DNA from: Chthoniobacter flavus
Lineage (GTDB): Bacteria > Verrucomicrobiota > Verrucomicrobiia > Chthoniobacterales > Chthoniobacteraceae
DNA length: 40,255 nucleotides
Assembly (NCBI GenBank): GCA_945861435.1
Contig: CAMAUX010000052.1
Location: forward strand, 1 to 40,255
Direction of reading: 5' to 3'
Positions 1 to 40,255 of this stretch are shown here, piece by piece. Every line of letters begins with the position of its first letter. Position 1 is the stretch's first letter. The notes below the pieces were generated by a model that saw only the letters and a program-made list of their open reading frames with translations, had not been told where the DNA came from and ran no database searches. The position numbers were made by a program, and so were the translations under genes.

Positions 1-645
1 CTGGGTTATTCCGGGTTCATCGTGCCCCCGGGCCAAGCCGTTGCCAACCGTTACAAGACCTACCTCCACCAGACCGAAAACCGGGATGAAAAAGGGGCGC
101 TCCTCTCAAGCTCCAATCACACGAGTGCACACAACACCGGGTCCAGAACCGCTCACTGGGAGGCCTGCTGGACGGGGATCGGCTACCGCAGCGACAGCGG
201 GAGTGAATCGGGCGATGTCATCCGCGGCCCGCTCTCCTCTCCCTCCAGTCCGCGGTCCAAAAGCACCATCCAATTCAACCAGACCTCGCGGAGTCGTGAC
301 AGTGGATCCATCGGCCAATCTAGGGCCGAGCTTCTCCTTGAGGGCGAGGCTCTCTCCATTTCCAAGGTGTATTCCTACAAGTCACCAAGGCACGGAGCTG
401 GAAGAAAGGGAGATGATGCTCCTGGCAACTGAGTGATGGTGGCATTCCCTCGCGCGGTTTTTTCCCAGAAGTCCGGACATGATGAAATCGGCCCGGGGAA
501 AAGCGGTTTCACGGGCACGTTGTCATGGGTTTGGGAAAGACGCTAAGAAAGGGCCTGATGATCGGTTGGCCGATGACACGCTGTTGAGTGCCGCCTTGGT
601 CAACCTTGGATACCTCCCACCCCGCCGCCCCTCTTCTCTCTACTT
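1..645. other. Left-end stretch without a recognisable gene
   Basis: Several overlapping open frames of 60 to 136 codons occur on both strands between 22 and 436, but none shows a recognisable motif, a signal peptide or a convincing start. Their composition is arginine-, serine- and proline-rich, as expected of chance frames in high-GC DNA. A short piece near 384-395 (accaaggcacgg) resembles the interspersed repeat found around 38734 and 39814. The bases just before 646 are pyrimidine-rich and carry no Shine-Dalgarno sequence. The stretch may hold the decayed end of a gene that lies further left, but I cannot show this. Confidence 0.5.
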
Positions 646-2313
646 ATGAAAATCCCCCTGAACCGATCCGTTGTTTTCCTCGTTTGCGCACTGATGCGGG
701 TGGCGGCGGTTGCGGCGGAGCATGACCTCGTCATTTACGGCGGGACGTCGGCGGCGGTGGTGGCGGCGGTGCAGGCCAGAAAGATGGGGCACAGCGTGGT
801 GGTGGTGAGTCCGGACAAGCACCTGGGCGGGCTGTCGAGCGGTGGACTCGGATTCACCGACACAGGCAACAAGGCGGTCATCGGCGGGTTGTCGCGCGAG
901 TTTTATCACCGGGTGTGGAAGCACTACGACCAGCCGTCCGCGTGGGCGTGGCAGAAGCGCGAGGAGTACGGGAACAAGGGACAGGGAACGCCGGCGATCG
1001 ACGGAGAGCAGCGCACGATGTGGATTTTCGAGCCGCATGTGGCGGAGCAGGTTTTTGAGGACTTCGTGCGCGAGCATCAGATCGAGGTCGAGCGCGGCCA
1101 GTGGCTCGATCGCGGGCCGGGCGGGGTCACCATGAAGGAGGGGCGCATCACGGCCATCCGGACCCTTGGTGGAAAGACTTACACCGGCCGGATGTTCATG
1201 GACGCCACGTATGAGGGCGATCTGATGGCGGCGGCAAAGGTCGGCTATCATGTCGGGCGCGAAGCCAACGCCGTGTACGGGGAAACCCACAACGGGGTGC
1301 AAGTGGGAGACTTTCATCACGGGCATCACTTTGCCGTGCTCAAGGAGAAGATCAGTCCTTATCGGATCCCGGGCGACCCGAAGAGCGGTCTGCTACCGGA
1401 GGTGAGTGCGGAGCCGCCGGGCGAGTTGGGTGCAGGGGATCAGCGGTTGCAGGCGTACTGCTTCCGGATGTGTCTCACGGACAAGCCGGAAAACCGTGTG
1501 CCGCTGGAAAAGCCGGCCCATTACCGTGCGGACCGCTACGAGTTGCTGGCGCGGGTGTACGCGGCGGGGTGGGACGAGACCTTTCGCAAGTTCGATCCGG
1601 TGCCCAATCACAAGACCGACACGAACAACCACGGCCCGATGAGCACGGACTTCATCGGGGGTAATTATGACTACCCGGAGGCGTCCTATGAGAGGCGTCG
1701 CGAGATCATCCAAGCGCACGAGGAGTACCAGAGGGGCTGGCTCTATTTTGTGGCGAATGATCCGCGGGTCCCGGCCGGTGTGCGGGAGAAGATGCAGCAG
1801 TGGGGGTTGCCCCGGGATGAGTTCAAGGACAACGGTCATTGGTCTCATCAGCTCTACATCCGGGAGGCGCGCCGGATGAAGGGGGCGTTTGTGATGACGG
1901 AGAACGAGCTGCTCAAGAAGAAGCCGACGCCGGACTCGGTGGGCATGGGCTCCTACACCATCGACTCGCACAATGTGCAGCGCTACGTGACCCCGGACGG
2001 TTCCGTGCAGAACGAGGGGGACGTGGGGGTCGGCCTGAAGGCTCCCTACGAGATCGCCTATCAAGCCCTTGTCCCGCAGAAGAGTCAGTGTGAGAACCTG
2101 TTCGTCCCCGTATGCGTTTCCAGCTCCCACATTGCCTATGGTTCCATCCGGATGGAGCCGGTGTTCATGATCCTCGGCCAGTCGGCCGCCACCGCCGCCG
2201 TGCTCGCTCTGGAGGCGGGATGCGCGGTGCAGGATGTGCCTTATCCAAAACTCCGCGAGCGCCTGCTGGCGGATGGTCAGGTGCTCGAGTGGCAGCCGCC
2301 CCAAAAAAAGTGA
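646..2313 (+). CDS. Secreted FAD-dependent oxidoreductase (PF12831-type)
   Basis: The 555-residue product starts with a signal peptide (about residues 1-24, ending VAA-AE) and runs straight into a dinucleotide-binding fold: DLVIYGGTSAAVVAAVQA at 27-44, followed by the GGLSSGGLG motif at 61-69 seen in FAD-dependent oxidoreductases annotated as PF12831 or xanthan-lyase-related. The C-terminal part (SSSHIAYGSIRMEPVFMILGQ, then a helix) matches the second FAD-contacting segment of the family. Such proteins are common and often multicopy in Verrucomicrobia and Planctomycetes; the substrate is unknown and is usually guessed to be a carbohydrate or a derivative. The start ATG at 646 follows a pyrimidine-rich leader. 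It is separate from the next gene by 175 bases, so it may be monocistronic. Family assignment is firm, substrate is not. Confidence 0.88.
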   Translation: MKIPLNRSVVFLVCALMRVAAVAAEHDLVIYGGTSAAVVAAVQARKMGHSVVVVSPDKHLGGLSSGGLGFTDTGNKAVIGGLSREFYHRVWKHYDQPSAWAWQKREEYGNKGQGTPAIDGEQRTMWIFEPHVAEQVFEDFVREHQIEVERGQWLDRGPGGVTMKEGRITAIRTLGGKTYTGRMFMDATYEGDLMAAAKVGYHVGREANAVYGETHNGVQVGDFHHGHHFAVLKEKISPYRIPGDPKSGLLPEVSAEPPGELGAGDQRLQAYCFRMCLTDKPENRVPLEKPAHYRADRYELLARVYAAGWDETFRKFDPVPNHKTDTNNHGPMSTDFIGGNYDYPEASYERRREIIQAHEEYQRGWLYFVANDPRVPAGVREKMQQWGLPRDEFKDNGHWSHQLYIREARRMKGAFVMTENELLKKKPTPDSVGMGSYTIDSHNVQRYVTPDGSVQNEGDVGVGLKAPYEIAYQALVPQKSQCENLFVPVCVSSSHIAYGSIRMEPVFMILGQSAATAAVLALEAGCAVQDVPYPKLRERLLADGQVLEWQPPQKK

Positions 2314-2488
2314 GGGAAGTCAGCGAGATGAGGGAACGGCCTCAGAACGCAGGTTGGCGCGCCCGATACTTCGAGAGCGGCCCGGTCGTGAAGTCCATGG
2401 CGTCCATGAAGTCTAGGCCCGCCATGACACCGCCTTCCCTTCGCTTCTGGAAGTCCTGTGGTGCGGATGCAAAGACCGCTCTGCTCCC

Positions 2489-3571
2489 ATGAGGATGCTC
2501 TCTCGGATCTTGCTGGTGCTCCTGTCCCTCCTTGCCCTGCGTGGGGCAGGTGCCGCGGATCCACTGGAGCTGGAGCTCGTGGCGGAGAATCGCAGTATCC
2601 AGCCCGGACGTCCGTTCACCGTGGCGCTGCGGTTGATACATGCTGAGGGGTTTCACACCTACTGGATGCACCCCGGGATCGTCGGACTGCCGACCGCCAT
2701 CGAGTGGAAGCTGCCGGAGGGCTGGAAGGCGGGGCCCATCCAGTGGCCGAGTCCGGAGCGGGTGATGATGTTTCAGATCAAGGCGCAGGGTTACCACGGA
2801 GAGGTTTTGCTGCCCGTGGAGATCACGCCGCCCGCCGCAGCCGGCGCCGCAAGAAAAGCCGACGGCGATGACAGATTGCCTGTCCCTAACGGCGATCCTA
2901 GCGCTACTAGCGCTGGCGGTGCTGGCGGTGCTGGCGGTGCTGGTGCCGACCGCGACAGAGTGCCTGTCCCTAACGGCGCTCACGGCGCTCCCAGCGCTAG
3001 TGCAAGCGCTGCCGTTCATGACAGATTGCCTGTCCCTATTGAGACTCCTCCTGCGACGGTTACCCCCGTGACCCTTGCCGCCCGCGTGAGCTGGATGTGC
3101 TGTGGGACGAGCTGTTTCCCGGGTTTCAAGGATCTGCATCTTGAACTGCCTGTTTCCGCCGCTGTTCCAATCACGGATCCGCGCTGGAGGAAGGCGTTCA
3201 AGGGCACCCGTACCGGAAGAGCACGTCCGAGTGACGACTGGACGGTGGTGGCCGAATGCTCCTCCCAACCGCCGACGCTCACCCTCCGCATCCGGCCACG
3301 CACCGAGGCTGCCCGCGTTCATCTGCGTGGGATCGGGCAGGTGACGTTTTTCACCGCAGACGGGCTCACGGACCCGAACCTCGCAGAGCGCTTTGAGCGT
3401 ACGGACACGGAGATTGTGGTGACCCAGGGAATCTCAAAGTTCGCTCCCAAACCCTTTCCACAGCGGGTGGTGGGGATTGTGTCGACTCCGCAGGGGTGGT
3501 CTGTGGGGAAGGAAGCTGCGCTGGAAGTGGATGTGCCCGTTTCTGCAGTTGGGCTCGGGGAATCGCGCTGA
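2489..3571 (+). CDS. DsbD N-terminal-domain-like exported protein with in-frame repeat insertion
   Basis: The 360-residue product begins with a signal peptide (MRMLSRILLVLLSLLALRG). Residues 26-115 and 191-225 match the N-terminal domain of DsbD/ScsB thiol-disulfide interchange proteins: FHTYWMHPG at 55-63, a GEVLLPVEI strand at 104-112, and VTLAARVSWMCCGTSCFPG at 194-212, the equivalent of the VTLxAxxDWLxCxxxCxPG segment. It lacks the membrane and thioredoxin domains, so it would be a periplasmic redox partner or a derivative of one. Between the last two blocks lies an unusual stretch of about 70 residues (118-188), rich in Ala and Gly, with three copies of DRLPVP or DRVPVP. At DNA level these are REP-like palindromes; the family normally has only a short loop here. 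Function is inferred from the domain only. Confidence 0.75.
   Translation: MRMLSRILLVLLSLLALRGAGAADPLELELVAENRSIQPGRPFTVALRLIHAEGFHTYWMHPGIVGLPTAIEWKLPEGWKAGPIQWPSPERVMMFQIKAQGYHGEVLLPVEITPPAAAGAARKADGDDRLPVPNGDPSATSAGGAGGAGGAGADRDRVPVPNGAHGAPSASASAAVHDRLPVPIETPPATVTPVTLAARVSWMCCGTSCFPGFKDLHLELPVSAAVPITDPRWRKAFKGTRTGRARPSDDWTVVAECSSQPPTLTLRIRPRTEAARVHLRGIGQVTFFTADGLTDPNLAERFERTDTEIVVTQGISKFAPKPFPQRVVGIVSTPQGWSVGKEAALEVDVPVSAVGLGESR
2870..3037 (+). repeat. Three REP-like hairpin repeats inside the coding sequence
   Basis: Three copies of an 18-base unit occur at 2870-2887, 2954-2971 and 3020-3037. Each reads gacag-5 bases-ctgtc followed by cct, so each can form a 5-bp stem with a 5-base loop. 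The second copy differs from the others only in the loop region. Between copies 1 and 2 lies a 9-bp tandem repeat (gctggcggt three times, 2912-2938), and actagcgct at 2908-2916 is the inverse of agcgctagt at 2992-3000. The shared core gcctgtccct recurs in intergenic DNA at 6110, 9231 and 38708, which marks it as a dispersed element and not a protein-level repeat. Confidence 0.75.
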
Positions 3572-4275
3572 AGGGCGAGGGAGCCCATGCGCCCGTGTTG
3601 GAGCGAGTTTTGGAACGCGTCGGGACGATGACGGCCCGGATGGATTGGGCTCAGTGGGGAGTCGAGAATCTTCTCCATCCATTGAACGGACCGCCCTTCT
3701 GGTGGTCAAAGAAGCGCCGGAAGAAATCATCGGATGCGATCCAGAGTTTTTTCTCCGAGCGCTGATTCCGCGGCTTTTCCTTGGGTCCTGTGCCCGGTGG
3801 GGGGGCTTGCGGGCACTGCGGTTCGCCGTTCTGTGCGGTCTGCCAGAGCAGATGGCGAGCCGTTGGCGAGTCGTAGCGCTTGGTAGGGATCAGTTGCAGG
3901 GGCCCAGCTGCGGAGACCGAAAATCTGCAGAGGGCAGCCGCTGTGCGCGGTGCAGACTCGATGACGAGGGATCGGAGAAAAGCGAACCAGACGAGCTAGG
4001 CCGAACCAAGTGGTCTCAAACGAATCAACCCAGTCGAGTGAAGCAATCCAGCATCCACCGAATCGAAGGTGAAATCGCTGCCGATGCAGCAGTGCGGACA
4101 GGTTCGTTGAGTTCACCCCCGTCCACTGAAGCAGCGGCGCCCGTAACCTTCTCTGCAAGGCGAGAGCGCGCAACCCGAAAAAAGATCAGGCAGCGCAGAG
4201 CGGGCGGCGAGGACTAGGCAGTGCAGACGGCGTAGCCGGCGTGGAGAGCAGTGCAGTTGATTGGCGCGCCATAGG

Positions 4276-4346
4276 GCGACTGAAAAGGCGACTGAAGAAG
4301 CGACTGAAGAAGCGACTGAAGAAGCGACTGAAGAAGCGACTGAAAA
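4276..4346 (+). repeat. 12-bp tandem array, about six units
   Basis: The unit gcgactgaagaa is repeated head to tail: a variant first copy (4276-4287, ending aaaag), four perfect copies (4288-4335) and a truncated last copy (4336-4346). The near-identity of adjacent units points to recent slippage expansion. Read as protein in one frame it would give KKRL repeats, but no gene context supports translation. Confidence 0.9.
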
Positions 4347-4400
4347 TACCAAGGGGTAAAGAGAACCCCGGAAGATCCACACCGGACAGAGTTGAGAAGA

Positions 4401-4473
4401 CAGCTGCAACAGCTGCAACAGCGGCAGTAGAGGCAGTAGAGGCAGTAGAGGCAGTAGAGGCAGTAGAGGCAGG
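4401..4473 (+). repeat. 9-bp tandem array upstream of the sigma factor gene
   Basis: Five perfect copies of ggcagtaga lie at 4423-4467, followed by a partial copy, and are preceded by a cagctgcaa doublet at 4401-4418. The array is about 75 bases upstream of the sigma factor start, so length changes could alter spacing of upstream regulatory elements. That effect is only a possibility. Confidence 0.9.
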
Positions 4474-4546
4474 ACAGAGAGGCGAGACACGACGAAGGCG
4501 ATAGCAAGCGAAACCAGCACAGCAACCCGATCCGAGGCACCCGATC

Positions 4547-5425
4547 ATGAACTACAAATCAGGCGAAGATTCAGACTCTGGCATCAAGATATACCTGCGG
4601 GAGATCGGTCAGATCCCGCTTCTCACACCGGAACAGGAGGTGGATCTGGCGGCGAAGATCAAGAAAGGGGACGGTGCGGCGCGCTCCCTGATGATCCGCG
4701 CCAACCTGCGGTTGGTGGTGAAGATTGCACACGATTACGCGAATCTGGGGCTGCCGCTTCTGGACCTCATCTCCGAGGGCAACATCGGGCTGATGAAAGC
4801 GGTGGAGCGTTTCGATCCGGCCAAGGGCGGGAAGTTGAGCACCTACGCGGCATGGTGGATCAAGCAGTCGATCAAGCGGGCGCTGGCCAATCAGAGCAAG
4901 ACCATCCGGCTTCCGGTGCATCTGGTGGACAAGATTTCCAAGATGCGCCGGGTTTCGATGCAGATGAGCGAGGAACTGGGGCGCGAACCCACGGATCAGG
5001 AACTGGCGGACGAGGTGGGCTTGGCCGCGGGGAAGGTGTCGTTGCTCAAGACCGTCTCGATCCGACCCGCCTCCTTGGACGCACCCATCAGCGATGAGGA
5101 TTCGACCGAGTTCGGCGAGATCGTGGGGGATATGGAGGCGCAGACGCCCTTCGAACAGTTGCGCGATCAGAATCTGCGGGATGAGGTCGGGGATCTGCTC
5201 GATGTGCTCGATGATCGTGAGAGGAAGATCATCTTCTGCCGGTTCGGACTCGATGGCGGCCGTGCCAAAACTCTCGAGGAAGTCGGGCGCAGGTTTGGGG
5301 TCACGCGGGAGCGGATCCGGCAGTTGCAGAACATCGCGCTGGGGAAGCTGCGTCGTGCGTTGCAGAAGAAGGAGAAGCCGATCGAGTATCTACTCCACGC
5401 GGGCCCTGAGGCGGATGCGGTGTAG
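4547..5425 (+). CDS. RNA polymerase sigma-70 family factor, RpoD-like
   Basis: The 292-residue product has the full core of a group 1/2 sigma factor. Region 1.2 begins at [18 protein letters not shown] (10-27). Region 2 spans about 45-115, with [32 protein letters not shown] and the -10 recognition helix [15 protein letters not shown]. Region 3 covers about 120-205. Region 4 (about 210-272) contains the -35 helix-turn-helix [20 protein letters not shown]. Region 1.1 is missing, so it is either a short primary-type sigma factor or an alternative RpoD paralogue of the SigB/RpoS/RpoH grade. The upstream DNA is unusual in carrying two tandem arrays. No anti-sigma factor is adjacent. The exact subgroup cannot be decided without a tree. 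Confidence 0.93.
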
Positions 5426-5603
5426 CGTTCGCGCGATGATTGCGACGAAGGGAGCTGAGCAGGCGGCGGCTTTGGTGCGGGCATCTGGAGGGGATCGCCT
5501 TCGGGAATTTCAACTCCGAGGTGCGCGGGCGTTCCAGAGCTTCACATCCTGCCGCACTCCGAAACTTGCGGGTGAAGCGGGTCCGTTCTAAAATGGGCAC
5601 ATT

Positions 5604-5867
5604 ATGAAGCTCCTCCTCTCCATTTCCCTTGCGACCCTTCTGGTGAGCGCCTCTGTGCAGGCCGGCGAAAGTGCGGTGCCGAAGGATTATCCGTTGAAGA
5701 ATTGCGTCATCTCCGGAGAGCCGCTGGGTTCGGGTGGGATGCTGCCTTTCAAGATGACGCATGAGGGGACGGACGTGTGGCTGTGCTGCAAGCACTGCGA
5801 CAAGAAGTTCCTCAAGGAGCCCGCCAAATACGTCCAGCAGGTCAAGGCGGCTGCGGCGAAGAAGTAG
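5604..5867 (+). CDS. Small exported cysteine-rich (YHS/TRASH-like) protein
   Basis: This 87-residue protein has a clear signal peptide (MKLLLSISLATLLVSASVQA, cleavage near residue 20). The mature part carries Cys34 in KNCVISGEPLG and a CCKHC cluster at 61-65, followed by KKFLKEPAKYV. This pattern of a lone Cys, a CCKxC cluster and a KKFxKDPAKY tail resembles small YHS/TRASH-like metal-binding domains found in Planctomycetes and Verrucomicrobia. A periplasmic role in metal binding or handling is therefore inferred; no partner gene is adjacent. The start at 5604 is preceded by taaaat (5590-5595) and has no Shine-Dalgarno sequence. Base composition matches the surroundings. Confidence 0.75.
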   Translation: MKLLLSISLATLLVSASVQAGESAVPKDYPLKNCVISGEPLGSGGMLPFKMTHEGTDVWLCCKHCDKKFLKEPAKYVQQVKAAAAKK

Positions 5868-5882
5868 CGGTCGCGTTGTGCT

Positions 5883-5964
5883 CGGTATGCGGATCGGCAT
5901 GCGGATCGGTATGCGGATCGGTATGCGGATCGGTATGCGGATCGGTATGCGGCTCGGTATTCGG
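5883..5964 (+). repeat. 12-bp tandem array, six units plus a partial
   Basis: The unit cggtatgcggat is repeated at 5883-5954 (copy 2 has c for t, copy 6 ends ggct), followed by the partial copy cggtattcgg. It begins 16 bases after the stop of the small exported protein. Its sequence is unrelated to the arrays near 4276 and 9306, although the unit length is the same. Confidence 0.9.
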
Positions 5965-6025
5965 CGCTGGCGCGGCCTGTGGCGCGCCGCGGGGAGGGCA
6001 TGGTTTTCCGTGGTCCGTCATTCTG

Positions 6026-6174
6026 TGTGTTCCGTGGGCCATTGTGCGTACGGTGCCGCCCGTCGCTCCGCGGTTGATGAGTGGGCCGAGCTTCCTGCCA
6101 CGAGACTTTGCCTGTCCCTATCGGCTCCTGCCCTCAATGGAAGGAGTGGAAGGAGGGTTGGCCCACGGAACACA
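6026..6174. repeat. Inverted repeat bracketing a REP-like core
   Basis: The 16 bases tgtgttccgtgggcca at 6026-6041 are matched exactly by their reverse complement at 6159-6174. Between the arms lies the dispersed core gcctgtccct (6110-6119). The structure resembles a bacterial interspersed mosaic element or a small foldback element. No transposase gene lies inside. Confidence 0.7.
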
Positions 6175-6300
6175 GGTGACACGGGAAGGATGAGGGGGAG
6201 TGAGGAGGGTGATCGTCTGTTTCACGTGCACGTCGACAGCCCAACCCCCCTTTTCAAAGAGACGATCCCGCCGGGAGGTCCACCAGTCCTAGAACCTGCG

Positions 6301-6894
6301 CTATGCCACCGCGCGGACGTCGGTGGTGTGTACGTCGTTTATGGGCAGGCTGGGTGGGTGATTTTCCGGGGTTGAGTCCTGCGCGGGTTGCGAATGCGCC
6401 GCGGTGGTTTTTCTGGAGGATGCCGATCTGGGTGGGCGCTCGATGAGCCATGCATCCGTGATGCGCGTGCCTGGGCCGACGAGGGATTGGTCGTACGGGA
6501 CGCCGTTGATGATGGCAAAAGCGTGGCAGCTGCCCCTGACATAAAAGCGGCCCTTGGGGTGGAGTTCCACAAAACGCTCGGCGGTGATGAATCGTCGCGT
6601 CGGGAGTGGAATCGCTTGGGCGTGGATGCCGTGCCTGCGTGCTTCGTAGATGAGGCGCGAGGAGAGAAACCCCTTGCCGCGTTTTCGACCGGCTGTCTCG
6701 CCAATGCGATAAGCGCGTTTGTAGGAAATGCGGCTCGTCACAGCGAGGGCGACGATGGTGCAGTTGTTTTTGTCGTCAATGCCTGAGCGGTTGAGGCCGC
6801 CGTCGGTGATGCGGAAGCGGAACATGGCGTCGCATGATGTGACGGAGGGTGAGACAAATGGTGTCCAATGCTTCAAGCAGGCTCTGCCCGCCAA
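6301..6894 (-). CDS. Papain-like cysteine peptidase-fold hypothetical protein
   Basis: The 197-residue product resembles small phage- and Verrucomicrobia-type proteins with a papain-like fold. It has an NNCTIVALAVTSRISYKRAY segment (Cys45 followed by a helix), GRKRGKGF at 69-76, and a later GRFYVRGSCHAFAIINGVPYD block with His124 and Asp135. Cys45, His124 and Asp135 could form a catalytic triad; this is inferred from the pattern only. The last 45 residues are Pro/Ser/Thr-rich. The start is uncertain: Met24 (genome 6825) would give a shorter N-terminus that begins just before the conserved part. It lies 37 bases downstream of the PAS-AraC gene on the same strand and may be co-transcribed with it. 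Substrate and role are unknown. Confidence 0.65.
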   Translation of the reverse strand: MAGRACLKHWTPFVSPSVTSCDAMFRFRITDGGLNRSGIDDKNNCTIVALAVTSRISYKRAYRIGETAGRKRGKGFLSSRLIYEARRHGIHAQAIPLPTRRFITAERFVELHPKGRFYVRGSCHAFAIINGVPYDQSLVGPGTRITDAWLIERPPRSASSRKTTAAHSQPAQDSTPENHPPSLPINDVHTTDVRAVA

Positions 6895-6931
6895 GACGGT
6901 GGCCGCCTGTGGCGCTCGGCCTTCCTCGTGC

Positions 6932-7729
6932 TTACCGCGGCCGCTGGCGAAACTGGCCCGGCGTCAGTCCGACGATGGAACGGAACCTTCGTGTCAACGC
7001 GCTCTGGTCGCAGTATCCCACGTCCGCGGCGATCTGAGCGAGCGGCCGGTCGGTTTCATCCAGCAACCGGGCGGCCTCATCGATCCGGAGCTTTTGGATC
7101 AGTTGCATCGGACTGAGGTGGATCAGACGTTGCACGCGCAGATCAAATTGATGGGGGGACATCCCTGCGCGTCTCGCGAGCTGGCTGATGCGCAGGGGTT
7201 CCGAGAACTTCTCATGGATGAAGTCGAGGGTCTCAGAGAGTTCCGTATACGCGGGGGATTTGTGGCCGGGCGCATCCACGTCCCGCGACAAGCCGATGAT
7301 GCCGCAGACTGCGCCGTCCTGCGTCCGCAATGGGCGCTTCGTGGTGATGCACCAGCCTGGGCGGCGTCCCTTGTAAAGATGCAGTTCCAGACGGTTCACC
7401 ATCGGACGGCCGCTGCGCAGGACTGCCTGATCCTGGCGCTGATACCGTGCGCTCAGTTCTGCCGGGAAGATATCGGAGGGCATCCGCCCGATGAGCGCGG
7501 TCTTGATCCCTCCGCCGCAGCGGTCCGCGAGAGTCTGGTTCACCACGACGTACCGTCCCATGCGGTCTTTCACGAAAAAGACCACGGTGGGCAGGTCGTC
7601 GAAAACCTCTTCCGCCGGCAGAACTCCGCCCAAGTCGCTGAGGAGCGCGTCCTTCATCTGGCCGGGGGCGGAGTGAGCGACTTGGTCGCGCGCATTCGGT
7701 TTTTGACGGCTGGGCTTTCGCTTCTGCAT
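6932..7729 (-). CDS. PAS domain-containing AraC-family transcriptional regulator
   Basis: The protein has an N-terminal PAS domain (DLPTVVFFVKDRMGRYVVVNQTLADRCG followed by LIGRMPSDIFP) and a C-terminal AraC-type double helix-turn-helix. The latter starts at LDFIHEKFSEPLRISQLARRAGMSPHQFDLRVQRLI and ends with the family signature IAADVGYCDQSALTRRFRSIVGLTPGQFR. The PAS domain probably binds a small ligand or cofactor, giving a one-component sensor. I place the start at the Met at 7729, which directly precedes a basic linker; an upstream Met at 7792 is possible. Its likely neighbours in a regulon are the peptidase-like gene downstream and the divergent metallophosphoesterase at 8194, although 460 bases separate the latter. 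Confidence 0.85.
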   Translation of the reverse strand: MQKRKPSRQKPNARDQVAHSAPGQMKDALLSDLGGVLPAEEVFDDLPTVVFFVKDRMGRYVVVNQTLADRCGGGIKTALIGRMPSDIFPAELSARYQRQDQAVLRSGRPMVNRLELHLYKGRRPGWCITTKRPLRTQDGAVCGIIGLSRDVDAPGHKSPAYTELSETLDFIHEKFSEPLRISQLARRAGMSPHQFDLRVQRLIHLSPMQLIQKLRIDEAARLLDETDRPLAQIAADVGYCDQSALTRRFRSIVGLTPGQFRQRPR

Positions 7730-8193
7730 CGCGCATCCATTCATGCCGGATGAGGCGTCGAGAAGGAATCCGTTTTCAAACCCCGGCCCCATGGCGTGTT
7801 TTGAGCGTCCGTCTTTGGATCGGCGATCCGAACGATCTCAATTCCACGGCGCCTGACCGCGGCAGGGGCTGCGCTCGATTCACCCTCGCCATCCGGTGAT
7901 TCAAGTCCCGCGCAGCTTTCGCTTTGGATCACGGTGAAATGGGCGGGGTCGCCGTCGAATGGGTGAGTGATCGCGGCGGGATCAGCTCCTTGGTTGTGCG
8001 TCTGATATACCCGCTTTGGCGTCCGTTGATCGGCCTCCTCAACGTGACAGGGACGCTGAGGTTTTTCGGCCGATGGCACTCGACCCACTGGCGAGGCCCG
8101 GTCGCGCAAGGTTTCAGATCGGTCGCGTTTAATTCACGCAAATGCCACCGATGCGAGCGCGTGCTGTCTTAATGGGGGTGCAGAGTGCGGCAC
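7730..8193. other. Divergent intergenic stretch
   Basis: This 460-base stretch lies between the divergent PAS-AraC and metallophosphoesterase genes and should hold both promoters. An open minus-strand frame at 7741-8109 has no recognisable motif and overlaps the alternative start of the regulator, so I do not accept it as a gene. No convincing operator repeat or terminator was seen. Confidence 0.45.
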
Positions 8194-9135
8194 ATGCCGA
8201 TCACCATCCAACCGTACCGCAACGCATCCGAAACTGTGCTCGACCAAAGTCGCCGGGATTTCCTTCGAAAGATGTTTGTTGCCGGGATGGGCGCGTTCTG
8301 TGCCCCCCGGGCTTTCGCTGGAATCAACGCGGAAGAGGTGGTGGTGGATCCGCATTCGTGGGCGCTGTTTGCTGACACGCACGTTGCGGAGGATTTGTCG
8401 CTGCGGGCCCTCGGGGTCAACATGGCCGAGACCTTTCAGCAGGCGGTGGGCGAGGTGGTCGGGATGGCGACCCGTCCCGGCGGCGTGCTCATTAACGGAG
8501 ACTGCGCGTTCCGCACGGGGCGCCCTGGCGATTATGTGGCGCTCACTCGTTTGCTGGAGCCGCTGCGCAATCATGGGGTGCCGGTGCACCTGACCCTTGG
8601 TAATCACGATGACCGTTCGCATTTCCGTGCGGCGCTGCCTTCCGGGGAATGCAGCAGTGCGCTGGGAGACAGGCACGCAAGGGTCATCGAGACCGAGCGC
8701 GCCAACTGGATTCTTGCCGATTCCTCCACGACACCGATTGGCGAGGGGCGCCTCGGGCCGGAGCAGCTTGCATGGATGCAGGAGGTGTTGGATGCGGCGC
8801 CCGACAAGCCCGCAATCATCTACGCGCATCACAATCCGCAGGATGGCTACACGGAGTGGTCGTTGGAGGACACAGAGGATTTCTTTGCGATGGTCGCACC
8901 GCGGCCGCAGGTGAAGGCGTATGTCTTCGGTCACAGTCATCGCTGGAGCATCGATCAGCATGAGTCCGGTATGTACCTCATCAATCTGCCGTCGACCGCC
9001 TATGTGTTTGAGCAGGAGGAGCCGAGCGGTTGGGTGAATGCAACGCTGCTGGAAAATGGCATTCATCTGGAACTGCGCTGCACGGACAGGACGCATCCCA
9101 AGCACGGGGAGCGGATCGAGTTGCAGTGGCGTTGA
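8194..9135 (+). CDS. Tat-exported calcineurin-like metallophosphoesterase
   Basis: The product of 313 residues carries a twin-arginine signal (SRRDFLRKMFVAGMGAF near residue 20). It then has the five metal-binding blocks of calcineurin-like phosphoesterases in order: ALFADTHVAED, GVLINGDCAFR, LGNHDDRSHF, IYAHHNP and VFGHSHRW. These would bind a two-metal centre and hydrolyse a phosphomono- or phosphodiester in the periplasm. Tat export suggests that metals are loaded before secretion. The ATG at 8194 is chosen over the GTG at 8185; neither has a strong Shine-Dalgarno sequence. The gene is monocistronic, followed by about 2 kb of repeat-rich DNA. Substrate unknown. Confidence 0.88.
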   Translation: MPITIQPYRNASETVLDQSRRDFLRKMFVAGMGAFCAPRAFAGINAEEVVVDPHSWALFADTHVAEDLSLRALGVNMAETFQQAVGEVVGMATRPGGVLINGDCAFRTGRPGDYVALTRLLEPLRNHGVPVHLTLGNHDDRSHFRAALPSGECSSALGDRHARVIETERANWILADSSTTPIGEGRLGPEQLAWMQEVLDAAPDKPAIIYAHHNPQDGYTEWSLEDTEDFFAMVAPRPQVKAYVFGHSHRWSIDQHESGMYLINLPSTAYVFEQEEPSGWVNATLLENGIHLELRCTDRTHPKHGERIELQWR

Positions 9136-9269
9136 GGCGGGCGCAGCCCTGCCGGCATGCTGGCACGCGCGCCTAGGTTGGGGATTGAGTTGCAGGGGCC
9201 CGAGAAAACGTGACGCCTTGCGAAGGTGATGCCTGTCCCTTGTGGACGTCTCTGTCCCTTGCGGACGTC

Positions 9270-9817
9270 TCGCCCAACGGACTCTGGTTGTTCGCCTTCG
9301 CCCTCCTACTCTTACTTCCACTCTTACTTCTACTCGTACTTCTACTCGTACTTCTACTCGTACTTCTACTCGTACTCCCTACTCCTTCGCCGCCGTTGCC
9401 CGGTGCGATTGGATAGAAGCCAGAGTACGAGCAGTCGTCGAAGCGCGAGCGGCGCCCGAAGTACGAGTAAGAGTAAAACTAAGGGTAAGGAGCGAAGTTG
9501 GAGCCGGGGGGATGATGCCTGTTCCGAATTGCACTTAGATGCGAGGCCCGTTCGGGGTTTTGAGAGACGATAGAGGCAGAGGCTCCTCTCATCATCATCC
9601 CTCTCGCGCCCCATGCCGGGGCGCATCGCGTGAGGACACGTGATCCGGTGGTTCCCTTCATCCGCTTTGCGGATTGCGTTCACCGACCGGCTTGTCGCTT
9701 TCATGCCTCCGGCATGCTGATGGTGCGATCGACTGTTTCGTGGCTGAGCTACCCCATCGAGGCATGGCCGATGCCTTTCACTCAGTGAGCCATTCATGGC
9801 TGTTCCTCGCGGGCGTC
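9270..9817 (+). repeat. Long repeat unit, copy A (548 bp)
   Basis: The unit starts at tcgcccaac and contains, in order: a pyrimidine-rich array of cttac/ctcgtac (9306-9380), a spacer with gcgattggatagaag, a purine-rich array that is its inverse (gtacgagtaagag, from 9460), and a block with the hairpins ccccatgccgggg, atccgctttgcggat (9660-9674) and catgcctccggcatg (9702-9716). It ends ccattcatggctgttcctcgcgggcgtc. It is about 45 bases longer than copy B because its left array is expanded by 12-bp tacttctactcg units. Confidence 0.9.
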
Positions 9818-10320
9818 TCGCCCAACAAACGGACTCTGGTTGCTCGCCTTCGCCGTCCTACTCTTACTTCCACACGTACTCCCTACTCCTTCGCCGCCGT
9901 TGCCCGGTGCGATTGGATAGAAGCGAGAGTACGAGCAGTCGTCGAAACGCGAGCGGCGCCCGGAGTACGAGTAAGAGTAAAACTAAGGGTAAGGAGCGAA
10001 GTTGAAGCCGGGGGATGATGCCTGTTCCGAATTGCACTTAGATGCGAGGCCCGTTCGGGGTTTTGAGAGACGATAGAGGCAGAGGCTCCTCTCATCATCA
10101 TCCTTCTCGCGCCCCATGCCGGGGCGCATCGCGTGAGGACACGTGATCCGGTGGTTCCCTTCATCCGCTTTGCGGATTGCGTTCACCGACCGGCTTGTCG
10201 CTTTCATGCCTCCGGCATGCTGATGGTGCGATCGACTGTTTCGTGGCTGAGATACCCCATCGGGGCATGGCCGATGCCCTTCACTCAGTGAGCCATTCAT
10301 GGCTGTTCCTCGCGGGCGTC
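9818..10320 (+). repeat. Long repeat unit, copy B (503 bp)
   Basis: This copy is almost identical to copy A outside the arrays, with only scattered substitutions (for example aaac inserted after tcgccc and cagag to cgaga near the spacer). Its left array is contracted to about 30 bases (9858-9887). The tight similarity of A and B over some 340 bases of right-hand block implies a recent duplication or ongoing homogenisation. Confidence 0.9.
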
Positions 10321-10660
10321 TCGCCCAACAAACGGACTCTGCGTGTTCGCCTTCGCCCTCCTACTCTTACTTCCACTCGTACTCCCTACTCCTTCGCCGC
10401 CGTTGCCCGGTGCGATTGGATAGAAGCGAGAGTATGAGCAGTCGTCGAAACGCGAGCGGCGCCCGGAGTACGAGTAAGGGTAAGTAAGAGTACGAGTACG
10501 AGTAAAAGTAAGAGTAAGGAACGAAGCTGGAACAGGGGAGATGATGCCTGTTTTGAATGGCACTCAGATGGGACGCTCGTTCGTGGTTTTGAGAGCCGAT
10601 AGAGGCGGGTAGAATCTCCTCTCGTCATCATCCTTCTCACGCCCCTGACCGGGGCGCTTC
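10321..10660 (+). repeat. Long repeat unit, copy C (partial, diverged)
   Basis: This copy starts 503 bases after copy B. It keeps the left array (10361-10392), the spacer and the right array, but its right array is expanded (10468-10519, several gtacgagtaag-type units). It breaks off after the ccccctgaccggggcg hairpin region near 10660. The lower identity at its right end suggests that it is the oldest copy. Confidence 0.85.
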
Positions 10661-11193
10661 GTGTGCTGGTATCGCCCCAATTATTATTGAGAATCGCGAA
10701 ATAGGGTCACCGCGCAGCGTCCAGAGTATGGGCATTCCGAGTGTCACCGTAATGTACGACGCCCAATAATCCGGCCATTGAATACCCGCGGTAATGATGC
10801 GCCGCACGCAGTGTCTCGATGCCCGGCGAGCGAGGGATGAGGCTCATGTGCACTGCCAAAGCGCAACCAAATCGACCCGCGCGATCGCTGGTGTTTGGTG
10901 GCCGGATTAATAACGACACGAACGGGGCTCTGATCTCACAGCCATCCGGGGCGTGCATTTTTCCGTACAGACCGCTCTGTCCGCGGTGCGCCATTCCTGT
11001 GCATCGCAGATGCGGCGGTGTGCCGAGGTTGGTGACAGGGCGCGATCTCACGGAGAGCGGCGCGGTGAGCCTGTGGGAGATTTGCTTCGCCACGAATTCG
11101 TCGCCGTTTAGGCGCGGAATCGATGCGGTTTTTTTCCCGTAAAGCCACGGCTTCGTCGCTGGGAATCCACATGCGTGGTGCAGGTTCTTAAGA

Positions 11194-11937
11194 GTGACAC
11201 GAGTCCTTCTCACCATCGCAATCGCCGGAAACCTAGTATTCATGCCCATTCCCGAGGTGTCTGCAGGCGACACCCAGGCGCTCCGGCGGCCTCCCGGCAG
11301 CGGGAACCGACCGATGGTCTCATCGATCCAGCGCCCGCCGGTTTCGATGTTGGGTGAGGCTCCCGTCCAATTGCCGCCGCTCCCAGAGGGAGTGGAGGAG
11401 TTGAAGTTCGCAGACTTCTACAAGATGCCGGTGGGACCCCGTGGTTTGGAGATGACGGAGCGCCTCAAGCAGCTCGAAGGAGCGAAAGTGCGGCTCTCTG
11501 GTTATTTTGTCTTTGAGGATTGGAGCTCCTGCTCTTGCCCGCCGACATCCGCCGATGCAGCGGCGAACCGCCGTCCGGCGATGCCCGCGTGGATGAAGCA
11601 CGTCGTTCCGGGGCGCGCGATTTTTTGTCCGCTCCCGACGTCGGTGAACCTTGACCACTACGGCCTCGGCGATGAGCTGCCCTCGCAGATGGCCTTCCTG
11701 ACGATCGCGCCGCGCTTCGGGCAGCCCGTTTTTTTTCGCCCCGGCTTTTTCACCGCCATCGGCGTGCTTGAGCTCGGTAACAAAGCCGAGCCCGACGGTC
11801 GCGTTTCGCATGTGCGGCTGAAGGTCGAAAACGAAGCCGACATCGCCCCCGTTGGGCGTGCGACCCCCTCTTCCCCCAGTACTGAAGCGGCCGCAGGACC
11901 TGCCGCTGCCGTGATCACTCCGTCAGCCAATCCGTAA
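11194..11937 (+). CDS. Exported DUF3299-like protein of unknown function
   Basis: The 247-residue product starts with GTG and has a short signal peptide (MTRVLLTIAIAGNLVFMPIPEVSA). The core (about 65-215) contains LKFADFYKMPVGPRGLEMTERLKQLEGAKVRLSGYFV, a central CSCPP/HVVPGRAIFCPLP segment, and a terminal GVLELGNK strand. The overall plan, in which a gene product describes what it replaces ('LxGxxVRxxGY' then a cysteine/proline block then a final strand), resembles DUF3299-type periplasmic proteins, but the match is weak. The tail is Ala/Pro/Ser-rich and probably disordered. It lies 29 bases upstream of the alkaline phosphatase gene, so the two are likely one transcript. Confidence 0.65.
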   Translation: MTRVLLTIAIAGNLVFMPIPEVSAGDTQALRRPPGSGNRPMVSSIQRPPVSMLGEAPVQLPPLPEGVEELKFADFYKMPVGPRGLEMTERLKQLEGAKVRLSGYFVFEDWSSCSCPPTSADAAANRRPAMPAWMKHVVPGRAIFCPLPTSVNLDHYGLGDELPSQMAFLTIAPRFGQPVFFRPGFFTAIGVLELGNKAEPDGRVSHVRLKVENEADIAPVGRATPSSPSTEAAAGPAAAVITPSANP

Positions 11938-11966
11938 ATCCACACCCAACAACCACCAAAACCATC

Positions 11967-13991
11967 ATGAAAAAACAACGTGCAATCCTCGTCGCCGGCA
12001 TCGCAGCCCTGAGCGCACTGAGCGCCGGAGCAGACGCCGCCTCGATCAGCCGTCTCAACCCGCCGAGCGCTCTTTTTACCTTTGGTGATGCGGGGGCGCC
12101 TTACATCAGCCGCTTTCTTCCCGGGCAGCGTTTTGACCTGAACTGCACTGTGCAGCCCGATGCCGGGCGTACCGTGACGAGCGTGGTCTTCAAGGTCGAC
12201 GGCGGCATAGTGACTGGCACCGTGCCGCTCACCACGACCGGCCTCGTCGCCGGGCTCCTCACCAACTCCGCCGTGGCGACCCGCTACGCCTATTCCACGA
12301 CCGTTCCTGGCGTTCATACGCTGACCGCAATCGCGACGTACGACGACGCCTCGACGACCACCGTCACCGGGAACTTTGAGATTGTGCGCATGCCGAGCAT
12401 GGGTTCGCTCAAGAACATCATCATCATGATTGGTGATGGCATGGGCGCTGCGCACCGCACGGCGGCGCGGATCATGAGCAAGGGTGTGCAGCAGGGCAAA
12501 GCGAACGATCCGTTGAACATGGACACCTTCCCGGTCACGGGCATGATCCAGACGTCCTCTCTCAACTCGATCATCACCGACTCCGCACCGGGTGCCGCGT
12601 GCTATTCGACCGGGAACAAATCCAACAACAACCAGCAGGGGGTTTTTCCAGATGACACCAGCGCGAACTTCGACAACCCGCGCGTCGAGCTGATTGGTGA
12701 GTTCCTCGCGCGCAAGCGCGGCAAGGCGCTGGGCATTGTGACGACTTCGGATGTTTTCGACGCAACCCCCGGCGCCTTCGGCTCGCACACCGCTGCTCGG
12801 AGCGCCGGGCAGGGGATCTGCGACCAGTATCTGGATGAGGCCTATGCTGCCTACACCAGCTACAGCACCGATGGTGCGGGCTTGAAGGTTCTTCTTGGCG
12901 GTGGCCGCAAGTGGTTCCTGCCGAGCACCACGGTCGGCACTGCACGCGGCGCCAGCAATGACTATGCGCTTCCGACAGGTCTCAAAGAAGGTTGGGGCGT
13001 GCCGACCGCTGGCGTGGACGGGGACGCCACCCGCGATCTGCTCGCTGACTTCCAGACGGCTGGTTTCCAATACGCGCCGGACGGCACGACGCTGACCAGC
13101 GCCGCCGCGCTCAGCTCGACCAAGAAGCTGCTCGGGCTTTTCAGCTTCTCGAACATGAACGTTGCCTTGGACAAACTCAACGGGCCTTCCAAGCGCAATG
13201 TGCCCTCAGCGACTCTGAGTAAGACGGTGGTGGAAGCCTACGGTTTCACGGCCCAGCCGATGCTCGACGAAATGACCGATGCCGCGCTGAAGGTGCTCAG
13301 CCGCGATGCAGACGGCTTTGTGCTGATGGTGGAGGGAGCCTCCATCGACAAGCAGGCGCACAACATGGACACCGAGCGCTGGGTCCTGGACACGATCGAG
13401 TTCGACAGGGCTGTGGGCGTGGCGAAGACCTTCGCGACGGCGAATAAGGACACCCTAGTCATCATCACTGCTGACCATGAGTGCGCAGGTGCTGCCATCA
13501 TCGGCGCTTCGAAGGTAACCAACGCGAGCCTTGTCACCCGGTCCACCTCCGGCCTCGGCACCAGCGCCAATGGCCCCCGCAACGGCGTGGTCGGCACGTA
13601 TGAGAACGCTGGCTTCCCGGTTTACGCGACGTCCGCCACGGATGGTTACCCGACGACCACCGATGTCGACTACCGCATGCTGGTCGGTTACGGCGCCAAT
13701 GCGGATCGCTACGAGAACTGGCTCACCAACGAGCTGCCGCTGCGCGATAGTCAGCAGCCGAGCACCAGCACGCCTTACGGCTTGATCTCCTCGTCGCTGC
13801 CGAACCTGCCGGTCAACCGCGATATCGCGGGTGGGTTCCTCGCAACGGGTCAAGTGGAGGACACGAGTGCTGTGCACACGGCCTCGGACATCCCGCTCTC
13901 CGCGTTCGGCAAGGGTGCGCCGAACTTCACCGGTTGCTACGACAACACGGACGTGTTCTTCCGCGTCATGCGCCTTTTCGGCGTCCGCTAA
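11967..13991 (+). CDS. phoA: Alkaline phosphatase, PhoA family
   Basis: The 674-residue product has a signal peptide (about 1-25), an Ig-like beta domain (about 28-142) and a PF00245 alkaline phosphatase domain from residue 148. Active-site residues are visible: Asp157 in MIGDGMG, the nucleophile Ser206 in TDSAPGA, Glu456 and Asp461/His465 in MVEGASIDKQAHNMD, and Asp503/His504 in TADHEC. A last histidine lies in VHTASDIPL near the C-terminus. It would remove phosphate from organic esters outside the cytoplasm. At 674 residues it is longer than E. coli PhoA because of the N-terminal domain and insertions. It follows the DUF3299-like gene by 29 bases and has no evident Shine-Dalgarno sequence. 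The gene symbol reflects family, not proven orthology. Confidence 0.93.
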   Translation: MKKQRAILVAGIAALSALSAGADAASISRLNPPSALFTFGDAGAPYISRFLPGQRFDLNCTVQPDAGRTVTSVVFKVDGGIVTGTVPLTTTGLVAGLLTNSAVATRYAYSTTVPGVHTLTAIATYDDASTTTVTGNFEIVRMPSMGSLKNIIIMIGDGMGAAHRTAARIMSKGVQQGKANDPLNMDTFPVTGMIQTSSLNSIITDSAPGAACYSTGNKSNNNQQGVFPDDTSANFDNPRVELIGEFLARKRGKALGIVTTSDVFDATPGAFGSHTAARSAGQGICDQYLDEAYAAYTSYSTDGAGLKVLLGGGRKWFLPSTTVGTARGASNDYALPTGLKEGWGVPTAGVDGDATRDLLADFQTAGFQYAPDGTTLTSAAALSSTKKLLGLFSFSNMNVALDKLNGPSKRNVPSATLSKTVVEAYGFTAQPMLDEMTDAALKVLSRDADGFVLMVEGASIDKQAHNMDTERWVLDTIEFDRAVGVAKTFATANKDTLVIITADHECAGAAIIGASKVTNASLVTRSTSGLGTSANGPRNGVVGTYENAGFPVYATSATDGYPTTTDVDYRMLVGYGANADRYENWLTNELPLRDSQQPSTSTPYGLISSSLPNLPVNRDIAGGFLATGQVEDTSAVHTASDIPLSAFGKGAPNFTGCYDNTDVFFRVMRLFGVR

Positions 13992-14014
13992 CCAAATCAC
14001 CGACCTCCAACGCG

Positions 14015-14040
14015 AGGGACTGAGCCACGGTTCGGTCCCT
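14015..14040 (+). terminator. Strong hairpin after the phosphatase gene
   Basis: Bases 14015-14025 (agggactgagc) pair with 14030-14040 (gttcggtccct) over 11 positions, two of them G-T wobbles, leaving a 4-base loop. It lies 24 bases after the phosphatase stop. There is no T-run, so it may act as a transcript-stabilising or processing hairpin and not as an intrinsic terminator. Confidence 0.5.
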
Positions 14041-14080
14041 GCGCATGGTCGGAAATCTCATCCTCATTCCAGTTATCGAA

Positions 14081-15964
14081 ATGAAATATCATCATTCCGC
14101 GCCCGAGGCTCTCGAGGCGCGTATCACGCCAGCGGCGATCTACGTTGATGCCTCGTCGCTCCTGGTCAGTCTGACCGGAGGCGCGCTCAGCATCGCTCCG
14201 AAGATCGCAGACACGTCGGTGAACGTGAGTGTGGCGCAGCTTCCCGATGGAAGCTTCCTCATCGCGGACGCAGGCGGCGATACGGACGCCGAAGACACGG
14301 CGGACTTCACTGGCACCGTGAGTAGCATCAGCGTTGCCACCGGCGGTGGTGATGACGTGATCGAAGCCGCTTTCAGTGGAACGAGCGGATTCCGCGGTTC
14401 GTTCGCGGTCGGCACGGGCCTCGGGAACGACAGCGTCACCATCAGCGAGGGTCTGCTTCGTGGAGCGCTCAGCGTTTCCGCGAAGGGCTCAGCTGAGATC
14501 GTGCTCGGTGGGTTCGGTTCCGGGCTCTATGTGAAGGGATCCGCGAGCATCGCCCAGGTGGGCGGCGCATTTTCACTGGGTGCAGATGCAAAGGTGAACG
14601 CGTTGAACGCAGTGGGCGCGACGGACTTTGAGTTGCTCGGCTCTGTCGTTGGCAAGGCTGCGCTCAAGGCTACGACGGGCGCGAGCTTCGCGCTCGGAGG
14701 CGACCCCTCGTCGGTGTCTGCCTCCGTTGGTGGTTTGTTGAGCGTGACCGGCAGCGGCACCGCCGACTACACGGTGAACTTCAGCAAGATCGCTGTGTAC
14801 GACGGCCTCTTCGTCAACCTTGGTAACGGTACCAATGAAGTCACCGCAAACGCCGGGACGATTCTCTCCGGCAACGCGGTCATCAACACCGGTTCGGGCG
14901 TCGGTCTCCCCATTGCCTTGAAGTCTGTTCAGGCTGGTGAGGACACGATCCATCTTACCGGTTTCACCGCTTACGACGCGCTAACCGTGAACTCGGGGGC
15001 GGGTGACAACGACATCATCATCGACGGCGCTGCGAACCTCCATGGCCGTGTGAAGATCATCGGCGGCAATGCCGCGGATGCGGTGGTGCTCTCCGGCATG
15101 ACTGGTTTCGCGGGTCTCTCCGTGGCGCTTGGCGACGGCACCAACAACCTCTCGATAGACGCGACAACCGTGTCGGGCACAGTCACGCTCAACGGCGGGG
15201 CCGGGGACGACACACTGGCTGTCAAAGTGCTGTCTGCTCGTGGCGATGTCGTGGCGGCGCTTGGCGGTGGGGTCAACCGCGCCACGTTTGATGGCACCAG
15301 CACCTCCGGTTCCCTCAAATTTACGGGCGGTGCCGGCAACGACACCCTGAGCCTGATCAACTCGACGGTGCACGGCGTCCTGAACGCGACGCTGTTCAAT
15401 GGCAGCAACGGCGTCACCATCGGCGATGGCACCAGCGTTTTTGGCGCAGCCGTGCTCAACGGTGGGACCGGCGACGACACTGTGACGTTGGGTTCCGCGC
15501 TTGGCGCTGGGCCTGTCTTCCATGGACGCACGAGCGTGAGCCTCGGTGCTGCAGCAACAAGCAACGCCTTCTCCGCTCTGAGTGGCTCCTTCGATGCCGG
15601 CCTTTCCTTCAAGGGGGGTGCCGGGGCCGACGCCGTCGCTCTCAGCGCTCGACTGGTGATTTTCGGCGATCTGTTGCTGAACATGGGCGAAGGCGCCAAT
15701 TCCGCGGCGATTGCCACTTTCAGCAATACGAACGTGTTCACCTACATCGGTGGTGCGGGGATCGACACGCTGACGCTCGACGGCAAGGGAGGCGGCCATG
15801 TCGTTGGCACCGCCAACCTCGGTGACGGCAACGACGTCCTGAGCGTTGGCTCGGACGCGAGCAGCTTCTTCACCTCGCTTGTGGTCGACGGTTCGACGGG
15901 CACGAACTCGAGCACGGTTCCTGCCAGCGTCGTGAACGATGGCATCGCTCTGGCGGGCTTCTAA
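14081..15964 (+). CDS. Repeat-rich surface protein with EALEARITPA N-terminal motif
   Basis: The product (627 residues from the Met at 14081) opens with MKYHHSAPEALEARITPA and continues as Gly/Asp/Asn-rich beta-repeats, many with GGAGDDT-like turns (LNGGAGDDTLAVK, FTGGAGNDTLSLI, LNGGTGDDTVTLG, FKGGAGADAVALS). These resemble calcium-binding RTX turns and right-handed beta-helix repeats. The N-terminal motif is related to the LExLExRxxPA start that I recall from large extracellular proteins of Planctomycetes and Verrucomicrobia; no conventional signal peptide is present, so export through that motif is inferred. An upstream Met at 14045 gives 12 extra residues and is less likely, since it falls 4 bases after the hairpin. 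The role may be surface adhesion or structure. It follows the phosphatase gene by 89 bases. Confidence 0.75.
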   Translation: MKYHHSAPEALEARITPAAIYVDASSLLVSLTGGALSIAPKIADTSVNVSVAQLPDGSFLIADAGGDTDAEDTADFTGTVSSISVATGGGDDVIEAAFSGTSGFRGSFAVGTGLGNDSVTISEGLLRGALSVSAKGSAEIVLGGFGSGLYVKGSASIAQVGGAFSLGADAKVNALNAVGATDFELLGSVVGKAALKATTGASFALGGDPSSVSASVGGLLSVTGSGTADYTVNFSKIAVYDGLFVNLGNGTNEVTANAGTILSGNAVINTGSGVGLPIALKSVQAGEDTIHLTGFTAYDALTVNSGAGDNDIIIDGAANLHGRVKIIGGNAADAVVLSGMTGFAGLSVALGDGTNNLSIDATTVSGTVTLNGGAGDDTLAVKVLSARGDVVAALGGGVNRATFDGTSTSGSLKFTGGAGNDTLSLINSTVHGVLNATLFNGSNGVTIGDGTSVFGAAVLNGGTGDDTVTLGSALGAGPVFHGRTSVSLGAAATSNAFSALSGSFDAGLSFKGGAGADAVALSARLVIFGDLLLNMGEGANSAAIATFSNTNVFTYIGGAGIDTLTLDGKGGGHVVGTANLGDGNDVLSVGSDASSFFTSLVVDGSTGTNSSTVPASVVNDGIALAGF

Positions 15965-16014
15965 AACACCAGAGGAGGTTCTCCAAGAGTGTTCCCTCGG
16001 GAGCACATGCAACA

Positions 16015-16050
16015 TGAGCCGCGGCCGCAAGGTCGCGGCTCAATGCTTTT
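16015..16050 (+). terminator. Likely intrinsic terminator
   Basis: The arms tgagccgcg (16015-16023) and cgcggctca (16034-16042) are perfectly complementary with a 10-base loop, and are followed by atgctttt. The hairpin lies 51 bases after the stop of the repeat-rich surface protein and ahead of the aldolase gene, which suits a transcription end between two unrelated units. Confidence 0.65.
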
Positions 16051-16173
16051 GAGTAGATGAGGAGAGGGTCGGCGGATGGATCGGGGGGGCTTTCCGCGCG
16101 CCAGTGGCAGCATTTGGCTCGACCCTCCGGGGGGTTGTACCGGAGGTTGTCCGCTTCCCATTCCCAACCCGCC

Positions 16174-16935
16174 ATGTCCTCCTCCTTCCGCACACGTGTT
16201 CTTGCCGGTGAATGGCTTGCCGGCACCTTCATCAATCTTGGTTCCCCGCTCACTGCCGAGATCGCCGGGCGGGCTGGCTTTGACTGGTTGATGCTCGATT
16301 ACGAGCACGGGCCCGGTTCGGAGGAGACGCTGCTTGGGCAGTTGCAGGCGGTGTCCGGAACGCGCGCGGCGACGATCGTGCGTTTGGCTGCCAACGAACC
16401 GCCGCGCTTCAAGCGGGCGCTGGACCTCGGTGCCGGCGGCGTGATGGTTCCCTATGTGAACACAGAGGACGAGGCGCGCGCCGCAGTCGCCTCGGTGCGG
16501 TATCCGCCGTGGGGCGCCCGCGGGGTCTCGCGCTTCAACCGGGCAGCCGGGTTCGGCCAGGATTTTGACGACTACTACCAGCACGCCCACGAACGTCTGG
16601 TGACGATGGTGCAGGTGGAGACTCCCGAGTCGATTTCCAATCTCGATGCCATCGCGGCTGTGGACGGCGTGGACGTGCTCTTCGTCGGCCCGCTCGATCT
16701 CACCACCAACCTCGGCATCCAGGGCGCCTTTGATCATCCAGACTTCGTGCGGGCGCGGCAGCAGGTGGTCGCTGCGGCGCGCAAGGCAGGCAAGGCGGCT
16801 GGCATTCTCGCCACGGCACCGGACCAGCTTCCCGTGCTCAAGGCTGAGGGCTACACCGCGCTCGCCTACGGCTCCGACGGCGGAGCGGTGACAGGCGGTC
16901 TGCGCAGTTCTCTGGCTGCTATGCGGTCGGTCTGA
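16174..16935 (+). CDS. garL: 2-Dehydro-3-deoxyglucarate aldolase, HpcH/HpaI family
   Basis: The 253-residue product matches the GarL branch of the HpcH/HpaI class II aldolases: GFDWLMLDYEHGP (36-48, with base His45), VRLAANEPPRFKRALDLGAGG, PYVNTEDEARAAVASVRYPPWGARGVS, VQVETPESISNLDAI (Glu149, metal) and VGPLDLTTNLG (Asp175, metal). GarL cleaves 5-keto-4-deoxy-D-glucarate to pyruvate and tartronate semialdehyde with a divalent metal in the cytoplasm. The ATG at 16174 starts the family-conserved N-terminus; the frame extends upstream without support. A glucarate dehydratase-like gene follows within 49 bases, which makes the pathway role more likely. A related member acting on other 2-keto-3-deoxy acids (such as YfaU or HpaI) cannot be excluded. 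Confidence 0.88.
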   Translation: MSSSFRTRVLAGEWLAGTFINLGSPLTAEIAGRAGFDWLMLDYEHGPGSEETLLGQLQAVSGTRAATIVRLAANEPPRFKRALDLGAGGVMVPYVNTEDEARAAVASVRYPPWGARGVSRFNRAAGFGQDFDDYYQHAHERLVTMVQVETPESISNLDAIAAVDGVDVLFVGPLDLTTNLGIQGAFDHPDFVRARQQVVAAARKAGKAAGILATAPDQLPVLKAEGYTALAYGSDGGAVTGGLRSSLAAMRSV

Positions 16936-16984
16936 GCTCCCTTTCACTTTGTCCAATCCTCAACTTCCCAAACCTTCTTCTCTC

Positions 16985-18271
16985 ATGCGCATCACGGAAA
17001 TGCACATCACGCCGATTGCCCTCGGCGACCCGCCTCTTCTCAACGCCGCCGGTTTGCACGCGCCCTTTGCGTTGCGCACGGTGGTGGAGTTGGTGGCGGA
17101 CAACGGACTCACCGGTCTCGCGGAGGTGCCCGGAAGTGCGGCAGTGGACGCTGTGCTGGCGGACTCGCGCAATGTGGTGATTGGCGCGGATCCGATGAAC
17201 TGGCATGCGCTCAAGGCAGCGCTGGGCGCGTACTTCAAGCCGGAGAGTTCGACGGCGCGCGGAGATGCTCCGTGGGATCAGCGCAAGGTGGTGCAGGTTT
17301 ACAGCGCGCTCGACGTGGCCTGTCTCGACCTCGCAGGCAAGGCGCTCGGTGTGCCGGTGGCGACGCTGCTCGGTGGCATCTGCCGCGAGCGCGTGCCGTA
17401 CGCCGCCTATCTCTTTTACAAATACGAAGGAGCCGGCGGTGATCTCGCCTTCGGGATGGATCCGCTGGCCACTGGCTGGGCGGCCGCCCGCCAGAAGGCC
17501 GCGCTCGATCCCGATGGCATCGTGGAGCAGGCCCGCGCGATGGTGGCGGAGTTTGGTTTCCAATCCATCAAGCTCAAGGGAGGCGTGTTCGTGCCGGACG
17601 AGGAGGTCGCGGCGATGAAGGCGCTTCAGAAGGCGTTTGGCCCCGGGGTGCCGCTGCGGTACGACCCCAACGCGGTGTGGAAGACGGAGACTGCGATCCG
17701 GGCGGGCAGGCAGTTGGAGGGTGTGCTGGAGTACTTTGAGGATCCTGCGCGCGGTCAGGAAGCGATGGCGGAGGTGCGTCGCGCGGTGAAGTTGCCGTTG
17801 GCCACGAACATGTGCACCACCTCCTTCGACGACCTTCCGGGAGCTGTGCAGCATGGTTCGGAGGACATCATCCTGACGGATCACCATTACTGGGGAGGGC
17901 TGCATTCCTCGATGGAACTGGCGGCGTTCTGCAAGAGCTTCTCGCGCGGGGTGTCGATGCATTCCAACAACCATGCCGGCATCTCGATGGCCGCCATGAC
18001 GCATCTGGGAGCTGCGATGCCCAACCTCACCTATGCGCTCGACACGCATTATCCGTGGCAGTGGGAGGAGATCATCATCGGTGGCCGGCTTCCGATCGAG
18101 AGCGGCTGTGTCACACTGCCCAAGGGCCCCGGACTTGGTGTCGAGCTCGACCGTCCAGCGCTCGCCCGCGCGCATCAGAACTACCTGCGTTGCGGGTTGA
18201 AGGAGCGCAACGACGAGCCCGAGATGCAGAAGAAAGTGCCGGGCTGGAAGTTCCAAGCGACCCGCTGGTAA
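16985..18271 (+). CDS. gudD: Glucarate dehydratase-like enolase-superfamily enzyme
   Basis: The 428-residue product has the enolase-superfamily capping domain and TIM barrel. It keeps the glucarate dehydratase catalytic set: the KxK motif at Lys196/Lys198 (SIKLKGGV), Asp227 in RYDPNAVW, Glu252 in YFEDPA, Asn275 in ATNMCTT, Asp299 in LTDHHYWGG, and His330 in MHSNNHAGISMAAMTH. GudD dehydrates D-glucarate to 5-keto-4-deoxyglucarate, the substrate of the aldolase encoded just upstream. The start at 16985 is preferred to the TTG at 16949, since the conserved sequence begins MRITEMHITPI. A related activity on galactarate or another acid sugar is possible; the sequence alone does not settle it. Confidence 0.85.
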   Translation: MRITEMHITPIALGDPPLLNAAGLHAPFALRTVVELVADNGLTGLAEVPGSAAVDAVLADSRNVVIGADPMNWHALKAALGAYFKPESSTARGDAPWDQRKVVQVYSALDVACLDLAGKALGVPVATLLGGICRERVPYAAYLFYKYEGAGGDLAFGMDPLATGWAAARQKAALDPDGIVEQARAMVAEFGFQSIKLKGGVFVPDEEVAAMKALQKAFGPGVPLRYDPNAVWKTETAIRAGRQLEGVLEYFEDPARGQEAMAEVRRAVKLPLATNMCTTSFDDLPGAVQHGSEDIILTDHHYWGGLHSSMELAAFCKSFSRGVSMHSNNHAGISMAAMTHLGAAMPNLTYALDTHYPWQWEEIIIGGRLPIESGCVTLPKGPGLGVELDRPALARAHQNYLRCGLKERNDEPEMQKKVPGWKFQATRW

Positions 18272-18384
18272 GCGCTGGCGCAGGCCGAAGTCGTACCGCG
18301 GTTCACCGCTGAAACTGGCGCAGAATTCCTCTGCGTGTTTGGCATTTGGTTCCGCCGTGCGTCGGCGTGAGTGAGCGGATGCTT

Positions 18385-19542
18385 TCAGCGTGAGCGCCGG
18401 AAGGCGCCCGGGGTGAGACCTTGGCGCTGCTTGAATGCCGCCTGAAGGTAATGGCCGTGGGTGAACCCGGTCTGTTGAGCGATGGATTCGATGGTGAGGT
18501 CGGTCTCAAGGAGCAGGCGCTCCACCTCACGAAAGCGGACCCTGTCGATCTCCTCTTTTGGAGAGCGTTGGAGGGCTGCATGCATGCGGCGGTCGAGGGT
18601 GCTGCGCGAGGCGTTGAGCATGCGGCACAGGCTGTCGACGTTGAAATCGCCCAAGGCGTTTTCACGGATCATGCGCGCAGCACGGGCGACCAGCGGATCG
18701 GAGATCACGAGTTCGTCGGAGGAGCCGCGGACGACGATGCCGCGTGGAGGCACGAGGATCTGGCGGAACCGACGGGATCCGCCGCGCATCATGCGGTCCA
18801 GAAGCGTGGCGGCGGCATGGCCTACGGCGTGACCGTCGAAGCGGACGCTGGTGAGCTGAGGAGTGGCGAAGGTGCAGAGGGTTTCCTCGTTTTCAGCGCC
18901 GACCACTGCGACTTCCTCCGGTACTGCGACTCCCGCGCGCTGACAGGCCTCGAGGAGGCGGACGCCAAGCTGGTCGTTGGCCGCAAAGATGCCGATGGGT
19001 TTGGGGAGTGAGGAAATCCATGCGGCGAGAGATGTTTGCGCTTGTTCCCAGTTCTCGCCGGGATTCGTGTCGGTGCCAGGCAGATCGGCGCAGGTGCCGC
19101 CCCGGGCTTCGACGACGCTGACAAAATTTCGCACCCGCTCCTCGAAGAAACGTTCGGAGCGGAGGCTGTAAGCGGCGAACTGTCGGTAGCCGCGTTCGAA
19201 GAAGTGTTCGGCGACCATGCGGCCGATATGCGCGTTGTCCATGCCGACGAAGGGGCGGCCTCCGGAGAAGTGGGTGGCGCGCAGTTCGACGGCTGGGAGG
19301 CCTGTGGCCGCGACAATTTCGGAGGCTTCGCGGGTGAATGTCCGTGTGAGGATGCCGTCGCCGTCCCAGTTTTTAAGCCATTCAGGAGGGGGGGAATCTG
19401 CGCTGCGAAGTTCGAGGAAAGTGGACCATGGGCCTTGGGCTGCGACGTAGCGGCGGACGCCGGCAAGCAGTTCGCGGGTGTAGGTGCGGGTCGTCTCGAC
19501 GAGGAGCGCGACGCGTGGGATGGAGCGGCGGCGGGAGGGCAT
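18385..19542 (-). CDS. XylR-type AraC-family regulator with sugar-binding domain
   Basis: The 385-residue product combines a LacI/periplasmic-binding-type sensor (about 8-275: VALLVETTRTYTRELLAGVRRYV, VGMDNAHIGRMVAEHFFERGY, FAANDQLGVRLLEACQRAGVAVPEEVAVVG) with a C-terminal AraC-type DNA-binding domain (about 285-383, ending IAQQTGFTHGHYLQAAFKQRQGLTPGAFRR). This is the architecture of XylR of E. coli, a sugar-responsive activator. It is convergent with the glucarate dehydratase gene, 113 bases away, so it may control that pathway or the divergent genes from 19774. The ligand is unknown. Confidence 0.9.
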   Translation of the reverse strand: MPSRRRSIPRVALLVETTRTYTRELLAGVRRYVAAQGPWSTFLELRSADSPPPEWLKNWDGDGILTRTFTREASEIVAATGLPAVELRATHFSGGRPFVGMDNAHIGRMVAEHFFERGYRQFAAYSLRSERFFEERVRNFVSVVEARGGTCADLPGTDTNPGENWEQAQTSLAAWISSLPKPIGIFAANDQLGVRLLEACQRAGVAVPEEVAVVGAENEETLCTFATPQLTSVRFDGHAVGHAAATLLDRMMRGGSRRFRQILVPPRGIVVRGSSDELVISDPLVARAARMIRENALGDFNVDSLCRMLNASRSTLDRRMHAALQRSPKEEIDRVRFREVERLLLETDLTIESIAQQTGFTHGHYLQAAFKQRQGLTPGAFRRSR

Positions 19543-19773
19543 GGGGGCCGGATCGGATGGGGTGATGAGCGTGGATCGAGTGTGACGAAAAACCTGAGGA
19601 AAAGCGAGTCATAGTCGTAGGGACAGGAGGGCCGGGCGGGGGTAATGTCCCAAGCGAGCAAACGGACGCCCCCTTGTTCACCACCCCGTCAGTCGAGGCC
19701 CCCCTCGTTCACCACCCCTGGCACCACCCCTGGCACCACCCCTCTTTTCCTGCCACTTTCCCGCCCCATGCCT

Positions 19774-20349
19774 ATGTCCCAGCCCAAGGTTTTGATCATT
19801 GTCGGAGATGCCACCGAGACGGTGGACACGTTGTATCCGTACTACCGGCTGATTGAGGGCGGGTTTGCGCCCGTGGTGGCTGCTCCGGAGAAGCGGCGTT
19901 ATCAGATGGTGCTGCATGAAGTGAAGCCGGGATGGACGATCACCAAGGAGTGGGAGGGCTACGGGATCGAGGCGGACATCGCCTTCAAAGACATCCGGCC
20001 CGAGGAGTATGCGGGGATTTTCTTCAGCGGGGGTCGTGCGCCGGAGTACATCCGGGAGGACGAGGATCTGCTGCGGATCACACGGTGGTTCTGGGAGCAG
20101 GGCAGGCCGATGGCGAGCGTGTGCCATGGGGTCGAGATCCCGGCGCGTGCGGGGATTGTGAAGGGTCTGCGGATGGCGACGGTGGCGAAGTGTAAGTTCG
20201 ATCTCGAGGTGTGTGGAGGCGTGTACGTGAACGAGCCTTGCGTGATCGACCGGCACATGGTGAGCGGGCGCACGTACCATGACAGCGGTCATTTTGTAGG
20301 GCCGTGGATTCAGATGCTTGAGGCGCACGTGGCTGGAAAACAGAGCTGA
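19774..20349 (+). CDS. DJ-1/PfpI family glutamine amidotransferase-like protein
   Basis: The 191-residue product belongs to the DJ-1/PfpI superfamily. It has GDATETVDTLYPYY near the N-terminus (with Glu15), an FFSGGRAPEYIR segment and the nucleophile elbow SVCHGVEIPARAG with Cys117-His118. Members are peptidases, chaperones, glyoxalases or deglycases; the function here cannot be fixed. I chose the Met at 19774; an adjacent Met at 19768 adds two residues. The frame upstream of these is a chance extension over a ctggcacca-rich stretch. It precedes the TIM-barrel gene by only 6 bases, so it is the first gene of the 19774-26240 unit. Confidence 0.88.
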   Translation: MSQPKVLIIVGDATETVDTLYPYYRLIEGGFAPVVAAPEKRRYQMVLHEVKPGWTITKEWEGYGIEADIAFKDIRPEEYAGIFFSGGRAPEYIREDEDLLRITRWFWEQGRPMASVCHGVEIPARAGIVKGLRMATVAKCKFDLEVCGGVYVNEPCVIDRHMVSGRTYHDSGHFVGPWIQMLEAHVAGKQS

Positions 20350-20355
20350 GGTGCC

Positions 20356-21288
20356 ATGATGAACCGGCGCGATTTTCTGCGGACCCTGCCTGTTGCAGCT
20401 GCGGCGGTTGGCGCGGGGATGCCCGCTGGTGCTGCATCTGCGGGTGGGTTCCGGCTGCGTTACGTGCTTTCTTCGGCGTTGTATGGGTACGCGCCGCTGG
20501 GTGAGATTTTGCCGGAGGTGGCGAAGGCCGGATGCGAGGCGATTGATATCTGGTGCAAGGTGCACGGGGACCAGCGTGAGCAGGTGGAGCAGATGGGGGA
20601 GCAGGCGTTTGATGCGCTGCTGCGCAAGCACGGGGGGAGGTTGGGGGTGAGCACCCGTTATCCGCTGGGGCCGATGCGGCTGCAGGATGAGATGGCGTGG
20701 GTGAAGAAGCACGGCGGGAGCGTGGTGGTGTGTGGAAGCACGGGACCTGTGGATCCGGAGGGAGAGGCGGCGAAGGCTGCGGTGAAGAAGTTTCTCGAGG
20801 ACATGAAGCCGCACGTGGAGAGGGCGGGGGAACTGGGGGTGAAGATCGCGGTGGAGAACCACAGCCGGCAGTTGCTCTATCATCCGGATTCGTTGCGGTA
20901 CTTTGCTGAGTTCAATCGGGCGCCGCAGCTTGGGGTGGCGTTTGCGCCGCATCATCTGCATCGGTGGGCGGATCAGATTCCGGGGCTGTTGCGGGACCTC
21001 GGTGCGACGAACCTGCCGTTCATGTATTTTCAGGAGCACTCGGAGGGGATGATGGCGAAGACGAGCAAGGAGGTGGAGATGCAGCAGATGCCGGGGCACG
21101 GCGGTGCGCTGGATTACCGGCCGGTGGTGAAGGCGCTGCGGGAGATTGGGTTTGGCGGGTATGTGGAGATCTTCATGCATCCCACACCGCGCGGGATCCC
21201 GATTCTGCCGAGCACGGCGGAAATCACGGCAGCAGTGAACAAGTCGCGTGCGTACGTGGAGCGGTGCCTTGCGGAGACCGCAGGATGA
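20356..21288 (+). CDS. Tat-exported sugar phosphate isomerase/epimerase-like TIM barrel
   Basis: The 310-residue product carries a twin-arginine signal (MMNRRDFLRTLPVAAAAVGAG) and an AP endonuclease 2/xylose isomerase-like TIM barrel. Barrel strands and loops are visible as AGCEAIDIWCKVHG, VVVCGSTGPVD, LGVKIAVENHSRQLLY, LGVAFAPHHLHRWAD and GYVEIFMHP, with acidic and histidine residues in the positions where this family binds metals. It may isomerise or oxidise a sugar in the periplasm together with the downstream redox proteins. The stop overlaps the start of the cytochrome gene (ATGA at 21285), which signals translational coupling. Family assignment is firm, substrate unknown. Confidence 0.85.
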   Translation: MMNRRDFLRTLPVAAAAVGAGMPAGAASAGGFRLRYVLSSALYGYAPLGEILPEVAKAGCEAIDIWCKVHGDQREQVEQMGEQAFDALLRKHGGRLGVSTRYPLGPMRLQDEMAWVKKHGGSVVVCGSTGPVDPEGEAAKAAVKKFLEDMKPHVERAGELGVKIAVENHSRQLLYHPDSLRYFAEFNRAPQLGVAFAPHHLHRWADQIPGLLRDLGATNLPFMYFQEHSEGMMAKTSKEVEMQQMPGHGGALDYRPVVKALREIGFGGYVEIFMHPTPRGIPILPSTAEITAAVNKSRAYVERCLAETAG

Positions 21289-23360
21289 GGCGGGACGCGC
21301 TGTGGCTGGTCGTCTTCGGGCTGCTGTGCGGGCTGCTACGCGCAGAGCCGTTCGTGGCGGGGTTCGATCGGTTTCATGGTGCTGAGGCAGGCGTGGAGGG
21401 AGGGCGGTTGCTCTATAACGAACTGGGCTGTGTGAACTGTCATGGTGGTTCCACGGGACTGCCCGTGCGCCGTGGGCCCGAGCTCGCAACGCTGGCTCAG
21501 CGGGCGCGCGGGGAATGGGTGACCGCGTTCATCGCGGATCCGGAGCGGATGCATCCCGGGAGCACGATGCCGCGGGTGTTGCATGGAGTGGAAGAAGGCG
21601 CGTTCGTTGCGCTCAGGCATTATCTGGCCTCGATCGGGGCGCAGTCTGCGGCAAAGCCGGTGCGGATCAATCACGTGAACGCGAGTCGCGGTGGCGTGCT
21701 TTTTCACATGATCGGGTGTGTGGCGTGTCATGAGCCCGGGAAGGATTTTGTGCCGCCGGATGGAGCGCCGCAGGCCTCGGATTTCACGCATCGCAGTGCG
21801 GCGTTCCCGGATCTCAAAGCCAAGTACAGCCTCGCGAGTCTGTCCGCTTTTCTGCTCGATCCGCTGAAGGTCCGCGGAGATGGGCGGATGCCGGCGATGG
21901 GGCTGGAGGCGCAGGATGCGGCTGATCTCGCGGGACATCTTCTGGGGTATGAGGGAAGCAACGGCGCACTGGCGCCGCAGGTGGAACCGCTCGTGATGGA
22001 CGGTGTGCTTGTGGAAAAGGGGCGCGCGCTGGCGGAGACGGGGCGCTGCGCATCCTGTCACACACTGCCTCGAGCGACCGTGCCTGGGGTTGTGGCGCTG
22101 AAGCGCAACGAAGGGGGATGTCTTTCCGTTGAGGCTGCGGGGAGTGCTCCCCGTTATCGTCTCTCGGAGGTCCAGCGTGCGGCGCTGCGGTTGTTTCTTT
22201 CGAAGAAGGACGAGCCGGTTGCGCCTGTGACGGCGGCCCGGCTGAGTCTGCAGGCGCTCAACTGTGTGGCCTGTCATGAACGTGATGGGCAGGGCGGACC
22301 GGACACGGCGCGGAAAGCGTATTTCCAAGGCGATCACAATCTGGGCGACACGGGCCGGTATCCACCGCCATTGACCGCGGTCGGGCGCAAACTGCGTCCC
22401 GAGTGGTTTGCGAAAGTGCTCTCCGGTGGGAACCGTGTGCGGCCCTATTTGCAGACGCGGATGCCGGTGTTTGGACCGGCTGCGGATCCACTGGTGAAGC
22501 TGCTTGGCGGGGTGGACGCATTGGTTGCGAAGACACTGCCTGGGGGGGATGACACGGCGGGGCGGCGTTTGCTTGGGACGACGGGTGGCGCGGGCTGCAT
22601 CACGTGCCACCGATGGGGTACGAGGCCTTCGCTGGGGATTCAGGGGCTGGATCTGAGCAACATCGGGCAGCGACTGCAGGAGGGATGGTTGCGCGAGTAT
22701 CTGCTGAATCCCGCGGCGTACCGGCCCGGGACGTTGATGCCGTCCTTCTGGCCGGACGGGAAGTCGTTCAATGCGGAGATTCTTGGAGGAGACACCGACC
22801 GGCAGATTGCCTCGATCCACTCCTTTGCGAAGAGCGCGAACGGGGAGCCGGAGGGGTTTCCCAATCAGGCATCGGGAGAGTTTGAGATTGTGCCGAAGGA
22901 CCGACCGGTGGTGCAGCGCACGTTCATGGAAGGAGCGGGCACCCACGCGATTCTCGTCGGTTTTCCGACGGGTGTGCATCTCGCTTATGATGGCCAGCGC
23001 GCGGGACCTGCGGTGGTTTGGAAGGGGCGTTTCTTCGACGCGTACACCACGTGGTTCTCGCGGTTCCCGGTTTTCGAGAAACCGCCGGGCGAGCGGGTGG
23101 TGCAGTGGCCTCAGCCCGGGACGGCCCGTTTCGATGGGTATCGTTTGGATGCGCGGGGGAATCCGATTTTCGTGAGCACGCGCGGCGGAGTGCGTGTGGA
23201 GGAGCTTTTCGAGGGTGTGGAGAACGGGCTGCGGCGGACGGTGACATGGGCTCCGACACCGGACTTTGATCCAGCGCCCGCGCATCCTGAGGGGGTGGAG
23301 CGAGTGGAGGAGCCGGGTGGCGGGCCGGGCCGGCGGGTGTTCACGTACCAATGGAAATGA
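21285..23360 (+). CDS. Exported pentahaem c-type cytochrome
   Basis: The 691-residue product starts with a signal peptide (MRRDALWLVVFGLLCGLLRA) and has five CxxCH haem c attachment sites: CVNCH (near 21427), CVACH (21718), CASCH (22048), CVACH (22263) and CITCH (22597). The haem-bearing part spans about residues 40-520; the C-terminal 180 residues form a beta-rich domain ending in GVRVEELFEGVENGLRRTVTW. Electron transfer in the periplasm is therefore likely, perhaps accepting electrons from the neighbouring dehydrogenase-like propeller. The true start at 21285 overlaps the upstream stop by 4 bases; a longer frame from 20964 is a chance extension. It overlaps the next gene by 10 bases, so the three genes are coupled. 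Confidence 0.9.
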   Translation: MRRDALWLVVFGLLCGLLRAEPFVAGFDRFHGAEAGVEGGRLLYNELGCVNCHGGSTGLPVRRGPELATLAQRARGEWVTAFIADPERMHPGSTMPRVLHGVEEGAFVALRHYLASIGAQSAAKPVRINHVNASRGGVLFHMIGCVACHEPGKDFVPPDGAPQASDFTHRSAAFPDLKAKYSLASLSAFLLDPLKVRGDGRMPAMGLEAQDAADLAGHLLGYEGSNGALAPQVEPLVMDGVLVEKGRALAETGRCASCHTLPRATVPGVVALKRNEGGCLSVEAAGSAPRYRLSEVQRAALRLFLSKKDEPVAPVTAARLSLQALNCVACHERDGQGGPDTARKAYFQGDHNLGDTGRYPPPLTAVGRKLRPEWFAKVLSGGNRVRPYLQTRMPVFGPAADPLVKLLGGVDALVAKTLPGGDDTAGRRLLGTTGGAGCITCHRWGTRPSLGIQGLDLSNIGQRLQEGWLREYLLNPAAYRPGTLMPSFWPDGKSFNAEILGGDTDRQIASIHSFAKSANGEPEGFPNQASGEFEIVPKDRPVVQRTFMEGAGTHAILVGFPTGVHLAYDGQRAGPAVVWKGRFFDAYTTWFSRFPVFEKPPGERVVQWPQPGTARFDGYRLDARGNPIFVSTRGGVRVEELFEGVENGLRRTVTWAPTPDFDPAPAHPEGVERVEEPGGGPGRRVFTYQWK

Positions 23361-24847
23361 AAACGCGTCTTCTCCTCCTCGCCGCCTGCGCGTGGCCGCT
23401 GTGCCTGTCGGCGGCTTCCTATGAGATCGCGGACGTTCTCACGGCGCAGACTGCGATGGATACGCGCAGCAAGGAATGGAAGCCGGGTGCGGGGATTCCG
23501 CTCGAGGTCAGCGGGATGGATTGGATGGCGGACGGCCGGCTCGCGGTGGCGATACGGAAGGGGGAGGTGTGGATGCTGGGCGGCGTGCTTGAGCCAAAGC
23601 CGGACCACGTGACGTTCGCGCGTTTTGCCTCGGGTCTGCACGAGCCGCTGGGTCTGCTGCGCGATGGTGCGGATCTGCTGGTGGCGCAGCGCACCGAGAT
23701 GACGCGTCTGCGGGACGTGGATGGGGATGGTGTTGCGGACGAGTATCTGACCGCGGGCCGCGGCTGGAATGTGTCCGGCTCCTATCACGGTTACGCCTAC
23801 GGACCGAGACGGGACGGGGCCGGGCGGCTGTGGATGACGTTGAATCTGGACATGGGCGATCACTCGGACAACCGCGCGCCATGGCGCGGATGGGGTGGGG
23901 TGATCGGATCGGACGGGGAGTTTGTTCCGATGGCTGCGGGAATGCGTTCGCCTTGCGGGCTCGGTGCAAATCGCGAGGGCGACATGTTCTGCGTGGACCA
24001 GCAGGGGACGTGGATCCCGACGACGCCGGTATATCATCTGCGCAAGGGTGCGTTTTTCCTGAATCCGGAGGGGATCGCGTCGGAGAATCTCCCCGGATCG
24101 CCGTTGAAGCTCTCGGCGAAGGTGCCGCAGAAGGTGCCGTATCCGGAGGCGGTGGGTGCGCTGCCGGAGATGCGTCCACCGGCGGTGTGGCTGCCTTACA
24201 ACAAGATGGGTCGGAGCGGGACGGATCTTGCTGTGTGCGATGTGGGTGGTCGGTTCGGGCCTTTTGACGGGCAGATGTTCGTTGCGGAGTTCACGGATGC
24301 GAAGGTGAACCGGCTCTTTCTGGAGAAGGTGGACGGCGAGTATCAGGGGGCGTGTTTCCCGTTTGTGGGCGGCTTTGCATCAGGAATCGTGCGGCTGCTT
24401 TTTGCGGCGGACGGGAGTCTGATGGTGGGGATGACGAGCCGCGGGTGGTCGTCGCTGGGGACGAAGGCGTACGGGCTGCAGCGGCTGCGCTGGAATGGGA
24501 CGGTGCCCTTTGCGATCAAGGAAATGCGGGCGTTGCGGGATGGATTCGAGCTGGTGTTCACGCAGCCCGTGGATGCGGTGCGGGCTGGGGATGCGGGGTC
24601 TTACACGATGAAGAATTACACGCTGCTGTATTCGGGTGCGTACGGGAGCGACGAGATTCAGGCGGAGGACAATATGGTGCGGGCGGCGGAGGTGAGCGCA
24701 GATCGGCTGAAGGTGCGGCTGCGGGTGGAGGGGCGGCGTGCGCTGTATATTCATGAGTTGCACGCGGACGGGGTGCGATCGGCGGCGGGTTTGCCGCTGG
24801 ATCATGCCGATGCGTATTACACGCTGAACCGGATTCCGAAGGATTGA
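23351..24847 (+). CDS. Secreted beta-propeller dehydrogenase-like protein
   Basis: The 498-residue product has a signal peptide (MKTRLLLLAACAWPLCLSAAS) and repeated beta-blade segments typical of glucose/sorbosone dehydrogenase-like or membrane-bound dehydrogenase propellers: SGMDWMADGRLAVAIRKGEVWML, FASGLHEPLGLLRDGADLLVAQRTEMTRLRDVDGDGVAD, and MRSPCGLGANREGDMFCVDQQG. Many such proteins in Planctomycetes and Verrucomicrobia occur beside cytochromes, as here. A PQQ- or sugar-linked oxidation is plausible, but no cofactor-binding residue can be named with confidence. The gene overlaps the cytochrome gene by 10 bases. A second possible start, Met3 at 23357, is equally close to the signal peptide. 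Confidence 0.8.
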   Translation: MEMKTRLLLLAACAWPLCLSAASYEIADVLTAQTAMDTRSKEWKPGAGIPLEVSGMDWMADGRLAVAIRKGEVWMLGGVLEPKPDHVTFARFASGLHEPLGLLRDGADLLVAQRTEMTRLRDVDGDGVADEYLTAGRGWNVSGSYHGYAYGPRRDGAGRLWMTLNLDMGDHSDNRAPWRGWGGVIGSDGEFVPMAAGMRSPCGLGANREGDMFCVDQQGTWIPTTPVYHLRKGAFFLNPEGIASENLPGSPLKLSAKVPQKVPYPEAVGALPEMRPPAVWLPYNKMGRSGTDLAVCDVGGRFGPFDGQMFVAEFTDAKVNRLFLEKVDGEYQGACFPFVGGFASGIVRLLFAADGSLMVGMTSRGWSSLGTKAYGLQRLRWNGTVPFAIKEMRALRDGFELVFTQPVDAVRAGDAGSYTMKNYTLLYSGAYGSDEIQAEDNMVRAAEVSADRLKVRLRVEGRRALYIHELHADGVRSAAGLPLDHADAYYTLNRIPKD

Positions 24848-24911
24848 GGGGCGGGGTTGGGCGGCGGCTTGCCTAAGGAAAAGGGTTTCCTGAGGATTGG
24901 CATTACCACCC

Positions 24912-26240
24912 ATGCGACACCTGATTTGTTCCTTCCTCCTGCTGCTTCTCCCTGCTGGTCCGCTTTCTGCGCAACTGGCGCCGTACGATGTGTTCCCGCC
25001 GGCGGACGCGCCGTACTACCGGGTGCGTTACGAGGCCTCGACCAAGTCTGGCGAGTTGATTTTCCCGGTGAACTACACGGCATGGGTGCCGCCTGGGGTG
25101 AAGACGTTGCGCGGGGTGATTGTGCACCAGCACGGGTGCGGGGAGGGTTCGTGCAAATCGGGGCTGACGGGTGCTTTTGATCTGCACTGGCAGGCACTGG
25201 CCCGCAAACATGGATGCGCGCTGCTTGCACCGTCCTATGAGCAGCCCGACAAGGCGGACTGCCAGATGTGGTGCGACCCGCGCAATGGCTCGGATGCAGC
25301 GTTTCAGAAGTGCCTTGTGGACATCGGCGCGAAGAGCGGTCATCCGGAACTCGCGCGTGTGCCGTGGGCGCTTTGGGGTCACAGCGGCGGCGGACATTGG
25401 GCGGGAGGGATGACGCTGCTGCATCCGGAGCGGGTGGCGGCTGCGTGGTTGCGCAGCGGTGTGCCGCTTTTGGAGGTGAATGCCAACAGGCCGGGAATCA
25501 AGGCCCACACGGTGCCGGACGCGGCGCTGGGCGTTCCGATCATGTGCAATCCGGGGACGAAGGAGGGTGTGACGGTGAAGGAGGGGCGGTTTGCCGGTGT
25601 GTGGCCTGCGAACGAGGCGTTCTTTGGGGCGGTGCGCGGGAGGGGCGGTTTGATCGGAGTGGCGGTGGATCCGCTGACGTCGCATGAATGCGGCAACCAG
25701 CGTTATCTGGCGATCGCGTGGCTGGACGCATGCCTAGGTGCGCGTCTGCCGCAGGAGGTTGGTGGAAAATTGCGCGCGCTGGCTGCGGGGGATGGCTGGC
25801 TTGCTCCGTTGCTTGGGGTCGATGCAACGCCTGCCGCGCAGTTTTCCGGCGAGAAGGAGAAGGCGGTCTGGCTTCCGAACGAGCGGATCGCACAGGCATG
25901 GATGCAGTATGTGAAGGACACGATGGTTGCAGACACCACGCCGCCGCCTGCGCCGACGCGTGTGCAGGCCAAGGGCGGAGAGGTGACGTGGGAGGCGGAG
26001 GCGGATCCCGAAAGCGGGATCGCGCACTTTGTGATTGAGCGGGACGGGGTGGTGATCGGTCAGGTGCCGGAGGCGCCGAAGAATCCGTTTGGGAGGCCGG
26101 TTTTCCAAGGGTTGCAGTACAGCGACACGCCGACGCAGCCGTTGGTGCGGATGAGTTTCACGGACCCCAACGCGGGCGATGGAGGCACGCACAGCTACCG
26201 GGTGATTGCGGTGAATACCGCGGGGCTGCGCTCAAAGTGA
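24912..26240 (+). CDS. Secreted alpha/beta hydrolase with C-terminal Fn3-like domain
   Basis: The 442-residue product has a signal peptide ([20 protein letters not shown]), then an alpha/beta hydrolase domain with the nucleophile elbow GHSGGG at 156-161 (Ser158) and an HQHGCG oxyanion-type loop. The Cys-containing loops ([20 protein letters not shown]) suggest disulfides. The last 100 residues ([32 protein letters not shown]) have the plan of a fibronectin type III domain, often used in extracellular carbohydrate-active enzymes. An esterase or deacetylase role on polysaccharide is a guess from this architecture. It lies 64 bases downstream of the propeller gene on the same strand. Class is firm, substrate unknown. 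Confidence 0.82.
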
Positions 26241-26385
26241 GGGCGTGGTTTCCGGGCTGCGTGTGTCGTCTGGACTATGGCGTGAAAGGGCGGCGCGGGT
26301 GCTGTGATGGCGGGGTGTTGCGTGCCGCCGCGTGGCCCTTCAAGGTGAGTGATTCACAGAGTATCCGGACCTTTTCCGAGCATCA

Positions 26386-28227
26386 TTGAAAGAAGCTGCC
26401 TCCAGCACCGCCGTCGTCGAGCCGTCGAATTTCGCGCTGGTGCTGCGTTTGCTGGGGATGACGTGGCGGTATCGGTGGGGATGTTTGAAGGTGCTCGGAG
26501 CGCAACTCGGGCATCTTGCGCTTGGGATGTTGGGGATCGGACTGACGGGGCTGGGGATTGATGCGCTGCGGCATGCAGTGGATCCCGCAGCGCGTGCGCC
26601 GGCGTGGCCTGGTGTGCTGCGTCCACCGGAGGAATGGGGGCCCGTGGCGGTGGTGGGGTCGGTGGCGGGTGGGATTCTTGTGGTGGCGCTGGTGCGGCTG
26701 CTGCTCGGGTATCTGAGTGGGTGGTGGTTTGGAGAGTTGCTGCAGGGGCGGCTGGTGGTGGATTTGCGGGCGGAGTGTTATGACCGGATGCAGAGGCTGT
26801 CGTTTCGGTTCTTCGACTCGAATGCGAGCGGGTCGCTGATCAACCGGGTGGCGGGGGATATTCAGTTCACGCGGTTGTTTGTGGACGGGGTGCTTTTCCA
26901 GATGGTGCTGCTGGTGGTGTCGGTGGGGGCGTCGCTCTGCTACATGCTGGCGATTCATGTGAGGCTGACGCTGGCGTGCATTGCGACGATGCCGCTGGTG
27001 TGGGTGGCGTCCGCTTTGTTCTCGCGTGCGGTGAAGCCCGCGTACAAGGAGGCGAGCGAACTCAACGACAGCCTTGGCCAGAGGCTTGCAGAGAGCATCC
27101 GTGGGATGCGGGTGATCAAGGCGTTCTCGCTGGAGGCGGCGGAGATGGCGCGCTTCGAGAAGGCAAACGACACGCTCTCGCGGCAGCAACACCGGATTTT
27201 CCGACGGGTGTCGGTGTTCGTGCCGGTGATCCTGTTTTTGAGTCAGGCGAATGTGGTGGTGCTGCTGGCGTACGGGGGGATCCTTGCGGCGCGCGGTGAG
27301 ATCGGGATCGGGACGGGGTTGGTGGGGTTTGCGGCGATCATTCAGCAGTTCGCGGGTCAGATTGCTGGGATCGGTAATATCGCTAACACGGCACAGCAGA
27401 GTCTGCGTGCTGCGGCGCGGGTTTTTGAGGTGTTGGATGCGCCGGTGCAGGTGGAGTCACCCTCGGAACCGGCTCCGGTGCAGCCGCTGCGGGGTGCGGT
27501 GCGTTTCGAAGGGGTGACGTTTGGATACGGGAACGCGCGTGTGCTGGAGGAGGTGAGCTTCGAGGTGCAGCCCGGGCAGTGCGTGGCGATCGTTGGGCCG
27601 ATCGGAAGCGGCAAAAGCACGCTGCTCAGTTTGATTCCGCGCTTTTATGATCCAGCGGCCGGGCGGCTGACGATCGACGGGGTGGATGTGCGTGCGATGG
27701 AACTCGCGCACCTGCGGCGTTCGGTGGGGCTGGTGTTTCAAGAAAGCTTCCTGTTCAGCACGACGGTGGCTGCGAACATTGCGTTTGGGAATCCAGGGGC
27801 GACGCAGGAGCAGATCGAGCGTGCGGCGCGGATTGCGGCGGCGCATGAGTTCATCTGCGCGCTGCCGCAGGGGTACGAGACGATACTTGGGGAGGCGGGG
27901 GTGGGGTTGTCAGGTGGACAGCGGCAGCGGTTGGCGATTGCGCGCGCGCTGCTCCTCGATCCTGCGATGCTGCTGCTGGACGATTCGACGGCCTCGGTGG
28001 ATCCGGGGACGGAGCATGAGATCGCGGAGGCGATGGAAGGCGCGATGCGCGGGCGGACGACGTTTGTGGTGGCGCACCGGCCAGGGATGCTGCGGCGGGC
28101 GTCGCTGATTCTTGTGCTGGAAGGCGGGCGGATCGTGCAGCGGGGCACACACGAGGAACTGCTCGCGGTGCCTGGATATTATCGGGAGACGGCGCTGATG
28201 CAGTCGGGAGCGGAGGAGGCGGCATGA
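26386..28227 (+). CDS. ABC exporter half-transporter with degenerate Walker B
   Basis: The 613-residue product has a type I exporter membrane domain (about 25-345, six helices) and a nucleotide-binding domain. Walker A is GPIGSGKS (404-411), the Q-loop is near 452, the signature LSGGQ is canonical (508-512) and Walker B is MLLLDD (528-533), where the catalytic glutamate is replaced by Asp533. This deviation is typical of one half of heterodimeric exporters such as TM287/288 or BmrCD. The start is TTG at 26386; Met25 lies too far into the conserved part. Its stop overlaps the next gene by ATGA at 28224. The exported substrate is unknown; lipid or drug-like molecules are usual for this class. 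Confidence 0.92.
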   Translation: MKEAASSTAVVEPSNFALVLRLLGMTWRYRWGCLKVLGAQLGHLALGMLGIGLTGLGIDALRHAVDPAARAPAWPGVLRPPEEWGPVAVVGSVAGGILVVALVRLLLGYLSGWWFGELLQGRLVVDLRAECYDRMQRLSFRFFDSNASGSLINRVAGDIQFTRLFVDGVLFQMVLLVVSVGASLCYMLAIHVRLTLACIATMPLVWVASALFSRAVKPAYKEASELNDSLGQRLAESIRGMRVIKAFSLEAAEMARFEKANDTLSRQQHRIFRRVSVFVPVILFLSQANVVVLLAYGGILAARGEIGIGTGLVGFAAIIQQFAGQIAGIGNIANTAQQSLRAAARVFEVLDAPVQVESPSEPAPVQPLRGAVRFEGVTFGYGNARVLEEVSFEVQPGQCVAIVGPIGSGKSTLLSLIPRFYDPAAGRLTIDGVDVRAMELAHLRRSVGLVFQESFLFSTTVAANIAFGNPGATQEQIERAARIAAAHEFICALPQGYETILGEAGVGLSGGQRQRLAIARALLLDPAMLLLDDSTASVDPGTEHEIAEAMEGAMRGRTTFVVAHRPGMLRRASLILVLEGGRIVQRGTHEELLAVPGYYRETALMQSGAEEAA

Positions 28228-30101
28228 AGACCGGAGTGAGTCCGACGCTGACGCATGTGAAGCGCGATCCGGAGGAGAGTCGGTGGCGGCCGGAGATGGG
28301 TGTTTTTGGGTTGTTGGCGCGTGTGTTCACGTACGCGCGGCCGCATGCCAGGACGCGGAACTGGCTGGTGTTTCATGTGGTGCTGCGTGCGGGGTTGCTG
28401 CCGCTGTGCACATGGGTGATGGGGTTGGTGATCAGCGGGCCGATCGAGCATCGGGATCCCAGTGGGATTGTGATGGGGGCGCTGGGGTTCGCAGCGGCGG
28501 CGTTGTTGACGAACTTCATGTTCCACTTCCGGTACAAGTACGCGCTGGAGCTTGGTGAGGCGGTGATCCACGACCTGCGGGCGGCGGTGTTCGGGCATGT
28601 GCTGCGGATGCCGATGGCGTATTTTGACGCGACAAAGGTGGGGCGGATCATCGGGCGCGTGACGTCCGATATCGACAGCATCCGGACCGGGGTGCAGGAC
28701 GTGGTTTTTGTGAGTGCGGTCCAGGCGGGGCAGATGCTCGTGGCAGGGGGGCTGATGCTTTACTACGACTGGGTGCTGTTCCTTGTGGTGGCGCTGATCG
28801 CGCCGGTGATCTGGGTGCTGAACCGGACGTTCACGGCGCGGGTGATGGAGGCGCAGCGGCATGCGACGGAGAGTTTCAGCCGGATCACGGCGACGCTTGC
28901 GGAGACGGTGAGCGGTGTGCGAGTGACGCAGGGGTATGCGCGGGAAACGGTGAACGCGGAGGCGTTTCATGCGCTGGTGTCGGATCAGGCGCGTTACAAC
29001 CTTGTGTCTGCGCGGACGGCGGCGGTTTTTCTGCCGTTGCTGGAGTTCAAGACGCACCTGTTCACGGCGCTGGTGCTGGTTCTGGGCGGGTGGCGTGTGC
29101 TGAGTCTGCAATCAGCGACGCCGGTGGCGAACATCATCCAGTTCCTGTTTCTATCGGTGCTTTTCTTTGAGCCGATCAAGGTGATGGGGAATCTGTACGC
29201 ATCGGCTCTTTCGGCGATGGTGGGGGCGGAGCGGGTGTTCCGTCTGCTGGACACGAAGGCCGCATGGGAGGATGCGCCGGACTGCATCGCGCTGCCGCGT
29301 CCTGTGGAGGTTGATTCGCGGGAGAGTGCCTTCGGGGCACGGGTGGAGTTTGAGGGTGTGGGCTTTGCGTATGAGCCGGGGCGTCCGGTGCTGCACGGTG
29401 TGAGTTTTATCGCGGAGCCGGGTGCGACGGTGGCGTTGGTGGGGCACACGGGGAGCGGGAAGACGACGATCACGGCTTTGGTTTCGAAGATGTATCTGCC
29501 GGGGGAAGGGGTGCTGCGGATCGATGGGATCGAGGTGGAGCGTCTGGTGTCGCGCTCGTTGCATGAGCAGATGGGAGTGGTGCATCAGCAGGCGTTTCTT
29601 TTTGAGGGCAGCGTGATGAATAACATCCGCCTCGCGAGGCCCGAGGCCAGTGACGAGGAGGTGGTGCGGGTGACTGAACACCTCGGTTTCCGGGACCTGA
29701 TCGAGGCGTTGCCGGAGGGGTTCGCGACGCAGGTGGGTGAGGGTGGCGCGAATCTGTCGGTGGGTCAGCGGCAGTTGGTGAGCTTTGCGAGGGCGCTGCT
29801 GGTGAACCCGCGGCTGTTGATCTTGGATGAGGCGACGAGCGCGATTGATTCACTCACGGAGTCGCGCATCCAAGGGGCGCTGGCGACGTTGCTCAAGGGG
29901 CGGACGAGCTTTGTGGTGGCGCACCGATTGAGCACGATCCGGCGTGCGGATCTCATTCTTGTGCTGCAGGAAGGGGCGGTGGTGGAGCGCGGGACGCACG
30001 CGGAGTTGATCAAACGCGGTGGGATTTACGCGGGGCTCCACAGTCATTTTGTGGAGGTCGGCGGCGGTGGCGGGCGCTCGGGATTCGGCTCCCGGAGCTG
30101 A
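28224..30101 (+). CDS. ABC exporter half-transporter with canonical catalytic site
   Basis: The 625-residue product is the partner of the upstream gene. The membrane domain spans about 45-345. Walker A is GHTGSGKT (407-414), Walker B is LLILDE (531-536, catalytic Glu536) and the H-loop lies in VVAHRLSTIRRAD. Its signature motif is altered to LSVGQ (511-515). Because ATP sites form between Walker motifs of one half and the signature of the other, the degenerate Asp of the upstream protein and this altered signature would share one crippled site, leaving one active site. The C-terminus is a short Gly-rich tail. The ATGA overlap implies coupled translation and 1:1 assembly. Confidence 0.92.
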   Translation: MKTGVSPTLTHVKRDPEESRWRPEMGVFGLLARVFTYARPHARTRNWLVFHVVLRAGLLPLCTWVMGLVISGPIEHRDPSGIVMGALGFAAAALLTNFMFHFRYKYALELGEAVIHDLRAAVFGHVLRMPMAYFDATKVGRIIGRVTSDIDSIRTGVQDVVFVSAVQAGQMLVAGGLMLYYDWVLFLVVALIAPVIWVLNRTFTARVMEAQRHATESFSRITATLAETVSGVRVTQGYARETVNAEAFHALVSDQARYNLVSARTAAVFLPLLEFKTHLFTALVLVLGGWRVLSLQSATPVANIIQFLFLSVLFFEPIKVMGNLYASALSAMVGAERVFRLLDTKAAWEDAPDCIALPRPVEVDSRESAFGARVEFEGVGFAYEPGRPVLHGVSFIAEPGATVALVGHTGSGKTTITALVSKMYLPGEGVLRIDGIEVERLVSRSLHEQMGVVHQQAFLFEGSVMNNIRLARPEASDEEVVRVTEHLGFRDLIEALPEGFATQVGEGGANLSVGQRQLVSFARALLVNPRLLILDEATSAIDSLTESRIQGALATLLKGRTSFVVAHRLSTIRRADLILVLQEGAVVERGTHAELIKRGGIYAGLHSHFVEVGGGGGRSGFGSRS

Positions 30102-30186
30102 TCGCACGTCATCCGCGTGCAGGTGAAGATGAGGTGGGGAAAGCGTGGTGCTTCGCGGTGCCCGCAACCTCGCCTGCGGCAGCGTG

Positions 30187-30816
30187 CTATTCCCAGTGGT
30201 GCTGTCCGTGCGCGATTTCGGCGAGCACGGGTGCGGCCAGGAGTTGTTCCAAGACGGAGCGGTTGGTGGCTGCAGCAATGGGGTCGGGATCGGGGGACGG
30301 GTGGGAGAGGATGACGCCCGCGCATTCGAGACCGGAAGCCTTGATCGCGTCGACGGTGAGGCGGGTGTGGTTGAGGGCGCCGAGGCGGTTGGCGGCGACG
30401 ACCACCACGGGCAGTTTGAATTCAGCGGCGAGGTCGCTGAGGTCGTAGTCTGAGAGGATCGGGACGCGCCAGCCGCCGACGCCTTCGACGAGGATGCGCG
30501 CGTGGCGTTGCGTGAGCAGCGAGAAGGTCTCGCGGATGAGGGCGAGGTCGATCGGGCGGTTCTCGATGAGTGCGGCCGTGTAGGGCGCGGCGGGTGGACG
30601 GAGCCAGACGGGGTTGACCTCGTTGAGTGAAAGCGCGGCATCGCTTGCGGCGTGGAGGAGTTCCGCGTCGGAGCGTTCGCCGCAGCACAGGGGTTTGAAG
30701 CCGACGGCATCACAGCCTGCGGCGCGCCATGAACGCAGAAGGAGGGAGGCGACGTGGGTTTTGCCGACCCCGGTGTCGGTTCCTGTGAGGAAGACGCTGC
30801 GCTGGAGCGGGTGCAT
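30187..30816 (-). CDS. bioD: Dethiobiotin synthetase
   Basis: The 209-residue product has the P-loop TGTDTGVGKTHVASLLLRSW near the N-terminus and the family blocks FKPLCCGERSDAELL, PPAAPYTAA, ILVEGVGGWRVPI and VVVAANRLGALNHTRLTVDAI. BioD makes dethiobiotin from 7,8-diaminopelargonate, ATP and CO2 in the cytoplasm. Its length is close to the usual 210-230. It is the last gene of the folP-cdaA-cdaR-glmM-bioD unit, 27 bases after glmM. No other biotin gene is in the window. The gene is convergent with the ABC exporter; the 85 bases between hold a short hairpin near 30105-30121 but no T-run. Confidence 0.92.
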   Translation of the reverse strand: MHPLQRSVFLTGTDTGVGKTHVASLLLRSWRAAGCDAVGFKPLCCGERSDAELLHAASDAALSLNEVNPVWLRPPAAPYTAALIENRPIDLALIRETFSLLTQRHARILVEGVGGWRVPILSDYDLSDLAAEFKLPVVVVAANRLGALNHTRLTVDAIKASGLECAGVILSHPSPDPDPIAAATNRSVLEQLLAAPVLAEIAHGQHHWE

Positions 30817-30843
30817 CGCTGGGGAAGACGCTTGTGCGCTTCG

Positions 30844-32265
30844 TTAGAGGCCGATGCGTTCCTGGAGTACGGCGGCGATGCGGTCGGCCTGCTGGTTGAT
30901 GCGGGAACCGTCGCGGCCTTCGATGAGAAGGCGGACCTTGGGTTCGGTGCCGGAGTAGCGGAGGAGGACGCGTCCCGCGCCCTTGAGTTCGGCCTCGGCT
31001 TCCTGAACGAGTTGGAGGACGTCCGGGAGTTGTTCGAGCGGAGGCTTTTCGCGGACGCGCAGGTTGCGCTGCGCCTGGGGATACTTGATGAGGCAGGCCT
31101 TGAGTTCGCTGAGGGGGCGGCCGGTTTCTGCCATGATGCGGAGGATCTGGAGCGCGGCGACGATGCCATCGCCGGTGGTGGCGTAGTCGCGGAAGATCAT
31201 GTGGCCGCTTTGTTCGCCGCCGACGTTGAGGTTGCCGTGCATCATGGCTTCGATGACGTAGCGGTCGCCGACCTTTGTGCGGAGGACGCGGCCCTCGTTG
31301 CGCTGGAGGGTTTCGTCGAGGCCGAAGTTGCTCATGACGGTGGCGACGAGGGTGTTCTTGGCGAGTTGCCCGCGCTTGATGAGATCGAGTGCGGCGATGG
31401 CCATGATCTCATCGCCGTCGACGAGTTCGCCGTTTTCATCGCAGAGGATGACGCGGTCGGCGTCGCCATCGTGGCTGATGCCGACGTGTGCGCCGGATTC
31501 GCGGACGATGCGCTGGATTTCAGCGGGGTGGGTGCTGCCGCAGTTTTCGTTGATGTTGCGGCCGTTGGGGGTGGTGTGGGCTGTGACGACGTCGGCGCCG
31601 AGTTCGCGGAGGATGCAGGGGGAGGACTTGTAGGCGGCGCCGTTGGCGGCATCGAGGGCGATGCGCATGCGTTCGAGGGTCATGCCCTTTGGGAAGCTTG
31701 CCTTGGCGAATTCGACGTAGCGGCCGAGTGCGTCGTCGATGCGGGTGGCGCGTCCGATTCTGCCGGCGGTGGGGCGGATGGAGTCGATGGCGCCGCTGAA
31801 GACGAGGTCCTCGATGCGGCGTTCGATGGCGTCGTCGAGTTTGTAACCGTCGTGGCGGAAGAACTTGATGCCGTTGTCTTCGTAGGGGTTGTGGGAGGCG
31901 CTCAGGACGATGCCTGCGTCGGCGCGTAGGGAGCGTGTGATGTAGGCGACGCCTGGGGTGGGCAGGGGCCCGATCATGAGGACGTCTGCGCCGAGGGACA
32001 TGACACCGGAGGCCATGGCGGTCTCGAGCATGTAGCCGGAGAGGCGTGTGTCCTTGCCGATGACGATCTTGGCGCGGCCGTGGGATCTGCTGGAGGCCTC
32101 GCTCATCTGCATGAGGACGTGGGCGGCTGCGCGGCCGAGTTTGAGGGCGGTTTCCGCGGTGACGGGTTCGATGTTGGCGATGCCGCGGACGCCGTCGGTG
32201 CCGAAGATCTTGCGTGGAGGCTGGGTCGCGGGGGAGGGGGTGTCAGTTTGCGGCTGGTGGGACAT
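30844..32265 (-). CDS. glmM: Phosphoglucosamine mutase
   Basis: The 473-residue product has a Pro-rich N-terminal extension of about 18 residues, then KIFGTDGVRGIAN, the phosphoserine loop VLSASHNPYEDNGIKFF (Ser124 is the catalytic residue), the metal loop SHDGDADRVILCDENG, the sugar-binding EQSGHMI and the phosphate-binding LRYSGTEPKVRLLIEG. GlmM interconverts glucosamine-6-phosphate and glucosamine-1-phosphate on the way to UDP-GlcNAc. It follows cdaA and a CdaR-like gene, the classical order cdaA-cdaR-glmM known from Firmicutes, in which GlmM can bind and restrain CdaA. The start ATG at 32265 overlaps the end of the small membrane protein by 23 bases. Confidence 0.95.
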   Translation of the reverse strand: MSHQPQTDTPSPATQPPRKIFGTDGVRGIANIEPVTAETALKLGRAAAHVLMQMSEASSRSHGRAKIVIGKDTRLSGYMLETAMASGVMSLGADVLMIGPLPTPGVAYITRSLRADAGIVLSASHNPYEDNGIKFFRHDGYKLDDAIERRIEDLVFSGAIDSIRPTAGRIGRATRIDDALGRYVEFAKASFPKGMTLERMRIALDAANGAAYKSSPCILRELGADVVTAHTTPNGRNINENCGSTHPAEIQRIVRESGAHVGISHDGDADRVILCDENGELVDGDEIMAIAALDLIKRGQLAKNTLVATVMSNFGLDETLQRNEGRVLRTKVGDRYVIEAMMHGNLNVGGEQSGHMIFRDYATTGDGIVAALQILRIMAETGRPLSELKACLIKYPQAQRNLRVREKPPLEQLPDVLQLVQEAEAELKGAGRVLLRYSGTEPKVRLLIEGRDGSRINQQADRIAAVLQERIGL

Positions 32266-32428
32266 GGGATCTGGGATCGTACGGGGTCTGGTGCTCGGAG
32301 TGGGTTTTAGAGGACTGGGTGGTTGTCCGGATGCTTTTCTTGATGGCCGCCCACAGGGAGACTGCCAGGGCGAGGGAGACGATCTTCGCGAACCAGTGAT
32401 GTTGGAACAGGCGTTGGAGCGGGTTCAT
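32243..32428 (-). CDS. Miniature CdaR/YbbR-like single-pass membrane protein
   Basis: This 61-residue frame reads MNPLQRLFQHHWFAKIVSL followed by a hydrophobic segment ALAVSLWAAI and a short hydrophilic tail. The pattern 'short basic N-terminus, NxxxKIxSLxLAxxLW helix' is the membrane-anchor start of CdaR/YbbR proteins, which normally sit between cdaA and glmM, exactly as here. The extracytoplasmic YbbR domains are absent. It overlaps the end of cdaA by 122 bases in another frame and the start of glmM by 23 bases. It may anchor or regulate CdaA, a role inferred only from position and the helix. The alternative is a chance frame, but the position, the start and the helix argue against it. Confidence 0.6.
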   Translation of the reverse strand: MNPLQRLFQHHWFAKIVSLALAVSLWAAIKKSIRTTTQSSKTHSEHQTPYDPRSHVPPAAN

Positions 32429-33185
32429 TTTTGTCGATGAGCAGGAGCTGGCTGAGGCGTTGCTTGAGGCTTTCGGGATCGAAGTTGCGTTCGATGAGGC
32501 CGCGGTGGCAGAGGGAGACGATCCCGGTTTCCTCGCTGACGACGAGGACGATGGCGTCGGATTCCTCGGTGAGGCCGAGTGCAGCGCGGTGGCGTGTGCC
32601 GAGAGTGCGGTCGAGGTCGACGCGCTGACTGATGGGGAATACGCAGGCGGCGGAGAGGATGCGGCCGTTGCGGATGAGAAGGCCGCCGTCGTGGAGGGGG
32701 GTTTTGGGGAAGAAGAGGGAGACGGCGAGTTCGGGGGAGAGTTCGCAGTCGATGTGGACGCCGGTTTCCGCGAAGGTATCGAGGTGGATTTCGCGTTCGA
32801 TGGCGATGAGGGCGCCGAGTTGGCGGTTGGCGAGTTCGAAGGTGGTGGAGGAAAGGATCTCGACGGTCTCGCGGCTTTGGGAGGCGCCTGCGAGGAGGCG
32901 GTGGCTGCCGAGTGCGGCGAGTGCGCGTCGCAGTTCCGGCTGGAAGATGACGACGAGTGCGAAGGCGAGGAAGGTGACGAGGTTGCGGAAGAGCCAGCTG
33001 ATTTCGGGCAGTTCGAACAGTTCGGAGAAGAGGGCGATGAGGACGAGGAGGACCGCGAGGCCGGTGAGGACCTTGGCGCCGCGGCTGCCACGGAAGAAGA
33101 TCCAGCCGTTGTAGATTGCCACCCAGAGGATGGCGATCTCGAGCAGGTCGCGCCAGTGTTCGAGGGGGTTGCTTGGGGGGATCAT
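32307..33185 (-). CDS. cdaA: Membrane diadenylate cyclase (CdaA/DacA)
   Basis: The 292-residue product has three predicted N-terminal membrane helices (about 14-30, 38-56, 66-81) and a DAC domain (about 100-250) with the catalytic DGG motif in PLHDGGLLIRNGRI (166-168) and RHR in LGTRHRAALG (198-200). It makes c-di-AMP from two ATP. The family core ends near LLLIDKN (residue 253); the last 39 residues are Pro-rich, unconserved and coincide with the overlapping CdaR-like frame. Its start (ATG at 33185) overlaps the stop of folP by 4 bases. Position between folP and glmM supports an operon that links c-di-AMP to cell-wall precursor synthesis. Confidence 0.94.
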   Translation of the reverse strand: MIPPSNPLEHWRDLLEIAILWVAIYNGWIFFRGSRGAKVLTGLAVLLVLIALFSELFELPEISWLFRNLVTFLAFALVVIFQPELRRALAALGSHRLLAGASQSRETVEILSSTTFELANRQLGALIAIEREIHLDTFAETGVHIDCELSPELAVSLFFPKTPLHDGGLLIRNGRILSAACVFPISQRVDLDRTLGTRHRAALGLTEESDAIVLVVSEETGIVSLCHRGLIERNFDPESLKQRLSQLLLIDKNEPAPTPVPTSLVREDRLPRPGSLPVGGHQEKHPDNHPVL

Positions 33186-34015
33186 GCGGCGGCGAGGGCT
33201 TCGGTGGCGCGGATGGCCTCGAGGTTGGGGAGCACGTCGTGGACGCGCAGCACGCTGGCGCCGCGCTGGCGGCCGTAGGCGCTGAGGGCGACGGTGGGCC
33301 AGTGGCGCGCTTCGATGGAGGGCTCGTCGGTGATGATGCCGAGGAAGGATTTTCGCGAAACTCCGAGGACGAGTGGACGCTCTTCGATGCGAAGAGAGGG
33401 GAGCTCGCAGAGCAGTGCCAGATTGTGCTGGAGGGTTTTTCCGAAGCCGATTCCGGGGTCAAAAGCGAGGCACATCGGATCGATTCCGGACCGTAGGGAG
33501 GCGTGGAAGGTTTGTCGAAAAAATTCCCGGACATCGGCCACCACGTCGTCATAGGAGGGGGCGCGCTGCATGTCGGCGGGAGTGCCCTGCATGTGCATGG
33601 CGATGGCGGCGGCGCCGGTTTCTGCGACGACGTCCCGCATGGCGGGGTCGCGGAGGCCGGTGACATCGTTGATGATGGCGGCTCCCGCGCGCACGGCGGC
33701 GCGTGCGACGGCCGGCTTCATGGTGTCGATGGAGAGGATGAGACGCGGATCGTGTGAGAGGCGTTCGATGATGGGGAGGACGCGGCGCATCTCCTCCTGC
33801 TCGGGCACGGGGGTGGCGCCCGGCCGCGTGGATTCGCCGCCGATGTCGAGGATGCGTGCGCCGGCGTCCGCCATGGTTTGTGCGTGGTCCCATGCGCGTT
33901 GCGGGTCGAGGAAGCGGCCGCCGTCGGAAAAGGAATCGGCCGTGACGTTCAGCACGCCCATGACAATGGCATGGGTGCTGAGGTCGAGGATGGGGCCGGA
34001 GGTTTTCCAGAGCAT
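33182..34015 (-). CDS. folP: Dihydropteroate synthase
   Basis: The 277-residue product (from the Met at 34015) contains the DHPS signatures IVMGVLNVTADSFSDGGRFLD, ARILDIGGESTRPGA, LILSIDTMKPAVARAAVRAGAAIINDVTG, AIAMHMQG, DPGIGFGKTLQHN and LVLGVSRKSFLG, ending with LRVHDV. It joins p-aminobenzoate to the pterin pyrophosphate in folate synthesis. The frame extends another 49 codons upstream, but the conserved domain starts directly after the chosen Met, and the extension lacks motifs. It is the first gene of the minus-strand operon with cdaA, glmM and bioD, and is divergent from the gene at 34180, with 164 bases between them for both promoters. Confidence 0.94.
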   Translation of the reverse strand: MLWKTSGPILDLSTHAIVMGVLNVTADSFSDGGRFLDPQRAWDHAQTMADAGARILDIGGESTRPGATPVPEQEEMRRVLPIIERLSHDPRLILSIDTMKPAVARAAVRAGAAIINDVTGLRDPAMRDVVAETGAAAIAMHMQGTPADMQRAPSYDDVVADVREFFRQTFHASLRSGIDPMCLAFDPGIGFGKTLQHNLALLCELPSLRIEERPLVLGVSRKSFLGIITDEPSIEARHWPTVALSAYGRQRGASVLRVHDVLPNLEAIRATEALAAA

Positions 34016-34179
34016 GGTGCGGGGTGTAAGGAGGAGATCTTTCGCGTGCCCGGGGGTGAAGGCAAGGGCGAGGGAAAGACAAATGAGATCTTGGCGCGTC
34101 CGGCGGTCGCGGCCAGATTGTGAGGCTCGCGAGCCGGGGGCTGTTCTGAGACTCCGCCGCATTACTTCAAATCCATCTC

Positions 34180-35358
34180 ATGACTGCATCTTCATCCTCG
34201 TCTGCCGCGCCTGCGGCGAATTTCCAGCGTGTGTTCCCGCCCTTCAGCCTGAGTCGTCTTTTGCGGACGGTGTTTGCGCCTTCGGGTGGGGAGCGTGTTT
34301 GCGTGCTGATCGATCTGGAGGATCCCCGGGAGATGGAGGGGCTGCGGTTTTTGAAAAATTCGGAGCTGACGATTCAGCGCAAGGCGCACGAGGTCTTTGT
34401 GTGCGGGTTGCGGGATGGGGTGCTTGCGGAGTTGGGGCTGCAGGGGGGCGCGATGTTTGCCTACGAGCTGACCGGGGGGAGCAATCTGGACCTGTCCGCG
34501 GATGCGTACGATGTGGATGGCCGGCGGCTGAGTCTCGTGGAGGACGTGCTTAAGCAGCATGATCTGGTGCTGTGCGTCTCCACCTACTCGGCTACGGCGC
34601 CACTGACGGCTTTTGCGAAGGAGTTCGGTTTCCGCGGGGCGACGTTGCATGGGCTTAACGATATCATCCTGGGGTCGGGGCTTTCGGTGGATTACAACGA
34701 GGTGAGTGTGCAGGCGGAGAAGCTGCGCTTGGGGCTGACACGTTCGGAGGCGGTGGAGGTGGACTATGAGGTGCTCGGGGAACGCGTCACGCTGCGGTTG
34801 ATTCTCAACGGGCAGGAGGCGCAGAAGAGCCATGGACTTTGCCGGGGCGGCCCGGATGTGGCGAATCTGCCGGCGGGCGAGGTGTACTTTGTGCCGGAAG
34901 GCGCGGAGGGTCAGTTCCCGATGCGGTACAAGGACGGGACGCTCGGGATGATGGAGGTACGCGGCGGGCGGATCGTGCGTGCACGGTTGTTGCAGGGGAT
35001 GCAGTCGGTGGTGGACGAGCACAACGCGAAGCTCGAGGGCGATCCTGTGACGGGTGAAATCGGGGAGCTCGGGTTCGGAACGCAGGAGTTGCCGGTTTCC
35101 GGGCGGGACATTCAGGACGAGAAGATTCTCGGGACGCTGCATGTGGCGACGGGGCGCAGCGATCATCTCGGGGGGCATCTGACGCCGAGCCTGTTTGCGA
35201 ACCGCAAGAATGCGACCCACGACGACATCCTGTTTTCGCCGACCAAGACGCCGGAGATCCGGGTGCCGCAGGCGCGGATGTACAGGGATGGGAAGGTGGA
35301 GGTGGTCCTTGAGGACTACCGTCCGTCGGCCTATTTGCGCGGCTGCCTCGGGAAGTAG
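34180..35358 (+). CDS. M29/NicX-like metalloprotein (aminopeptidase T-like)
   Basis: The 392-residue product resembles the M29 aminopeptidase (AmpS) and NicX dioxygenase superfamily. The C-terminal half has the ordered metal-ligand blocks: LPAGEVYFVPEGAEG (Glu234), GEIGELGFGTQ (Glu296), EKILGTLHVATGRSDHLGG (His321 and His329) and NATHDDILFSP (His347, Asp349). The N-terminal half is a Rossmann-like substrate domain. Members either remove N-terminal amino acids or open dihydroxypyridine rings. The present protein departs from AmpS in the N-terminal half, so the reaction is open. It is followed 61 bases later by an OvoA-type methyltransferase, which suggests work on a histidine-derived or other small amino-acid compound. 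This pairing is inference. Confidence 0.75.
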   Translation: MTASSSSSAAPAANFQRVFPPFSLSRLLRTVFAPSGGERVCVLIDLEDPREMEGLRFLKNSELTIQRKAHEVFVCGLRDGVLAELGLQGGAMFAYELTGGSNLDLSADAYDVDGRRLSLVEDVLKQHDLVLCVSTYSATAPLTAFAKEFGFRGATLHGLNDIILGSGLSVDYNEVSVQAEKLRLGLTRSEAVEVDYEVLGERVTLRLILNGQEAQKSHGLCRGGPDVANLPAGEVYFVPEGAEGQFPMRYKDGTLGMMEVRGGRIVRARLLQGMQSVVDEHNAKLEGDPVTGEIGELGFGTQELPVSGRDIQDEKILGTLHVATGRSDHLGGHLTPSLFANRKNATHDDILFSPTKTPEIRVPQARMYRDGKVEVVLEDYRPSAYLRGCLGK

Positions 35359-35419
35359 AGAAACTGCGTTCCGTTCGAAGACGAGCGGTGCCTTAGCTGA
35401 GGAGGCGACAAGACGGCCG

Positions 35420-36166
35420 ATGAATATTTACGAGACCGACAAGCTGCTCTCCGAGTACCTGCTCTTTCATTATGCGCGGGCGGAGGATTACCTGTCCTAC
35501 GGCTTCGGGCCTGCGGATGCGTTGGAGTATCCGCGGCGGTGCGTGGATGGGTGGGTGGACTGGAGCTTGCTGGGAACGGGAGGGCGCGCGCTGGATCTTG
35601 GCTGCGCGGTGGGGCGTTCGACCTTTGAACTGGCAAGGCGTGGCGCGTCGGCTCTTGGTATTGATTACTCGCGGCGCTTTGTGGATGCGGCGGAGCAGGT
35701 GCGCGCTGGCGGGGCGGTGACGGTGCGCCGGTTTGAGGAGGGGGATCGCTTCACGGAGGTGCGCGTGGAAAGGCCGCAGGGAGTGGATCCCGGGTTGGTG
35801 CGTTTTGAAGCGGGCGATGCGATGGAGTTGCGAGCGGACCTTGGGGTTTTCGATGTGGTGCTGATGGCGAACCTGATTGATCGGTTGAGTGATCCGAGGC
35901 GCTGTCTGGATCGGATGGGCGGCCTTGTGCGGGCGGGTGGGCAGTTGGTGGTGACGTCGCCGTACACGTGGCTCGAGGAGTTCACGCCGCGCGCTCACTG
36001 GCTGGGCGGAACGGCGGATGGGCAGTCGACTCTGGAGGGTTTGCGCGCTGCGTTGGAATCCGCGTTCGAGCTGGAGAAGTCCGGCGATGTGCCGTTCCTG
36101 ATCCGGGAGCATGCGCGCAAGTATCAGTGGAGCGTGGCTCAGGCGACGGTGTGGCGCAGACGTTGA
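35420..36166 (+). CDS. Free-standing OvoA C-terminal-type SAM methyltransferase
   Basis: The 248-residue product matches the C-terminal domain of OvoA, the putative 4-mercaptohistidine N1-methyltransferase of ovothiol synthesis. It has YETDKLLSEYLLFHY (4-18), the SAM-binding loop ALDLGCAVGRSTFELARRG (57-75), FDVVLMANLIDRLSDP (144-159), TSPYTWLEEFTPRAHWLGG (179-197) and PFLIREHARKYQWSVAQATVW (225-245). In OvoA this domain is fused to an iron-dependent sulfoxide synthase, which is absent here and elsewhere in the window. It may methylate a thiohistidine made by an unlinked synthase or by a different route. The Met at 35420 is chosen because it starts the conserved block. It lies between a metalloprotein and a TPMT-like methyltransferase. 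Confidence 0.88.
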   Translation: MNIYETDKLLSEYLLFHYARAEDYLSYGFGPADALEYPRRCVDGWVDWSLLGTGGRALDLGCAVGRSTFELARRGASALGIDYSRRFVDAAEQVRAGGAVTVRRFEEGDRFTEVRVERPQGVDPGLVRFEAGDAMELRADLGVFDVVLMANLIDRLSDPRRCLDRMGGLVRAGGQLVVTSPYTWLEEFTPRAHWLGGTADGQSTLEGLRAALESAFELEKSGDVPFLIREHARKYQWSVAQATVWRRR

Positions 36167-36180
36167 ACGGCCGGGGGTTG

Positions 36181-36771
36181 ATGACGATGACAACGGATTG
36201 GGAGGCGCATTATCAGCGGGGCGAAACCCCGTGGGACAAGGGGGCGCCGAGTCCCGGGCTTGTGGACTGGCTGGCAGAGAACCGTGTGGGCGGGCGGGTG
36301 TTGGTGCCCGGTTGCGGAATGGGGCACGACGTGCGGGCCCTGTCTGCGCAGGGTGCGGACGTGGTGGGTTTGGACTTGGCGCCTTCTGCAGTGGCCGCAG
36401 CGCGAGCTTTTGCGCCCGCGGGCGCGGAGCGCTACGAGGAGGGTGATTTGTTCGCGCTTCCCGCGAAGCACGCGGGTGCATTCGACTGGGTGTGGGAGCA
36501 CACGTGCTTCTGCGCGATCGATCCGGCGCGTCGTGCGGATTATGTGGAAGCCGTGGCGCGGGTCCTCAAGCCCGGCGGGTATTTGCTGGCGGTGTTTTAT
36601 CTGGATCCCGGGAGCAAGCGTGCCGATGAGGGGCCACCATTCGGAGTGAGCCTGGCGGAACTGGATGCTTATTTTGGAGCGCGCTTTGAGTGCAGCAAGG
36701 AATGGCTCCCTGCCCGCGCCTATCCCGGACGTGAGGGGCGTGAGTGGATGCGCCTGCTTCGGAAGCGCTGA
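36181..36771 (+). CDS. TPMT-like class I SAM methyltransferase
   Basis: The 196-residue product belongs to the thiopurine S-methyltransferase-like family: WEAHYQRGETPWDKGAPSPGL (7-27), the SAM loop VLVPGCGMGHDVRALSAQG (40-58), VVGLDLAPSAVAAA and the signature FDWVWEHTCFCAIDPARRADYV (101-122). These enzymes often methylate thiols, selenols or other soft nucleophiles. It begins 14 bases after the OvoA-type gene and probably shares its transcript, so the two methyltransferases may act on the same small sulfur compound. That link is inference. The ATG at 36181 is used; a second Met at 36187 is possible. Confidence 0.85.
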   Translation: MTMTTDWEAHYQRGETPWDKGAPSPGLVDWLAENRVGGRVLVPGCGMGHDVRALSAQGADVVGLDLAPSAVAAARAFAPAGAERYEEGDLFALPAKHAGAFDWVWEHTCFCAIDPARRADYVEAVARVLKPGGYLLAVFYLDPGSKRADEGPPFGVSLAELDAYFGARFECSKEWLPARAYPGREGREWMRLLRKR

Positions 36772-36828
36772 CGCGGTTCCGAGTTCAGCGGATGGGAGGT
36801 TGCGGAGAAGCCCCGCGGCGGGCCGTCG

Positions 36829-38466
36829 CTACTGATTGGCAGCGCGCTTTTTTCCAGCAGGTTTTGGCGATGGCGAGGCGGTTTTGCGGGCGAGTTCGGT
36901 GATTTCGTCGGTCTGGCGCTGCCATGCGGCGGCGAGTTCGTTCGCTTTGTCGGGCATCTGGGCGGCGAGGTTGTGTTGTTCAGCGCGGTCGGCGCGCAGA
37001 TCGTAGAGTTCCCATGGCTCGTTCTTGGCGGCGACCAGTTTCCAATCGCCCATGCGGATGGCGCGGTTGCCTTCGTGGAGCCACCAGAGGCTGTCGCGTG
37101 GGATGAGGGTGTCGGCTGCGAATGCAGGCAGGAGGCTCTTTCCCGGGGCTGCAGGGATGGGCTCTCCCTCCCACTGCGAAGGCTTGCTGACGCCGGCCAG
37201 CTCGAGGGCGGTGGGCACAAAGTCGACGAAGTGTGTGGGGGTGTGGCGCAGTTCGCCGCGCGCCGCGATGCCGGCGGGCCAGTGGGCGACGAGCGGTGTG
37301 CTGATGCCGCCTTCATGCACCCAGGTCTTGTGACGGCGGTGCGGCGTGTTGCACGCACTCGAAAATCCGGGCCCGAGGCAGAGGTAACTCTTGGCGCTTC
37401 CGGGGGGCGAGGAGGGGTCGTGACCGCCGTTGCGCACCATGATCTCGGCGCTGGCGCCGTTGTCGGAGGCGAAGAGGATGAGAGTGTTTTCGAAGACGTT
37501 TATGGCTTTGAGCTGGCCGATGATCCGTCCGATTTCCTGATCCATCCGGTCCACCATCGCAGCGTGGATGGCCATCTTGGTGGCTTGGAAGCGGCGCTGT
37601 TCGTCGCTGAGTTCGGTCCATGGCAGTGGACGATTCACCTCGCCGGGACCCAGCTTCTGCATTGCGTCCGCGAATGCGTAGGGCGGGCCGACTTCGCGTT
37701 CGAGGGCGGAGAGGGTGGTGTTGGTGATTCCCATCGTCTTCATCCGCTCAAAGCGTGCGGAACGCATGGCCACCCAACCGGCGAGGTAGCGATCGCGGTA
37801 TTTGGCGATGTCCCCGGGAAGAGCGTGCAGCGGGAAGTGCGGGGAGATGAAGGCGATGTAGTGGAAGAACGGCTTCTGCGCATGGTTTGCGGCATGGTCC
37901 CGGAGGCAGTCGACTGCGTGGTCGGCCACGGCGACGGTGGCGTAGTAGCCGGATTCGTTCTCGGCCGGATTCACGGGCACGTCGTCGATGGCATTGCCTG
38001 CGGCGGTGAAGTAGTTGCCCTGATTTTTCATGTCCAAGGAGCGGTCGAACCCGCCTGCGAGCACCTTGCCGTCGACGTGCCATTTGCCGGAGTGGTAGCT
38101 GCGGTAGCCCGCGGGCTTGAGGAAGTCCGGGAGCAGACGTGCCCACTGTTGGCGGACGCCCTGGCCGCCGCCTCCGAGTGCGGGAAGTGCGTCGCGGTGG
38201 ATCTGCTGGGCGTAATAACCGGAGAGCAGCGCGCCGCGACTGGGCCAGCAGCGGGCGGTGTTATAGCACTGGGTGAAGCGGAGGCCGCCCGCTGCGAGTG
38301 CATCGAGGTTGGGGGTGGCGATGTCGCTTCCGTAGCAGCCGAGGTCGGAGTAGCCGAGGTCGTCGGCGAGGATGAAGACGATGTTGGGCTTTTGCGCAGC
38401 GCGGGCGGGCAGTGCGTTCAGCAACAGAAGGGGCAGGAGGATTGCGAGCAGAGCTTGGGGTTTCAT
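36829..38466 (-). CDS. Secreted arylsulfatase-type sulfatase
   Basis: The 545-residue product has a signal peptide (MKPQALLAILLPLLLLNALPARA) and the sulfatase fold. PNIVFILADDLGYSDLGCYG supplies the Asp35-Asp36 metal ligands, NTARCWPSRGALLSGYY carries Cys73 in the CxPSR sequence recognised by the formylglycine-generating enzyme, SGKWHVDG follows, and LFASDNGA and HDPSSPPGSAKSY complete the site. It would cleave sulfate esters from sulfated sugars outside the cytoplasm; such enzymes are numerous in Verrucomicrobia that use marine or plant polysaccharides. The basic Lys-rich C-terminus is not typical. It is convergent with the TPMT-like gene, with 57 bases between. No sulfatase-maturase gene is in the window. 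Confidence 0.93.
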   Translation of the reverse strand: MKPQALLAILLPLLLLNALPARAAQKPNIVFILADDLGYSDLGCYGSDIATPNLDALAAGGLRFTQCYNTARCWPSRGALLSGYYAQQIHRDALPALGGGGQGVRQQWARLLPDFLKPAGYRSYHSGKWHVDGKVLAGGFDRSLDMKNQGNYFTAAGNAIDDVPVNPAENESGYYATVAVADHAVDCLRDHAANHAQKPFFHYIAFISPHFPLHALPGDIAKYRDRYLAGWVAMRSARFERMKTMGITNTTLSALEREVGPPYAFADAMQKLGPGEVNRPLPWTELSDEQRRFQATKMAIHAAMVDRMDQEIGRIIGQLKAINVFENTLILFASDNGASAEIMVRNGGHDPSSPPGSAKSYLCLGPGFSSACNTPHRRHKTWVHEGGISTPLVAHWPAGIAARGELRHTPTHFVDFVPTALELAGVSKPSQWEGEPIPAAPGKSLLPAFAADTLIPRDSLWWLHEGNRAIRMGDWKLVAAKNEPWELYDLRADRAEQHNLAAQMPDKANELAAAWQRQTDEITELARKTASPSPKPAGKKRAANQ

Positions 38467-38593
38467 TGGGGGAATGAATGGAAAGGGTGTTTGTAGCGGG
38501 AGGAAAGGCGTGGGCGAAAGGGAAAGTGAAGGGCGCGGTGGCGGGAGGCGGAGGGGCGTGGCGTGTCGATTTTCGGTCTTCAGCGTTCCGGCC

Positions 38594-38717
38594 TGGTGCC
38601 GTTGTGCCTCCGTGTGAGATCCCTCAACTGCACTTCATGCCATGGCTCCATGCCGATTTTGTGAGACGCAGGGATGGCTGAAGGGGGGCGGTGGAAACGG
38701 AGATTTTGCCTGTCCCT
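38594..38717 (+). repeat. Interspersed repeat block P, copy 1
   Basis: This 124-base block, from tggtgccgttgtgcctccg to gcctgtccct, recurs at 39894-40017 with about five substitutions, exactly 1,300 bases away. It ends in the dispersed core gcctgtccct. Confidence 0.92.
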
Positions 38718-38733
38718 TGCGGCACTCCTTGTG

Positions 38734-38820
38734 CCTGGTTCTCACACCAAGGCACGGAGGCACCAAGAAGAACTCCCAATCACCAGAACGCCCCTCCCTC
38801 TCAACCTCTCTCATGGTGCC
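38734..38820 (+). repeat. Interspersed repeat block R, copy 1
   Basis: This 87-base block, starting cctggttctcacaccaagg and ending with ggtgcc, recurs at 39814-39900. Its start (ctcacac...ggcacggaggcaccaag) is roughly the inverse of the start of block P (cttggtgcc...gtgcctccgtgtgag), so a combined R+P copy can fold back on itself. Confidence 0.92.
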
Positions 38821-39055
38821 TTTGTGTGAGCCTTTCCGATGCAGGTTCTCACACGGAGGCACCAGGGCACCAAGGGGGGGAGAGAGGGGGAATGAGGGAT
38901 CCTGTCTGTCGCTTTTGAGGGGGCCGCTGATGGCGCAAAAGGGGCAGAAAGGGGGCGGACAGGAGGGGCGGTGGGAACGGAGATTTTGCCTGATCCCTTG
39001 CGGGCGCCTTGCGTTTTGAAGGTCCTTGGACGAGCGCGTGGGGCTGGAGAAACGC

Positions 39056-39502
39056 TCAGGGGGTTTCGATGAGCTCCAAATCAAGCCCGTGCGGTGCGTA
39101 GCTGCTGAAAGCGCGGTCAAATGTGACCAACTTGAGAGTGCCCGTGATCGCGAATGCGGCGAGATAGGCGTCCATCCACCGTTTTGTGGAGGCGGTGTCG
39201 AGTGCTCCCAGTTGCCGCCACACGGAGGTGAGTTCGGCTGGCTCGTTCAGGAAGGTGATCCGGTCGTCGGCGAGAAAGGACTCATAGGTTTCCCATGCCT
39301 GTGCATTGGTGAGGGCCCGCATGCGGTAGGCGGCCATCATGTTTTGATGGGACAACAGCCGGAGGTATCCCTGCTGGGTGGTGCGGCAAAAAACGATGGA
39401 GTCGCGCGTCTCCTGGGTCTGCAGCCAGCGAAGGGCTTCCTTGTGGTGGGCGTGGTGGGAGATGGTGAGGGCCAGCCAGATGTTAATGTCCGGAAGGTTC
39501 AT
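39056..39502 (-). CDS. VapC-type PIN-domain toxin
   Basis: The 148-residue product is a PIN-domain ribonuclease of the VapC type: MNLPDINIWLALTISHHAHHKEALRWL (Asp5), SIVFCRTTQQGYLRLLS, WMDAYLAAFAITGTLKLVTFDRAFSSY (Asp111 and Asp129). The acidic residues would bind Mg2+ and cut RNA, often tRNA or rRNA. Its start overlaps the antitoxin gene by 20 bases, as is usual in toxin-antitoxin pairs. The FCRxTQxGxLRLL segment is typical of a PIN subfamily common outside Actinobacteria. It lies between repeat copies, which suggests that the pair has moved or been exchanged as a unit. Confidence 0.9.
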   Translation of the reverse strand: MNLPDINIWLALTISHHAHHKEALRWLQTQETRDSIVFCRTTQQGYLRLLSHQNMMAAYRMRALTNAQAWETYESFLADDRITFLNEPAELTSVWRQLGALDTASTKRWMDAYLAAFAITGTLKLVTFDRAFSSYAPHGLDLELIETP

Positions 39503-39746
39503 TGAACGTCTTGAGTTCGTCCTCCAGGAGAAGACGGTCGATGTCCGTTTCTGTGAGTGAGGGAGTTGGGGAGTTCGGCGGACAGTGAATCAGGGGCAAC
39601 TGGACGCGGTGGGGAGGGGAATGGGGTTGTGCGAGGCCTCGGCGGAAGATCTCGGTGGCGACATCCCTGAGTTTGCGGCCTTCGTGGACGGCGCGCAGTT
39701 TCATTGCGCGGACGAGGTCTGCGGGCAAATCGAGGGTTGTTTTCAC
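39483..39746 (-). CDS. VapB-type ribbon-helix-helix antitoxin
   Basis: The 87-residue product begins MKTTLDLPADLVRAMKLRAVHEGRKLRDVATEIFRRGL, a ribbon-helix-helix DNA-binding domain, and ends with a Pro-rich linker and an acidic helix (LTETDIDRLLLEDELKTF) suited to binding the toxin. The start codon is GTG at 39746. The last 20 bases overlap the toxin gene, giving coupled translation. As in other VapBC systems, the pair is expected to repress its own promoter, which would lie to the right of 39746. Confidence 0.85.
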   Translation of the reverse strand: MKTTLDLPADLVRAMKLRAVHEGRKLRDVATEIFRRGLAQPHSPPHRVQLPLIHCPPNSPTPSLTETDIDRLLLEDELKTFNEPSGH

Positions 39747-39813
39747 GCGGTCAACTTTCCATTTTTCCAGCTTTCTGGCAAGTTTGAGGCCTGCCTGTAC
39801 GAGGAGATTTTGC

Positions 39814-39900
39814 CCTGGTTCTCACACCAAGGCACGGAGGCACCAAGGAAAACTCCCAATCACCAGAACGGCCCTCCCTCTCAACCTCTCTCTTGGTGCC
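39814..39900 (+). repeat. Interspersed repeat block R, copy 2
   Basis: This is the second copy of the 87-base block at 38734-38820. Here it runs directly into block P (overlap at ggtgcc), the reverse of the order at the first site, where P precedes R. Confidence 0.92.
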
Positions 39901-40017
39901 GTTGTGCCTCCGTGTGAGATCCCTCAACTGCACTTCATACCATGGCTTCATGCCGATTTTGTGAGACGCAGGGATGGCTGAAGAGGGGCGGTGGAAACGG
40001 AGATTTTGTCTGTCCCT
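39894..40017 (+). repeat. Interspersed repeat block P, copy 2
   Basis: This second copy of the block at 38594-38717 ends in gtctgtccct, a one-base variant of the dispersed core. It lies 40 bases beyond the stop codon of the RAYT fragment, the expected place for a REP sequence next to its transposase. Confidence 0.92.
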
Positions 40018-40057
40018 CATTCTCACACCGGGGATTGGGTGGGGCTCGTCTGCGCAA

Positions 40058-40255
40058 TCACGCGACGGGGGTAGTCCGCCGGATCGGTGCGCGCCGCAGA
40101 TCCCGGACCGTGAATAGCCACCGCATTTCCACTCCGCGCAGTTCCCGTGCACCGCTCTCTCGCCGATCCCCAAACCTCTCCCGATTTCCTTCGAAGAACC
40201 CTTCGACAAATGACCGGCATCCCAGCACGCACCCGTCGGTGAAATACCTCACACG
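40058..40255 (-). CDS. C-terminal fragment of a REP-associated tyrosine transposase (RAYT)
   Basis: The frame is open to the right edge of the window and stops at 40058, so only the last 65 or so residues are seen. They read RYFTDGCVLGCRSFVEGFF, then NRERFGDRRESGARELRG and LFTVRDLRRAP. This resembles the C-terminal tail of REP-associated transposases (Y1/TnpA_REP family), in which YFTDG-x-VLGSRxFV, RxRFGxKRxxGARxMRG and LRDLR blocks follow the catalytic domain. The HUH catalytic motif and tyrosine would lie outside the window. The adjacent REP-like repeats at 39894-40017 fit the RAYT/REP relation. Confidence 0.7.
   Translation of the reverse strand, partial: RVRYFTDGCVLGCRSFVEGFFEGNRERFGDRRESGARELRGVEMRWLFTVRDLRRAPIRRTTPVA

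Follow-up and report, generated by a model that had tools for sequence, protein, structure and literature searches.

The right half of the repeat unit that makes up the array at 9276-10675 is probably a solo, non-autonomous REP-like element of single-stranded DNA, duplicated in tandem at this locus, with a short transposase (TnpA) of subclass 1.2 as its partner. This reading draws on the dispersed copies of the element, its hairpins and their covariation, its position and orientation at tnpA genes, the foot found in its relatives, and the HUH, tyrosine and glutamine residues of the transposase. Positions refer to the window, the whole stretch of 40,255 nucleotides that was analysed, and the genome that contains it is called the own genome (Table 1).

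Table 1 Features of the array and of its right flank, in window positions
Feature	Position	Strand	Description
Unit A	9276-9827	+	552 bp; hexamer palindrome and hairpin element; direct repeat families D1, D2, D6
Hexamer palindrome of A	9303-9491	.	Arms about 9303-9386 and 9460-9491; tandem and inverted repeats
REP-like hairpin element, copy A	9584-9806	+	R1 match, 141.2 bits; alignment A1; core 9600-9716 (117 nt), H1 9606-9624, H2 9645-9690, H3 9702-9716
Unit B	9828-10330	+	503 bp; direct repeats, alignment to A
Hexamer palindrome of B	9858-9994	.	Arms about 9858-9889 and 9963-9994
REP-like hairpin element, copy B	10087-10310	+	Extent from dispersed copies; R1 match, 142.7 bits; core 10103-10219 (117 nt), H1 10109-10127, H2 10148-10193, H3 10205-10219
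Unit C, truncated	10331-10675	+	Hexamer palindrome and start of hairpin element (H1 only)
Hexamer palindrome of C	10361-10518	.	Arms about 10361-10390 and 10466-10518
REP-like hairpin element, remnant in C	10614-10665	+	H1 about 10640-10656
Another dispersed repeat	10676-10800	+	Starts at the end of unit C; 42 own-genome matches including the one in the window

The hairpin element in its own genome

The original prediction had described a conserved chain of hairpins in each unit, and the 117-nt core of copy B indeed folds as single-stranded DNA into these hairpins, with a z-score of -4.9 and none of 200 shuffles as good. The fold consists of H1, H2 and H3 plus one extra hairpin between H1 and H2. 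Taken singly, H2 is exceptional (z -2.8), and H1 and H3 are unexceptional (z about -1 each). We aligned 66 cores of about 117 nt each from the own genome (alignment A1), leaving out of the input the hits with fewer than 90 query bases, duplicates sharing the inner 60 bases and a single copy whose core has 51 nt. All 66 copies have H1, H2 with its outer and inner stem, and H3. Over the 27 pairs, 94.7% of the cells are paired (91.8-96.0% in the individual helices), and slid versions of the structure pair in 34-42% of cells. Two-sided changes occur in 8 pairs as against 2.8 in shuffles, and the covariation score is 0.083, as against 0.055 for shuffled alignments.

A covariance model, R1, was built from A1 and hence from own-genome copies only. 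It has at least 111 matches on 47 contigs of the own genome, and the true copy number is higher, since the copies flanking tnpA at locus L064, which R1 also found, lie outside the matches listed. Grouped with gaps of up to 500 bp, the matches listed make 82 clusters, of which 63 are single, and 25 of the 29 adjacent pairs among them share the same orientation. In three genomes of the same genus, R1 has 2, 16 and 22 matches. In the own genome the core of the element is flanked on both sides by conserved stretches, none of which was seen in the copies next to tnpA.

The foot, defined as the four bases 5' of H2 read on the minus strand of the element, is ATAG in 26, TTAG in 13 and GTAG in none of the 66 own-genome copies; the rest are degenerate, so that NTAG accounts for 39 of 66. 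Copies A and B in the window have the foot CAAG.

A short IS200-type transposase and the elements beside it

Six Y1_Tnp matches are present in the own genome, one in a short frame and five in longer ones. The short tnpA (G000:C37:13525-13968, 148 aa; locus L064) has three tandem copies of the element upstream and one inverted copy downstream. Its product scores 61.1 against the IS200 model (cut-off 55) and 20.6 against RAYT (cut-off 80), and it aligns with IS608 TnpA (2a6m, E 1.6e-4) across the HUH and YxxxQ motifs. H54, H56, Y113 and Q117 are invariant in the aligned homologues, and the own frame is intact. The motif Y---Q--HH is likewise invariant in all 25 homologues of an aligned set that we chose, and a conserved F..E tail is seen in the alignment, a candidate for the specific conserved C-terminal domain of subclass 1.2. 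Y---Q--HH is given as the signature of TnpA subclass 1.2 in the excerpts of PMC6006769, and by this motif of its sequence the own transposase is assigned to that subclass. According to the same excerpts, subclass 1.2 generally lacks the typical terminal structures of IS200 and occurs mostly in Cyanobacteria and Bacteroidetes (PMC6006769).

The tnpA gene is present once in the own genome and in one or two copies per genome in the genus, and homologues occur in all four genomes of the genus that were analysed. Across a phylum sample, 48 of 194 genomes have tnpA homologues, about a quarter of the 48 by weak matches only, and most of the carriers have 1-6 copies. The 12 weak TnpA matches of one genome, G045 (E about 1e-5), probably represent another subclass. 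A scan of named genomes yielded 60 tnpA loci, mostly titled Verrucomicrobiota, the other titles including deltaproteobacteria, Planctomycetota, Lentisphaerae, Acidobacteria, Bacteroidetes and others. Judging from these titles, the window, too, would belong to Verrucomicrobiota.

The degenerate feet in the own genome, and the many solo copies set against a single tnpA, would be expected if the elements were decayed remnants without a live partner and the array only a local duplication. We consider this unlikely, as the own tnpA frame retains its HUH, tyrosine and glutamine residues and the helices have remained paired over the 66 copies to the extent given above.

The element recurs beside tnpA in other genomes. 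R1 was run over 88 tnpA loci outside the own genome, including all 60 named loci and dropping L079, which has masked bases; with a threshold of E<=0.01 there were 103 matches, and 42 of the 88 loci hold one or more of them. The named loci account for 85 of these matches, in 34 loci, and 84 of the 85 lie within 700 bp of tnpA, a zone that holds 26% of the flank bases. A match within 120 bp of tnpA is present at 32 of the 60 named loci, on both sides at 19, and absent from the other 28. Upstream of tnpA the matches are mostly on the minus strand (24 minus, 6 plus) and downstream mostly on the plus strand (17 plus, 4 minus), and 12 upstream elements end 5-10 positions before the matched tnpA start. 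The titles of the matched loci include Geobacteraceae, another deltaproteobacterium, Hydrogenedentota, Rhodopirellula, Victivallales and Lentisphaerae. In the control, 30 S23 loci (the best-scoring of the phylum sample, at least 29 of them from other genomes), R1 had a single match with E 0.07. At the level of whole genomes, R1 matches occur in 7 of 20 genomes with tnpA and 1 of 13 without it (p 0.11), a weak association because R1 detects only close versions of the sequence.

These 103 relatives also covary. In their alignment, which was fitted to R1 and leans towards the structure, 95.9% of cells are paired (30-48% in slid versions), 21 of the 27 pairs show a two-sided change in at least one sequence, two-sided changes amount to 405 cells as against 112 in shuffles, and the covariation score is 0.385 as against 0.110 when shuffled and at most 0.043 for slid structures. 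One pair of H3 is C-G in 58 and G-C in 45 of the 103 sequences, a swap that is not produced by model fitting. Such two-sided covariation is also expected of RNA, and the element might act mainly as a structured transcript, a 3' stabiliser or a terminator, its hairpins being kept by selection on RNA. However, no Rfam family was matched, both strands of the core fold well (z -4.9 and -3.5), and the matches cluster at one transposase gene, inverted on its two sides, which a role as RNA does not predict; we therefore judge this explanation quite improbable. The structured RNA proposed among other options in the original prediction finds no footing in Rfam, and the covariation is explained equally well by hairpins of single-stranded DNA beside a single-strand transposase.

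The five longer Y1_Tnp frames of the own genome (L055-L059, 391-481 aa) have partial similarity to RAYT. Any one of these proteins, which are nearer to RAYT, could in principle be the partner and the copies at the short tnpA incidental, inasmuch as five such genes exist and, for the protein that was scored, the RAYT model NF047646 came out best, at 61.3 bits and thus short of the cut-off of 80. Nevertheless, blastn with the element found no copy of the core at these loci and, outside the core, no more than a 39-bp match at L057, and in many genera the element accompanies short tnpA homologues, which makes a longer partner very improbable.

Among the 103 relatives the foot is TTAG in 66, GTAG in 29 and ATAG in 3, as against a CTA start in 2.5% of shuffled linkers; the count is helped by R1, whose own consensus has a preference for CTA following H2. 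According to excerpts of PMC3733652 and PMC8266576, a GTAG ahead of the stem is the hallmark of REPs; TnpAREP contacts this tetranucleotide, which is thought to guide cleavage. We also scanned for hairpins without R1 (perfect stems of at least 7, loops of 3-9) at 83 tnpA loci and 30 S23 genes, omitting L079 (masked bases) and L145, L146, L148, L152 and L153 (partial gene matches). Up to 300 bp from tnpA there are 4.69 hairpins in each kb, compared with 0.72 at a distance of 900-1500 bp and 1.11 in the neighbourhood of S23 genes. An NTAG foot precedes 53 of 446 hairpins near tnpA, 2 of 121 further out and 0 of 40 near S23, and hairpins with such feet lie near 31 of the 83 tnpA genes, on both sides of 13. 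At five loci titled Bacteroidetes, Bacteroidales or Dyadobacter, NTAG hairpins are present on both sides (L151), on one side (L144) or on neither (L131, L147 and L149).

A tagged-hairpin pattern, TAGCCNNGGGCNNNGCCCNNGG, has 86 matches in 13 of 40 tnpA-positive genomes and none in 40 tnpA-negative genomes (Fisher p 8e-5), with the provisos that the pattern was devised after hairpins had been viewed in some of the same tnpA-positive genomes and that several matches are the copies beside tnpA itself. The tnpA-negative set consists of phylum-sample genomes without a TnpA match, 20 of the 40 being named and the others taken from their absence from the match list. A backward control of TAGCCNNGGGCNNNGCCCNNGG has one match. 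The pattern has no match in the own genome, where H2 is different. The tagged hairpins form at least 13 inverted pairs about 120-140 bp apart, like REP doublets. One stretch of another genome (G086:C1:193808-196996) contains four inverted pairs of tagged hairpins, with 138 bp within a pair and 0.85-1.2 kb from pair to pair, possibly a larger array of doublets.

Hexamer palindromes and the make-up of the array

The array lies between a phosphoesterase gene (Pfam Metallophos) that ends at 9135 and a frame that begins at 11194. It comprises three head-to-tail copies, as originally described, the third of them truncated. The length of 503-548 bp then ascribed to all three is true of two only (552 bp for A and 503 bp for B), as unit C is cut off where another dispersed repeat begins (10676). 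Units A and B, said to be nearly identical outside their variable arrays, align over 503 bases, with 49 gap columns, at an identity of 97.8%, and of 99% in one 300-bp stretch; the difference in length fits the longer 12-bp array of A, which has about 5.9 copies. Unit C is 88.6% identical to B across 317 aligned bases; it retains H1 and lacks H2 and H3, and its only R1 match is at 10633-10694 (E 0.022). The absence of a conserved protein frame holds as well: the four frames that span the array matched no Pfam family, and a protein-coding explanation was dropped. A known structured RNA family was likewise dropped, there being no Rfam match at the gathering threshold in the window or at E<=1 in 9136-11193.

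Two dispersed repeats that are unrelated to each other make up the unit: a palindrome of GAGTAN hexamers on the left and the hairpin element of about 220 bp on the right. With unit B as the query of a DNA search, 71 matches were obtained in the own genome, and just four of them, all inside the window, reach query positions before 215. The palindrome has arms of the form (TACTCN)n and (NGAGTA)n; the corresponding pattern GAGTANRAGTANRAGTA has 141 matches in the own genome and its reverse one. These matches are spread over many contigs, often as tandem units and frequently with opposed arms. Hexamer palindromes look intergenic in the own genome (for example at L184-L199). At one locus (L052 1381-2780, G000:C6), about seven of them stand in tandem directly upstream of an S23/IVP four-helix-bundle gene. 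Because one of the three own-genome PF05635 genes has such palindromes upstream, we checked S23 loci for arrays; none of the 30 fetched loci has one, and a general link was dropped.

Hexamer arrays and hairpin element also alternate in tandem at a second locus, L041 (G000:C8:10716-11749), as would be expected if the whole composite were one functional unit rather than a chance meeting, but this is highly improbable given that the element is absent from all 16 other fetched hexamer-array stretches (L041 and the window left out), that short matches to the unit's left half in the fetched element loci are confined to L041, and that the array is missing from three other genomes of the genus, bar one 55-bp hexamer match in one of them.

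In most longer copies of the repeat at 10676-10800 the homologous part is about 10684-10769. This repeat has ATTATTG/CAATAAT ends and is often close to copies of the hairpin element in the own genome. To its right, an inverted repeat, TAATCCGGCCA/TGGCCGGATTA, occupies 10767-10790 and 10886-10909, with 95 bp between the arms; its left part is also found alone elsewhere. Short tandem repeats with 9- and 12-bp units occur at 4276-4344, 4423-4472 and 5882-5964 of the window, between or within frames.

Taken as a whole, the original prediction is partly supported. Its REP-derived composite points the right way, insofar as the portion with the hairpins is REP-like, dispersed and tied to an HUH transposase, and forms a composite with the hexamer palindrome. 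For its third option, a chromosome-organisation site, nothing came up in analyses that were aimed at the other questions. It had asked for a count of genomic copies, a covariation test, a look for transcription and a search of other genomes, naming a lack of other copies, of covariation and of transcription as grounds for a mere local duplication; on two of these counts, the copies in the own genome and the clear covariation in both alignments, the outcome points the other way.

Relation to known systems and a proposed mechanism

The system resembles REPtrons, the pairing of REP/BIME sequences with TnpAREP (RAYT), in several respects that the excerpts of PMC3733652 and PMC8266576 describe: many solo palindromes per enzyme gene, an enzyme gene bracketed by copies, inverted doublets (here in other genomes) and a GTAG-type foot 5' of the hairpin (here TTAG or GTAG in 95 of 103 relatives). 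The high, dispersed copy number is also REP-like. Unlike the REPs of those excerpts, with palindromes of 20-40 bp, the element has a 117-nt core of three hairpins; TTAG is commoner than GTAG, and the partner scores as an IS200 TnpA, far below the RAYT cut-off. With IS608, of the IS200/IS605 family, it shares the HUH and YxxxQ residues and hairpins at the gene ends, whereas here solo hairpin elements far outnumber tnpA, three hairpins lie on each side, and the HH after Y---Q is absent from IS608.

Within the TnpAY1 classes, as far as the excerpts of PMC6006769 describe them, the transposase agrees with subclass 1.2 in its invariant Y---Q--HH and low copy number, and differs in having hairpin elements and occurring mostly in Verrucomicrobiota. 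Class 3 is similar in being REPtron-like, with several atypical hairpins flanking the gene and high copy numbers in some genomes, but has Y----Q and a CnGA foot in place of Y---Q--HH and KTAG; it has already been proposed as an intermediate between classes 1 and 2, that is, between IS and REPtron (PMC6006769, same excerpts). The TIRtrons (TIRYT/TIR) outlined in the excerpts of PMC3733652 likewise combine a tyrosine transposase flanked by inverted repeats with a dispersed family; the REP-type foot and fixed order of three hairpins set the present element apart, a distinction drawn on these features. The same excerpts report GTAG repeats in Opitutus terrae and name Rhodopirellula baltica, so that REPs in this superphylum are already known (PMC3733652). 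Among the titles and abstract openings listed in library searches on REP/RAYT, REPtrons, subclass 1.2 and repeats of Verrucomicrobia, none describes a link between the TnpA and the element. What appears to be new is the tie to subclass 1.2 together with a three-hairpin element bearing a TTAG/GTAG foot.

By analogy with TnpAREP and IS608, we propose that TnpA would recognise and bind hairpins in a displaced single strand, that its tyrosine would nick near the foot, and that the enzyme would then move or copy the element, so that a single enzyme gene would come to have many solo copies. The same mode of action is assumed for REPtrons and IS608. At the present locus, a solo copy may have become the neighbour of a palindrome of GAGTAN hexamers, after which both would have been duplicated together in tandem, with L041 as a second case.

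An origin from IS200-type insertion sequences is assumed for REP repeats and for their transposases. More broadly, we lean towards the view that subclass 1.2 TnpAs form an unrecognised group of REPtrons across several phyla, each with its own three-hairpin elements with TTAG/GTAG feet, and that they may be living intermediates that connect insertion sequences with domesticated REP transposases, the array in the window being one product. If this is true, the transition from IS200 to REP could be tested directly, using a single small protein together with short oligonucleotides; a likely substrate would be assigned to a transposase subclass that has been described without one, and there would be an explanation for a class of repeats between the genes of Verrucomicrobiota and some other phyla.

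Follow-up and report, generated by a model that had tools for sequence, protein, structure and literature searches.

Two adjacent genes of Chthoniobacter flavus encode the proteins that we call P0001, a member of an unnamed metalloenzyme family, and P0002, a stand-alone methyltransferase. Their distribution and neighbourhoods give good support to a dedicated, undescribed two-enzyme pathway, and we propose, allowing the full scheme roughly an even chance, that the pair forms the core of one undescribed amino-acid pathway found in Verrucomicrobiota and in some Planctomycetota. The genes lie, together with a third one, in the 40,255-nt stretch of contig CAMAUX010000052.1 that was analysed (the window), which belongs to a 5.35-Mb draft genome (assembly GCA_945861435.1) with an estimated completeness of about 96%. 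The features are as follows.

34180..35358, + strand: P0001, 392 aa, unnamed metalloenzyme family with the NicX/M29 fold
35359..35419, + strand: gap of 61 bases between P0001 and P0002
35420..36166, + strand: P0002, 248 aa, stand-alone SAM-dependent N-methyltransferase of the OvoA-C/OvoM/OvsM family (TIGR04345)
36167..36180, + strand: gap of 14 bases between P0002 and P0003
36181..36771, + strand: P0003, 196 aa, TPMT-superfamily methyltransferase, a lineage-specific accessory

The original prediction had put the three genes in the same orientation, separated by 61 and 14 bases, an arrangement that the ORF coordinates bear out; in the 45 adjacent P0001-P0002 pairs found elsewhere, the median spacing is 58 bases between matched segments. 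On the opposite strand (30844-34162, -), P0001 is flanked divergently by a phosphoglucosamine mutase-like ORF and by the genes for the diadenylate cyclase CdaA and a dihydropteroate synthase; about 8-12 related loci have ORFs resembling them upstream of their P0001. Farther downstream (38594-40031), we could observe two repeat blocks (about 120 and 93 bases) that are almost identical to each other and of the TTGGTGCC...GTGTGAGA type; they bracket the gene of a PIN-domain protein (39056-39502, -) together with a short ORF upstream of it (39483-39746, -), and these two genes are possibly a toxin-antitoxin pair in a repeat-bounded segment.

The co-occurrence of the two proteins was evaluated in 236 genomes of the class Verrucomicrobiia, where the raw matches amounted to 104 genomes for P0002 and 98 for P0001. 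Two OvoA-fused hits (G011 and G122) and a distant homologue of P0001 (G209) were then subtracted, and the P0002 that adjoins P0001 in G048 was added; on this basis, both proteins are present in about 97 genomes, P0002 only in 6, true P0001 only in none and neither in about 133, with a phi coefficient, computed by hand, of about 0.95. One of the P0002-only genomes (G173) carries P0002 at a contig end. In seven or more families of mixed composition (f1, f3, f6, f10, f13, f16 and f18), the two genes are jointly present or jointly absent, so that the pairing cannot be put down to common ancestry alone. A locus search seeded solely with P0001 retrieved 71 loci, nearly all verrucomicrobial and some planctomycete, and in 45 of them P0002 follows P0001 on the same strand within 1.5 kb, six more being cut by contig ends; moreover, 23 of the 24 genomes in which P0001 does not adjoin P0002 carry P0002 elsewhere. 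Thus, P0001 is a conserved neighbour of P0002 in related genomes. The clade-wide co-occurrence is partly inherited, but the joint losses and the retention of unlinked copies argue for function. That P0001 and P0002 are chance neighbours with no common function is, accordingly, a reading to which we assign almost no probability: the divergent flanks and the splitting of the pair in some genomes speak in its favour, and it is refuted by the co-occurrence and the retained adjacency, as well as opposed by the keeping of P0002 elsewhere when unlinked. Apart from P0003, an ABC importer and a cupin (the last in family f13), no conserved gene was found beside the pair across the 71 loci.

P0002 scores 194 bits (cut-off, 170) in a full-length match (1-242 of 242) to the TIGR04345 profile (ovoA_Cterm, the 4-mercaptohistidine N1-methyltransferase domain), which agrees with its description as a complete stand-alone OvoA-type methyltransferase gene. 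Its closest solved relatives in the PDB are OvsM (197 bits), OvoA (166 bits) and OvoM (159 bits), and the motifs NLIDRL, SPYTW and RKxQ are conserved between P0002 and OvoM or the C-terminal domain of OvoA (PDB 8khq). Stand-alone methyltransferases of this type are already known, namely the 5-thiohistidine N-methyltransferase OvoM (PDB 9bxl) and the 5-selenohistidine N-methyltransferase OvsM (PDB 9bxh), which softens the premise that a lone methyltransferase is unusual. In a tree of 43 sequences, arbitrarily rooted and including few characterised enzymes, the verrucomicrobial P0002 proteins form one clade (support 100/99) beside OvsM, the nearest characterised branch, and the planctomycete partners fall on the OvoA/OvoM side.

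The original prediction noted the absence of a C-S-forming synthase nearby and called for a genome-wide search for homologues of the OvoA N terminus or EgtB; none was found, and the absence extends to the whole genome. P0002 is its sole TIGR04345 protein, no match to the OvoA N-terminal domain TIGR04344 exceeds the cut-off (best score, 42.6 bits), and no DinB_2 domain was detected, either alone or in any of the 29 proteins matching FGE-sulfatase. It follows that no recognisable OvoA, EgtB, SenA or OvsA synthase is encoded, and the possibility that OvoA, EgtB or OvsA occurs at another genomic site was rejected. Similarly, SelD was not found in this genome, where the only two matches are weak and correspond to frames of 1262 and 345 aa, the sizes of PurL and PurM. 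Since OvoA, DinB_2 and SelD are absent, the textbook routes to ovothiol, ergothioneine and ovoselenol can be ruled out within the roughly 96% of the genome that is covered. The selenium route, to which the nearness of P0002 to OvsM had drawn attention, was rejected here as well as for 74 of 80 genomes examined; OvsM belongs to a selenium pathway, whereas the genome of P0002 is devoid of SelD/SenC and of a DinB_2-type synthase. Among 77 P0001-bearing genomes checked, an EgtB-like DinB_2+FGE protein occurs in two (G132 and G172) and SelD in six. The SelD genes of G175 (L292), G180 (L293) and G096 contain one in-frame TGA each and probably encode selenocysteine-containing SelD. The family to which P0002 belongs, and its proximity to OvsM, could suggest a conventional route to ovothiol or ovoselenol whose synthase is encoded at a distance from the cassette. 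This reading is very improbable given the absence of OvoA, DinB_2 and SelD here and in nearly all other genomes with the cassette; for the genome of the window it is refuted, unless the synthase gene falls within the 4% not covered or the enzyme carries no DinB_2 domain that can be recognised. No literature linking ovothiol with Verrucomicrobia was found in the collection searched. Neither of the two findings that the original prediction had named as counter-evidence is borne out. Taken together, the lack of OvoA in the genome and the conservation of P0001 as a neighbour lend good support to a dedicated pathway, as originally proposed, although with a core of two genes in place of three, since P0003 accompanies only 13 of the 45 adjacent pairs.

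P0002 shows some distinctive features of its sequence compared to the characterised enzymes. In the alignment, L15 of P0002 corresponds to D or E in OvsM, OvoA and OvoM; H231 corresponds to T in all three, a residue that some f13 and f46 members keep; and position 237 is W in P0002, W, Y or L across the verrucomicrobial clade and H in the three enzymes. L15 and H231 are nearly constant in the P0001-linked verrucomicrobial members, and the planctomycete partners retain the OvoM-like T231 and H237. The combination of an acidic residue 15, T231 and H237 is used here as what OvoM, OvsM and OvoA have in common, and is not a published definition of the family. We infer that positions 15, 231 and 237 line the substrate pocket, and these clade-private substitutions indicate that the substrate may not be plain 5-thiohistidine. 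The proposed thiohistidine substrate is thus sustained only in part, by the homology of P0002 to 5-thio- and 5-selenohistidine N-methyltransferases and weakened by changes at positions common to the three of them. L15, H231 and W237 also count against our own scheme, as the substrate could, judging from these residues, lie outside the thiohistidine family or contain no imidazole. It is conceivable, with about one chance in four, that P0002 methylates a sulfur-free imidazole (histidine, a histidine dipeptide or another derivative) and that P0001 processes a conjugate of it; besides the replacement of these residues, no enzyme inserting sulfur or selenium on histidine was recognised in the genome, but the T231/H237 pair of the planctomycete partners and the score of P0002 above the TIGR04345 equivalog cut-off point the other way.

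As regards P0001, its sequence alone gave no match in NCBIfam or in the PDB, and a profile of the family gave none in the PDB; the intermediate homologue of G209 did not provide a bridge to any solved structure. Against the Pfam M29 profile (PF02073), P0001 scores 10 bits, below the cut-off of 27, and 19 of 50 family members match it weakly (best E value, 0.0016). The AlphaFold model (pLDDT, 93) has its best fold match in NicX, the 2,5-dihydroxypyridine dioxygenase (7cn3 and 7cup), with a Z score of 26.6 and an rmsd of 3.7 over 308 aligned residues but only 15% identity, followed by M29 aminopeptidases (Z, 18 to 19) and by the crocagin proteins CgnE and CgnB (Z, 12 to 14). The M29/NicX-like label given to P0001 at the outset is hence confirmed by profile comparison and by the fold. 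In AmpS, the metal ligands are E253, E319, H348, H381 and D383 (PMC7023490), which map to E234, E296, H321, H347 and D349 of P0001 in a profile alignment to M29; these five candidate ligands are invariant in 67 to 68 of 68 orthologues. P0001 therefore has the fold and all five ligand positions in common with the M29 aminopeptidases AmpS, AmpT and PepS, but, different from them, it lacks the catalytic Tyr of the EEHYHD motif, which is lost to a GRSDHLGG insertion, and shows the signature HVATGRSDHLGG in that region. NicX binds a single Fe(II) through H265, S302, H318 and D320 (PMC7910607), whereas P0001 keeps the five-ligand M29 set; P0001 does contain an H-x-D pair, probably common to both, and H265 of NicX would, judged by spacing, fall at E296 of P0001. 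P0001 thus combines a NicX-like body with an M29-like set of ligands, and neither a peptidase nor a dioxygenase activity can be regarded as proven.

OvoA occurs in 5 of the 236 class genomes, none of which has P0001. In three of these genomes, belonging to two lineages, an OvoA with a degenerate methyltransferase domain coexists with a separate P0002-type methyltransferase and P0001 is absent, so that P0002 can occur without P0001. At four loci (L222, L223, L224 and L225, of G122, G169, G208 and G213), the C-terminal methyltransferase domain of OvoA is devoid of NLIDRL, SPYTW and RKxQH, and the separate methyltransferase is present in three of these cases. OvoA is thus found in 3 of the 6 genomes with a P0002-type protein and no P0001, compared to 0 of about 97 with P0001 (exact test by hand, about 1e-4, before allowing for relatedness and with two independent events). 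The pattern hints that one methyltransferase family is supplied by P0001 in some genomes and by OvoA in others. As a special case of the two-enzyme amino-acid pathway, P0001 may take the place of the OvoA sulfoxide synthase and supply a thiohistidine, possibly modified, which P0002 would N-methylate to an ovothiol-like low-molecular-weight thiol. We consider this doubtful: the mutual exclusion of P0001 and OvoA in the class sample, the degenerate domains of those OvoA proteins beside a separate methyltransferase and the position of OvsM nearest to P0002 in the tree are consistent with it, but the reciprocity comes from two lineages, the M29 ligand set of P0001 suggests hydrolysis and the core of P0002 is substituted. 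Moreover, we know of no enzyme of the M29/NicX fold that forms C-S bonds, which counts against P0001 as a source of thiohistidine.

A polar-amino-acid ABC importer adjoins P0002 in 15 distinct loci of two phyla. In nine of these it lies next to a P0001-P0002 pair and in six next to a P0002 that has no P0001 beside it, the latter including four planctomycete loci with P0001 elsewhere. The importer consists of a binding protein and a permease, with the ATPase too in nearly all loci; the binding protein is of the amino-acid type of the HisJ/GlnH superfamily, and none of the importer proteins reached an equivalog cut-off that would name the ligand. In the planctomycete operon L208-L211, the amino-acid ABC importer is accompanied by an ADP-ribosylglycohydrolase-family protein and P0002. 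The idea of a salvage route, also contained in the original prediction, gains some strength, as a candidate, from this linkage. In such a route, the ABC system would import a thiohistidine- or methylhistidine-type amino acid or a conjugate, P0001 would free it as a hydrolase, in accordance with its five retained M29 ligands, and P0002, with P0003 where present, would methylate it. We regard this as possible, at about one chance in four. Against it, most loci have no importer, the M29 catalytic Tyr is replaced and the strong conservation of P0001 (about 55-76% identity among the copies retrieved from loci and genomes of two phyla) resembles more that of a core enzyme. The absence of the importer from most loci also counts against the scheme that we prefer.

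P0003 is a member of the TPMT/thiol S-methyltransferase superfamily (PF05724, 125 bits), which justifies its TPMT-like label, yet it scores far below the TPMT equivalog cut-offs. Besides the adjacent pairs mentioned above, where it comes next after P0002, it is found at some P0002 loci without P0001, and it adjoins P0002 in 31 of 175 P0002-bearing loci examined, which overlap in part. P0003 is an optional add-on and not part of the conserved core. The strain Chthoniobacter flavus Ellin428 (locus L055) possesses all three genes. In family f13, a small cupin (PF07883) adjoins P0001 and P0002 or sits between them; this cupin (L187-L192 and L052) carries a conserved IECCCG stretch.

In the two-enzyme amino-acid pathway that we favour, P0001, as a metal-dependent protein of the NicX/M29 fold with a five-ligand M29-type site and probably two metals, would form or free a histidine-derived, imidazole-bearing amino acid, and P0002 would then N-methylate the imidazole ring with SAM, like OvoM and OvsM. 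In some lineages, the amino-acid importer may supply the precursor or recover the product, and P0003 or the small cupin may modify the product further. The amino-acid nature of the pathway has moderate support from the family of P0002 and from the importer; we infer that sulfur chemistry is involved and what P0001 catalyses, and the order of the steps, the imidazole substrate, the methylated atom and the metal are likewise put forward as presumptive.

About 40% of the sampled genomes of the class keep this strictly paired and strongly conserved two-gene module, for which annotation pipelines would misleadingly call P0002 half of ovothiol biosynthesis and leave its partner P0001 nameless. A TIGR04345 match alone should not be taken as ovothiol production. 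The P0001-P0002 pair would open a way towards a new metabolite or redox thiol, besides providing a first function for the unnamed NicX/M29-fold family. If the thiohistidine route independent of OvoA were true, a large part of the Verrucomicrobiota and some Planctomycetota would make an ovothiol-like thiol independently.
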